Shown in pieces: positions 1 through 45,661 of a DNA stretch of 45,661 bases. The first letter of the stretch is position 1; every line of letters starts with the position of its first letter. The stretch spans positions 1 to 45,661 of the forward strand of contig CAKMJS010000102.1 of assembly GCA_927405585.1 (NCBI GenBank). Reading direction: 5' to 3'. The notes under the pieces are model-generated. The model had not been told where the DNA came from and made no database searches. It saw only the letters and a program-made list of their open reading frames with translations. This DNA comes from an uncultured Desulfosporosinus sp. (GTDB taxonomy: Bacteria > Bacillota > Desulfitobacteriia > Desulfitobacteriales > Desulfitobacteriaceae). The position numbers were made by a program, and so were the translations under genes.

Positions 1-1659
1 GCCTTAGAACGGTCCTCCAGATCGCCAATTTTCGCAGAGGCCTGTGATTTTGCCTGTGGGATCTGTAACGGGGAAGGGGATTTAGTCTCTCAGATTAATG
101 GGATCCCCATTTTAGCTGCCGCCGGAACCTTTAGCGTTAAAGAAGTTATCTTAAAGTACCAGGACCAGATCAAAGAAGGGGATGTCTTTATCCTTAATGA
201 TCCTTACCAAGGAGGAAACCATCTCCCAGATATCGGGATTATCACGCCCTTAATCGTGGAGGGAGAGGTGATCTTTTATTGTGTAAGTAGGGCTCATCAC
301 GGAGATATCGGAGGGTCTGTGGCGGGTAGTTATAATGCAAAAGCCACGGAGATATTTCAGGAAGGCTTGCGCATCCCGCCGATCAAACTTGTGAGGGGAG
401 GACAAATTATCCATGAGGTCATGGACTTAATCACATGCAATGTCAGAAATCCGCAAATGCTTCAAAATGACTTGTGGTCTCAAATTGGAGCGAACAAAAT
501 TGGTATTGCTCGTTTAAAGGAGCTTTGCCACCAGTATTCATCAACTCGAATCAAAGAAACGGTACTGTACCTGCTGGATCATGCGGAAAAACTCACGAGA
601 CTCGCCATTAAAAGCATACCAGATGGAGAATACACCGGAGAAGAATGGGTCGATGACGATGGTTTCCAAGCTCATCCGATCAAACTAAAAGTCAATGTTA
701 AGGTTAGAGGCGAGGAGATGATGCTTGATTTTACCGGTACAGATCCACAGGTCAAAGGCTTCGTTAACTCCGCCTTAGTGACCAGTACGTCCGCTGCTTG
801 GATTGGCGCTCTCTGGGCGTTAGGAGCTCACATTCCTCGTAATAGTGGAGCTTTTCGGGCGCTAGAGGTCTGTTTACCGAAGGGTAGTTTGCTTAATCCC
901 GAAGATCCTGCTCCAGTTACCTTGAGTACTCTGACTCCTGCAAGTGAAATCATTAGCGCGATTTTTAAGGCCTTAGACCGCGTGGCGTGTGAGCGATTGC
1001 CCGCTGGTTTTGGACGTTACTGTGGACCGTCCTTTTATGGTCTTGACCCCCGTAATCAGGAATTCTATGTGGGGTTTGCTTTCTGTGCGTTAGGTTCTGG
1101 TGGGGGAATATCGGGCCGTGATGGATATCCTTATATGGCACCGCTGTCGAACTATGGGGGTGTTCGAGCGCCCAATATTGAAGCGAATGAAATCCAATAC
1201 CCTCATTTAACCTTATGTCATGAAATGGAAATGGATAGTGCTGGGCCAGGAAGGTGGCGTGGAGGACCGGGGATTCGTTATAGCCTTAAGTTTTATGGTG
1301 ATCCTACAAATATTGTCATGTTTGGTGATGGGATGAAAATCCCGCCGTTTGGCGCTTCTTCTGGTAAACAAGGTAGCTTGAATCGCGCAGAATTAATAAC
1401 AGAAGACGCCCATACTTACGCCTTATCGAGCAAAGAAAGTGTTCGTTCATTACCTAAGGGGACCGTACTCACCACGATTTCTTCCGGCGGCGGTGGATGG
1501 GGAGATCCTCGTCAGCGTGATCCGGAAAGGGTATGGCAAGATGTTCAGAATGGATTTGTTTCCTTGGCTAAGGCCAGAACAGACTATGGGGTGGTCCTAA
1601 CCACAGAGGGAGTTGACCAAGAAAAAACAAAGAAATTGCGCGAGGTTGTGTCGTCGTAA
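1..1659 (+). CDS. Hydantoinase B / oxoprolinase family protein (HyuB type), 5' truncated by window edge
   Basis: The reading frame is open from base 1 and runs to TAA at 1657-1659, so the gene enters from outside the window; 552 residues are visible. The family (HyuB, also found in N-methylhydantoinases, 5-oxoprolinases and acetophenone carboxylase-like enzymes) supplies one subunit or half of an ATP-dependent amide-ring hydrolase or carboxylase that normally works with a HyuA partner. Typical HyuB segments are visible: NDPYQGGNHLPD (about residues 68-79), SRAHHGDIGG (about 94-103), and the glycine-rich C-terminal stretch SSGGGGWGDP. The HyuA partner would be expected just upstream, outside the window. 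The substrate cannot be told from sequence. An ATG at 256 is internal and is not the real start. Confidence 0.9.
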   Translation, partial: ALERSSRSPIFAEACDFACGICNGEGDLVSQINGIPILAAAGTFSVKEVILKYQDQIKEGDVFILNDPYQGGNHLPDIGIITPLIVEGEVIFYCVSRAHHGDIGGSVAGSYNAKATEIFQEGLRIPPIKLVRGGQIIHEVMDLITCNVRNPQMLQNDLWSQIGANKIGIARLKELCHQYSSTRIKETVLYLLDHAEKLTRLAIKSIPDGEYTGEEWVDDDGFQAHPIKLKVNVKVRGEEMMLDFTGTDPQVKGFVNSALVTSTSAAWIGALWALGAHIPRNSGAFRALEVCLPKGSLLNPEDPAPVTLSTLTPASEIISAIFKALDRVACERLPAGFGRYCGPSFYGLDPRNQEFYVGFAFCALGSGGGISGRDGYPYMAPLSNYGGVRAPNIEANEIQYPHLTLCHEMEMDSAGPGRWRGGPGIRYSLKFYGDPTNIVMFGDGMKIPPFGASSGKQGSLNRAELITEDAHTYALSSKESVRSLPKGTVLTTISSGGGGWGDPRQRDPERVWQDVQNGFVSLAKARTDYGVVLTTEGVDQEKTKKLREVVSS

Positions 1660-1671
1660 CCCGGTGAACCA

Positions 1672-1729
1672 GTTCCTTGTCTTGATGTAAACGGCACCTA
1701 AACCCAGGTTAAAACACTTGACAAGGAAC
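1672..1729. repeat. 10-bp inverted repeat downstream of the hyuB-type gene
   Basis: GTTCCTTGTC at 1672-1681 is matched exactly by GACAAGGAAC at 1720-1729, with a loop of about 38 bases. It begins 12 bases after the stop codon of the preceding gene and its right arm overlaps the -35 box of the promoter at 1718. It could be a weak terminator or an operator over that promoter; the sequence does not decide. Confidence 0.5.
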
Positions 1730-1745
1730 AAATTTTAGCTATAAT
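1718..1745 (+). promoter_or_regulatory. Consensus sigma-A promoter
   Basis: TTGACA at 1718-1723 and TATAAT at 1740-1745, 16 bases apart, match both consensus hexamers exactly. Transcription would begin near 1752. There is no open reading frame of any size behind it until 2493, so it most likely drives a non-coding transcript. Confidence 0.7.
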
Positions 1746-1751
1746 TAAGAC

Positions 1752-1900
1752 ATAACCACTTAATTTTCAAGGATTCAGTTTACTAACATCTTCTTGGTCG
1801 CGTGCTAGGTAAAGTTTCGATTCATTCGAAGGTTTCAGCATTGCAATCACTACGCATGCTGAATTTCGGGGAATTGGAGCCACCTAGAAGGGTGGTTTTT
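1752..1900 (+). ncRNA. Candidate structured small RNA with intrinsic terminator
   Basis: Downstream of the consensus promoter lie a perfect 8-bp hairpin (TTCAGCAT 1834-1841 with ATGCTGAA 1856-1863), a smaller TTCGA...TCGAA hairpin just before it, and an intrinsic terminator (CCACC 1880-1884, GGTGG 1891-1895, then five T). This gives a transcript of about 150 nt without a convincing reading frame. I do not recognise a known riboswitch, T-box (no AGGGTGGNACCGCG element), 6S or SRP signature. It may be a free sRNA, or a leader whose downstream gene has been lost or lies beyond 2300. Confidence 0.4.
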
Positions 1901-2299
1901 GTAATTTAAAGAAAGATTTCCCGCAGAGTTCCTCTTAATCAGAAGTCAGGTGATTTGCACCCTAAACGATTTTTATCTTGATTGAGTTGTTTTCTGAGAG
2001 CTACCAAGGTTAGTTTTAGTCGAACGGAAATAGTGGAGGATTTGTCCAGATTAGTTTCCTTACCTTAAACTTAGTGTTTTAGCTGGTTTCCTTTAGTTTA
2101 GGTCAAAGTATATTCCCTTACTGGTTGGTATTTGAACGATTCTCTGAACGATTCTATCTAGTAATGTTCGCATTGTGTAAGGTGTATTCGGTACAAACCT
2201 ATATTACTCCGGTTAATGCTAGTTTAGTAAAGCTTGGTTGATTAATCTCGAGCCGTGTATCCATTAATTCTGGAGGAACTTTGCGGGATTTAATATTTT
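1901..2299. other. Gene-free stretch between sRNA candidate and orphan terminator
   Basis: No reading frame with a credible ribosome site is visible. A short direct repeat (GAACGATTCT twice, near 2132-2153) is present. A GGAGG followed by TTG and only six codons just before the terminator at 2300 is noted but is too short to call. The stretch could be the 3' part of a longer structured RNA that starts at 1752. Confidence 0.3.
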
Positions 2300-2326
2300 A
2301 AAGGCCACTCGATGAGCGGCCTTTTT
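2300..2326 (+). terminator. Intrinsic terminator with no gene in front of it
   Basis: AAAGGCCACT, a short loop, then AGCGGCCTTTTT forms a GC-rich stem with one mismatch followed by a T run. The nearest upstream protein gene on this strand ends at 1659. The terminator therefore probably closes a non-coding transcript in 1752-2300. Confidence 0.65.
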
Positions 2327-2492
2327 CTTTGGTTTTATCAAGTGAACTTGAAGTATAGGAACAGATTGTGGATCGGGTACAATAATGCAATCATTGTTTA
2401 TAAAATGATTTGAAGGATATTTTAAACTAAAGTCGAAGTATACAAAATACATTACGAATTGTGAAACAATTTTTCCGAGAGAGGTGAAACCT

Positions 2493-3560
2493 TTGATAAA
2501 CACACAAATGCAGAGATCGAGAGAATTCCTTAGTCTTTTATCGATTGCCTCTGGGGTTTCCGGCTATGAGACCTCAATCGCGACCTTGGTCAAGGAACGA
2601 TTTACTACTATAGCGGATGAGGTACGGTGCGATACATTTGGTAATGTTTATGCTCTCAAAAAGGGCAATAATAAAAGTTATAAAAAAATTATGTTAGCTG
2701 CACATATAGATGAAATCGGTCTTATCGTAAAAAAGATTGATCCCCGTGGTTTTCTGAGTTTTACCTCCATTGGTGGAGTAGACCAGCGAACTCTCTTGTC
2801 GCAAGAAGTTCTCGTTCATGGTCGAGAGGCTGTTCCGGGTATTATTGGCTCCTTGCCCCCGCACATGTTACAAGATGGGGACTCGGAGCAAGCGGTTAAA
2901 ATGGAGGATATGGTCATTGATGTAGGACTTTCCCCCGCTAAACTTAATGAGGTTATCCAAGTAGGAGATATAATTACCCTAAAGAGAGAAATGCTTCCTT
3001 TGCTTAATAACGTGATAGCGGGAAAATCACTGGATGATCGAGCTGGAGTTGTCGTTATGATGGTTTGCCTAGACGAACTCTCCCGCCTACAGCATGCTCA
3101 CGATGTGATTGCCGTGGCTACGACGCAAGAAGAAGTAGGGGTACGGGGAGCACTTACCAGTGCTTATACGCTAAATCCCGATCTAGCAGTAGCGATTGAT
3201 GTTACTCATGCGACTACACCCGATACTAAAGGTCAAGTTACGATTGAATTGGGTAAAGGACCAGCAATAGCCCTTGGCCCCAATATTCATCCTGCCATCT
3301 ATCGTCATTTCTCAGAGGTCGCTCAAGAGCACCGTTTACCCATTCAAATCGAACCCATCCCTGGATCATCTGGAACGGATGCTTGGGCTATTCAAGTATC
3401 CCAAGCAGGGGTTCCTACCGGGTTGATCTCTATCCCTTTGCGCTATATGCATACTTCAGTTGAAACTTTAGATATGCAAGACGTACTAGACTCAGGGAAA
3501 CTACTGGCCCATTTTATTGCTTCCTTACCCAATGATTTGGAGGAATTCTTATGTTATTAA
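2493..3560 (+). CDS. M42 family metallo-aminopeptidase, copy 1
   Basis: Cytosolic dinuclear-metal aminopeptidase of the M42 (TET/FrvX/YsdC) family, which trims peptides and usually forms large tetrahedral dodecamers. Metal and catalytic motifs are intact: AAHIDEIG (about residue 70), KSLDDRAG (about 178), TQEEVGVRG (about 211), AIDVTH, and the late His in RYMHTS. Length is normal at about 355 residues. I place the start at TTG 2493, because AGAGGTG ends six bases before it; a GTG at 2484 lies inside that ribosome site. First of three consecutive M42 genes; its end overlaps the next start by 10 bases, so the three are probably cotranscribed and translationally coupled. Confidence 0.92.
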   Translation: MINTQMQRSREFLSLLSIASGVSGYETSIATLVKERFTTIADEVRCDTFGNVYALKKGNNKSYKKIMLAAHIDEIGLIVKKIDPRGFLSFTSIGGVDQRTLLSQEVLVHGREAVPGIIGSLPPHMLQDGDSEQAVKMEDMVIDVGLSPAKLNEVIQVGDIITLKREMLPLLNNVIAGKSLDDRAGVVVMMVCLDELSRLQHAHDVIAVATTQEEVGVRGALTSAYTLNPDLAVAIDVTHATTPDTKGQVTIELGKGPAIALGPNIHPAIYRHFSEVAQEHRLPIQIEPIPGSSGTDAWAIQVSQAGVPTGLISIPLRYMHTSVETLDMQDVLDSGKLLAHFIASLPNDLEEFLCY

Positions 3561-4597
3561 AGAGTCTGAGCGAGTTAAATGGTACCTCAGGGGACGAAGG
3601 TCTCGTCCGAAATTTCGTGCGTCAACAAATTGAATCCTTTACTGAGACGATAACCATTGACAAAATGGGGAATTTGATTGCCTCTAAAAACGGAAATTCA
3701 CCAGGTCCTAAAGTGATGATTACTGCTCATATGGACGAAGTAGCGCTGATGATCATCGATATAACCAGCGATGGTTTTCTTAAATTCCAGCCAGTTGGTG
3801 GAATTGATGCTCGGATTCTCGTCTCGAAACCAGTACAAATCAACGAATCCCTCATTGGGGTAATCGGAGCAAAAGCAATTCATTTGCAAAAACGCTCAGA
3901 GCGTCAAAAGGCGATGTCCTTCGACCAACTCTATATAGATATTGGAGCAAAGTCCAAAGAAGACGCCTTAAGTAAAGTGAAACTCGGCGATTATGCCTAT
4001 TTTATAACGAAATGTGAGCTTTTCGGAGAGGGTCTTTATAAAGGGAAGGCCTTTGATGATAGGGTAGGATGTGCAATCTTAGTAGAACTTCTTAAGAATG
4101 ACTATGATTTCCCAGTAGTAGCTGCCTTTACAGTGCAAGAGGAGGTAGGCCTGCGGGGTGCCAAGGTCGCAGCTTATCACGTTGCTCCGGACTTTGCCAT
4201 TGTTATCGAGGGGACGATAGCCATGGATGTATCAGATCGCGAAGAAGAAGGATGGGTTACGGAGTTAGGCAAAGGCCCTGCGTGTTCCCTCATGGATAGA
4301 GCAACTCTCTACAGTCCCGAACTGATCCAATGGGTGACGGACATAGCCCGTCAAAAGGGGATTCCACTGCAGTTTCGGCGTGGAAGCAGTGGCGGAAATG
4401 ACGCTGGGACTATTCATGTAAGCAAAGCTGGAATCCCGACAATCGTTTTAAGCGTGCCGTGTCGCTACATACATTCATTTGCCTCGGTCATCTCAGAAAA
4501 GGATTATTTAGCCTGTCTAAACTTAGTTGATGAACTGTTAAAGGATCTCCCTCGGAAGCTTGGGGTTAACTTGATCGATAAGGAGGAAATCGTATGA
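3551..4597 (+). CDS. M42 family metallo-aminopeptidase, copy 2
   Basis: Second M42 peptidase of the run, 348 residues. It keeps TAHMDEVAL, KAFDDRVG, VQEEVGLRG and the late His (CRYIHS). The fourth metal-ligand segment reads VIEGTIAMD where copies 1 and 3 have an Asp (AIDVTH, AVDVTM). The Glu form is a known subgroup of the family, so this copy probably differs in metal geometry or substrate range rather than being dead. ATG start after TTGGAGGAATTC; it overlaps copy 1 by 10 bases and copy 3 by 4 bases. Mixed hetero-oligomers of M42 paralogues are known in other organisms and are possible here. Confidence 0.92.
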   Translation: MLLKSLSELNGTSGDEGLVRNFVRQQIESFTETITIDKMGNLIASKNGNSPGPKVMITAHMDEVALMIIDITSDGFLKFQPVGGIDARILVSKPVQINESLIGVIGAKAIHLQKRSERQKAMSFDQLYIDIGAKSKEDALSKVKLGDYAYFITKCELFGEGLYKGKAFDDRVGCAILVELLKNDYDFPVVAAFTVQEEVGLRGAKVAAYHVAPDFAIVIEGTIAMDVSDREEEGWVTELGKGPACSLMDRATLYSPELIQWVTDIARQKGIPLQFRRGSSGGNDAGTIHVSKAGIPTIVLSVPCRYIHSFASVISEKDYLACLNLVDELLKDLPRKLGVNLIDKEEIV

Positions 4598-5589
4598 TGA
4601 GTTTGGACTTTGCAATGCTTGGGCAGTTAACCCAGATATTTGGCCCATCTGGTTCTGAAGAGCCAGTCGGAGAATTCATAGCCAATCAACTACGCCCTTA
4701 CTGTGACGAATTAACGACTGACACCTTAGGAAATCTGATTGTCTGTCGTCATGGAACGGGAAAGAAAATCATGGTTGCTGCCCATATGGACGAGATCGGG
4801 TTGATGATCACTCATCTTGATAAAGAAGGGTTCTTGCGTTTTACCACCCTCGGTGGAGTGCGTATTCCCAACCTTGTTGGACAAAGAGTTAAATTTAGCA
4901 ACGGAAGAGTCGGAACCATCGGAGTTGAAAAATTAGAGAAGCCGAGCGACTTCAAGCTTGATAAACTCTATCTCGATATCGGTGTATCCTCTCGAGAAGA
5001 AGCGGAACTGTTTGTTAACATCGGCGATACGGCAGTGTTTTGTGGTGATTTCGTAGAATCTGGATCGAGGATTATTTCAAAGGCTCTCGATGACCGCATT
5101 GGTTGTTTTGTAGCGATGGAAGCACTCAAACGAACCAAGTCCACACACGAACTAGTGTTTGTTTTCACGGTGCAAGAAGAAATTGGGACTCGCGGTGCCC
5201 GAACGGCTGCCTATGCTCTCGAGCCTGACTTAGCAATTGCTGTGGATGTCACTATGACTGGGGATACCCCCAAAGCACACCCAATGTCTGTAAAACTTGG
5301 GGGTGGTGTGGGGATTAAGGTGTTAGATCACTCCATGGTTACCTCTCCCCAAATTAAGCGTTGGATGGCCGCGGTTGCCACGGAATTAAACATACCCTTC
5401 CAGTGGGAGGTTTTAGAATATGGGGGAACGGATTCGGGAGCGATTCATATATCTAGAGGAGGGGTTCCCTCAGGGGTTCTTTCGATCCCCACCCGATATG
5501 TGCACAGCCCTGCCGAAATGCTTGACAAACGGGATGTAGAAGCTGCCGTCGAGTTACTAGTGGCACTGTTAGAGCGTCCAGAATTTTAG
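4594..5589 (+). CDS. M42 family metallo-aminopeptidase, copy 3
   Basis: Third M42 peptidase, about 331 residues, overlapping copy 2 by ATGA. All expected ligands are present: AAHMDEIG, KALDDRIG, VQEEIGTRG, AVDVTM and RYVHSP. Two adjacent ATG codons (4594 and 4597) are possible starts; GGAGG lies 9 to 12 bases upstream and does not separate them. The gene is followed by a strong intrinsic terminator at 5611, which defines the end of a three-gene aminopeptidase operon. Which peptide classes the three enzymes divide between them cannot be read from the sequence. Confidence 0.92.
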   Translation: MMSLDFAMLGQLTQIFGPSGSEEPVGEFIANQLRPYCDELTTDTLGNLIVCRHGTGKKIMVAAHMDEIGLMITHLDKEGFLRFTTLGGVRIPNLVGQRVKFSNGRVGTIGVEKLEKPSDFKLDKLYLDIGVSSREEAELFVNIGDTAVFCGDFVESGSRIISKALDDRIGCFVAMEALKRTKSTHELVFVFTVQEEIGTRGARTAAYALEPDLAIAVDVTMTGDTPKAHPMSVKLGGGVGIKVLDHSMVTSPQIKRWMAAVATELNIPFQWEVLEYGGTDSGAIHISRGGVPSGVLSIPTRYVHSPAEMLDKRDVEAAVELLVALLERPEF

Positions 5590-5610
5590 AGGGAGCCCAT
5601 AGAAAAGATG

Positions 5611-5642
5611 AACGCCTTCCGCATTCGGAGGCGTTTTTTTTA
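5611..5642 (+). terminator. Intrinsic terminator of the M42 operon
   Basis: AACGCC-TTCCG, loop CATT, CGGA-GGCGTT with one bulged T, followed by a run of eight or more T. It starts 21 bases after the stop of the third M42 gene. Confidence 0.85.
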
Positions 5643-5673
5643 ATTAAATTAAATTTAATTTAATTTAATTTAA
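5641..5673. repeat. Pentanucleotide AT repeat (TTTAA)n
   Basis: About 33 bases of period-5 TTTAA/AATTA units directly after the terminator. It is probably a slippage-prone microsatellite. No gene overlaps it. Confidence 0.75.
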
Positions 5674-5957
5674 TTGTTCTCCTTAATTGTACTCAGGTTA
5701 AAAAGTGGTAAAAATAGGGCCATTATAGAGTGGGTAAAGAGTGCGAGTGGAAAGGTATAAATTGGTTTCCACTTCTTGCTTTCCCACATCCCTAGTAGAC
5801 CATGACTGTATTGAATTACTGTTGTACTAGTGCATACAAAAGTATGTAACCAGTTTTCCAAGTAGTGGGCTTCAATATAAAAGGAAATTGATGGACAAGG
5901 GGAGAATGTAAAAGAGTGGAAGACTAAACTATGGAAGAATCTTAGGAGCAGTGCCTT
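5674..5957. other. Intergenic region before the two-component system
   Basis: No credible gene. A 63-codon frame on the minus strand (5670-5861) has no recognisable domain or clear ribosome site and I do not accept it. The promoter for the response regulator should lie here, but no clear -35/-10 pair stands out. Confidence 0.4.
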
Positions 5958-6647
5958 ATGAAAATTTTAATTGTCGATGATGATGAACTGATTGCTTATT
6001 TAATAGAGCAAAATCTTAAACTTGAAGGGTTTGAAACAGTTACTTGTCAAGACGGACTTATGGCTCTCGAACTGGCTGAACTTGAAAAGCCAGATTTGAT
6101 CATACTTGATGTCATGTTGCCTAAACTCGATGGTTTTCATGTATGCAAGAAACTACAAGGAAGCAACATTCCCATCATCTTACTTACAGCTAAAAGCGAT
6201 ATCACGGATAAACTCATCGGGCTTGAGGCGGGTGCAGATGACTATGTTATTAAGCCCTTTGACAGTAGAGAACTGGTAGCTCGGGTACACACCATTCTCA
6301 GACGCGTGGACAAGGCTTCAGCCAGAAGAGATGAATTATATGATGGTAATGACAAGGAAAAAGCCGGTATCAGGATCGATAAGGACTGCAGAATGGCTTA
6401 CATCGGCGAGCGGGAACTAGAATTAACGCCGACTGAATTTGATCTTTTGTATCACTTTTTTACCCATCCAGGGAGAGTTTTCGACAGGGCTCAGTTATTA
6501 GATGCGGTATGGGGGTATGATTTTGTCGGGGATTCACGAACCGTTGATATTCATATTCAGCGTTTAAGAAAGAAATTAAAAAATTACGGCGTTAGCATTG
6601 GAACCGTCTTTGGAGTGGGCTATCGCTTCAGGGAGTTCAAACCATGA
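5958..6647 (+). CDS. OmpR/PhoB-family response regulator
   Basis: 229-residue DNA-binding response regulator. The receiver domain (1-120) shows the acidic pocket VDDDE, phospho-acceptor Asp51 in IILDVMLP, the switch Thr in LLTAKSD and Lys in VIKPFD. The C-terminal winged helix (about 130-227) has the typical LTPTEFDLL, VWGYDF, RTVDIHIQRLRKKL and GVGYRF segments. ATG start with GGAG about nine bases upstream. The stop overlaps the start of the histidine kinase by ATGA, so the two form a cognate pair. Together with the downstream lipoprotein this looks like an envelope-signal circuit; the stimulus is unknown. Confidence 0.93.
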   Translation: MKILIVDDDELIAYLIEQNLKLEGFETVTCQDGLMALELAELEKPDLIILDVMLPKLDGFHVCKKLQGSNIPIILLTAKSDITDKLIGLEAGADDYVIKPFDSRELVARVHTILRRVDKASARRDELYDGNDKEKAGIRIDKDCRMAYIGERELELTPTEFDLLYHFFTHPGRVFDRAQLLDAVWGYDFVGDSRTVDIHIQRLRKKLKNYGVSIGTVFGVGYRFREFKP

Positions 6648-8008
6648 AACTAAGAAATAAGATGATCGCTATTAACCTCTTAATTATTCTGTCGATACTC
6701 CTAGCGGTGTTTACCATCATTCTAAAAACAGTGGATAACTTCAACATTTATACGATTCATCAATATCTTCTCAACCAGAGCAACCTTTCCCAGACCTATT
6801 TGTCAGAATACTTCTTGCTTAAGAACAACCCAATTGAGGTATTGAGCAATGAGATTGCTTCTCTTGAAGAAAAGCTGAAGGCTCAGGCGGGATGTGAGGT
6901 TTCTCTAACTGGGCTTAACGTTAGAGATCCAAGTCCCCTGCAAAAAAGCGCCCTTGAAGGAAGGAAAGCCTACCTTATCACCAAAGTGGGGGAGAATAGA
7001 AGCATTTTTTTGTCGTTCCCAATTCTGGCCCAAGGGGAAATTATAGGTTCAGTGAATTACAGCTATTCTCTCTACCAAGCTGACGAAATGAGAAAAGGTC
7101 TATTTATTGTGCTCGTATCCCTGTTTATTGTTGCCTCATTGGGATCTGCACTCTTGAGTTTTCTTTTCTCGTATCGAATGATCAAGCCTCTCGAAAAGCT
7201 TACAGGAATGGCAAATGACTATTCTCAAGGGAATTTCCGGGTAATAGAAGACATTAAAACAGGTGATGAAGTGGAAAAATTGGCGAATTCCTTCAACGAA
7301 ATGGGAAGGAATATTAAGAAGATGATAACAGAGCTTAAGGAGGAACAGGAAAAACAGAAAAAGTTCCTCGATAATGTAACCCATGAGATAAGGACACCAC
7401 TAACAAATATCCTAGGCTATACTGATCTTACCCAAAAAGTCGATCATGTCGCTCAAAAGGATAAATATCTGGATTATATCTCCGGTGAAGGGGAACGGTT
7501 GCTTAATATGGTTAACAGCCTTCTCGAACTGTCTCGATTAAAACGTTATGAATTAGCTGTTGAACTAACCGATACTGAACTCAATAATATTTTGGAGCAA
7601 GCCTGTAGCCTTATGCGAGATAGAGCGGAAAAGTTCGGTATTAAAGTTAGTTACGATTTAGCAAACGTAAATGCCATAGTAGATGGCGATAAAATCAAAC
7701 AGGTGCTTATTAATCTGCTGGATAATGCCATCAAATATTCTGAGGGAGATAAGATTACAGTCCGGTTGTGGAAGGAAACCCTGGTACACATTAGTGTCAA
7801 GGATAACGGTAAAGGAATATCTCAGTCTTATATCAATAGCCTTACCGAGCCCTTTTATCGGGTGGATAAATCGAGGAGTAGGAAGCTTGGAGGGAGCGGT
7901 CTGGGTCTTTCCATCTGCCGCGAAATTATTGAACTACACGGAGGGGAAATGAATATTAACAGTATCGAAGGGAAAGGAACCATCGTTACAATTTCGTTAC
8001 AACCTTGA
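6644..8008 (+). CDS. Membrane sensor histidine kinase (HAMP-HisKA-HATPase)
   Basis: 454 residues. First membrane segment about 8-28, an extracytoplasmic sensor part of about 125 residues, second membrane segment about 152-178, then a HAMP linker (about 178-230). The H-box is FLDNVTHEIRTPLTN (His near 246). The ATPase domain shows the N-box INLLDNAIKYS, G1 DNGKGIS and G2 SGLGLSICREI. It autophosphorylates on His and passes phosphate to the regulator encoded just upstream, with which it overlaps by 4 bases. The sensor part has no domain I recognise, so the signal is open. Confidence 0.93.
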   Translation: MKLRNKMIAINLLIILSILLAVFTIILKTVDNFNIYTIHQYLLNQSNLSQTYLSEYFLLKNNPIEVLSNEIASLEEKLKAQAGCEVSLTGLNVRDPSPLQKSALEGRKAYLITKVGENRSIFLSFPILAQGEIIGSVNYSYSLYQADEMRKGLFIVLVSLFIVASLGSALLSFLFSYRMIKPLEKLTGMANDYSQGNFRVIEDIKTGDEVEKLANSFNEMGRNIKKMITELKEEQEKQKKFLDNVTHEIRTPLTNILGYTDLTQKVDHVAQKDKYLDYISGEGERLLNMVNSLLELSRLKRYELAVELTDTELNNILEQACSLMRDRAEKFGIKVSYDLANVNAIVDGDKIKQVLINLLDNAIKYSEGDKITVRLWKETLVHISVKDNGKGISQSYINSLTEPFYRVDKSRSRKLGGSGLGLSICREIIELHGGEMNINSIEGKGTIVTISLQP

Positions 8009-8069
8009 GATGGTTTCTACATTGTTTCCTGATAGGATAGTATTAGAAGTTATGTCAGGGGGTAATAGC

Positions 8070-9164
8070 GTGAAACTACTTGTAGCAGCGTTAATGGTTA
8101 TTTTGACCCTTTCTTTGGGGGGATGCGCCCAGGTCTCCTCGCTTTTCGGATCCGTTCCTAAAATGGAAGTCGAGAGGCTCACCGTGGTGGAGGATCAGGG
8201 TAGTCAGGAGAGCAATCAGGCGAAAGGTCTTGACAAGGCGATAAGTGATTATATTATCAATAAGACAGCCTATAAGGCCATCGGTGGAACGGTTTTTGAA
8301 GCTCACGAGTTGTATGGTACAGAGGAGAAACAGGGTGGAATTGTTGCCTATGTATGGAGTTATCAGCAGGAATATCTCAGTGAGAAGGGTGTACTCCAGA
8401 AAGGGGCAGCCTCAAGCACTCCCATGGTCCTGATACTCAATCGGGATACGAATGAAAAGTATACGGTTAAGGAACACAAAACTCCCCAAGATGGAGGGAA
8501 TTACACTTCATCGGTGAAACAGCTCTTTCCTGAAAAGTATCAAGAAATGATTATGATACGATCTAATGTCAATACACTCGAGCAGATTGTAAGACAAAAG
8601 GCGGAAAATTATTTCAGTTCTGCAGCAAAGGCGGACACGGGCCAAACACCTAATATAGATTCGCTTAAGGATGGTGTATTGCAAAAGGGTACAGGCGAAT
8701 ATACTGGACAGATTGATGGCAACAGTATAGAACTTAAGCTCGACGGAATTCAGGAGGAAAAAGCATTTAGGCTTTCAGAGGATATTAAGAACAAGTTTGA
8801 CAGCTATGGCTTAAACAGTGGAGATAGAGTAGAGATAACCTACGAAAAAAATGGCTATGATCAGCTGGTCCTAAGGAGTCTAATAATACAAAAAAGTGCT
8901 CCCCCTCAAGACCCTATTGAAACGAAGTTCAAAACTGATACCGGGCGCTATAACGGTCAAATTGACTCGAGTTCAATCGAAGTCAAGATTTCTGGAGTAC
9001 CTGAAACAATGCCACCTCAAGTGTTAAGGTTAAGTGAATCCGTTAAAGAGAAATTTGATACGTTTAAACTAACAATTGGAGATACAATAAAGTTTAACTA
9101 TATCGTTAATGAATTTGGACAAAAAATTATTTCAGAAATAGCAATTCTAAGTCGCATTAACTAA
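8070..9164 (+). CDS. Lipoprotein with two tandem C-terminal repeats, function unknown
   Basis: Predicted lipoprotein: MKLLVAALMVILTLSLGGC is a short hydrophobic signal ending in the lipobox LGGC. I choose GTG at 8070 because AGGGGGT lies six bases upstream and because this start places the signal peptide at the very N-terminus; the frame is open 60 bases further back. The middle part (about 40-190) is unassigned. The C-terminal part holds two copies of a domain of about 75 residues, each beginning GxYxGQIDxxSIE and containing RLSExxKxKFDxxxLxxGD, so it arose by internal duplication. It follows the sensor kinase by about 60 bases and may be an accessory sensor or a target of that system. Ends at a strong terminator. 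Confidence 0.75.
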   Translation: MKLLVAALMVILTLSLGGCAQVSSLFGSVPKMEVERLTVVEDQGSQESNQAKGLDKAISDYIINKTAYKAIGGTVFEAHELYGTEEKQGGIVAYVWSYQQEYLSEKGVLQKGAASSTPMVLILNRDTNEKYTVKEHKTPQDGGNYTSSVKQLFPEKYQEMIMIRSNVNTLEQIVRQKAENYFSSAAKADTGQTPNIDSLKDGVLQKGTGEYTGQIDGNSIELKLDGIQEEKAFRLSEDIKNKFDSYGLNSGDRVEITYEKNGYDQLVLRSLIIQKSAPPQDPIETKFKTDTGRYNGQIDSSSIEVKISGVPETMPPQVLRLSESVKEKFDTFKLTIGDTIKFNYIVNEFGQKIISEIAILSRIN

Positions 9165-9177
9165 ATCGAAAATAGAT

Positions 9178-9212
9178 AAAAACCGAGCTAGCAACCGTAG
9201 CTCGGTTTTTTT
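9178..9212 (+). terminator. Intrinsic terminator after the lipoprotein gene
   Basis: AACCGAGCTA, loop of about seven bases, TAGCTCGGTT, then a T run. A perfect 10-bp stem that closes the two-component/lipoprotein operon. Confidence 0.88.
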
Positions 9213-9377
9213 AGATTTAACTTCAAGCGCTTTTTCAAGAATGTTTGAAGCATAGTTTAAGGATGGGTATTAATTTGATGTTAATAAGTCGATGCGAAAA
9301 TAATATAAATTATAAGTATCTAATTTATTCCATTTGCAGAACAATAATGATAAACTAGGACAGGGGGTGGATTAAAC

Positions 9378-9554
9378 ATGAGCGAAGAAAGTAAAATGTG
9401 GCAATGCCAAATGCAAAATTGCGGCTATATCTATAATCCGGAAAAAGGGTGTAAAAAAAGCAAAATACCGAAAGATGTTTCCTTTGAGGAATTACCGGAT
9501 ACTTGGAGATGTCCATTGTGTGGAGCTAGTAAAAAAATGCTTAAATCAATTTAA
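9378..9554 (+). CDS. Rubredoxin-like protein with CX4C first knuckle
   Basis: 58-residue gene starting ATG at 9378, with AGGGGGTGG about eight bases upstream. It has the rubredoxin layout: W-Q-C(10)-QMQN-C(15)-GYIYNPE, then FEELPDTWRCPLCGASK (Cys45, Cys48). Rubredoxins bind one iron through four cysteines and carry electrons, for example to oxygen- or superoxide-detoxifying enzymes in anaerobes. Most have CX2C in the first knuckle; here two extra residues give CX4C, and the usual GDP after YDPE is replaced by GCKK, which adds a fifth cysteine (Cys25). The CPLC half is normal. It stands alone between terminators, with no obvious partner gene. Confidence 0.85.
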   Translation: MSEESKMWQCQMQNCGYIYNPEKGCKKSKIPKDVSFEELPDTWRCPLCGASKKMLKSI

Positions 9555-9628
9555 CACCCGTGAACTCATTCAACAAAAGACGAACTTTGAAGCTTCGGTG
9601 ACGAAAATTTCCCTACCCCAATAGGAGC

Positions 9629-9690
9629 ACTTCGCGTCAGCGAAGTAGAGTATGTGGACACACTCCCCCTTGAAGGAGTGGAGTTTTACA
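9629..9690. repeat. Two adjacent hairpins after the rubredoxin gene
   Basis: A perfect hairpin ACTTCGC-GTCA-GCGAAGT (9629-9646) is followed by CACTCC-loop-GGAGTG (9661-9680) and GAGTTTTAC. The second resembles a weak terminator for the rubredoxin gene. A similar CTCCCA...TGGGGG arrangement occurs at 21926-21947. These could be dispersed palindromes or relics of an IS200/IS605-type end; no transposase is present, so this is not claimed. Confidence 0.35.
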
Positions 9691-9874
9691 ATTGAATAAA
9701 ATTGGAAGGTGCTCGTTGTGAAGAATGGGCTCCTTTTTGCTGTTCACCAAAAATGAGGAATAAGAAGTGCCTATAATAGTAGGTATTAGATTTGCTTGGA
9801 TACCGCGATCTTTCTGTGATAAAGTAGAATATAACAAAGTTCGTGAATAGGGTAAGAGGGCTGGGGAGCTTACG

Positions 9875-11770
9875 ATGATCGAGTGTAGTATTAACAATAT
9901 AACGAAGTATTATGGTGCCAATAAGGTATTTCAGAACATATCCTTTGACTTGAAAACTGGGGAAAGAATAGGTTTGATCGGCCAAAATGGGTGTGGTAAA
10001 ACAACGATTTTGAAAATGATCATGGGGTTAGAAGATTTCCAAGAGGGTACGATAGCCATTCGTAAAGATACTAGAGTTGGCTATCTTAATCAAATGCCTA
10101 TTTTTGGGTCACATTCAACCACAATGGATGTTATTGAACTTGCTTTCGAAGCTGTTTTTACGCTCAAGCAAGAGATGAAGACCCTAGAAGAACGACTTAT
10201 CCATCTTAACGGAGACGCTTTAGAAAAAGCTCTTCAAAGCTATGGAAAGTTAACAGAGCAATTTGAAATTCTGGGCGGGTATGACATAGAAACGAAAATC
10301 AGTAAAATAACAGAAGGACTGCAAATTACAGACCTTCTCAAAGGGATGCTTTTCGAGCAACTGAGTGGCGGAGAAAAAACAAGAGTTATTTTAGCTAAAA
10401 TTCTTTTGGAACAACCGGATATTTTATTACTGGATGAACCCTCCAACCATTTGGATTTAGAAGCCATCGAGTGGTTAGAAGGTTTTTTGAAGGACTACAA
10501 GGGCTCTGTTCTTGTTGTATCGCACGACCGATATTTTTTGGACAGTGTTGTCAACAAGGTTGTGGAGCTGGAATTTAACCGAGCCGTGCCTTACCTTGGC
10601 AATTATAGCTATTATGTGGTAGAAAAGGAACGTCGCTTTTTAATTGATTATAAGATGTACCAAAATCACCAAAAGAAGATAGATAATATGGAGCGACAAA
10701 TTGAACGGTACCGTATCTGGGGGGTCATGAGAGACAGCGATAAAATGTTCAGGCGGGCGAAAGAGTTAGAAAAGCGACTTGAAAAAATAGAAACGCTTGA
10801 TCGACCTATTTTTGAGAAGAGAAAGGTCCGCTTAGAGGCTCAGGCAAACAGTCGGACAGGAAAGATAGTCTTGGAGACAGAGGGTGTTGCCAAGAATTTC
10901 GGTAATAAAACTGTGCTGAGAGGGGTTAAGCTTACAATTTTTTATCAGGACAGCGTCTGCATCGTCGGGAGTAACGGCAGTGGTAAAACAACCTTGTTGA
11001 AAATGATTCTTGGGGAATCACAACCAGATTCAGGGACAATTAAAATCGGCTCACGCGTGAAAATCGGGTATTTACCTCAAAATGTGGTCTATGAAGACGA
11101 AGAACAGACGGTTTTAGAGTATTTTACCCAGTTGCATGATTTGACCTTAGGTGAAGCAAGATCTCAATTGGCAAAAGCTTTATTTATGAAGGAAGATGTG
11201 AATAAAAAAATCAAGTCGTTGTCTGGTGGGGAAAAAAGCAGATTGAAGCTTTGCTCATTGACGTTTGATAACGTGAATTTTATGATCTTGGATGAACCCA
11301 CCAATCATTTGGACATTGATTCTAGGGAAGTCTTAGAAGAAACCTTGATTCAATTTAATGGGACGCTCCTCTTTGTTTCACATGATCGCTATTTTATCAA
11401 TAAAGTGGCGGATAAGATGATGGCGATTGAGGAGAAAGGAATCAAAGTTTATCCGGGAGATTACAGCTATTATCTAGAAGAACATCAAAAGAAAATGGAA
11501 AAAAAGAGTATAGCAGCAACTAGTACATTCCCTAAGGAGCATAAGAAAAAAGTCGCCCCTCAGCGACCAAAGAGCGATAATGTTGCTAAAAAACTCGAGC
11601 TTCTTGAAGTAGAGATTGAACAATATGAACGTAAAATTAAACTGATTGATCAAGAAATGATTGACTTCGGCTTAGATGCCAATCGCCTAAATGAGTTATT
11701 TCAAGAAAAGGAAGTCTTGGAGAAAATGCTTGAGAAAAGTTTAGTGCAATGGGAGGCGTACCAAGAGTAA
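9875..11770 (+). CDS. ABC-F family ATPase (duplicated ATPase, translation-type)
   Basis: 631-residue soluble protein with two ABC cassettes and no membrane segments. Cassette 1: Walker A GQNGCGKTT (about 36), signature LSGGEKTR (about 163), Walker B LLLDEPSNHLD (about 184). Cassette 2: GSNGSGKTT (about 364), LSGGEKSR (about 449), MILDEPTNHLD (about 470). Between them is a charged linker (about 250-320) of the kind that reaches the ribosomal P site in ABC-F proteins, and a coiled-coil tail (about 580-631). ABC-F proteins act on the ribosome as translation factors or as protectors against ribosome-targeting antibiotics; which applies here cannot be settled by eye. Monocistronic by position. Confidence 0.9.
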   Translation: MIECSINNITKYYGANKVFQNISFDLKTGERIGLIGQNGCGKTTILKMIMGLEDFQEGTIAIRKDTRVGYLNQMPIFGSHSTTMDVIELAFEAVFTLKQEMKTLEERLIHLNGDALEKALQSYGKLTEQFEILGGYDIETKISKITEGLQITDLLKGMLFEQLSGGEKTRVILAKILLEQPDILLLDEPSNHLDLEAIEWLEGFLKDYKGSVLVVSHDRYFLDSVVNKVVELEFNRAVPYLGNYSYYVVEKERRFLIDYKMYQNHQKKIDNMERQIERYRIWGVMRDSDKMFRRAKELEKRLEKIETLDRPIFEKRKVRLEAQANSRTGKIVLETEGVAKNFGNKTVLRGVKLTIFYQDSVCIVGSNGSGKTTLLKMILGESQPDSGTIKIGSRVKIGYLPQNVVYEDEEQTVLEYFTQLHDLTLGEARSQLAKALFMKEDVNKKIKSLSGGEKSRLKLCSLTFDNVNFMILDEPTNHLDIDSREVLEETLIQFNGTLLFVSHDRYFINKVADKMMAIEEKGIKVYPGDYSYYLEEHQKKMEKKSIAATSTFPKEHKKKVAPQRPKSDNVAKKLELLEVEIEQYERKIKLIDQEMIDFGLDANRLNELFQEKEVLEKMLEKSLVQWEAYQE

Positions 11771-11802
11771 GTGACAGTAAGTGAGTGGAATCGATGAGTG
11801 AT

Positions 11803-13083
11803 CTAGGGTCGAGCCTGAATCGGAGCCGCCAGCAACACGCCTTCATTATCCTGATAGATTTCCGCAAACTGAGCGATTGGCAGAGGATTTGTTCCTAGAC
11901 CTACTTCTACTGTGTAACCAGGTCGTCGGTACTTGTCGATGAACCAATCTTTGTAGCCGGCATAGGACGTAATTCCAGTTGCTTCCGCCAGGGAGTACCC
12001 GCTTATTCGAGCGAACACTTCGCCTATGCGGAGGGCCTCAGGGGGAGTCTTATCCTGATAGGTCCAATAAATCACCTCACCTTGACTATGGTATGCGAGG
12101 ACTAGTCTAAAGTTGTGGTTTCTGGTAAAGTCCGCCACAGCCTTGGATTCTGGCTCAGACTCCGGATACGGTCCGGAAAATCTGGTTGGCCCGGGGCCAT
12201 AGATGCCATAAGTAGATTGTGCTTGTTTGGAAAGTTGCCAGGATGCGTCGTAGTTGTGGTTTAAATCAACCCCTCTGATGTTGGCTTGCCACACCACGCC
12301 AAAGTTCATTCGGCCGTTGTTCCAAGCAATTAGTTGATCATAGAAAGGATTATCTCTCTGTAAGCCCTGAAGGACTAAATTGACTCCGTCAGGATTAACC
12401 ATGGGCATAATATAAATCGTATTACGCTGCCAAATATCTCTTAGATCATAGCCACTAAGCGTGCGCCCTTGGGAGTAAGCTTTCGCGAAGTTCTCGGTAA
12501 ATTTCATCAATAAGGGTGAGGTTATCCATTCCAAGCCATGATGGGCAGCGTTATAGAAGACTTCTACTGGCCCATTTCCTAATTTGAGGGTGTACAAGTT
12601 TTTCCCGAGCACACTCTTACCAGCTATCCCGACTTCGATAAAGGGATATCTATTCTTTAAGCTTTGTATATCTCTAACCATGATTTCATAAGTATAGTTG
12701 ATATCGGTTTGGACGATATCAAAGGGAACGGGAACGTTGATCACCTGACCGATTTGGAGATTAAGAGGATCAATTCCTGGGTTTAAGGCCATTAACGAAT
12801 TGAGACTGATTTGATACGTTTGGGCTATTTTACTTAGCGTGTCTCCCGATTTGATAAGGTAATTTTCATTTCCTGAGAGGAATCTTTGCAATACCCTATG
12901 GGTATTCGGGCCGATGATCCCGTCGACAGTTAGACCGTTATTTCTCTGAAACTGTTTGATCGCTTCCTCGGTTCGAAGGCCAAATATCCCATCAATAGGT
13001 CCAGGATCATAACCAATTTTCAACAAGAGATTCTGGATATCCATCACATCACTACCTCTGGAACCGCGTTTTAGCGTTTGCAT
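11803..13083 (-). CDS. Peptidoglycan-binding/LysM M14 endopeptidase (gamma-D-glutamyl-diamino acid endopeptidase type)
   Basis: About 426 residues. Order: a peptidoglycan-binding domain (about 8-60, GSRGSDVMDIQNLL, GIFGLRTEEAIKQFQ), a LysM repeat (about 74-118, IKSGDTLSKIAQTYQ) and an M14 zinc carboxypeptidase domain (about 140-425). Zinc and catalytic residues are present: HHGLE, the later His in AYHSQGE, and the catalytic Glu in TVEVGLG. The domain order matches the Bacillus enzyme that cuts gamma-D-Glu-diaminopimelate bonds in the cell wall (YqgT/ENP1 type). The start is ATG 13083 with AAGGGGG just upstream; an upstream in-frame extension to 13197 would overlap the divergent DUF3006 gene and is rejected. 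No classical signal peptide; related enzymes are sporangial, so a sporulation role is an inference. Confidence 0.88.
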   Translation of the reverse strand: MQTLKRGSRGSDVMDIQNLLLKIGYDPGPIDGIFGLRTEEAIKQFQRNNGLTVDGIIGPNTHRVLQRFLSGNENYLIKSGDTLSKIAQTYQISLNSLMALNPGIDPLNLQIGQVINVPVPFDIVQTDINYTYEIMVRDIQSLKNRYPFIEVGIAGKSVLGKNLYTLKLGNGPVEVFYNAAHHGLEWITSPLLMKFTENFAKAYSQGRTLSGYDLRDIWQRNTIYIMPMVNPDGVNLVLQGLQRDNPFYDQLIAWNNGRMNFGVVWQANIRGVDLNHNYDASWQLSKQAQSTYGIYGPGPTRFSGPYPESEPESKAVADFTRNHNFRLVLAYHSQGEVIYWTYQDKTPPEALRIGEVFARISGYSLAEATGITSYAGYKDWFIDKYRRPGYTVEVGLGTNPLPIAQFAEIYQDNEGVLLAAPIQARP

Positions 13084-13189
13084 ACACACACCCCCTTGCA
13101 CCAACCTAGGTTGGAAATTCCTAAGCTGTATAAATATATGCCAAGATACATTGAAATGTACGCAGTGAAGCGAAAGGAATGTGTATAAC

Positions 13190-13393
13190 ATGTTCATTCT
13201 TGATCGTTTTGAAGGAGAGTGGGCAATCGTCGAGACGGAAAGTCGTCAGACGTTTAATTTGCCCCGATCCGTTTTACCGCCCGATGTTAAAGAAGGGGAT
13301 GTCCTAAGCCTTCAAGTGGGTATTGACTTAATCGCGACCAAGGAACGTACAGAAAAATCTAAAGGCAGCTTAGATAACCTCTTCGATGAGTAG
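13190..13393 (+). CDS. DUF3006 family small protein
   Basis: 67-residue protein with the DUF3006 pattern (ILDRFEGEWAIVE, the RSVLPPDVKEGDVL segment). The family is usually found next to ComEC-like metallo-beta-lactamase proteins, exactly as here. Its molecular role is not known. I prefer ATG 13190 (AAAGGA about 11 bases upstream) over GTG 13181, which sits two bases from that site. It ends 16 bases before the next gene, so the two probably form an operon, divergent from the M14 peptidase gene. Confidence 0.82.
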   Translation: MFILDRFEGEWAIVETESRQTFNLPRSVLPPDVKEGDVLSLQVGIDLIATKERTEKSKGSLDNLFDE

Positions 13394-13409
13394 AAAAGGA
13401 GTTACTTAA

Positions 13410-14633
13410 TTGTTATTTCGTTTAAGGCGATTTATCGTTCCTCTGATGTTCTTAAGTTTTCTTCTTTCTGGCTGCGGTGCTATAGAAAAAACAACGCCTC
13501 CAACTACTGCACTCACTCAAACGGACAAGGGTAGTTTACTTCAAGTCCATTATATTGATGTGGGGCAGGCGGATTGCATCTTAGTGATTGCACCGAACGG
13601 TCAAACTTTGCTTATTGATGGTGGAAATGGTGATGATGGTCCTGAGGTAGTAAGGTATCTAAAAGCCCAAGGGGTCAAGGAATTAACCGCGATCATTGCA
13701 ACTCACCCGCATGAAGACCATATTGGGGGGCTCGATACTGTTCTTCGCAGTTTTCCGCCCAAACAGGTTTATATGCCAAACGCTACGTCTACGACGAGAA
13801 CCTTCGAGGATTTTATTACGGCAGTCAATGCCAGTGGTGCAAAAAAGTTTAGGGCAAAAGCGGAAGTCAAGCTAGATGTTCCTGGCTTAGTAGGAGTATT
13901 TCTAGCGCCTATTAGTGAACAATATGAAGAGCTTAATAATTACAGTGCTGTCTTAAAGATCAGCTTTGGTAAGATGTCTTTCCTATTTACGGGGGATGCA
14001 GAAAGTGTTTCAGAAGTAGAAATGTTAAAGAACGGACAGGTTATTGAGGCAACAGTGTTAAAGGTTGGACACCACGGTAGTACGAGTTCAACAACAAGCG
14101 CGTTTATAAAAGCTGTTTCTCCAAAATTTGCAGTGATAACCGTTGGTGTTGACAATGATTATGGGCATCCTACTCAAGAGATTTTAAATAAATTAGAGAA
14201 TTCGAGAGTGCAAGTGTATCGGACGGATCACGAGGGAACGATTGTTGCCACTTCGGATGGAGAGAAAGTGACCTTCATGACGTCCAAGCTGTCCGCAACG
14301 GACAAACCCTTAAAGCCTGTTCCTGCTCTAGCTGGCGATTCAGTGATGATATCAAGTATTGATTTAAGCGCTGAAGTAGTAACCTTATTAAATCGAAGTG
14401 ATACAGTGGTTAACCTAACGGGGTGGAAGTTAGTCAGTGAAGTGGGCAATCAAATCTTTAGCTTCCCTTCAGGTACAACCTTGCCCGGGGGTGGGATACT
14501 TAAAGTAGTAAGCGGAACGAATGCCCATGCGGGAACTGATGTCCTAGTCTGGACGGACTCAAATATCTGGAATAACCAAGGCGATCCAGGCGCACTCATC
14601 AATGCTGAGGGGCAGATAGTCTCCCAAAAGTAG
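13410..14633 (+). CDS. Lipoprotein with ComEC-like MBL domain and C-terminal lamin-tail domain
   Basis: 407 residues. Lipoprotein signal with lipobox LLSGC at the N-terminus. Then a metallo-beta-lactamase fold of the ComEC C-terminal type (about 45-290): HYIDVGQADCILV, LIDGG, THPHEDHIGG (about 97), FTGDAE, KVGHHGS and YGHPT. From about 310 there is a lamin-tail-like beta domain (LLNRSDTVVNLTGWKL, FSFPSGTTLPGGG). Such proteins are thought to be extracellular hydrolases, possibly nucleases, held at the membrane; the lamin-tail domain often accompanies secreted nucleases. Substrate unproven. TTG start with AAAAGGAG eight bases upstream. Confidence 0.85.
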   Translation: MLFRLRRFIVPLMFLSFLLSGCGAIEKTTPPTTALTQTDKGSLLQVHYIDVGQADCILVIAPNGQTLLIDGGNGDDGPEVVRYLKAQGVKELTAIIATHPHEDHIGGLDTVLRSFPPKQVYMPNATSTTRTFEDFITAVNASGAKKFRAKAEVKLDVPGLVGVFLAPISEQYEELNNYSAVLKISFGKMSFLFTGDAESVSEVEMLKNGQVIEATVLKVGHHGSTSSTTSAFIKAVSPKFAVITVGVDNDYGHPTQEILNKLENSRVQVYRTDHEGTIVATSDGEKVTFMTSKLSATDKPLKPVPALAGDSVMISSIDLSAEVVTLLNRSDTVVNLTGWKLVSEVGNQIFSFPSGTTLPGGGILKVVSGTNAHAGTDVLVWTDSNIWNNQGDPGALINAEGQIVSQK

Positions 14634-14660
14634 AGAGACAAGAACATAGGAGTTGACTAA

Positions 14661-15686
14661 ATGTACAGTTTTAAGAATGACTATAGTGAAGGTGCACACC
14701 CTAGACTATTGCACGCTTTGATGGAATCAAACTTTGAACAGGTTGATGGTTATGGAGAGGATTGCTATACTCGCCAAGCGATTGAACTATTAAAGCAAAA
14801 AATTGGCAGAGCTGATCTCGATATTCACCTGCTTTCCGGCGGCACGCAAACGAATCTAACTGCAATTGCAGCGTTCTTGAGGCCTCATGAAGCCGTCATT
14901 TCAGCGAACACTGGTCATATTCTTGTGCATGAAACAGGAGCAGTGGAAGCTACAGGGCATAAAATCATTTCCATTGAAGTCGGTGATGGGAAACTTAACG
15001 CTGCCCACATCAAGGCTGCACTCGATTCACATACGGATGAGCACATGGTGAAGCCTAAGCTGGTTTATATTTCAAATCCTACAGAAATTGGCTCAATTTA
15101 TAATAAGCAAGAACTGGAACAGCTAAGCCGCTGCTGCCAGGAAAACAAGCTTTTATTATTCATGGATGGTGCTAGACTAGGTTCAGCTTTGTGTTCAGTA
15201 GAGAATGACCTAAAATTAGCAGATCTGGGTAGGCTGGTCGATGCTTTCTATATTGGAGGAACCAAGAATGGTGCACTGATTGGTGAAGCACTTGTGATCT
15301 GCCGTGAATCACTTAAGGAAGATTTCCGATTTCATATGAAGCAGAAAGGTGCCCTTCTTGCAAAAGGTCGACTTATGGGCGTCCAGTTTCTTGAGCTTTT
15401 TAGAGATAATCTGTTCTTTGAGTTAGCACAACATGCCAATAAGATGGCAGGCTTACTCAGAGATGAATTCAGCAAAGCGGGTTTTAAATTCTTGGTTTAC
15501 TCACCATCAAACCAGATTTTCCCTATACTACCTAATCGACTGATTGCTGAACTTGAGAAGCATTACGACTTCTATGTCTGGTCAAAGGTTGATGCTGAGC
15601 ACTCCTCAATTCGACTTGTCACCTCTTGGGCAACAAAAGAGGAGGCAGTCTTAGCTTTCATTGAGGATATTAAAAATGCACTTTAA
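14661..15686 (+). CDS. Threonine aldolase family PLP enzyme
   Basis: 341-residue fold-type I PLP enzyme related to low-specificity L-threonine aldolases, which split threonine or allo-threonine into glycine and acetaldehyde. Visible motifs: LLSGGTQTNLTAIAAF, HETGAVEATGHKI, FMDGARLGSAL (the Asp that contacts the pyridine nitrogen) and the Schiff-base Lys in YIGGTKNGALIG. The segment around the lysine differs from classical LtaE (SKGLGAP), so activity could be on another beta-hydroxy amino acid. ATG start with AGGAG about ten bases upstream. It lies 27 bases after the MBL lipoprotein and may be cotranscribed with it. Confidence 0.85.
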   Translation: MYSFKNDYSEGAHPRLLHALMESNFEQVDGYGEDCYTRQAIELLKQKIGRADLDIHLLSGGTQTNLTAIAAFLRPHEAVISANTGHILVHETGAVEATGHKIISIEVGDGKLNAAHIKAALDSHTDEHMVKPKLVYISNPTEIGSIYNKQELEQLSRCCQENKLLLFMDGARLGSALCSVENDLKLADLGRLVDAFYIGGTKNGALIGEALVICRESLKEDFRFHMKQKGALLAKGRLMGVQFLELFRDNLFFELAQHANKMAGLLRDEFSKAGFKFLVYSPSNQIFPILPNRLIAELEKHYDFYVWSKVDAEHSSIRLVTSWATKEEAVLAFIEDIKNAL

Positions 15687-15777
15687 TATACATTGTCAAA
15701 TTGACCTAAATTCAGAGCTGGGGAAGCTCTATGAAACACTGCTGGCCTGTGGAGAAGAATTGGCGGGATTAGCCTAG
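15676..15777 (+). CDS. Possible small protein or gene remnant after the aldolase gene
   Basis: A 33-codon frame starts ATG 15676, overlapping the end of the aldolase gene, with GAGGAT seven bases upstream, and ends TAG 15777. Its composition (LNSELGKLYETLLACGEEL, helical and acidic) looks protein-like, but it matches no family I know. It may be a remnant of a larger gene or chance. Confidence 0.25.
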   Translation: MHFNIHCQIDLNSELGKLYETLLACGEELAGLA

Positions 15778-15805
15778 TATGAAATATAGGGCTCATGAAC
15801 ATGGC

Positions 15806-15846
15806 AGAGGGCAGTTGGACCAAACTTGCTGGTTAAACTGCCCTCT
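15806..15846. terminator. Perfect 11-bp inverted repeat between convergent genes
   Basis: AGAGGGCAGTT at 15806-15816 pairs with AACTGCCCTCT at 15836-15846 across a 19-base loop. It lies between the convergent aldolase and bactofilin genes. There is no T run on either side, so it may stop transcription weakly in both directions or only protect RNA ends. Confidence 0.5.
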
Positions 15847-15874
15847 GGATTATATTAGTTTATGGTGAGTGAAT

Positions 15875-16306
15875 TCAAGAACGCCTGGCGAGTTTTTTAT
15901 CTTTAAAGGCGTTTGGTTCTTTGCTATGTTCAGTTAAAGTTAAAGGAGTAGGGGTTTCCTCAAAAAGCTGGCTGGAACCAGTAAAATGGGCTCCTTGTTC
16001 CACTTTAAATTGTCGGGTGCAAATATCGCCGACTACTCGAGCAGTGGCATTTAATTCTAAGAGATCCGTTGTTTTGATGTTACCACGGACTTCTCCAGCA
16101 ATGCTCACCGTATTTGCCTCGATATCGGCCTTTAAGAAGGCGCTTGCCCCAACGACCAAATCACCAGTGACTTGAATAGTTCCTTCAATTTTACCATCAA
16201 TTCTGGCATTTCCTTGAATGGTGATCGAGCCGGTAATTTGGCACTCTGCAGCAATAAAGGTGGTATCTCCACTGTTCATCTGACTTTTAGAAGATTTATT
16301 AAACAT
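15875..16306 (-). CDS. Bactofilin
   Basis: 143 residues with the bactofilin (DUF583) beta-helix pattern: repeated short strands such as ITGSITIQGNARIDGKIEG, GDLVVGASAFLKADIEA, VSIAGEVRGNI and ARVVGDI, flanked by short unstructured tails. Bactofilins polymerise without nucleotide into filaments that place cell-wall enzymes. The start overlaps the end of the upstream M23 peptidase gene by eight bases, so the two are translationally coupled. M23 peptidase plus bactofilin is a recurrent pair in which the bactofilin scaffolds the peptidase. Confidence 0.93.
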   Translation of the reverse strand: MFNKSSKSQMNSGDTTFIAAECQITGSITIQGNARIDGKIEGTIQVTGDLVVGASAFLKADIEANTVSIAGEVRGNIKTTDLLELNATARVVGDICTRQFKVEQGAHFTGSSQLFEETPTPLTLTEHSKEPNAFKDKKLARRS

Positions 16307-17219
16307 CAGGTTGTTCCTCCTTTGTAAAACTTGTAAAGGTCAAGGGATCAATGTTCTCGCCATTAACAACGGTGCCATAGTGAAGATGTGATCCCGTACT
16401 TCGTCCACTATTACCACTATAGGCAATCAGATCGGATTTTTTGACTTGATCCCCTTTTTTCACTAGAAGTCGAGAATTGTGGCCGTAAAAGGTTACAATA
16501 CCGTGACCATGATCAAGGTCAACCCTTAGACCGAAGACAGGATCTCGCCCAACATAGGTAACAACTCCGTCGGCTGTAGCTAAGACAGGAGAACCATAGT
16601 TACAGGCTATATCAATTCCGTTATGATACTCTTTTGACCTACCTCCGAAAGGATTTCCGCGATAGCCATGATAAGAGCTGATTTCGCCTTCAGCAGGTAG
16701 AATTGTCGGGGTGTGGTCTAGCCTATCTTTTTGAAGGAGTGCTATCTCATAATAACGTTGTAAGAGGTTTAAATGTTCTGTCACAATAGGGGCTTGATGG
16801 TCAAGCGTTTGAATTGTAAGGTTTGAAGATAAAAAGTTTTGAGTGGTAGGGTCAATACCACGGCTTATGTTTGGAGATGCTGAGGTCGGCTTAATTTTAA
16901 GGATTGAGGTAAGCTTCTGCTCTAAATCCTTAATTGTTTTAAGATCATTGGTAATTTGATCGGACATTCCGTTAAGGTGAGTGATTTCCTGATCACGCTC
17001 AACCAGCGCGGATTTAAGTTGATCAATGTGGTCTATGGTGGGCTGGCTTTCCTTAATATAATGACTCAGATAGAGGTTATGAGCAAATAGTCCAATCATC
17101 ATCACACCTATAAGGAGGATTCCGCTACCAAGAACACGTCGGCTTTGTTTAGTAAACTGAAACTGGCGGGTGTTAGAATTATCGGGTGGGATGAATATAA
17201 CGGTGTACTTCTTTTTCAT
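16299..17219 (-). CDS. M23 family (LytM) peptidase with membrane anchor and coiled coil
   Basis: 306 residues: a cytoplasmic head, one membrane segment (about 28-48), a coiled coil (about 55-100) and a C-terminal M23 peptidase domain (about 190-300). Zinc ligands are visible in YHNGIDIA (His, Asp) and HLHYG (His-x-His), with the second catalytic His in YGHNSR. It should cut peptidoglycan cross-links outside the membrane. I take ATG 17219, with GGAGG six bases upstream, over the TTG three bases before. Operon with the bactofilin gene. The downstream partner and the coiled coil suggest a cell-shape or division role. Confidence 0.9.
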   Translation of the reverse strand: MKKKYTVIFIPPDNSNTRQFQFTKQSRRVLGSGILLIGVMMIGLFAHNLYLSHYIKESQPTIDHIDQLKSALVERDQEITHLNGMSDQITNDLKTIKDLEQKLTSILKIKPTSASPNISRGIDPTTQNFLSSNLTIQTLDHQAPIVTEHLNLLQRYYEIALLQKDRLDHTPTILPAEGEISSYHGYRGNPFGGRSKEYHNGIDIACNYGSPVLATADGVVTYVGRDPVFGLRVDLDHGHGIVTFYGHNSRLLVKKGDQVKKSDLIAYSGNSGRSTGSHLHYGTVVNGENIDPLTFTSFTKEEQPDV

Positions 17220-17222
17220 CAA

Positions 17223-17544
17223 ATTCCTCCGGATGGTTCAAGATAAAAAAACTGTTCAACTTTAGTTGAACGAGTTCACTTCGACTAATGTAGTTAATAA
17301 TTTTTAAATATCTAAGTGTACAATAAACGGCATTGCCTTGCTTGTCAAGAGGACAAGACGCAAGAAGAGCCGCAGAGTCGCAAGGGGGCGGTTCCCTTGC
17401 GTCACACTTGAGTCACAAGGATTAAGAATCAGAATTGTTGGCAAACTAATATAAAAAAATAATTACTTCAAATAAAAGGGAATACTCTTTTTGAAATAGA
17501 ATACAACAAGAGATACAGAAAACTAAGGTAAAGAGGCTGGAACT
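17223..17544. promoter_or_regulatory. Divergent promoter region between M23 and glgB genes with three palindromes
   Basis: Three perfect dyads are visible: GTTCAAC-TTTA-GTTGAAC (17254-17271), CTTGTC-loop-GACAAG (17341-17357) and CGCAAGGG-loop-CCCTTGCG (17379-17401). The first lies about 35 bases before the M23 start and looks like an operator. The others sit in front of the glycogen operon. I could not settle a -35/-10 pair for glgB. Confidence 0.4.
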
Positions 17545-19437
17545 ATGGGCTTGGAACGATTATTAAGTATTGAAGAAATATATCTGTTTAACCGAGGGGA
17601 ATTGTATAAAAGTTATACAAAGTTTGGTGCTCATATTATTGAGGAAGGCACTATCCAGGGGACCTTTTTTGCAGTTTGGGTTCCGGAGGCTGAAGCTGTG
17701 TCGGTGGTCGGTGATTTTAATAATTGGTGTGCTGAGCATAATACAATGTCTGAAGTCAGTAACACAGGAGTGTGGACACTCTTTGTTCCGAAAATCCTTC
17801 AGGGAGAGCTATATAAATATGAGATTCAGCTTAAGGGTGGGGCTGTACTCTTAAAGTCTGATCCCTTCGCCTTTAACTCTGAGGTGCGTCCTCTGACAGC
17901 CTCAAGGGTCTATTCGCTAGAAGGCTATGATTGGCTGGACCAGAAATGGGTTTCACAAAGATCAACAAGTCATCTGCACGAGAAGCCTATGTTAATTTAT
18001 GAGGTCCATTTGGGTTCCTGGCGCAGGAAAGAGCAGGGCGATTTTTACAATTGGCGAGACTTCGCAGACGAATTATTAAAGTATGTTCTGGAAATGGGTT
18101 ACACGCATATCGAGCTAATGCCAATCATGGAGCACCCTTTCGATGGCTCTTGGGGCTATCAAGTGACGGGGTATTATTCCTGTACCAGCCGATATGGAAA
18201 TCCCCATGACTTCATGCATTTTATTGATCGCTGCCATCAAGCAGGGATAGGAGTGATTTTGGACTGGGTACCAGGTCATTTTGTAAAGGATGCTCATGGT
18301 TTGGGGCGATTCAATGGAACCGCGCTTTACGAAAAGGATGAACATGGACAATGGGGAACCTATAATTTCGATTTATCGAAAACAGAAGTCTGGAGTTTTC
18401 TCATTTCCAATGCCTTGTTTTGGCTGGAAACCTTTCATCTGGACGGGCTTAGGGTTGATGGGGTCAGTAGCATGCTCTATCTAGATTATGAGCAAGGGAA
18501 GGCGTGGAAACGCAATATCCATGGAGGACGAGAAAACTTGCAAGCCATAGCCTTTATGCAACGTTTGAACGAGGTGGTATTTAAAGCCTATCCAGGAGCC
18601 CTGATGATTGCGGAAGAAGCGACCGATTGGCCACTCGTTACTGCTCCCACCTATCTCAAGGGTCTTGGTTATAACTTTAAATGGAATATGGGGTGGATGA
18701 ATGACACTTTACGTTATATGCATCTTGAGTTTCCACAACGGAAGGACAATCATTCACTATTGACCTTCTCCTTGACCTATGCTTTTTCTGAGAATTTTGT
18801 GTTGCCACTTTCTCATGATGAAGTTGTTCACGGTAAGCAGTCCTTGCTAGATAAAATGCCCGGAGATTATTGGCAGAAATTTGCGGGCTTGAGAAGTCTT
18901 ATGGGGTATTTCATGGGGCATCCTGGTAAGAAGTTGATGTTTATGGGTGGAGAGTTTGCGCAATTCATAGAGTGGCGTTATGACGCTGAACTTGATTGGC
19001 AGCTTTTAGAGTATGAGATGCACAAAAAATATCAGGACTATGTCAAGGATCTAAATAAACTGTACCGACGAGAAAAGGCATTCTGGGAAAATGACCATGA
19101 TTGGTCAGGCTTTGAATGGCTTGACGCAGATAATAAGGAGCAAAGTATCCTAGTTTTTTGCCGTCGGGCGAAAGATCCTCAGGATTTTCTCATTGTCCTA
19201 ATTAATCTCCAACCGATTTACTATGAAGACTTCCGCATAGGAGTACCTCAAAAGGGCAATTATCTAGAAATCTTTAATTCGGACCAAGAAATTTATGGTG
19301 GCTCAAATCAGCATAATTCTTCACTGCTTGTTGCCGAGGACATTGCCTGGCGTGGCCAAGCGGTTTCCTTAAGACTAAAAGTCCCTCCCTTAGCAACCGT
19401 CGTACTTAAACCACAGTCAGGGAACTGGATCAACTAA
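17545..19437 (+). CDS. glgB: 1,4-alpha-glucan branching enzyme
   Basis: 630 residues. N-terminal CBM48-type domain (FFAVWVPEAEAVSVVGDFNNW) and a GH13 catalytic barrel of the branching-enzyme subfamily. Catalytic residues: nucleophile Asp in LRVDGVSSM (about 304), acid Glu in IAEEATDWP (about 358), transition-state Asp in LSHDEVVHGKQS. It introduces alpha-1,6 branches into glycogen. Length is that of the shorter bacterial GlgB form lacking the extra N1 domain. ATG start with AGAGG about ten bases upstream. First gene of the glycogen operon; the phosphorylase gene follows after about 57 bases. Confidence 0.95.
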   Translation: MGLERLLSIEEIYLFNRGELYKSYTKFGAHIIEEGTIQGTFFAVWVPEAEAVSVVGDFNNWCAEHNTMSEVSNTGVWTLFVPKILQGELYKYEIQLKGGAVLLKSDPFAFNSEVRPLTASRVYSLEGYDWLDQKWVSQRSTSHLHEKPMLIYEVHLGSWRRKEQGDFYNWRDFADELLKYVLEMGYTHIELMPIMEHPFDGSWGYQVTGYYSCTSRYGNPHDFMHFIDRCHQAGIGVILDWVPGHFVKDAHGLGRFNGTALYEKDEHGQWGTYNFDLSKTEVWSFLISNALFWLETFHLDGLRVDGVSSMLYLDYEQGKAWKRNIHGGRENLQAIAFMQRLNEVVFKAYPGALMIAEEATDWPLVTAPTYLKGLGYNFKWNMGWMNDTLRYMHLEFPQRKDNHSLLTFSLTYAFSENFVLPLSHDEVVHGKQSLLDKMPGDYWQKFAGLRSLMGYFMGHPGKKLMFMGGEFAQFIEWRYDAELDWQLLEYEMHKKYQDYVKDLNKLYRREKAFWENDHDWSGFEWLDADNKEQSILVFCRRAKDPQDFLIVLINLQPIYYEDFRIGVPQKGNYLEIFNSDQEIYGGSNQHNSSLLVAEDIAWRGQAVSLRLKVPPLATVVLKPQSGNWIN

Positions 19438-19494
19438 AGTTGTGCATCGTGGGAATCACACGATTATATTAAAATTAAGACAGGGGACTTGGGC

Positions 19495-21912
19495 ATGTTC
19501 GCAGATAAAAAAAGTTTTAAACAAGCGTACCTCACTAAAATTCATGAAACAGAAGGAATTTCCCTTGATGAAGGGACACTGCGGACAAAATATAACACGT
19601 TGGTCTTGTTACTTAAGGAAAAAATGAGTTCTTCCCGAGTTTCAGCAAAAAAGTCGAACACCAAACAAGTCTATTATTTTTCCATGGAGTTTCTGATTGG
19701 GAGACTTCTCCATAATTATTTGGTCAATATGCAAATTGAGGATTTAGTTCGGGAAGGTTTAGAGGAATTAAATATTAACCTGGACGAGTTATTACTTCAA
19801 GAAGCGGATCCGGGTCTAGGAAACGGTGGGTTAGGACGATTAGCTGCCTGCTTTTTAGACTCGATGGCTTTTCTAGGAATATCCGGGCACGGCAACGGTA
19901 TCCGCTATAAGTATGGGCTGTTTGAGCAAAGGATTAGGAATGGCTTCCAGACTGAGGTGGCGGATAACTGGCTAAAAAATGGTTATCCCTGGGAGATAGC
20001 AAGACCAAGTAAAAGTATTATCGTTAAATACAAGGGTCAGGTTAGGACGGAATGTATTGACGGACAATTGATGTTTTATCACGAAAACTATGAAGCAGTC
20101 TTAGCGGTTCCCTATGATGTTCCGGTCATGAGCTATGATAATCCAGCCAATATGAATAATCTAAGGTTATGGAGTGCGGAACCCTTAGTGAATGAATTGG
20201 ATTTTGCCTCGTTCAACCGAGGAGAGTTTGATCAAGCCGTCAGTTTGAAGTCTGAGGTTGAAGCGATATCCTATATTCTTTATCCCGATGACAGTAGTCG
20301 TTCCGGTAAGGAGCTTAGGCTTAAGCAGGAGTATTTTTTTGTGGCAGCTGGATTAGGCTCAATCATGCGTAGCTACAAAAAACGAAATAAATTATTAGCA
20401 GATTTTCCACGTTGGGTAGCGGTGCATATCAATGACACTCATCCCGTGCTCTGCATTCCTGAATTAATGCGTATTCTGATCGATGAAGAAGGCGTGAAGT
20501 GGGACCAAGCTTGGAACATTACCGTCAACACCATGTCGTTTACCAATCATACCATCATGCCAGAAGCCTTGGAAAAGTGGCCGATTGACTTATTAAAAGG
20601 GCTTTTGCCTAGAATTTACATGATTATTGAAGAAATCGACCGGAGATTTAAAAATCGCTTAATCAAGAGATACCTAGACGACTGGGAACTCATGCGTACT
20701 ACGCAGATTATCAAAGATGGACAAGTTCATATGGCTAATTTAGCGGTGATCGGTAGTTCTTCCGTCAACGGAGTCGCGGGGTTGCATACGGATATTTTAA
20801 AGGAGCAGGTCTTTAAAGATTATTATAGGATTTTTGGCTATAAGTTCAGTAACAAAACTAATGGTGTCAGCCATCGAAGATTTCTCTTGGCGGCTAACCC
20901 AGAATTATCTGCCCTAATTACTGAGGCCATTGGTCCAGATTGGAAGAAGAAAGCAGAAGATCTTAGTCAATTACTGGTTTTCAAGAATGATGCTAGTTTC
21001 TTGGAAAAACTCGCGCATGTAAAGTATCTCAATAAGTGCCAATTGGCCAAGAGAGTTAAAGAGACACAGGGGTTGGAGCTTGATCCCTTGTCGATCTTCG
21101 ATGTTCAGGTCAAGAGAATTCACGCTTATAAACGACAACTCCTCTACATTCTGAAAATTATGAACTTATATAATCAGGCCATCCTTGACCCAAATTCAGT
21201 GCATGACTCCCAGACCTTCATTTTTGGGGGAAAAGCAGCCCCGAGTTATCACTATGCTAAGACGATTATTAAACTGATTAATACCTTAGCGTGCAAAATC
21301 AATCAGGATCCATGTGTGAATCAAAAACTGAAGGTTGTCTTCTTGGAAAATTTCAATGTTTCCCTGGGCGAGTTGATTTATCCGGCGGCTGACATTAGTG
21401 AGCAAATATCGACAGCTAGTAAAGAAGCATCAGGTACAGGGAATATGAAATTTATGATGAATGGTGCGCTTACACTGGGTACGCTCGATGGCGCTAACGT
21501 AGAAATCAAAGAAGCCGTAGGCAAGGATAACATCTTTATCTTTGGGCTTAACGCGGAGCAAGTCTTGAACTACGCGAGCCAGGGTGGTTATAAATCCTTA
21601 GATCAATATTACGCCAATCCAGAGCTGCGACAATGTGTGGATCAATTGGTCAACGGATTTTTTGAAACGGCTGGGGAAGAATTCAGAGTCATCTTTGATT
21701 CACTCTTACTTTACAATGATGAGTTCTTTGTGCTGAAAGATTTTGCAGCTTATATCGAAACTCATAAAAAACTCCAGTTGTTCCATGCCAAGAAAGCCCC
21801 CTGGTATAGTACGTCGTTAGTTAATATTGCGAAATCTGGTGTTTTTTCCAGCGATCGAACCATTAAAGAATATGCTGATCAAATCTGGAAGGTTAATACT
21901 CGGTCATTCTAA
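19495..21912 (+). CDS. glgP: Glycogen/starch alpha-glucan phosphorylase
   Basis: 805 residues of GT35 phosphorylase, which releases glucose-1-phosphate from glycogen ends. The PLP lysine lies in EASGTGNMKFMMNGAL (about 650), preceded by the conserved AAPSYHYAK and LENFNVSLGE segments; the N-terminal GNGGLGRLAACFLDS is also present. ATG 19495 is preferred because AGGGG lies eight bases upstream; TTG 19489 would be too close. Having a degradative gene inside a synthetic operon is common in Firmicutes and suggests turnover control at the enzyme level. About 120 bases separate it from glgC, including a CTCCCA...TGGGGG hairpin. Confidence 0.95.
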   Translation: MFADKKSFKQAYLTKIHETEGISLDEGTLRTKYNTLVLLLKEKMSSSRVSAKKSNTKQVYYFSMEFLIGRLLHNYLVNMQIEDLVREGLEELNINLDELLLQEADPGLGNGGLGRLAACFLDSMAFLGISGHGNGIRYKYGLFEQRIRNGFQTEVADNWLKNGYPWEIARPSKSIIVKYKGQVRTECIDGQLMFYHENYEAVLAVPYDVPVMSYDNPANMNNLRLWSAEPLVNELDFASFNRGEFDQAVSLKSEVEAISYILYPDDSSRSGKELRLKQEYFFVAAGLGSIMRSYKKRNKLLADFPRWVAVHINDTHPVLCIPELMRILIDEEGVKWDQAWNITVNTMSFTNHTIMPEALEKWPIDLLKGLLPRIYMIIEEIDRRFKNRLIKRYLDDWELMRTTQIIKDGQVHMANLAVIGSSSVNGVAGLHTDILKEQVFKDYYRIFGYKFSNKTNGVSHRRFLLAANPELSALITEAIGPDWKKKAEDLSQLLVFKNDASFLEKLAHVKYLNKCQLAKRVKETQGLELDPLSIFDVQVKRIHAYKRQLLYILKIMNLYNQAILDPNSVHDSQTFIFGGKAAPSYHYAKTIIKLINTLACKINQDPCVNQKLKVVFLENFNVSLGELIYPAADISEQISTASKEASGTGNMKFMMNGALTLGTLDGANVEIKEAVGKDNIFIFGLNAEQVLNYASQGGYKSLDQYYANPELRQCVDQLVNGFFETAGEEFRVIFDSLLLYNDEFFVLKDFAAYIETHKKLQLFHAKKAPWYSTSLVNIAKSGVFSSDRTIKEYADQIWKVNTRSF

Positions 21913-22035
21913 TCTTATCGTGAGACTCCCATGTCTACAAGTGGGGGAACGAGTTCACTTTCGGCGCAGGTATAAAGACTTAGAGAGATGGGTGCTTCTT
22001 ATTTGACAGGAGCATAGAGAGAAAGGAGAAAAAAT

Positions 22036-23226
22036 ATGCAAAAGCAAGAGTGTATGGCAATGCTGTTGGCTGGAGGACAGGGAAGTAGATTAGGTGGTCT
22101 GACTCACTCGCGAGCGAAACCTGCAGTTTCCTTTTGTGGCAAGTACCGAATCATCGACTTTAGTTTGAGTAATTGTGCAAATTCAAATATTAATACTGTG
22201 GGAGTTCTCACTCAATATAAACCCTTCTCGCTTAATTCTTATATTGGATTAGGTTCCGCATGGGACTTAGATAATCCCTTCGGTGGCGTGCATATTCTCC
22301 CACCTTATGTGGGAGACAATGAAGGTAGTTGGTATCGAGGAACGGCCAATGCAATTTACCAAAACCTAGATTTTATTAATTACTATGATCCTAAGTATGT
22401 CCTGATCATCTCAGGGGACCATATCTACAAGATGAATTATCTCTCAATGCTTAAATTCCACAAAGAGAAAGGCGCAGATATTACAATCTCAACCATCGAA
22501 GTTCCTTGGGAGGAGGTTTCCCGGTTTGGGATTGTGACGGTGGATGAGGACGACAAAGTCGTTAAGTTTACGGAAAAGATACAAGATCCGGAGAGTAATT
22601 TAGCTTCGATGGGAATCTATATTTTTAACTGGTCGGTCCTCAGACAGGCATTACTGGACGATGCCCAAGATCCTCTTACCGAAGATGATTTTGGTAAAAA
22701 TATTATACCTAAGGAGATAACCTTAGGGAAAAAGTTGTTTGCCTATAGGTTTAAGGGATATTGGAGAGATGTAGGAACAATCGATAGTTATTATAATGCT
22801 AACATGGAGTCCTTAAGCGGGAAAGACTCGATCGATCTATTTGATCCGGTTCAAAGGATATTTTCTAATGAGGATATTTTACCTCCCCAATATGTTGGCC
22901 CGACTGCTAAAATCGAAAACAGCCTGATCAGCAATGGGTGCGTGGTACTAGGAGAGGTAAGCCATTCGATTTTAGCCCCAGGAGCGTATGTGGGGGAAGG
23001 GTCCATCGTTAAGGATTCTATCTTATTGCCGCATGCCAAGGTTCATCGTCAATCCACGCTTAATAGAACCATTGTAGGCGAAGGTGCGATCATCATGAGT
23101 CAATGTTCGGTAGGAATGGGACCATTTTCTAATCCTCGACAGTCTGGAATTACTGTCGTTGAGGACCATTTTGTGCTAGGAAAAGGCTCAGTCATCCAAG
23201 CCGGCAGAAATCTAAATGCTTGCTAA
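22036..23226 (+). CDS. glgC: Glucose-1-phosphate adenylyltransferase
   Basis: 396 residues. The nucleotidyltransferase N-terminus reads [33 protein letters not shown], the typical ADP-glucose pyrophosphorylase signature; the C-terminus is a left-handed beta-helix. It makes ADP-glucose, the committed donor for glycogen synthesis. ATG start with AAAGGAG at good spacing. It is followed 17 bases later by the paralogous glgD, as in Bacillus and other Firmicutes, where GlgC and GlgD form a hetero-tetramer. Confidence 0.96.
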
Positions 23227-23243
23227 ACTAAGGAGGAATGAGG

Positions 23244-24365
23244 ATGCGTAATGTCATTGGTTTACTGTTTGCAAATAACAGCGCTAATATTTTGCAGGGG
23301 TTAGCCTTCGAACGATCAATCGCTGCAGTTCCGTTTGGAGGACGCTACCGCTTACTTGACTTTGCTCTCTCAAGCATGGTTAACACTGGCATCAGAACGA
23401 TTGGATTAGTAACTCCTCGCCAATATCGGTCGCTGCTGGATCACTTGGGGGCAGGAAAAGAATGGTTTCTTGATCGAAAAACTGGTGGATTGTTTATCTT
23501 ACCTGGAGCAATCCAAGGGCTATCAGCACAAGGTGGGAAATTTAGACTGAAAGACTTACAGCTAAATATTGAGTATCTGCAAAAAGACTTCTGCGAAAAC
23601 GTCGTTATCAGTGGCTGTAATCACGTTTTTAATATTAATTATCAAGCAGCGTTGCATTTACACGCGTCTAAGCAGGCGGATATCACTCTTATTTATACAG
23701 AAAGTATGGATTCTGCCGCCATGGCGGGAAAAGAACGCCTAAGCATCGGAGAAAATCAAGAAATTCTCAGTATCCAAGAGAATAATTCCCCAGAAACAAC
23801 AGGCCTTGCCCAGGTCTATTTTGCAGATATGTTAATTATCCGGCGAAAACTGCTTTTGGAAATCGTTGAAGGCTATAGGGCCATCGAAACTGTAGACTTA
23901 ATGGAAGCAATCCAGGAAAATCTTCCCTCACTCAAGATTTTCGGAGTGCCTTTTAAGGGTTATTTCGGAACCATAAATTCCGTCAAAGAGTATTTCGACC
24001 GAAGTATGGAACTACTCAATCCGCTAATTCGCAAAGAAGTCCTGACGGGTCAGGATCAGATTCATACAAAAATCGTCGATAATCCTCCCACGAAGCATGG
24101 AGCACACGCTCAGGTGTCAAATTCTTTGGTTTCCAGTGGGTGTACTATTGAAGGTGAGGTTCATAATTCAATCTTATCTCGGGGCGTGACTGTTGAAGCG
24201 GGGGCCATTATTAGAAACAGCATTGTGATGCAGAAGTGCAAAATTGCCGCAGAGGCTAATTTAAATTATGTGATTCTCGATAAGTTCGTTAAAGTTCACG
24301 CCGGAAATGAGTTAAAGGGAAATAAGAATACTCCTTTGGTCGTACTTAAAGGATCATTAGTCTAA
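23244..24365 (+). CDS. glgD: ADP-glucose pyrophosphorylase regulatory subunit
   Basis: 373 residues. A GlgC paralogue in which the catalytic N-terminus is degenerate: where GlgC has [11 protein letters not shown], this protein has NSANILQGLAFERSIAAVPFG. It keeps FGGRYRLLDFALSSMVN and the beta-helix C-terminus. In Firmicutes GlgD has little or no activity alone and modulates GlgC. ATG 23244 is chosen, seven bases after AGGAGG; ATG 23238 is one base from that site. Followed by glgA after 23 bases. Confidence 0.93.
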   Translation: MRNVIGLLFANNSANILQGLAFERSIAAVPFGGRYRLLDFALSSMVNTGIRTIGLVTPRQYRSLLDHLGAGKEWFLDRKTGGLFILPGAIQGLSAQGGKFRLKDLQLNIEYLQKDFCENVVISGCNHVFNINYQAALHLHASKQADITLIYTESMDSAAMAGKERLSIGENQEILSIQENNSPETTGLAQVYFADMLIIRRKLLLEIVEGYRAIETVDLMEAIQENLPSLKIFGVPFKGYFGTINSVKEYFDRSMELLNPLIRKEVLTGQDQIHTKIVDNPPTKHGAHAQVSNSLVSSGCTIEGEVHNSILSRGVTVEAGAIIRNSIVMQKCKIAAEANLNYVILDKFVKVHAGNELKGNKNTPLVVLKGSLV

Positions 24366-24388
24366 GATTGAGAAAAGAGGGATAATAT

Positions 24389-25819
24389 ATGAAGATTGTA
24401 TTTGCAATTGCGGAGGCAGATCCGTTTGTCAAAACTGGTGGTCTGGGTGAGGTTGGAGGTTCACTACCAAGTGCCTTGCAAAGACAAGGTGCTGACGTTC
24501 GGGTCATTATGCCGAAGTATAGTGTTATCCCAGAACATTTTCGCAACCAGCTTAAGCCTATTAGTTCTTTCTATGTCCGACTGGCTTGGCGCCGACAATA
24601 TTGTGGACTCGAAGAATTGATCTACAATGGAGTTCATTATTATTTCATCGATAATGAGTATTATTTTAACCGCACCAAGCCTTACGGGGAATTTGACGAG
24701 GCAGAACAATACGCGTTTTTTTCTCGTGCTGTACTAGAAAGCCTTATTCATCTACCAGAATTTAATCCGGACATTATTCATTGTCATGACTGGCACACGG
24801 CTCTGATTCCTCTGATGCTCAAAGAGTTTTACAAGAAGGAACCCCTCTATTATTCGATTGGGACGGTGTTCACCATTCATAACCTAAAGTACCAAGGGGT
24901 TTTTGCCAAAGAGGTCTTGACGGATGTGATTGGGTTGAACGAAAAGTTTTTCACAGAGCTAACGCTGGAATTTCATGGTGCGGTGAACTTTATGAAAGCA
25001 GGTCTTCTCTATGCGGATTGGATTACAACGGTGAGTCCAACCTATGCTCAGGAAATTCAGAATTCTTTTTATGGTGAGAAACTGGATGGAATCTTACGAA
25101 AAAGAAGCGATTCTTTGGTGGGTATTCTTAATGGTATCGATTATGACGTGTATAACCCTTATGCCGATTCTTATCTTGTTGCTTCGAATGGAACTTTCTC
25201 ACAGGCCAAAGGTGATTATAAAAACGATTTACAGCGTATTTTAGGTCTACCATTACGAGAAGATCTGCCGATTCTTGGGATGGTAAGTCGTTTAACTGAT
25301 CAAAAAGGACTGGACCTGCTCTGCTTTGTCATGGAAGAAATACTGATACTCGAGGTTCAAATGGTGATCTTAGGGACTGGAGACCAGCAATACGAGCAGA
25401 AATTGCAGGAGTATGCCACCAAATATCCCGAAAAGTTCGCCTTTCGAAACGAATTTAGCGATGAATTAGCGCACAAAATCTATGCTGGGATTGACATTTT
25501 ACTGATGCCTTCACTCTTTGAACCCTGTGGGATATCCCAAATGATTGCTATGCGTTACGGAACTATTCCAATCGTACGCGAAACGGGTGGGCTAAAAGAT
25601 ACGGTGACACCCTATAATGAATTTACTGGTGAGGGAAATGGCTTTAGTTTTGCCAACTATGATGCTCATGAATTATTGTTTACCGTACAGCGGGTGGTGA
25701 AGATGTTTAACTCTAATAAATTGGCTTGGACTAACTTGAGAGAAAGTGCAATGAAACGGGATTCTAGTTGGGATCAGTCGGCCAAAGCTTATACGAAAAT
25801 TTACGAGTCACTTTTATAA
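24389..25819 (+). CDS. glgA: Glycogen synthase (ADP-glucose, GT5)
   Basis: 476 residues. The ADP-glucose site FVKTGGLGEVGGSLPSAL is at the N-terminus; HCHDWHTALIP and the C-terminal FEPCGISQMIAMRYGTIPIVRETGGL segment (with the E-x7-E retaining glycosyltransferase motif) are intact. It extends alpha-1,4-glucan chains from ADP-glucose. ATG with AGAGGG at good spacing. It belongs to the glg operon; about 115 bases separate it from the last gene. Confidence 0.96.
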   Translation: MKIVFAIAEADPFVKTGGLGEVGGSLPSALQRQGADVRVIMPKYSVIPEHFRNQLKPISSFYVRLAWRRQYCGLEELIYNGVHYYFIDNEYYFNRTKPYGEFDEAEQYAFFSRAVLESLIHLPEFNPDIIHCHDWHTALIPLMLKEFYKKEPLYYSIGTVFTIHNLKYQGVFAKEVLTDVIGLNEKFFTELTLEFHGAVNFMKAGLLYADWITTVSPTYAQEIQNSFYGEKLDGILRKRSDSLVGILNGIDYDVYNPYADSYLVASNGTFSQAKGDYKNDLQRILGLPLREDLPILGMVSRLTDQKGLDLLCFVMEEILILEVQMVILGTGDQQYEQKLQEYATKYPEKFAFRNEFSDELAHKIYAGIDILLMPSLFEPCGISQMIAMRYGTIPIVRETGGLKDTVTPYNEFTGEGNGFSFANYDAHELLFTVQRVVKMFNSNKLAWTNLRESAMKRDSSWDQSAKAYTKIYESLL

Positions 25820-25934
25820 ACATGAAATCAGGCTAGTTTAGAGAGCCTTTGAGAAGGCAGTTGTCGTTAGTTGGTAGTGAGACAAGGTTAGAGGACTATT
25901 ACAAAGAAAATTCGGCAATCGGCAGGAGTGTAAA

Positions 25935-28900
25935 ATGATATTATTTGCGCATCATGACTCACACAGTTTAGATTATCGTCAGCCCTTTGGAGCGGCAAGT
26001 TGTGGACAGACGATTAGGCTTAGACTGGATCTGTGCTCAGCAGTTCCAGTGGAGGCCTGCTTTTTGCGTCTTTGGGAGCAGGATAAGGAACGATTAATTC
26101 CTATGGCTGCAAAACTAGCAGAAAGTCGAGAGAGGTCTGTATGTAAGGAGATTTCTTCGGGAACAATCGCGATGGGTCGTAGTATGGCTGAAACTGCTGA
26201 CCAAAAAATCGTGTTTGAGGTAGAGTATGATACTCCAGACACTCCCGGACTTGTTTGGTACTATTTTAAGATTCAAGTCGAAGGTCAAACGTTTTTCTAT
26301 GGCAATAATGAGGATAAGTTGGGAGGGGAGGGAAGCCTCGAAATCGAAGAGCCTCCATCCTACCAAGTGACAGTACACCGCCCCATGGCGCTTCCGACGT
26401 GGTATAAGCAGGGAATCATGTATCAGATCTTTGTAGACCGTTTCTATCACGCACAAGAAGATGGCTATGTACTATATCCCAGGAAAAATGCCCTCCTGCA
26501 TGCTAATTGGTATGACAATCCCTTCTATATAAAAGACGAACAAGGACGGGTAACCCATTGGGACTTTTATGGTGGGAATCTGTTAGGAGTAATTAAAAAG
26601 CTACCCTATCTTCACGAACTAGGAATTAGCATCATCTACTTTAATCCGATCTTTGAGGCTCCTAGTAATCACAAATATGATACTGCGGATTATCTCACCA
26701 TCGATCCGATGTTTGGAGATGAAACGATCTTTGAGCAATTAATCACAGAAGCGAAGCGATATGGGATAGCTATCGTGTTAGATGGTGTGTTTAGTCATAC
26801 TGGGAGCGATAGCGTGTATTTCAACCGCTATAACAATTACCCCAGTGTGGGTGCTTATCAATCAACAGAGTCGCCCTTCTATGCTTGGTATCAATTCAAA
26901 CCTAACAGTAAGGAGTACCAGTCCTGGTGGGGCGTGGATGCTTTGCCAGAAGTGAATGAATTAAATCCTTCTTATCAAAACTTTTTATTCGGTCCTGAAG
27001 ATGGGGTTATCCAGAAGTGGATGAAAAAGGGGATAGCTGGCTGGCGTTTAGATGTAGCTGATGAGCTTCCAGGTGAATTCATCCAAAAATTGAGGCATAC
27101 GATCAAACGTATTAATCCCGATGCAGTTCTCATAGGGGAAGTATGGGAGGACGCCACGAATAAGCAAAGCTATGGAAAACTGCGCGAGTATTTCTGGGGT
27201 CATGAGCTAGATGCTACGATGAATTACCCTTTCCGCGATTTTTTTCTCGACTTTATGTTGAGTAAGACTAGTTCGAGAGTAGTTCATCAACAAGTGATGA
27301 GCCTGTATGAAAATTATCCTCGTGAAAACTTCTTCGGGGCCATGAATCTGATCGGCAGTCACGATCGAGAGAGGATTTTAACGCTTCTAGGGGAGGCTCC
27401 CGATGAACAAGCTTTGCTGGAAAATCAGAAGCAAACCTTTAGACTCTCGTCAGAAGCACGTGACCTAGCAGTGCGAAGGCTAAAGCTAGTTAGCCTAATC
27501 CAAATGACCTTTCCCGGCGTACCTTGTGTGTATTATGGGGATGAAGTAGGGTCGCAAGGCTATAGTGACCCCTATAACCGCGCAACGTATCCATGGGAAA
27601 GAGAAGACCAAGAGCTCCTGGCGTGGTACAAAAAGATAATCCGCCTGCGTTTGGAGCATGAGGTGCTACAGTCGGGGGATTTCCAATCCTTTTACATTGA
27701 ACCGAATTTGTATGGTTTGAGGCGGTCTGGAAAAAATGAGGAAATTTTTGTTTTGATTAATCGTCATGATACGAAAACGGTGGAAGTCAAACTACCTGAA
27801 ATTATGGAGAATCTCCCGCTGCAGAGCCCTTTAATGATAGATTTACTCAGCGGAAACATCCTAGTTGGGCAAGCCCTAAATCTAAGTCCTTTGTCGGCGC
27901 AAGTGCTACTCTGCAAACCTAGTTCATCACCGTTTCCTATTCAAAAATTTGTTCGTGCTTGCGGGGTATTAATGCACATCAGCTCGTTGCCTTCGGCGGT
28001 AGGATCAGGAAATATAGGAGAAGAGGCGTATCGCTTTGTCGATTTCCTAGTTGAATCAGGTCAATCTTTGTGGCAAGTCTTGCCCCTAAATCCTGTGGGG
28101 TTAGGTGATTCCCCCTATCAAAGTGATTCTGCTTTCGCTGGAAATTCGAAGCTGATTAGTCTGGAAGCCTTGGTTCGTGAGGGACTATTAGAAGCGGATT
28201 TTACTGAGGCGCTACCCACCGAATCGTTATCTCCTGAAATAGTTAAAGAAGCGAGTCTCCGAGAAGCATTTATCGCCTTTATGGCCCGAATCCAAGACCA
28301 AGACCAAGACCAAGGTATAAACCAAGGTATAAACCAAGGTATAAACCAAGGTATAGACCGAGGCATCGACCACGACCAAGATATCGAAAGAGACCCAAAC
28401 CCAAACCCAATCCCAAGCCCAATCCCAAGCCCAAGCCCAGATTATATTGAGCCACTGTCCAACTATTCAACTCGGCAAAACTATCTAAGTTTCCAAAAGG
28501 AGAATCAAGAATGGCTGAAGGATTATACCCTCTATCGAGCTCTGAAGACCCATTTTGGAGGGGTACCTTGGTATGAGTGGGAACTAGAGCTTGCTTGGCG
28601 CAACACCGATAAGCTGGAAGAATACTCTCTACGGCTTGAGGAAGAGATAGAATTTAACTGTTTTGTCCAATATACATTTTATTATCAGTGGCAAGAGCTT
28701 CAGCAATACGCCAAAGCAAAGGGTATTAAGTTAATTGGTGATATCCCAATATTTGTTGCAGCAGATAGCTGTGACGTATGGGTAAACCGGAGGTTTTTCA
28801 AATTAGACGAGGCTGGAAAACCCTTAAAAGTAGCGGGGGTTCCACCGGATTATTTCAGTAAAACAGGTCAATTATGGGGAAATCCTGTCTATGATTGGGT

Positions 28901-29591
28901 TGCCTTAGCAGCTGAGAATTATGTATGGTGGAAACAAAGAATTAAACTTCTACTAGGATTGTTTGACTTTATCCGTCTTGACCATTTCCGAGGTTTTGAG
29001 GCTTATTGGGAGATTGATGCGAGGGAAGAAACAGCGATTAATGGGCGATGGATCAAAGGACCTGGCAAACGGTTTTTTGAAAGTCTAGCTGCAGAATTTG
29101 GGGAGTTGCCTTTCCTTGCTGAGGACTTAGGGGTCATTACCCCGGAAGTCGATGTTCTGAAACGAATATTTGGGTTTCCAGGTATGAAGATTCTTCAGTT
29201 TACACCATTAGAGGAGACACTTTTCGAGGAAGATTCAAAGCTTATTTATTACTCAGGTACCCATGATAATGATACCTTGATGGGATGGTATAAGATGACC
29301 TTAACGGAGGAAGAGAACTCTGACCTTGCCGGAAATCAAAAGAGTAACCCAAGTGAAGTATGCCGTCGAATGATAGAAGATTTGTATAGGAGTCCAGCCC
29401 CTTGGGTCATTATCCCGATGCAAGATTTGTTGGGTTTAGACACCTACGCCAGGATGAATGTACCAGGGACGATCGAAGGGAATTGGCAATGGAAGCTGAA
29501 TAAGGATCTTGTGACAACTGAAGTGAAGGAGTGGCTTCGTGATCTTGTTAATGAAACGAGGAGATTGCCATTGGTGACAATTCATCCATAA
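25935..29591 (+). CDS. Bifunctional GH13 alpha-glucanase / GH77 4-alpha-glucanotransferase fusion
   Basis: 1218 residues carrying two whole enzymes. Residues about 1-150 form an N-terminal beta domain of the neopullulanase/CBM34 kind. The GH13 barrel (about 155-650) has nucleophile Asp in WRLDVADELP (about 371), Glu in IGEVWED (about 400) and Asp in GSHDRERI (about 474). From about 673 a MalQ-type GH77 domain begins (CGVLMHISSLPS, QVLPLNP) with LDHFRGFEAYW (about 1014), FLAEDLG (about 1061) and SGTHDNDTL (about 1108). Together they would hydrolyse or debranch glucans and disproportionate the oligosaccharides. No separate glgX is seen in the operon. An Asp/Gln/Pro-rich insert at about 786-835 is encoded by a tandem repeat. 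Confidence 0.92.
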   Translation: MILFAHHDSHSLDYRQPFGAASCGQTIRLRLDLCSAVPVEACFLRLWEQDKERLIPMAAKLAESRERSVCKEISSGTIAMGRSMAETADQKIVFEVEYDTPDTPGLVWYYFKIQVEGQTFFYGNNEDKLGGEGSLEIEEPPSYQVTVHRPMALPTWYKQGIMYQIFVDRFYHAQEDGYVLYPRKNALLHANWYDNPFYIKDEQGRVTHWDFYGGNLLGVIKKLPYLHELGISIIYFNPIFEAPSNHKYDTADYLTIDPMFGDETIFEQLITEAKRYGIAIVLDGVFSHTGSDSVYFNRYNNYPSVGAYQSTESPFYAWYQFKPNSKEYQSWWGVDALPEVNELNPSYQNFLFGPEDGVIQKWMKKGIAGWRLDVADELPGEFIQKLRHTIKRINPDAVLIGEVWEDATNKQSYGKLREYFWGHELDATMNYPFRDFFLDFMLSKTSSRVVHQQVMSLYENYPRENFFGAMNLIGSHDRERILTLLGEAPDEQALLENQKQTFRLSSEARDLAVRRLKLVSLIQMTFPGVPCVYYGDEVGSQGYSDPYNRATYPWEREDQELLAWYKKIIRLRLEHEVLQSGDFQSFYIEPNLYGLRRSGKNEEIFVLINRHDTKTVEVKLPEIMENLPLQSPLMIDLLSGNILVGQALNLSPLSAQVLLCKPSSSPFPIQKFVRACGVLMHISSLPSAVGSGNIGEEAYRFVDFLVESGQSLWQVLPLNPVGLGDSPYQSDSAFAGNSKLISLEALVREGLLEADFTEALPTESLSPEIVKEASLREAFIAFMARIQDQDQDQGINQGINQGINQGIDRGIDHDQDIERDPNPNPIPSPIPSPSPDYIEPLSNYSTRQNYLSFQKENQEWLKDYTLYRALKTHFGGVPWYEWELELAWRNTDKLEEYSLRLEEEIEFNCFVQYTFYYQWQELQQYAKAKGIKLIGDIPIFVAADSCDVWVNRRFFKLDEAGKPLKVAGVPPDYFSKTGQLWGNPVYDWVALAAENYVWWKQRIKLLLGLFDFIRLDHFRGFEAYWEIDAREETAINGRWIKGPGKRFFESLAAEFGELPFLAEDLGVITPEVDVLKRIFGFPGMKILQFTPLEETLFEEDSKLIYYSGTHDNDTLMGWYKMTLTEEENSDLAGNQKSNPSEVCRRMIEDLYRSPAPWVIIPMQDLLGLDTYARMNVPGTIEGNWQWKLNKDLVTTEVKEWLRDLVNETRRLPLVTIHP
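28292..28440 (+). repeat. In-frame minisatellite inside the GH77 domain
   Basis: Three successive period-3-compatible arrays: CCAAGA hexamers (encoding DQ), a 12-mer GGTATAAACCAA in about four copies (encoding GINQ), and CCCAAN hexamers (encoding PN, PS, PI). Unit lengths are multiples of three, so slippage would lengthen or shorten the protein without frameshift. The insert falls in the GH77 part, between the first conserved block and the catalytic blocks, where it is probably a flexible surface loop. Confidence 0.9.
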
Positions 29592-29885
29592 CTTAGGTTG
29601 ATAAAGAGGGAAACGTTTTGTGCAAATAAAACTAAGATAATGAGGATTATTAATTATGGATAAACCTCTATTAGACTAAGGATGGTTATCAATCCCTATA
29701 TAATCGGTACCTTACACTATTTAAAATGATATATTTCAATATGTACCATAAAGGATATTTATTATGAATATATTGTTTCCTAGTAGACACAATACAAGCA
29801 TAGTGATAATCTTTATTGTGAGCAAAGTCACATATAGGATTAGGTTTGAATTACCTCTTAAAACTCTCTAACTAAAGGAGCGACT
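29592..29885. other. Intergenic region with CRP-like site
   Basis: About 290 bases between the glycogen operon and the first paralogue of unknown function. AT-rich, with no reading frame of note. The only clear signal is the palindrome at 29817. No strong terminator is visible for the glycogen operon. Confidence 0.5.
29817..29832. promoter_or_regulatory. CRP/FNR-superfamily-like palindrome, copy 1
   Basis: TGTGA-GCAAAG-TCACA matches the CRP-type consensus half-sites exactly with N6 spacing. Flanks ATAATCTTTA on the left and ATAGGATTA on the right extend the dyad imperfectly. It lies about 55 bases before the start of the first paralogue gene. The same block recurs at 30654. The protein that binds it is not in the window. 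Confidence 0.65.
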
Positions 29886-30473
29886 ATGAAGAGCGAATTA
29901 GGAAATAGAACATATCCGATATGGCTATTAATCAATCCAAAATACCCTGATGTTCGATATGATATCTGGAGACCGGTCTTAGACGAAATTCAGGATAGAG
30001 TATTCAGGGAATTGCAAACGAGAATTGATACTACGAATATTTACATTAAAAGCGCTGTGGACGATATTGGAATAGTTCCCAATACTTTAAATTGGTGGGC
30101 TAAGGAAGTCGCCAAAGAAATTGAGTTATTCAGAAAGCTTGTTCGAGAACACAGGCCGAAAATGCTTGTTACGTTTGGTGCTTTTCCTTTTGAGTTTGCT
30201 AGGCGTGTCAATGAAGTAAAACCAGAAAAAGGTCCTAAGGCATGGAGTTCGTTGATTTTGCGAAATGAATTTGACAAATCTATGGAAAACTTTGATATTA
30301 ATCAAACTAACACGATCCCCTTACTACGTCGAGTGCTTACAACGGATAAGTATATAGAGACTCACAATTATATGTCACCAACCGACAGGGAGACTTATTT
30401 CCAACACGTTGGGACAAAGATCGCAGAAAAAATTATCAAGAACAAGAGTAATCTAGATATCTGGATTAAGTAA
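29886..30473 (+). CDS. Unknown-family protein, paralogue 1 of 3 (PNTLNWW/IWIK family)
   Basis: 195-residue soluble protein with no signal peptide or membrane segment. I do not recognise the family. It shares with two later genes the blocks YPIWLLINPKYP, TRIDTTNIY, PNTLNWW, KEIELFR, FGAFPFEFARRV, KGPKAW, IPLLRRV, YFQHVG and the C-terminal IWIK. The segment PKMLVTFGAFPFEF looks like the strand-turn-helix found in uracil-DNA-glycosylase-like folds; this is a weak resemblance only. Strongly ionic and aromatic, with no cysteine. ATG start with AAAGGAG; closed by a terminator at 30491. It is the first gene of a region in which copies of this protein alternate with anion transporters, so a role tied to uptake or assimilation of the transported anion is inferred. 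Confidence 0.85.
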   Translation: MKSELGNRTYPIWLLINPKYPDVRYDIWRPVLDEIQDRVFRELQTRIDTTNIYIKSAVDDIGIVPNTLNWWAKEVAKEIELFRKLVREHRPKMLVTFGAFPFEFARRVNEVKPEKGPKAWSSLILRNEFDKSMENFDINQTNTIPLLRRVLTTDKYIETHNYMSPTDRETYFQHVGTKIAEKIIKNKSNLDIWIK

Positions 30474-30490
30474 GAATATTATTCGACAAC

Positions 30491-30540
30491 AAATAATGCT
30501 CCAAAGAGAATTTATTTTCTTCTTCGGAGCATTATTTTTA
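30491..30540 (+). terminator. Intrinsic terminator after paralogue 1
   Basis: AATAATGCTCC pairs perfectly with GGAGCATTATT across a loop of about 23 bases, followed by TTT. It separates paralogue 1 from the DASS transporter unit. Confidence 0.8.
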
Positions 30541-30653
30541 TGTAAATTTATCTAGATACTTTTAGTATGCGATCTTTTGGCAATAGCGTAACTCTATTAA
30601 GAGCAGTTTGATTTGCTATAGACGCCATGACAGTTATAATGATAATCTTTAAT

Positions 30654-30669
30654 TGTGAGTATAGTCACA
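30654..30669. promoter_or_regulatory. CRP/FNR-superfamily-like palindrome, copy 2
   Basis: TGTGA-GTATAG-TCACA with exact half-sites. Here the flanks TAATCTTT and AAAGATTA are themselves a perfect inverted pair, so the dyad spans about 36 bases (30643-30679). About 40 bases of sequence match copy 1 at 29817. It lies about 310 bases ahead of the DASS gene. Confidence 0.65.
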
Positions 30670-30806
30670 AGAAAGATTAAAAGGAGGATTGATTTGATTC
30701 ACTTGACTTCAGAGATAGAGTTAACTATATAAGGCTTCAATGTATTGGAGGGATTCAATGAACAAAACCATGTATAGGAGTGGAGTAGACCTAAATCATT
30801 GTTTAC

Positions 30807-30846
30807 AAAAAAAAAGCAGCCTAGAAAGGCCGCTAAGAAATTTAAT
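30807..30846 (-). terminator. Duplicated hairpin element, copy 1 (reads as terminator on minus strand)
   Basis: On the plus strand this reads poly-A, AGCAGCC, TAGAAA, GGCCGCT, AAGAAATTTAATG. On the minus strand it is AGCGGCC-loop-GGCTGCT followed by nine T, a good intrinsic terminator with one G-U pair. A close copy is at 34012, and each copy precedes a transporter gene. Either minus-strand transcripts start within the transporter leaders, or the block is a duplicated regulatory piece. Confidence 0.5.
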
Positions 30847-30979
30847 GTAATAGTATTATAACACACAAAACTCAAAAAAATAAGGCCTATAGTTTGTTTA
30901 TTTTGTCATAGGTGGTTGAATACGAACATGATTGAGTGAAAATATGCACCTTGCAAAATGAAAGAAGGGTGTGGTGAAA

Positions 30980-32434
30980 ATGAGTACTAATGCTAAACGA
31001 GTTTTCTTTATTCTACTTGGCGTAGCAATATTTTTCATATTCTTTTATGCTCCACAGTTTAGTCCAGCGGTGGATCCTTCTGGTAAGGCCTTTGAGTTAA
31101 GCCAACAAGGTAAGGCAGCCATCGGATTATTCTTCCTTGCTAGTATATGGTGGGTATTTGAAGTAACCCCTATTGGTGTAACTAGTCTTATGATTGGTGT
31201 TGTTCAAGCTTTATTCCTTATCCGTCCGGCAAAGGAAGCTTTTCGGGATTTTATGGACCCTACAGTATTGTTTATCTTAGGTTCTTTACTGATTGGTTTA
31301 GCTTTCACCAAGTCAGGGATTACCAAACGAATCGCTTACAAAATGTTAGATATTGTGGGCGAAAACACCAGAATGATATTGTTAGGGGTTTTTATTGTCA
31401 CCGCTTTATTAACCCATATTATGGCTCACACTGCAGTGGCGGCTACAATGTTCCCCATTTTAGTGACGATCTTGGCCTTGTATAATGGAGATAACTCCGA
31501 CGGTAAGCCCTCGAAGTTTGGTAAGGCCTTGTTCATTGGAATGGCCTATACTGCAGGTGCAGGAAGTATCTGCACCCTCTTAGGTGGCGCTCGTAACCCC
31601 GCCGCAGTGGGTTTCTATACTCAGTTTACCGGTAAAGAGGTTTCGTTTGTTGACTTTTCGCTTCACTTGGCACCCTTTGGCTGGGCGAGTGTATTTATTA
31701 TTTGGGCATTGCTAATGTTCCTTTATAAGCCAGAAAAATCTCATATCCCGGGCTTACGTAATAAGGCCAGATCAGAGTATACAAAACTTGGCCCGATTAA
31801 TAGCAAGGAAATCTATGTGAGTGTTGTTGTTGCCCTTGCGCTTGCGATGCTGGTATTACAATCCCTAATTCCGGCGTTAAAGACTATGGATCGTTCAGTT
31901 CCGTTGCTACTCGCTGGAATACTATTCTTCCTCTCTAATATCTTGACGGTAGATGATCTAGAGAAGAAGATTCCTTGGAATATCGTTTTACTATTTTCTG
32001 GGGCTATGAGTATTGGTTTCTGCTTATGGCAAACCGGAGCAGCTCAATGGATCGCAATCAAGTGGTTAGGAATGATCGCTGGTGCACACTGGTTAGTGTT
32101 CTTACTGGCAGTTTGCTTCCTTGTGCTTCTGATGACCAACTTTATTATGAATGTAGCTGCTATTGCAATTACTCTGCCGGTTGCCCTCGTTATGGCACAG
32201 TATCTTGGAGTTAACCCTGAGCTGATCCTGTACGGGGCTACAGCAATGGCAGGTATGCCTTTCTTACTGCTGATTGGTGCAGCGCCCAATGCAATTGCCT
32301 ATCAATCGAAGCAGTTCACTACGAGCGAATTCTTTGTGAGTGGTATTCCTGCTAGTGCGGCCATCATGGTCCTCTTGGTAATCATGACCTACACCTACTG
32401 GCCGATAATTGGTATGCCTGCACTACTAAGGTAG
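30980..32434 (+). CDS. DASS/SLC13 family anion transporter
   Basis: About 484 residues, polytopic membrane protein of the divalent anion:sodium symporter family (sulfate, thiosulfate or dicarboxylates). The repeat signatures sit where the SNT sodium-site motifs should be, but read THIMAHTAVAATMFPIL and MTNFIMNVAAIAITLP, so the canonical Ser-Asn-Thr is altered in both halves. GAGSICTLLGGARNPAAVGF is the loop after the first. ATG 30980 is preferred, ten bases after AAGGG; GTG 30971 would lie two bases from it. DASS proteins are one of several families known to carry sulfate in sulfate reducers, and the neighbours (TauE/SafE, SulP) support an inorganic anion, but the substrate is not proven. A hairpin follows at 32450. 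Confidence 0.88.
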   Translation: MSTNAKRVFFILLGVAIFFIFFYAPQFSPAVDPSGKAFELSQQGKAAIGLFFLASIWWVFEVTPIGVTSLMIGVVQALFLIRPAKEAFRDFMDPTVLFILGSLLIGLAFTKSGITKRIAYKMLDIVGENTRMILLGVFIVTALLTHIMAHTAVAATMFPILVTILALYNGDNSDGKPSKFGKALFIGMAYTAGAGSICTLLGGARNPAAVGFYTQFTGKEVSFVDFSLHLAPFGWASVFIIWALLMFLYKPEKSHIPGLRNKARSEYTKLGPINSKEIYVSVVVALALAMLVLQSLIPALKTMDRSVPLLLAGILFFLSNILTVDDLEKKIPWNIVLLFSGAMSIGFCLWQTGAAQWIAIKWLGMIAGAHWLVFLLAVCFLVLLMTNFIMNVAAIAITLPVALVMAQYLGVNPELILYGATAMAGMPFLLLIGAAPNAIAYQSKQFTTSEFFVSGIPASAAIMVLLVIMTYTYWPIIGMPALLR

Positions 32435-32449
32435 TAGAGGCTTAACGTT

Positions 32450-32480
32450 GATACACCTTGGTTTCCGATCAGGGTGTATC
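32450..32480 (+). terminator. Hairpin after the DASS gene
   Basis: GATACACC pairs with GGTGTATC across a 15-base loop, followed by TTTAC. The stem overlaps a GTG at 32474 that could otherwise begin the next frame, which argues against that upstream start. Confidence 0.6.
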
Positions 32481-32563
32481 TTTACAAACAATCTTATCAT
32501 TTTTTTGCCATGAGAGGTATGGATTCGGTCAAAACAACCAGAATAAATGAAAGGTGGGATATC

Positions 32564-33187
32564 GTGTCCGCCTTAGCACGAAATATTTATATACCTTTAG
32601 TTGAACAGGAATCAGGTCATAAAACCTTTCCAATATGGCTATTAACTAATCCAAAATATCCAGATGTAATCAATGACATTTGGAGAAGTGTATTAGATGA
32701 GATACAGGATAAAGTATATCGGGAAATACAGGCTAGAATTGATACCACTAATATTTACATTAGGAGCGTTGTCGGAGATTGTGGAATAGTTCCTAATACA
32801 CTCAACTGGTGGGGAAAGGAAGTCGTTGATGAAATAAGAGTGTTCAGGCAAATTCTACTTGAACATAATCCTAAGATGCTGATTTCTTTTGGTGCGTTTC
32901 CATATGAATTTCTGCGACGGGTATCGGATATGAAACCAGATAAGGGACCTAAGTACTGGAGATCTTCGATTTTAAGAGATGAATTTGATAGATCCGTTGA
33001 GAATTTCAATGTGAACCAATCCAATAGGATGCCCTTACTCCGCAGAGTTATCGAAAGTGATAAATACCAAGAAACACGCGATGATTTCCGTCCCACTGAC
33101 AAAGACCAATACTTTAAACATGTAGGATCAAAGCTATCAAGCTTGATTATACAGAATGTAGATCATTTTAATATATGGATTAAATAA
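32564..33187 (+). CDS. Unknown-family protein, paralogue 2 of 3
   Basis: Second copy of the unrecognised soluble family; about 207 residues from GTG 32564, which has AAGGTGG six bases upstream. The frame is open back to 32474, but that GTG lies in the hairpin after the DASS gene. Relative to paralogue 1 it has about 17 extra N-terminal residues before FPIWLLTNPKYP. The shared blocks TRIDTTNIY, PNTLNWWGKEV, PKMLISFGAFPYEFLRRV, KGPKYW, MPLLRRV, YFKHVG and the terminal FNIWIK are kept. It lies directly behind the DASS transporter and 70 bases before the 110-residue gene. No function assigned. Confidence 0.82.
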   Translation: MSALARNIYIPLVEQESGHKTFPIWLLTNPKYPDVINDIWRSVLDEIQDKVYREIQARIDTTNIYIRSVVGDCGIVPNTLNWWGKEVVDEIRVFRQILLEHNPKMLISFGAFPYEFLRRVSDMKPDKGPKYWRSSILRDEFDRSVENFNVNQSNRMPLLRRVIESDKYQETRDDFRPTDKDQYFKHVGSKLSSLIIQNVDHFNIWIK

Positions 33188-33257
33188 AGGATCAGACGTA
33201 TGAAGCTTTCAACATGACTGCAAAAGCAATACTTTTATTTTTGAAAGGAGATGGAAT

Positions 33258-33590
33258 ATGGAAGCGAAGTATGTGGCCACTATTGATTTCACATCTCTAC
33301 AGGCCTTAAAAACGTTTATAGGAATTGTAAATCAGGCGGGTGGAAGTTTTTTGATTAACGGAGTAAAACCAGATCTAAGCACGATGGTAAATAATCCGAT
33401 TCTTGTTACAGGTACTAAAGCAGAGAATGTTTTCATGTCAGAGATTAAAATTTACGCTTCCACGACCCTAGATTTAGAGAGAGCAAAAGAAGTTTTGAGC
33501 TGTGAAATTGGTGAAAAGGAAATAAAATCGGCCTCTAGTACACTGCTTGAGTCAGTTACAAGCTTTAAAGGGTTTCCCTCACGAAAGTAA
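33258..33590 (+). CDS. Hypothetical 110-residue protein
   Basis: Small soluble protein, ATG with AAAGGAG eight bases upstream, so it is very likely translated. The sequence opens with a beta strand (KYVATIDF), a helix (LQALKTFIGIVNQAG) and FLINGVKPDLSTMVNN, an order that faintly recalls HPr-like folds, but there is no phosphorylatable His and I do not assign it. It follows paralogue 2 by about 70 bases and ends before a strong terminator, so the two probably form one transcript. Confidence 0.65.
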   Translation: MEAKYVATIDFTSLQALKTFIGIVNQAGGSFLINGVKPDLSTMVNNPILVTGTKAENVFMSEIKIYASTTLDLERAKEVLSCEIGEKEIKSASSTLLESVTSFKGFPSRK

Positions 33591-33670
33591 GACGGTTTTC
33601 TTGAACTATTTATTCGATAAAGTATCTAAATCGTATAGATTCGAGCTTTCTAGAGACGGGATGGACGTTA

Positions 33671-33716
33671 TACAAAAGCCTAGGAGATAATTCTTTCTCC
33701 TAGGCTTTTGTATTTT
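33671..33716 (+). terminator. Strong intrinsic terminator
   Basis: TACAAAAGCCTAGGAGA pairs perfectly with TCTCCTAGGCTTTTGTA (17 bp) around a short loop, followed by TTTT. It closes the paralogue 2 / 110-residue unit and could also act in the opposite direction. Confidence 0.88.
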
Positions 33717-34114
33717 AAAGTAGTCCTCATGATTTTAGCTTCAGAGGGACAATCAGATCTTGATTTCGATGAGGGTGGTAGCTCGATAGATATCCATTGA
33801 AAATTCGACAATCAAATACTATTTGAGTATTGGCAATAAAAATAATTGATTATTGCGATCCGATTTACCTATAGACACCTTTCGAATGGAGTGCTACTGT
33901 TGTTTGTGAAAGTAAATGCTAAAGAAAGGAGAAAATCTTATTTAGGATGGGTCACAATATAATTAGCGAGGGTCTGAATATGTCGATAAATATTAGAGGT
34001 ACCTCTTTAAGAAAAAAGCAGCCTATAAAAGCCGCTAAAGAAATTTGATGTGTGCAACCAACGTTCTAAAACTCCAATTGAGAAGCGAAGTTCAATAGAG
34101 GAGGGAAAGTAACC
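33717..34114. other. 400-base leader of the TauE/SafE gene
   Basis: No large gene. Two adjacent perfect dyads, AATACT-ATTTG-AGTATT (33815-33831) and GCAATAA-loop-TTATTGC (33833-33856), are candidate operators. A degenerate half CRP-like site (TGTGAAAGTAAATGCTA) is near 33904. The hairpin element copy 2 is at 34012, and a 22-codon frame (ATG 33979) ends inside it. Confidence 0.45.
34012..34051 (-). terminator. Duplicated hairpin element, copy 2
   Basis: Plus strand AAAAAAGCAGCC, TATAAAA, GCCGCTAAAGAAATTTGATGT matches copy 1 at 30807 with only a few differences. On the minus strand it is a G-U-containing stem followed by TTTTTT. It lies about 65 bases before the TauE/SafE start. Confidence 0.5.
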
Positions 34115-35413
34115 ATGAAATTATACGACTCACTAATGTACGCAGCTAGGGCGCATGCCCAGTGGGAGATTGAAACTTCATTCAACATCATAAAAAACAG
34201 GAAGAAACTGTTGATACTCTTCGTAATGGCCCTGCCTTTACTCATACCAGCAATGGCCCATGCGGCAGCTACTCTACCAGCCTTTATCGGCGGCAAAGCA
34301 GCCTTCGGACCATCCTTCTTTTCAGCCCAAACTTTTTATGGCTCCATAGCCGTAGGTGTCATTGCGGGACTTATTACAGGTGCCATAGGAGCAGGTGGAG
34401 GCTTTGTTATCACCCCTGCGCTGATGAGCCTGGGAGTAAAGGGTATTTTGGCAGTAGGCACTGACATGTTTCACATTTTTGCTAAGGCTATTATGGGCAC
34501 CACCCTACACAAGAAAATGGGGAATGTTCATGCAGGTCTAGCCATCGCCTTTCTGGTAGGTTCTGGCCTGGGGGTCACAGGTGGCGGTAAGATAAATCGC
34601 GCATTATATAACTTTAACCCAATTATGAGCGATTTCGTCATAAGTGCTATCTACGTGCTTCTGCTGGGATATCTGGGTGTTTTCGCAATGGGCAAGTATT
34701 TTGAAAATAGGAAGAAAGCTGCTAAGGACGGTGGAGACGTTCACGGCGGCCCAGAGAAAATTACTGTGATAGGCGCTAAGCTGCAATCTATTCAACTGGC
34801 GCCGATGATCAAGTTCGATGAGAACATTGTCCCCGGTGGGAGAAAGATATCCGGCGTCTTTGTAGCACTTTGTGGTGCCGTGACGGGCTTTCTAGCGTCC
34901 ATACTAGGGGTCGGGGGCGGTTTCGTTACCTTCCCAATGTTTGTATACGGACTGGGAATCTCCACCGCAACTACAGTGGGCACAGATATATTCCAAATTA
35001 TCTTTACAGCTGGTTACGGCTCCATAACGCAGTACGCCATCTACGGTTATGTGTTCTACACATTAGCCATGGGTATGCTGCTGGGTTCGTTATTCGGCAT
35101 CCAAATTGGCGCGATCACCACTAAGGTTGTCCCTGCTACCCAGATCCAAGCCTTCTACGCATTGGCAATCATTGCAGGCTTTGTCAACAGACTCTTCGCG
35201 CTGCCTGAAAAATTAACGCAGATGGGCTATATAAGCCTGTCCGCCACTGCAGGAGCGATAATTACTAAGATCGGAGTATGGTTATTCTTCGGCTTGATTT
35301 CCTTCTTTGCTATCTGGATCATAGGTACATTTATCGTTAATATACCGAAGCTTCGGGCAGAGTCTGCTGCAGATAATGATGTTAAGGTAACCAAAGGAGG
35401 TGTTACCCAATGA
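34115..35413 (+). CDS. TauE/SafE (DUF81) family membrane transporter
   Basis: 432 residues. N-terminal cytoplasmic extension of about 30 residues, then the two-fold repeated TauE/SafE core with glycine-rich re-entrant motifs: GLITGAIGAGGGFVITPALMSLG in the first half and GFLASILGVGGGFVTFPMFVYG in the second, each followed by VGTDxFxxxF. The family exports or imports sulfite, sulfoacetate and related anions, and some members are linked to sulfate uptake in sulfate reducers. The stop overlaps the next gene by 4 bases (ATGA), so the downstream membrane protein is likely a dedicated partner. ATG start with GGAGGG eight bases upstream. Base usage is richer in GGC/CTG/ATC codons than the flanking paralogues. 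Confidence 0.92.
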   Translation: MKLYDSLMYAARAHAQWEIETSFNIIKNRKKLLILFVMALPLLIPAMAHAAATLPAFIGGKAAFGPSFFSAQTFYGSIAVGVIAGLITGAIGAGGGFVITPALMSLGVKGILAVGTDMFHIFAKAIMGTTLHKKMGNVHAGLAIAFLVGSGLGVTGGGKINRALYNFNPIMSDFVISAIYVLLLGYLGVFAMGKYFENRKKAAKDGGDVHGGPEKITVIGAKLQSIQLAPMIKFDENIVPGGRKISGVFVALCGAVTGFLASILGVGGGFVTFPMFVYGLGISTATTVGTDIFQIIFTAGYGSITQYAIYGYVFYTLAMGMLLGSLFGIQIGAITTKVVPATQIQAFYALAIIAGFVNRLFALPEKLTQMGYISLSATAGAIITKIGVWLFFGLISFFAIWIIGTFIVNIPKLRAESAADNDVKVTKGGVTQ

Positions 35414-36123
35414 GCATAGTACGAAACAAAAAGACTTTTACCATGGGTGTGGTCATGCTCCTGAGTTTTATACTCGTCTATGTTGGCATGATGTCCCCTA
35501 ACTTCGGTAACGGCAGGAATGGTCTGGAATACGCGGATGATATGTTTAACTCTCTGTCAAAGGGTTCAGCGTATTTCATTGAGGATGCTCAAAAAGTTGC
35601 TGATGCTCAAAAAGGGAAAACCATCAACGTCACCGTCAAAGCTCCAACCCCCGAAGACGCTGTAAAATGGGGTAAATTGTACACAGTAGCCGGGGCCAAT
35701 GTGTCAGTTAAAGAAGCTTCGGTGACCATCGATGGAGATTTTGGTCAAATTCTAAGTGCAGTTGTGGCTGATAGTGACTTCATGTATCATAATGATAGCA
35801 AATCGCTGGAATTGAAATACGCCTATGATGGTCGCGAAGCAACCAACAACTGGAATAACTCCTTAAAGAAAATTGACGCTCAACTAAAAGCTAAATCGCA
35901 GTTTCAACAAGAATTTGACTTGGTTAAAGTGCAGCAAAAGGCCCTCGAGCCTGGTTATAACTATTTTGGAGTGGAAATTAAGAAGGTAAGTGAAAATAAA
36001 GCCAGTCTCGCCTTCATGCTCAGCTTTTACCTTATATACACCATATGGTACGGCTTTGGACTCTTTTACTTCTTTGATGGACTCGGTATTGTCATTGCCA
36101 AACCGAAGAAGAAAGCAGCTTAA
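35410..36123 (+). CDS. Membrane-anchored partner protein of the TauE/SafE transporter, unknown family
   Basis: 237 residues, starting inside the last codons of the transporter gene. One membrane segment near the N-terminus (about 10-30), an extracytoplasmic domain of about 155 residues (about 35-190), and a second membrane segment near the C-terminus (about 197-222) ending in KPKKKAA. The outer domain has no motif I can name. Translational coupling and the topology suggest a lid, substrate-binding or assembly subunit of the carrier. This is inference from position and topology only. Confidence 0.8.
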   Translation: MSIVRNKKTFTMGVVMLLSFILVYVGMMSPNFGNGRNGLEYADDMFNSLSKGSAYFIEDAQKVADAQKGKTINVTVKAPTPEDAVKWGKLYTVAGANVSVKEASVTIDGDFGQILSAVVADSDFMYHNDSKSLELKYAYDGREATNNWNNSLKKIDAQLKAKSQFQQEFDLVKVQQKALEPGYNYFGVEIKKVSENKASLAFMLSFYLIYTIWYGFGLFYFFDGLGIVIAKPKKKAA

Positions 36124-36152
36124 ATTGATGAAACAATCGGGAGAACATTAGA

Positions 36153-36207
36153 AGTAGCATACTGTCATAAATTCCTATCCCTTATTGTTAGGTGGTCGTA
36201 TGCTACT
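36153..36207 (+). terminator. 10-bp inverted repeat after the TauE unit
   Basis: AGTAGCATAC at 36153-36162 pairs perfectly with GTATGCTACT at 36198-36207. It lies between the partner gene and paralogue 3, 20 bases before the latter. No T run follows, so it may be an attenuator or operator rather than a terminator. Confidence 0.4.
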
Positions 36208-36226
36208 GTGAGGGGATTGAAGGCCG

Positions 36227-36880
36227 ATGAAGAGAGAGTCGGGGGAAAGAAGTTATCCTTTATGGATAGTATTTAATCCAAAACACCCTATTAGCCATGA
36301 TAATTGGACCCCAGTATTAAGTGAAATTCAGGACAAAGTTTATAGAAAAATCAATACAAGAATCGAAACTACGAATATTTATTTTCGGAATGCGGTGAGT
36401 GATAGTAGATTTGTACCCAATACTTTAAATTGGTGGGGACCCGTAGTAACCAAAGAAATAGAGTTATTCAAGGAAATTGCTTTAGAATATAAACCGAGAA
36501 TTATATTTTCTCTGGGCGCTTTTGCCTTTGAATTTTTGAGGCGTGTTTATGAGATCAAGCCCGAAAAAGGACCTAAAGCTTGGAGTACTTCAAACCTAGG
36601 CGACGAGTTTGAAAGATCAATTGAGACCTTTGATATTAACAGAACCAATATAATTCCCTTACTCCATCGAGTCGGAGCGAGTGCTAATTTCATTGACACT
36701 TACAATCATTTCCATGGAAATGACAGGGAGAATTATTATCAGCATGTAGGTGCTAAATTAGCAGAAAAGATTATTGAGAATAAGGATTGCCTAGATATTT
36801 GGATTAAACAAACGTCCGTTCCTACTAATGCTATGGATACAGCAGCATACAGCCTCGTCCAAGTGAGCACGTTCAACTAG
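36227..36880 (+). CDS. Unknown-family protein, paralogue 3 of 3
   Basis: Third copy of the family, 217 residues, ATG with GAGGGG and AAGG upstream. All shared blocks are present: YPLWIVFNPKHP, TRIETTNIY, PNTLNWWGPVV, PRIIFSLGAFAFEFLRRV, KGPKAW, IPLLHRV, YYQHVGAKLAEKII and LDIWIK. Unlike the other two it continues for about 23 residues beyond IWIK. It follows the TauE/partner pair and converges on sulP. Divergence among the three copies is substantial outside the blocks, so the duplications are not recent. Confidence 0.85.
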   Translation: MKRESGERSYPLWIVFNPKHPISHDNWTPVLSEIQDKVYRKINTRIETTNIYFRNAVSDSRFVPNTLNWWGPVVTKEIELFKEIALEYKPRIIFSLGAFAFEFLRRVYEIKPEKGPKAWSTSNLGDEFERSIETFDINRTNIIPLLHRVGASANFIDTYNHFHGNDRENYYQHVGAKLAEKIIENKDCLDIWIKQTSVPTNAMDTAAYSLVQVSTFN

Positions 36881-36910
36881 TGTTGACATTGAGACTCAAA
36901 ATTAAGAAAA

Positions 36911-36952
36911 GACAAAAGATGATTCTGTCATGAGCAGGAGTCATCTTTTGTC
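36911..36952. terminator. Bidirectional terminator between paralogue 3 and sulP
   Basis: GACAAAAGATGA pairs perfectly with TCATCTTTTGTC (12 bp). The arms carry AAAA/TTTT within the stem, so it can serve both converging genes. Confidence 0.75.
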
Positions 36953-36997
36953 GCTACCATAAGTATCTACGATTGTTGTAGTTTTTTGAATTACAAT

Positions 36998-38716
36998 TTA
37001 GGCTTGAATTGTTCTCTCCGCAGTCTTATAACTTGAGTTTTTGACAAAGGAGTTAGCAACGTCCAGATCCTTACCGGAAGTGGCAAATACTTCATCTTCA
37101 TCCATAAAGATGTTATCAATCCCGACGTGGTCTGCAATATGCATTTTATTCAACATTTTAAGGATTTTAGGGGTAACTCCGGATAGAATAACTCTCTTAT
37201 CTTCCTCGAGAGCTCTGTTAATGAACGATTCGATGACTTCCAAGGCAGTAATATCGACAATTGAAACTCCTGCGAAACGAATAAGGAAAACTTTAGAGTC
37301 TGAGTAAGAGTCACTCAACTTTCTTTCTAGATCGGCCGAAGAACCAAAGTACAAATTTCCTTCTAATTGAATAACTGAGACCGATGTATTCTGCCCATTA
37401 ACGCTCTGTTCTACGAAGCGCCCCTCACTGCCTCTGATCGATTCCAGAGTTTTGACACTCGCCACACCGGAATCTTTGAGGTAGAGAAGTAATGAGATGG
37501 CTACGCCTGCATAAATGGCTTGTTCTAAATGACGGGCAAAGATGGTAGTTAACATAGTGACTAATAATACGATGGCATCATTGCGGTTGGTTGTTAATAC
37601 CTTTTTGAGGGCTTTCTTGTCAATCATTGAGTAGGCAACTAACATGATCACCCCAGCTAAACTTGCATTGGGGATATATCTCGCAAAGGGAGCTAAGAAA
37701 ATTAACACTACGAGAATTATCAAACCTACTAAAACGCCAGTTAAACGAGTTTTCCCACCATTTTGGTAAGTTATGGCAGACCTTGTGAAGGAACCAGAGC
37801 CAGCTATACTGCTAAAGAAAGATCCCCCTAAATTCGCCATTCCCTGGCCAATAAATTCTTGATTGGGGTCTATCTTTTGATGGGTTTTAGAAGCGATGGC
37901 TTTGGAGATAGCTACTGCTTCAACCAGACCGATGATTGCAATGACCGCTGCGCCTGCTCCTAAATCGCTGATAGCTGAGAGTGAAAAGTTGGGCATACTT
38001 AAGGGGGGAATGGCTGAGGGAATTTCCCCGACAACCTTGACTGCATATTTTTCCAAATCTAAAATCATTACCAAAATTACTGAGAAAATAACACCCAATA
38101 ACGCTCCCGGTAAGTTTTTGTTGATTCTTTTGCTTATTAAGACGACTGCTATGGTAAACATTCCGACACCAAAGGCATAATAATTCATTTGGCCAATACT
38201 TTGAAAACTTGTTACAACCTTACCAATACTCGATAGGCCACTTGGAAGTTTAACGCCTAATAAGTTATTCAGTTGTCCCATTGCAATAATTATACCTGCT
38301 CCAGCGGTGAACCCTACGATAACTGCGTGTGAGACGTAGTTAACCAGGGAACCAAGTCTTAGCAAACCCATAGCAAGCTGAATAGCTCCTACTAAAAAGG
38401 TTAGCAGGAATAGATTAGCAAAGAAGTTATCAGTCCCTGCAAAGGGTAGCATATATGCTGCAATCAGGAGACAGATAGCGTTTGTGGGTCCGGTGGCCAA
38501 CTGATGGGAACTACCAAAGGATGACGCAATAATGGTTAGGACAATACCGGCATATAACCCGTAAGCCGGGTGAACACCTGCAATCATCGCATAAGCCATA
38601 GTCTGTGGTAAAGCAACTACCGCAACCGTAAGTGCTGCCATTAAATCAAATCTAAAATTCTTTTTATCATAATTAACTAACGTGTCAAGAATAGGAATAT
38701 ACTTGATAAATTTCAT
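36998..38716 (-). CDS. SulP family anion permease with STAS domain
   Basis: 572 residues. An SLC26/SulP membrane core (about 15-400; ALPQTMAYAMIAGVHPAYGLYAG is the family signature, GSFFSSIAGSGSFTRSAI the second conserved loop) followed by a cytoplasmic STAS domain (about 440-545; SVIQLEGNLYFGSSADLERKL, RFAGVSIVDITALEVIE). SulP proteins carry sulfate, bicarbonate or other anions. ATG start with AGGAGG eight bases upstream. On the minus strand, with about 420 bases between it and the sigma-54 promoter at 39140, across a decayed gene. Control by the adjacent NtrC-type activator is therefore likely, with sulfate as the probable substrate; both are inferences. Confidence 0.93.
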   Translation of the reverse strand: MKFIKYIPILDTLVNYDKKNFRFDLMAALTVAVVALPQTMAYAMIAGVHPAYGLYAGIVLTIIASSFGSSHQLATGPTNAICLLIAAYMLPFAGTDNFFANLFLLTFLVGAIQLAMGLLRLGSLVNYVSHAVIVGFTAGAGIIIAMGQLNNLLGVKLPSGLSSIGKVVTSFQSIGQMNYYAFGVGMFTIAVVLISKRINKNLPGALLGVIFSVILVMILDLEKYAVKVVGEIPSAIPPLSMPNFSLSAISDLGAGAAVIAIIGLVEAVAISKAIASKTHQKIDPNQEFIGQGMANLGGSFFSSIAGSGSFTRSAITYQNGGKTRLTGVLVGLIILVVLIFLAPFARYIPNASLAGVIMLVAYSMIDKKALKKVLTTNRNDAIVLLVTMLTTIFARHLEQAIYAGVAISLLLYLKDSGVASVKTLESIRGSEGRFVEQSVNGQNTSVSVIQLEGNLYFGSSADLERKLSDSYSDSKVFLIRFAGVSIVDITALEVIESFINRALEEDKRVILSGVTPKILKMLNKMHIADHVGIDNIFMDEDEVFATSGKDLDVANSFVKNSSYKTAERTIQA

Positions 38717-38821
38717 TATTATAGCCTCCTAACAATTAAAATTTTGTTACTATTCTAAAGCCAATACAACGAGGTAGAGTGGCTAAGGCTAAATCAAACT
38801 TTATGTGAAAGATAGTGCTTT

Positions 38822-39011
38822 TTAGTGTATAATAATGTTCAGAGGGTTAAACTTTAAGTCTATAGTTGCTTGGCAATGACGACTAGCAGTTATATTTGCA
38901 TGCTATTCCACATGATCCAACGCTAATTGGCTAATTAGTTCCATAATTAACAATCAGACGGAATGGATGTCATAACTCTCCTTTAAGCCATCCGTGATCA
39001 GGCGTCATCAT
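38822..39011 (-). pseudogene. Decayed copy of the 56-aa/163-aa gene module
   Basis: Reading the minus strand from ATG 39011 (ATGATGACG...GATCA) resembles the start of the intact 56-residue gene at 44003 and lies at nearly the same distance from its sigma-54 promoter (129 versus 126 bases). Further on, one frame reads YDIHSV*LLIMELISQLALD, matching NDIHSARLFVMELIKRLTMD of the intact 163-residue protein, and later ITASRH...NIIIH* matches IVSRRT...HTILH*. There are two in-frame stops, and the end of gene 1 appears fused to the end of gene 2 by a large deletion. It occupies the leader of sulP. Confidence 0.75.
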
Positions 39012-39139
39012 AATATCTTATATGTGATAAAATATACTTATGATGCGCTTGAGCCTTATTGGTCTATTACGTTTGTGATATAATTGTTTGAATACACACA
39101 CCTTCCATCTTTTTCGAGTGCCACTCTATACATTATATA

Positions 39140-39155
39140 AGCAAGAATCATGCCA
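39140..39155 (-). promoter_or_regulatory. Sigma-54 promoter facing sulP
   Basis: Minus strand TGGCATG-ATTC-TTGCT matches the -24/-12 consensus TGGCACG-N4-TTGCW with one mismatch and exact spacing. Transcription would run towards the decayed module and sulP. An identical 16-base element lies at 44129. An NtrC-family activator with GAFTGA is encoded about 1.7 kb away on the other side. Confidence 0.85.
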
Positions 39156-39304
39156 ACTGTTTTACCCGTTTTTCAACGATACTTTGTGTGAATTCAGACA
39201 TGATAATTTGTAAAGAATATAGTACAGGAGTAACTATCGAGCATTAAACGCCCATAAGAAGCTGTAATTGCACTATTAGCGCTTTTTATAACGAGATCTC
39301 ACCA

Positions 39305-39324
39305 ACTGTTTGTTTATGAACAGT
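39305..39324. promoter_or_regulatory. Candidate NtrC-type upstream activator site
   Basis: ACTGTT-TGTTTATG-AACAGT is a perfect 6-8-6 palindrome about 150 bases upstream of the sigma-54 promoter (relative to the sulP side), a normal distance for enhancer sites. The counterpart at 44282 conserves it (ATTGTT-N8-AACAGT). It also lies about 45 bases before the sensor kinase gene, so it may autoregulate it. Confidence 0.6.
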
Positions 39325-39367
39325 CGTTAGGTTCAATTGTACGAATTCATTCAATTGGAGGTGTGTC

Positions 39368-40903
39368 TTGTTAAGATTCATGAAAAATAAATCCTTCGCC
39401 TCTCAAATAATGTTCACTGTGACAGCTATCCTGTTAATCCCAATTCTGGTGATGATGTACGACATATTTTTCTCTAGCGCCAAAGATGAAATGCTCTTAA
39501 AAACGAAGGAAGAGCGATTGGGCACTATAGTTAACACCACTGTCATGGGACTAACAGAAGTTATGGACAGTTCTAAGATAGACTACAGCTTCCCACTCAC
39601 TTCTGAGAATTTAAATATACTGACGAACTCATTTAAAGTTATTACAGAGCCGTTGACAGACGGAAATCCTGGAGTACGGCTAGGTCTGTATATTCCTGAA
39701 ACGCATGATATTGTCATTTATGGTTACCTACACGATTACCGGCCAAAAACGGACGAAGAAAATATAGCAAGAGAGTCTCGAGTTTTTAACGAAGCCTCCT
39801 CAGGTCTAGTTGCGGTTAAGGCTACTAAAGAACCACTTTCTCGTATCACAGGTTCGCTGGGTAACCAAACTTTTGAATATTTAATGCCTGTGCTGCAAAA
39901 CGGAGAGCTAGTAGCGATTGCCTGGGCCGACGAACAGGTTCATCCAGTCTTTGCCCAGAGCAGGAAATTCAGTCTAATCACTCGATACCTGACGCTTGTG
40001 GGATTGATTTTCGGTCTAGGAGCTGCTCTTTATGTAACTCATACCTTGGCCACTGAAGTACAGATTATCAAAAATGGAATCATGGGTATGCAGGAAGACA
40101 GTGATATTAGGTTGCCTTCTATGCCGGGGGAAATCGGGGAAGTTGTCAATGCTATAAACAATATGGCTGATAATCTAAAGGAAAAGAAACGACTGAAAGA
40201 AGAAATAATGCGATCCGAAAGACTGGTAGCGCTTGGTCGCCTCGTGACTGGAGTTGCCCACGAATTGAGAAATCCGTTGGGGATCGTCAAAGCGACCGTC
40301 CAAGTTATGGAGGGAGAGTTTCAAAATCAATTAGAGTTGAAAGAATATACTAAGGTTATTTGTGAGCAAATTGATAGAGGCAATAATGTCATTAAAGAGT
40401 TGTTAGATTTTGGTCGTCCAAGAAAACCTATTGTGAGCCCCACTGACTTAAATGGTTTATTAGAATCCGTTCTTACCTTTACTTATCCAACCTTAAGGCA
40501 GAATAATATTATGCTGGAGAAGAGGTTTGAGCCAAATCTACCTTTGGTTAATATCGACAGGGATCGAATGAAACAGGTTTTTGTAAATTTAATTTTCAAT
40601 GCTATTCAAGCAATGCAGGGTGGAGGTAAACTTATCATCAAATCACTCGTGAATGAAGAGGCCATTGAAGTGAACTTTATCGATTCAGGTATTGGCATTA
40701 ATGCCTATGATCTTCCACGGGTGTTTGACCCTTTTTACACTACGAGAGATGATGGTTCTGGTTTAGGGCTATCCATCAGTTATCAAATCATTCACATGCA
40801 CATGGGTAAAATTTGGGTTTCTGAAACTTCCCCCAATGGTACAACTATGGCGGTGAGTATACCCAGATCAAACCTTGATGAAGGAAGTGTTGTTGTTGAA
40901 TAA
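39368..40903 (+). CDS. NtrB-type membrane sensor histidine kinase
   Basis: 511 residues. First membrane segment about 15-32, an extracytoplasmic sensor domain of about 170 residues, second segment about 205-225, HAMP (about 225-278), then the H-box ALGRLVTGVAHELRNPLG (His near 298) and a C-terminal ATPase (NLIFNAIQAMQGGG, DSGIGI, GSGLGLSI). The GVAHELRNPL H-box with an N-box of the FNAIQAM kind is typical of kinases paired with NtrC-family activators. TTG start with GGAGG six bases upstream. It overlaps the activator gene start. The sensor domain is unassigned; because the promoter of the pair faces sulP, it may sense anion or sulfur status. Confidence 0.92.
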   Translation: MLRFMKNKSFASQIMFTVTAILLIPILVMMYDIFFSSAKDEMLLKTKEERLGTIVNTTVMGLTEVMDSSKIDYSFPLTSENLNILTNSFKVITEPLTDGNPGVRLGLYIPETHDIVIYGYLHDYRPKTDEENIARESRVFNEASSGLVAVKATKEPLSRITGSLGNQTFEYLMPVLQNGELVAIAWADEQVHPVFAQSRKFSLITRYLTLVGLIFGLGAALYVTHTLATEVQIIKNGIMGMQEDSDIRLPSMPGEIGEVVNAINNMADNLKEKKRLKEEIMRSERLVALGRLVTGVAHELRNPLGIVKATVQVMEGEFQNQLELKEYTKVICEQIDRGNNVIKELLDFGRPRKPIVSPTDLNGLLESVLTFTYPTLRQNNIMLEKRFEPNLPLVNIDRDRMKQVFVNLIFNAIQAMQGGGKLIIKSLVNEEAIEVNFIDSGIGINAYDLPRVFDPFYTTRDDGSGLGLSISYQIIHMHMGKIWVSETSPNGTTMAVSIPRSNLDEGSVVVE

Positions 40904-42260
40904 GATACTTGTTATAGATGATGAAGAGCATATGTGTTGGGCTCTCGAAAAGGGTCTTCGCCAAGAAGGATATCAGGTGTTAACTGCTACGCGTGGAAGA
41001 GCAGGTCTAGAAATAATTCGTAATGAAACACCTTCTTTGGTTATTCTTGATTTAAAGATGCCAGAAATGGATGGGCTGGAAGTATTGGTTAAGGCCAAAG
41101 AAATCATTCCAAAGCTTCCTATAATTATGTTGACTGCCCACGGTACAATTAACACCGCCATCGAAGCTATGAAACTTGGCGCTGTTGACTATATCACCAA
41201 ACCTTTTGACCTTGATGAGTTGAAAATAGTCGTAAAGCAGGCCTTAAAGGTTAGTTCTTTACAGGAAGAAGTTTTGTTTTTACGTTCTGAACTTAAGAAA
41301 AAACACGGTCGAATTATAGGCAACAGCCTGGCAATCCAAGAAGTTAACACTCTCGTAGAAAGGGTAGCGGACAGTAATGCTACGGTATTAATTACCGGGG
41401 AAAGCGGGACAGGTAAAGAGGTTACTGCGCTGTCGATCCACCACCTAAGCTATCGTCGGGAAAAACCTTATGTGCCAATTAACTGTGCCGCTCTACCAGA
41501 ATCACTGCTAGAAAGTGAGCTGTTTGGTCATGAGAGGGGGGCCTTCACAGGTGCGGTGGCCCGGAAATTAGGTCGTTTTGAATTAGCGGATAACGGAACA
41601 CTTTTCTTAGACGAGGTCACTGAAATGCCGCTGTCTATGCAAGTAAAACTGCTGCGTGTTCTTCAGGAAAGGCAGTTTGAAAGGGTAGGAGGAACCGAAA
41701 GTATCCATGTCAATGTACGGGTAATTGCCGCTACTAATCGTGATCCGGTGGAGTGCATTAAAGATGGGACTTTTCGAGAAGATTTGTATTACCGATTAAA
41801 TGTTCTGCCGATTCATATACCTCCCTTACGGTTAAGAGCAGAAGATATACCTCTCCTGACTATGCACTTTCTTCAAAAATTTAACCCCGCTCAGGAACAA
41901 ATGATTTCACCAGAGGCCATGGGGTTATTAATGACCTACGAGTGGCCAGGAAACATCCGAGAGTTACAGAACGTAATCGAAAGATCCGTTATTCTCTCTC
42001 AAGGAAATGACATTAAGGTACACCATTTACCAAAAGAAATTCAAAGCATTCAAACTCTTGCAAACAGCAAAAACGAGGTTGATCAAGGTTTGATTTTAAA
42101 CTTCCCAGACAAGGGGATCTCCTTTGATGAGGTTGAAAGAGAGCTGATTCTTAAAGCTCTTGAGAAAAGTAGTGGGAATCAAACTAAAGCGGCCCACCTA
42201 TTGGGACTTACTCGATCGGCACTTCTTTATAGAGCTCAAAAATATCAGATTAAGGTATAA
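40896..42260 (+). CDS. NtrC-family sigma-54-dependent response regulator
   Basis: 454 residues. Receiver (1-120; VIDDEE, phospho-Asp52 in ILDLKMPEMDG, Lys in ITKPFD), AAA+ sigma-54 activator domain (about 140-375) with Walker A GESGTGKE (about 168), the sigma-54-contacting loop GAFTGA (about 215), Walker B GTLFLDEV and the Arg-containing REDLYYRLNVLPI, then a Fis-type HTH (about 415-454, GNQTKAAHLLGLTRSALLYR). I start at TTG 40896: the ribosome site AAGGAAG and the following NKIL segment match the second regulator at 44399 exactly. It activates sigma-54 promoters by ATP-driven remodelling; the two sigma-54 promoters here are obvious targets. Confidence 0.95.
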   Translation: MNKILVIDDEEHMCWALEKGLRQEGYQVLTATRGRAGLEIIRNETPSLVILDLKMPEMDGLEVLVKAKEIIPKLPIIMLTAHGTINTAIEAMKLGAVDYITKPFDLDELKIVVKQALKVSSLQEEVLFLRSELKKKHGRIIGNSLAIQEVNTLVERVADSNATVLITGESGTGKEVTALSIHHLSYRREKPYVPINCAALPESLLESELFGHERGAFTGAVARKLGRFELADNGTLFLDEVTEMPLSMQVKLLRVLQERQFERVGGTESIHVNVRVIAATNRDPVECIKDGTFREDLYYRLNVLPIHIPPLRLRAEDIPLLTMHFLQKFNPAQEQMISPEAMGLLMTYEWPGNIRELQNVIERSVILSQGNDIKVHHLPKEIQSIQTLANSKNEVDQGLILNFPDKGISFDEVERELILKALEKSSGNQTKAAHLLGLTRSALLYRAQKYQIKV

Positions 42261-42281
42261 GCTGGGAAAAGTAACCAACGA

Positions 42282-42330
42282 AAATAATCCCCATAAAGAG
42301 ATGCGGTTATCTCTTTATGGGGATTATTAT
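42282..42330 (+). terminator. Intrinsic terminator after the NtrC-type gene
   Basis: AATAATCCCCATAAAGAGAT pairs perfectly with its reverse complement across a six-base loop (GCGGTT), then ATTATAT. A long, 20-bp stem. Confidence 0.85.
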
Positions 42331-42465
42331 ATATTAGAGGTTAATTACAAATACGCTCCTGGTTTGTGTATGAGTTTATAAAAAAGAAGGGCAGATTAAT
42401 TCAGAAGAAATCTTTATGGGCAACGATTTCAAGGGGATCATCTGCGGAAAATAAGAAGATGCATA

Positions 42466-42729
42466 TTAAGCAAAAGTGGGTGCTACTTCTCTTCTGAAAA
42501 TAATTGAATGATCACGTTCTGCAGGCAGCTCACGGCATCTGTAATTATCACACCGAGTTGGGATTATAGAAATGTCCGTAAAAATCATGTAGTCAATCTC
42601 TTTAGGTGACAATTGTTTCACTTCGGCTTCTGAATTTATTATTACTGCATGAATGATACTGTTGAGTTTAGTGCGAATATGGCAGGTCTCCTTATGAATA
42701 CATTGGCCGCACTTAGAGGTTCCGCTCAT
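42466..42729 (-). CDS. Small cysteine-containing hypothetical protein
   Basis: 87 residues, ATG start with a GGGGGGG tract about six bases upstream. It has two cysteine groups: CGQCIHKETC near the N-terminus and CDNYRC near residue 60-65. The spacing suggests a zinc or iron-sulfur site. No family recognised. It lies alone on the minus strand, converging on the NtrC-type gene and its terminator. Confidence 0.55.
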   Translation of the reverse strand: MSGTSKCGQCIHKETCHIRTKLNSIIHAVIINSEAEVKQLSPKEIDYMIFTDISIIPTRCDNYRCRELPAERDHSIIFRREVAPTFA

Positions 42730-43250
42730 GATATCCCCCCCTTATGACTATCATAACCCATATAGATTTCTCCTAATCAGCTGGTACAAATTCTTTAAGA
42801 AGATATTTGTGACACTTTTCCCTAACCCTAAGTTATCTCATTTGTGAAATTTTGTACACATCTATATTGGGCTATTTGAGCCGTTTATCTTGACTTTGCT
42901 CGACTATTGTCTCACTTTCTCGAGCATGCTAGGATTTAAAAAAAATAAGACGGTCAAAAACCGCTTAATAAGGATTATTTATATCCAATTTTCGGAGATT
43001 TACTAGCTAATTAGCGTCCGTCTAAGGTTAGCTCATCACTATCCCAGAACCAAGAACCAAAGTAAACCAAGAACCCCCAAATAGATTTTAAAATAGCCAT
43101 ATATATCATCCTTTCATTTAATGGATATGCTTCGTTAGGCGATAAGATAAAGACACATTCGTTAGAAAGTTTAAATAACCGATATTGAATTTAGCTTCCC
43201 ACGTATTTTTTATAAAGCTTTTTACATACTATTAATTAACTATTAGCATT
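42730..43250. other. Intergenic region with a possible 29-residue gene
   Basis: About 520 AT-rich bases between two minus-strand genes. Apart from the small frame at 43011-43100 and short CCAAGAAC repeats within it, I see no gene and no clear promoter. Confidence 0.4.
43011..43100 (-). CDS. Possible 29-residue hydrophobic peptide
   Basis: ATG 43100 with GAAAGGATG about six bases upstream; the peptide begins MAILKSIWGFLVYFGSWFW and ends with an acidic tail (DSDELTLDGR). One aromatic-rich amphipathic or membrane helix, as in small membrane proteins or toxin-like peptides. No homologue recalled. It lies about 150 bases downstream of the 163-residue gene on the same strand and could belong to the same sigma-54 transcript. 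Confidence 0.35.
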   Translation of the reverse strand: MAILKSIWGFLVYFGSWFWDSDELTLDGR

Positions 43251-43742
43251 TTAGTGTAAAATAGTATGATAGGTATGTTTTGAATCTGAATGCACCAGAG
43301 TACGACGGCTGACAATAAGGGCATCATCATTATCATAGCTATTAGATGACATCGTTTTCTTCATTTTATCCATGGTCAATCGTTTAATTAGTTCCATTAC
43401 AAAAAGTCTGGCAGAATGAATATCATTGTTTAAGTTTTCTAGTTCATTAGACAGGTTGACGCGAGGTAAATCCATATTTAGTTCTCGCCTGACATCTTTT
43501 ACCGAAGAGCCTCTGAGGGAATCCGAATCGTGGTTAATATTGTTAAGAATTTTGTACCCTAGGTTGTATAAGTCATTTAGATAGCCATAAATTTGTAAAG
43601 TGCTAACTCCACATTTTTGAACTAAATAATTGAGTTGAGAGTCACCTAGATCACTTAACTGACGACGGACCTTCAATAAAACTTCTAAATTATTCGAATG
43701 ATTATTGTCATTTCCTATAGTCAGTTTTGTATCCAACAACAT
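43251..43742 (-). CDS. Hypothetical 163-residue protein of the sigma-54 module
   Basis: Soluble, largely helical, charged protein with no known domain: an N-terminal helix pair (LEVLLKVRRQLSDLGDSQLNYL), a middle part with ILNNINHDSDSLRGSSV, and a helix NDIHSARLFVMELIKRL at about 104-120. ATG 43742 with AGGTGAGG about four bases upstream. It lies 90 bases downstream of the 56-residue gene, behind the sigma-54 promoter at 44129. A decayed copy lies in the sulP leader (38822-39011), which shows this protein was once encoded twice. Function unknown. Confidence 0.7.
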   Translation of the reverse strand: MLLDTKLTIGNDNNHSNNLEVLLKVRRQLSDLGDSQLNYLVQKCGVSTLQIYGYLNDLYNLGYKILNNINHDSDSLRGSSVKDVRRELNMDLPRVNLSNELENLNNDIHSARLFVMELIKRLTMDKMKKTMSSNSYDNDDALIVSRRTLVHSDSKHTYHTILH

Positions 43743-43832
43743 CTTACCTCACCTCATCACTAATTGTTATCACCTGAGTACGGATCGCCAATATGAAAGA
43801 TAGTCATGATAACCTAATAAGACAGATATCTT

Positions 43833-44003
43833 CTACCGAAGAATAGGACTAGTTGTCACAGAGTCTTGTAATACTTCTTCCTTGTTGAGAGAGTGGAATT
43901 TCCTCATCACTTCTACAATCACTTTACTTGTTTCCATCTCATTAAATATATTACATGAGTCAAACATCTCTTGAGCCCATTCTGTGAATTGATCTGTAGT
44001 CAT
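43833..44003 (-). CDS. 56-residue protein, first gene behind the sigma-54 promoter
   Basis: ATG 44003 with a perfect AGGAGGT seven bases upstream; stop at 43833. The acidic helical protein MTTDQFTEWAQEMFDSC... has one cysteine and no known domain. It lies about 125 bases from the sigma-54 promoter and is followed by the 163-residue gene on the same strand, so it heads that transcript. The same start position relative to the promoter is kept in the decayed copy near sulP. Confidence 0.65.
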   Translation of the reverse strand: MTTDQFTEWAQEMFDSCNIFNEMETSKVIVEVMRKFHSLNKEEVLQDSVTTSPILR

Positions 44004-44128
44004 TATAATTACCTCCTATGGTAAAAAAAATATAGATGATATTTTAGATAACTTATGGTTTTTACTATATGATATATTTGTATATACGAATATAATGGCT
44101 TTATGGTATCTCACAACTACCTATGATA

Positions 44129-44144
44129 AGCAAGAATCATGCCA
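44129..44144 (-). promoter_or_regulatory. Sigma-54 promoter of the 56-aa/163-aa module
   Basis: Same 16 bases as at 39140: TGGCATG-ATTC-TTGCT on the minus strand, with one mismatch to consensus and exact GG-GC spacing. It faces the 56-residue gene. Confidence 0.85.
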
Positions 44145-44281
44145 ACTGTTTTACCTTGTTTTTTGAGTATATTTGCGCGTTATCAGACATGGCATTATGT
44201 GGACAATCAAATACCTGGGGTATTAACCACGGATAAGTAGCGACATTCCACTCATAGCGCTTTTCAGCATAGATTTTGCTG

Positions 44282-44301
44282 ATTGTTTGAATATGAACAG
44301 T
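44282..44301. promoter_or_regulatory. Candidate activator site, second copy
   Basis: ATTGTT-TGAATATG-AACAGT, about 138 bases upstream of the sigma-54 promoter, corresponds to the palindrome at 39305. Flanking blocks (TAGCGCTTTT before, ATCATTCAATT after) are also shared between the two regions. Confidence 0.55.
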
Positions 44302-44398
44302 TATTAGGGTAATTGTATGAAATCATTCAATTTGCGGGGGTGTACTTCAAAGACCGTAGAAGACTAAATCGTACCTATTATATAAGGAAGTGTTTATC

Positions 44399-44809
44399 GT
44401 GAATAAGATACTAATCATAGATGATGAAGAGCATATGTGTTGGGCTATCGAGAAGGGACTCCACCAAGAAGGATACCAGGTGTTAACAGCTACGCGGGGG
44501 AAAGCAGGTCTAAAAATAATTCAAGATGAAACACCCTCCTTGGTAATAGTTGATTTAAAAATGCCAGAAATGGATGGGTTAGAAGTATTGGTTAAGGCTA
44601 AAGAGATCATCCCAGAGCTTCCCATAATTATGTTAACTGCTCACGGTACGATTAACACCGCAATCGAGGCTATGAAGTTAGGGGCAGTTGACTATATCAC
44701 CAAACCGATAGACCTTGATAAACTAAAAATAGTTGTAAAAAAGGCCTTACGTATCAGACGTTTACAGGAAGAAGTTATTTTTTTACGCTCTGAGCTTAAA
44801 AAAAAATGA
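44399..44809 (+). CDS. Truncated response regulator (receiver only), paralogue of the NtrC-type activator
   Basis: 136 residues from GTG 44399, with the same AAGGAAG ribosome site and spacing as the full-length regulator. The receiver is nearly identical to that of the activator (VIDDEEHMCWA versus IIDDEEHMCWA; Asp52 in IVDLKMPEMDG; ITKPID), so it should still accept phosphate. It ends at LRSELKKK, where a stop replaces the codon for His in KKKHGRIIG. About 30 bases beyond the stop still resemble the activator gene (ATAGGCA), showing that the AAA+ and HTH parts were lost. It may act as a phosphate sink or competitor for the kinase. Confidence 0.85.
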   Translation: MNKILIIDDEEHMCWAIEKGLHQEGYQVLTATRGKAGLKIIQDETPSLVIVDLKMPEMDGLEVLVKAKEIIPELPIIMLTAHGTINTAIEAMKLGAVDYITKPIDLDKLKIVVKKALRIRRLQEEVIFLRSELKKK

Positions 44810-44939
44810 CGTTGATAGGCAGTGAATGATTCAGAATGAGGTGCCCCTTTATACCCATGATGTAAAGTGATACTATGTTACATAATGTTATAAATATTAA
44901 CTTATTCTAAGAATTTATTCGGGAGGTTCACCATTTGAA

Positions 44940-45661
44940 ATGGACTATTACAAAAATTTTTTTCAGAGTGATTTGTTTAAAAAGAGCGTATCTTTACTTG
45001 CATTATTAGTAATTATTATTAGTCTTAAACCCATGATTAATTTATTACTATTAACTTTTTTGTTTTCTTTCATATTATATGCCATCCAAAATTACATCTT
45101 TAAAAAAATTGTTAAACTAATGCCTATCAATCGGTCTGGGATTACATTTGGTATCTTTATATTATTAGCTTCGGCAATTGTATTTGCTAGCTATAAATAT
45201 ATACCCACCTTAACTCGCCAGTTATTTGATATTGGAAATCAACTAAGCAATTTTGATATCAATGCTTATGAAGATGCCATTCATCCACAAATAAGAGAAG
45301 CTATTAGCACAAACATTCAATCTTATGTTGTAGATGGAGGTACTTATCTTATCCACTCAGTAACAAATATTTGGAAATTTAGTTTAAATATTTTTATTGC
45401 CCTCATACTAAGTCTCTTTCTAATATTGGAAAAGGACAAAATTATAATCTTTTTAAATAGGTTAGCCTTTAGTAAAATAGGTTTTATCTATATCTATTAT
45501 AAAAAACTAGGGAAAAATTTTGTTAACTCATTTGCAAAAGTTATGGAAATTCAAATCCTGATCGCCTTGATTAATTCAGTTTTATCTGCTTTTATCTTGA
45601 ATATATTGGGGTTTAATCAAGTGATTGGTCTAGGCTTTATGATCTTTATCTTGGGTTTAAT
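44940..45661 (+). CDS. AI-2E family (UPF0118) membrane protein, 3' truncated by window edge
   Basis: The frame opens at ATG 44940 and is still open at the window end (240 codons visible). It starts with two hydrophobic helices (about 16-48), another at about 68-88, an outer loop of about 65 residues, then further membrane segments, an arrangement typical of the AI-2E transporter family; the amphipathic segment LRQLFDIGNQLSNF and VMEIQILIALINS fit it too. Members export AI-2 or act as sodium-proton antiporters. GGGAGG lies 13 bases upstream, rather far; a TTG at 44935 in another frame gives only 24 codons. Strongly AT-rich compared with its neighbours. Confidence 0.7.
   Translation, partial: MDYYKNFFQSDLFKKSVSLLALLVIIISLKPMINLLLLTFLFSFILYAIQNYIFKKIVKLMPINRSGITFGIFILLASAIVFASYKYIPTLTRQLFDIGNQLSNFDINAYEDAIHPQIREAISTNIQSYVVDGGTYLIHSVTNIWKFSLNIFIALILSLFLILEKDKIIIFLNRLAFSKIGFIYIYYKKLGKNFVNSFAKVMEIQILIALINSVLSAFILNILGFNQVIGLGFMIFILGL

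Follow-up and report, generated by a model that had tools for sequence, protein, structure and literature searches.

Why do three copies of a protein without a name alternate with unrelated anion carriers in one region of a Desulfosporosinus genome? The window, i.e. the whole stretch of 45,661 nucleotides that we analysed, contains this arrangement together with a two-component pair and two copies of a conserved upstream element (Table 1). The preliminary description had reported three paralogues interleaved with carriers of the DASS, TauE/SafE (with a partner) and SulP types. Both observations are real: the three copies are open frames with a pairwise identity of 58-64% (E 4e-77 or better), and the carriers match the family models expected from their names. 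The dN/dS ratio against orthologues was defined for 11 of 12 pairs, where it ranged from 0.05 to 0.28, which indicates purifying selection.

Table 1. Features of the locus. Positions are counted from the first letter of the window.
Feature	Position	Strand	Details
Family copy 1 (predicted UDG fold)	29886..30473	+	195 aa; clade: before DASS, or second in SulP-Usp block
Upstream element before DASS	30806..30876	+	E 2.2e-10
DASS sodium:anion symporter	30971..32434	+	TIGR00785 above cut-off, PF00939
Family copy 2 (predicted UDG fold)	32564..33187	+	207 aa from GTG 32564; clade: directly after DASS/ArsB-like
Stand-alone STAS piece (C-terminal remnant of SulP carrier)	33258..33590	+	alignment with SulP C-terminal end
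Upstream element before TauE1	34008..34079	+	E 8.1e-5
TauE/SafE-type carrier TauE1	34115..35413	+	PF01925
TauE1 partner protein	35410..36123	+	237 aa; 4-base overlap with TauE1; no family match
Family copy 3 (predicted UDG fold)	36227..36880	+	217 aa; clade: after TauE1 and its partner
SulP carrier with STAS domain	36998..38716	-	PF00916/PF01740
Sigma-54 (-24/-12) type site TGGCATGATTCTTGCT upstream of SulP	39140..39155	-	score 21/22, own consensus score
Sensor histidine kinase, divergent from SulP	39368..40903	+	
NtrC-type response regulator (receiver, sigma-54 activator, Fis HTH)	40875..42260	+	

No Pfam or NCBIfam model covers the family. We found it in 27 of 29 Desulfosporosinus genomes (16/16 of the good ones), in 2/2 genomes of the sister genus and in 0/42 others of the order. 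The number of matches in a genome lies between 1 and 8, and the genome of the window has copies 1-3 alone. Outside the order we found one distant relative, from the Ignavibacteria; searches of plasmids, phages and viral contigs gave no relative of this protein. L154 and L155, two weak matches from the phylum to which the Ignavibacteria bin belongs, were discarded as false; by eye they are a peptidase and a foldase-like protein. The family profile found no relative in viral contigs, and of the profile libraries PHROGs returned chance-level matches at best and PADLOC no match. Other sulfate reducers are absent from the relatives found (the scan kept 80 of 85 relatives). Limited to two sister genera and one distant relative, the family does not accompany DASS, TauE or SulP carriers in sulfate reducers generally.

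The preliminary description had also noted a faint likeness to uracil-DNA glycosylases (UDGs), which the predicted structure of the window protein (pLDDT 85.6, pTM 0.85) bears out. In the VIA structure comparison 49 of the 50 listed rows were UDG, UdgX or TDG; the remaining row was a phage DNA polymerase, which we take to carry a UDG-like domain. The best match among those listed was 1ui1 (Z 10.8, rmsd 3.2, 145 aligned residues), and Foldseek against the PDB gave nine matches at E <= 0.001, all of them UDG or UdgX. The comparison recovered the alpha/beta fold with a four-stranded parallel sheet of the UDG superfamily. For the relative L143 the best structural matches were likewise family 4 UDG and UdgX (VIA Z 9.3). 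At the level of sequence the likeness is faint. Copies 1 and 2 had no match to PF03167; copy 3 scored 12.6 bits, L143 15.8 bits and two other copies 20.0 and 17.4 bits, all of them below the curated threshold, which lies at 24.3 bits. Of 71 members, 16 matched the Pfam UDG profile at E <= 1, the lowest value being 4.4e-4. Aligned by hhalign with small sets of UDG sequences taken from relatives, the family gave E-values of 0.015, 0.045 and 0.53, too weak to count. A sequence search of the PDB returned nothing for the 71-member profile and one chance-level match for copy 3. By its predicted structure, this is a new, lineage-specific family with a uracil-DNA-glycosylase fold.

We then compared the residues at the UDG motifs, which were mapped by eye from secondary structure and position. 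The neighbour, tree and residue statistics cover 102 frames from the window and 40 fetched stretches, drawn from 127 matches including three fragments. In the model the motif-1 link between strand 12-16 and helix 23-43 has only ~6 residues (17-22, N-P-K-H/Y-P), so that the GQDPY or GEGPG type loop with its base-stacking Phe is nearly absent. At motif 2, placed by position and by eye, we observed N-x-I-P-L instead of HPSPL, with Asn in place of His in 102/102 copies; according to a passage of PMC5387724, this His is likewise absent from UDG families 2 and 6. N142 and P145 are invariant (102/102 copies), and the same is true of Q36, R46, E103, R107, W120, F129 and F136, for which we found no place in known UDG motifs. 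N66, present in 85/102 copies, is a possible motif-3-like Asn, and residue 56 varies (N in 60/102, S in 33/102). The four 4Fe-4S cysteines of family 4 UDG have no counterpart: none of the columns conserved at >=90% across the 102 copies holds a Cys, and the median is one Cys per protein. The proteins tend to be basic, with a median pI of 8.5 and values from 5.4 to 9.5, and ordinary UDG genes are present elsewhere in these genomes.

A SulP, DASS, ArsB/CitM-like or TauE gene lies <=3 kb from at least 84 of the 102 copies; this count takes SulP and TauE places among those listed and, for DASS and ArsB genes, does not draw on whole-genome listings. The proposed link to carriers thus stands across the genus, except for 18/102 copies with no carrier found <=3 kb among the listed places. 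Many of these 18 copies adjoin kinase or regulator genes, MgtC or a heterodisulfide-reductase-like operon. In the tree (101 rows, one short frame omitted; quick search with SH-aLRT support only) copies with like neighbours group together. The neighbour label changes 23 times, compared to a mean of 65 and a minimum of 59 in 1000 shuffles. The label 'none' was assigned to 32/102 copies, partly as a result of stretch ends or tight distance limits; with the unlabelled rows removed we counted 16 label changes versus 51 after shuffling (minimum 44).

Within the window, the open frame of copy 2 runs from 32474 and the GTG start given in Table 1 is a better fit to the homologues. The 110-aa frame just 3' of this copy aligns with the STAS (C-terminal) end of SulP proteins. 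Similar frames occupy the same place in stretches L050 and L052. Of 41 sources, 14 have TauE1, and the same 14 have its partner protein. The SulP gene is convergent with copy 3 and therefore outside its operon. A remnant of a fourth copy, sought between SulP and the kinase, was not found; the window contained no Rfam family at gathering score, and a generic scan for sigma-70 promoters and terminators stayed at chance level.

Several of these genes share an upstream element with the consensus AGCNGCC-N4..7-GGCCGCTAAG. In front of DASS it consists of a hairpin or inverted repeat, AGCAGCC..GGCCGCT, together with AAGAAATTT and an ATTATA box. We located the element by regular expression and covariance model; loop lengths vary, and the covariance scans scored part of the first-look candidates, so that weak elements may be missed. 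It occurred in 28 of 73 genomes, i.e. in 28/29 family-positive and 0/44 family-negative genomes of the order, counting G024 (a match without a fitting gene) and G019 (a match at a contig end). Of the 78 matches within the genus, 74 are located ahead of family copies, their carriers, Usp or the unknown gene c8; the others are G018:C8, G018:C31 and G024:C236 without a fitting gene and G019:C88 at a contig end. In the two genomes of the sister genus, beyond the genus used for the model, 4/4 matches fit. Thirteen copies have their own element directly before them. The scans detected no element ahead of the window's copy 1, nor any in 17 of the 40 stretches that carry the family (L064-L077, L079, L080, L082), in the sat-bearing 20-kb stretches L186, L188, L190 and L192, or in genome G022 with its two family copies. 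Some element-less stretches, e.g. L073 and L079, have carriers nonetheless. Among the 26 founder sequences no pair within the element had changed on both sides. In a model-fitted alignment of 61 sequences 5/7 pairs had one two-sided-change cell each and 0/500 shuffles were as high, in an alignment that leans to the model with 94% of cells paired. The element may be an RNA hairpin or an operator with a -10-like ATTATA box.

In four near-complete genomes sat and AprB lie just upstream of the family. AprB and the family share a contig in 13 genomes, and in 12 of these they were found <=10 kb apart. The family is present in each of the 21 AprB-bearing genomes (of 73), and 8 family-positive genomes had no AprB match. 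The window itself lacks the sat motif throughout its 45.7 kb, and AprB is located on another contig (C148) of the same genome. Family, AprB and element are limited to the same two sister genera; their co-occurrence is therefore phylogenetically confounded.

As a tentative best explanation, which we hold at somewhat less than an even chance, the family would be a co-opted UDG-fold partner of oxyanion carriers, probably a ligand-sensing regulator. It starts from the features described here, namely the fold, the motif loss, the clade-wise pairing, the shared upstream element and the adjacency to sat-aprB in several relatives; the biochemistry we infer. In an ancestral UDG-like protein the canonical catalytic loop of motif 1 would have largely disappeared; the protein would then have multiplied and been drawn into the locus for sulfate respiration in Desulfosporosinus and Acididesulfobacillus. 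The majority of the paralogues lie next to a single carrier for oxyanions (DASS, SulP or TauE), and many seem to share an operon with it. Each could then contact its carrier as a cytoplasmic partner, as PII-type proteins do for AmtB or SbtA. The old base-binding pocket may sense an internal signal of the pathway, possibly an adenylate (APS, AMP) or the oxyanion itself, and the paralogue would adjust uptake or export by its carrier.

The same fold would also suit a glycosylase or nucleic-acid-binding protein of the UDG superfamily specialised for sulfite damage, which we regard as unlikely. Sulfite from APS reductase turns cytosine into sulfonated dihydrouracil, which ordinary UDG leaves in place; the absent motif-1 loop would widen the pocket for this bulky, non-planar base and the conserved K19, R148 and R149 could grip the sulfonate. 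Adjacency to TauE/SafE (and in several relatives to sat-aprB), the basic pI, the candidate motif-3 Asn and the invariant motif-2 Asn, with the precedent of UDG families 2 and 6 (PMC5387724, in the passage cited above), all agree with such a role. It accounts poorly for genomes with up to 8 copies, mostly near their own carrier, since one enzyme gene would do, and for a motif-1 loop that is nearly gone, an unfixed residue 56 and invariant residues that mostly lie outside the UDG motifs as mapped. The family was also not found in other sulfate reducers and shares its genomes with ordinary UDG genes. That it is a dedicated enzyme of defence against the cell's own sulfite, recognising uracil or cytosine that carries a sulfonate, whether in DNA, in RNA or among free nucleotides, and co-produced with sulfate uptake and sulfite export, seems to us quite unlikely. 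If true, it would be a repair protein for a lesion beyond ordinary UDG; we know of no earlier repair protein for the sulfonated-base lesion.

Basic proteins and an element confined to family-positive genomes are also what one would expect if the UDG scaffold bound the upstream inverted repeat or hairpin and controlled the carrier genes. We consider such a nucleic-acid-binding regulator very unlikely: we recognised no known DNA-binding motif in the proteins, the element is missing from the stretches of many copies, G022 has two copies without any, and a single regulator gene would be enough. Finally, a duplicating family could have spread by chance in one gene-rich region as a passenger without carrier-tied function, since many copies share one syntenic block and 18/102 have no carrier found nearby. 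The purifying selection in the 11 pairs tested, the clade-specific neighbours, the elements directly before 13 copies and the presence of the family in 16/16 good genomes of the genus make this highly unlikely.

To our knowledge all characterised UDG-fold proteins act on nucleic acids. Our results suggest that a DNA-repair fold was taken over for sulfate respiration in one sulfate-breathing lineage. If the preferred partner reading is true, a multiplied repair fold tied to sulfate and sulfite carriers would represent the re-use of a nucleic-acid enzyme in respiration; the alternative would show by what means sulfate reducers withstand sulfite, which is mutagenic. According to the part of PMC5840216 on this subject, sorting sulfate transporters from the many candidate proteins of sulfate reducers needs extensive molecular studies. 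The upstream element is a sequence tag that marks particular SulP, DASS and TauE genes and makes this question directly testable.

Among known systems the closest in structure are family 4 UDG (Tth UDGa, PDB 1ui0/1ui1) and UdgX, which agree with the window family in overall fold and in the succession of strands and helices. The strands N-I-Y-I-K and P-K-M-L-V-T-F-G fall on their family 4 counterparts in a weak profile alignment (E 0.045). In contrast to family 4 UDG, the window family has no conserved Cys, a motif-1 loop of ~6 residues and an apparent His to Asn exchange in motif 2; structural-alignment identity to family 4 UDG and UdgX is roughly 10-17%, and the genome context is anion transport and sulfate respiration. 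PII-type partners (GlnK-AmtB, SbtB-SbtA) may be comparable in the way they work, as small soluble proteins encoded beside a carrier; for SbtA-SbtB a passage of PMC10117731 places the partner gene next to its carrier. PII proteins have a ferredoxin-like fold, whereas the window family has the predicted UDG fold. The section of PMC5840216 on the D. orientis locus lists sulfate carriers near sat/aprAB (Desor_1738 SulP, Desor_1742 DASS, Desor_1745 TSUP), and by gene order this is the same locus as stretches L054/L186. From this order we infer that the UDG-fold genes of D. orientis are approximately Desor_1740, 1741 and 1747 and that genome G011 is D. orientis. That section mentions neither the family nor the Usp genes nor the upstream element, and in the main text 'universal stress' and 'hypothetical' each have 0 occurrences. 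The HcpR regulon of Desulfovibrio, as outlined in part of PMC545781, is likewise built around sulfate reduction genes: there the site TTGTGAnnnnnnTCACAA precedes sat and aps, whereas here AGCNGCC-N4..7-GGCCGCTAAG precedes the carriers.

The preliminary description placed three paralogues of one protein family in the window (copies 1, 2 and 3, at 29886, 32564 and 36227). We confirmed all three, and they are the sole family matches in the window's genome of 4.48 Mb. The window is one complete contig (45.7 kb) of this genome, whose probable genus, Desulfosporosinus, accounts for nearly all of its close relatives. No Pfam or NCBIfam model scored above its cut-off for the three window proteins, and searches of PHROGs and PADLOC with these proteins gave nothing of weight. 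Modelling the window protein from 82 sequences gave a confident structure (pLDDT 85.6, pTM 0.85). A Foldseek search of the PDB returned nine matches at E <= 0.001, every one a uracil-DNA glycosylase (UDG) or UdgX. After realignment 49 of the 50 listed chains were UDG, UdgX or TDG, with 1ui1 as the best match (Z 10.8); the remaining chain is a phage DNA polymerase, which presumably carries a UDG-like domain. Predicted structure and structural matches thus bear out the earlier hunch of a UDG-like fold. Agreement at the sequence level was weak: PF03167 matched 16 of 71 family members at E <= 1 (best value 4.4e-4), and when 30 relatives were searched with PF03167 alone, two family copies surfaced, below the cut-off. 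The same search found ordinary UDG genes elsewhere in the genomes, including the window's own (G000:C3:11310), so they encode UDG-type proteins besides this family.

The family occurs in 27 of the 29 Desulfosporosinus genomes (1 to 8 matches each) and in all 16 good genomes of the genus. Across the order we found it in 29 of 73 genomes and 2 of 22 genera. When the phylum was sampled evenly, 3 of 398 genomes had it, all three of the same genus. A species-wide scan (one genome per species, 84,980 species), whose short patterns remote kin may escape, retained 80 of 85 relatives at 60 loci. These came from Desulfosporosinus, Acididesulfobacillus, Peptococcaceae bacterium CEB3, one Bacillota bin and one Ignavibacteria protein. 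The latter (L143:4877-5548) is distant, with 31% identity, and is the sole relative found outside the two genera. Like that of the window protein, its model points to family 4 UDG (Z 9.3, pLDDT 75.9), its motif-1 region is longer than that of the family (GDSEP, then LDPRHP), and it may show the ancestral form. By eye, no carrier gene was recognised among the eight frames of its 10.4-kb contig. Two further matches in a 395-genome sample of this bin's phylum were false. Among the matches listed for the literature on Desulfosporosinus (SulP, omics, regulation) and the UDG superfamily, mostly without subscription papers and preprints, neither the family nor the upstream element described below appeared in titles or beginnings of abstracts.

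Domain matches confirmed the carriers as DASS, TauE/SafE and SulP. The family lies among them as described, except that SulP is on the opposite strand. We then counted SulP, DASS, ArsB/CitM-like or TauE genes near the 102 copies in the fetched stretches (the window and 40 others). A carrier was found within 3 kb of 78 copies, within 1.5 kb of 63 and within 500 bases of 38. Six of the 24 carrier-less copies sit at a stretch end with SulP just beyond, which brings the total to 84 of 102. The proposed link between family and carriers holds across the genus; the other 18 copies, with no carrier found within 3 kb, lie beside kinase/regulator pairs, MgtC, an operon of heterodisulfide-reductase-like and flavin oxidoreductase genes, or none of these. 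In three stretches (L074, L076 and L080) family copies directly follow such an Fe-S/flavin/cysteine-rich operon, with no carrier found nearby. At the same 3-kb limit, 60 copies have a Usp gene nearby and 50 a kinase or response regulator.

In a tree of 101 copies we observed clustering by neighbour, with 23 label changes compared to a mean of 65.3 and a minimum of 59 in 1000 shuffles. The window copies fall into three clades of 12, 10 and 12 rows (SH-aLRT 99 each), whose positions are before DASS, after DASS and after TauE1, the TauE/SafE-type gene. Clades defined by neighbour are what one paralogue per carrier predicts; common descent of a single syntenic block also contributes to the grouping.

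Other genes recur in these clusters. Genes for Usp-like proteins have multiplied next to the carriers, with 65 clustered copies from 22 of the 41 sources (L044-L083 and the window); one member was confirmed as PF00582. A second protein of ~156 aa, cluster c8 (L044:13430-13900 and 12 further sources), sits between the after-DASS copy and TauE1 in many clusters; a Pfam search of one member gave no match, and the clustering gave no member in the window. Paired short chromate-transporter genes, a further type of oxyanion carrier, occupy one end of the clusters in L055, L056, L057, L058, L059, L061 and L079 (one member confirmed as PF02417).

Sequence repeats in the window revealed an element of 37 bases upstream of DASS and TauE1. 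With a regular expression we located 30 copies across the 41 sources, preceding DASS (12), the family (9), SulP (7) and TauE1 (2). A covariance model built from 26 of these gave 78 matches in 26 of the 29 genomes of the genus. The 62 matches in mapped stretches lie upstream of the family (13), DASS (12), TauE1 (12), SulP (11), c8 (10) and Usp (4); for the other 16, SulP is just downstream of 11 and a TauE gene is downstream of one, no gene fits in three cases, and the last match is at the end of a contig. Six of these 11 SulP genes (G005:C633, G010:C36, G017:C59, G018:C5, G026:C114, G027:C196) are on contigs where the search of the genus found no family member, so it is the carriers as such that the element marks. 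Of the 73 genomes of the order, 28 have the element; each of the 28 also has the family, and none of the 44 family-negative genomes has the element. For two of the 28 (G024, G019) we could show no match with a fitting gene. In the two sister-genus genomes, which lie outside model building, all four matches precede SulP or a Usp-TauE-partner-family block. In G022, with two family copies and SulP, the element was not detected. By eye, many copies show an ATTATA box ~17 to 22 bases after the element, a position that would suit a promoter; the element itself could be either an RNA hairpin or a DNA operator.

A different set of family copies has sigma-54 type sites, which scored >=20 of 22 in 13 of 102 family upstream regions compared to 9 of 537 other genes. 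All 13 have a kinase or regulator as neighbour.

Sigma-54 type sites in the window
Feature	Position	Strand	Location
Sigma-54 type site	39140-39155	minus	upstream of SulP
Sigma-54 type site, sequence identical to 39140-39155	44129-44144	minus	past NtrC-type regulator

After copy 2, a 110-aa frame (window 33258-33590) corresponds to the STAS end of a SulP gene that has been lost. Two further species have comparable stand-alone frames at this place (L050:11195-11545, L052:8578-8925), with 56-64% identity, dN 0.22-0.27 and dS 0.65-1.06. Because three species retain the fragment and its dN is far lower than dS, it may still have a function.

Some of the clusters also adjoin sulfate respiration genes. 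In G002, G007, G011 and G028, the four genomes of one to three contigs, the cluster is bordered upstream by a sat motif and AprB. The order in G011 is two qmoA/qmoB-like genes, qmoC-like, sat (PF01747), aprB (PF12139), aprA, SulP, Usp and the family, where the qmo and aprA names are read from domains and gene order. According to PMC5840216, SulP, DASS and TSUP genes adjoin sat and aprAB in D. orientis, the same order as in G011. In the order, 21 of 73 genomes have AprB; they belong to the two genera in which the family occurs, and all 21 have the family as well. Eight family-positive genomes gave no AprB match and 44 genomes have neither. On shared contigs the two are <=10 kb apart in 12 of 13 genomes and ~104 kb apart in G029; in the remaining eight genomes they are on separate contigs. 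The window has no sat motif and AprB of its genome is on another contig, so here, over the 29 kb visible upstream, the cluster has no sat next to it.

The strongest rival to a role at the carriers is an enzyme with the usual chemistry of the fold, acting on sulfite damage. Sulfate reducers produce sulfite, and sulfites are reported to leave adducted deoxyuracil, which uracil-DNA N-glycosylase does not readily remove (PMC3521656). In family 4 UDGs, catalysis depends on motif-2 H155 and motif-3 N89, with a pocket shaped by E41, E47, F54 and N80 (PMC5387724). The motif-1 loop of our family is shortened to ~6 residues (N-P-K-H/Y-P), and the apparent motif 2 reads N-x-I-P-L, with Asn and Pro in all 102 copies. 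At the N80-equivalent position 60 copies have N, 33 have S and 9 another residue; N66, perhaps the motif-3 position, is N in 85. Q36, R46, E103, R107, W120, F129 and F136 are invariant in all 102 copies and lie outside the UDG motifs as mapped. Judged from these residues, the short loop, the Asn in motif 2 and the placement of the invariants make a classical uracil glycosylase unlikely; activity on a different base is still conceivable.

Of the readings considered, a UDG-fold protein co-opted as an accessory protein of the oxyanion carriers has the best support. Tentatively, we favour a ligand-sensing regulator of the carrier, which is possible rather than probable. We commit to this reading because the pattern of one paralogue per carrier resembles that of PII-type proteins that serve a carrier, as SbtB does for SbtA (PMC10117731).
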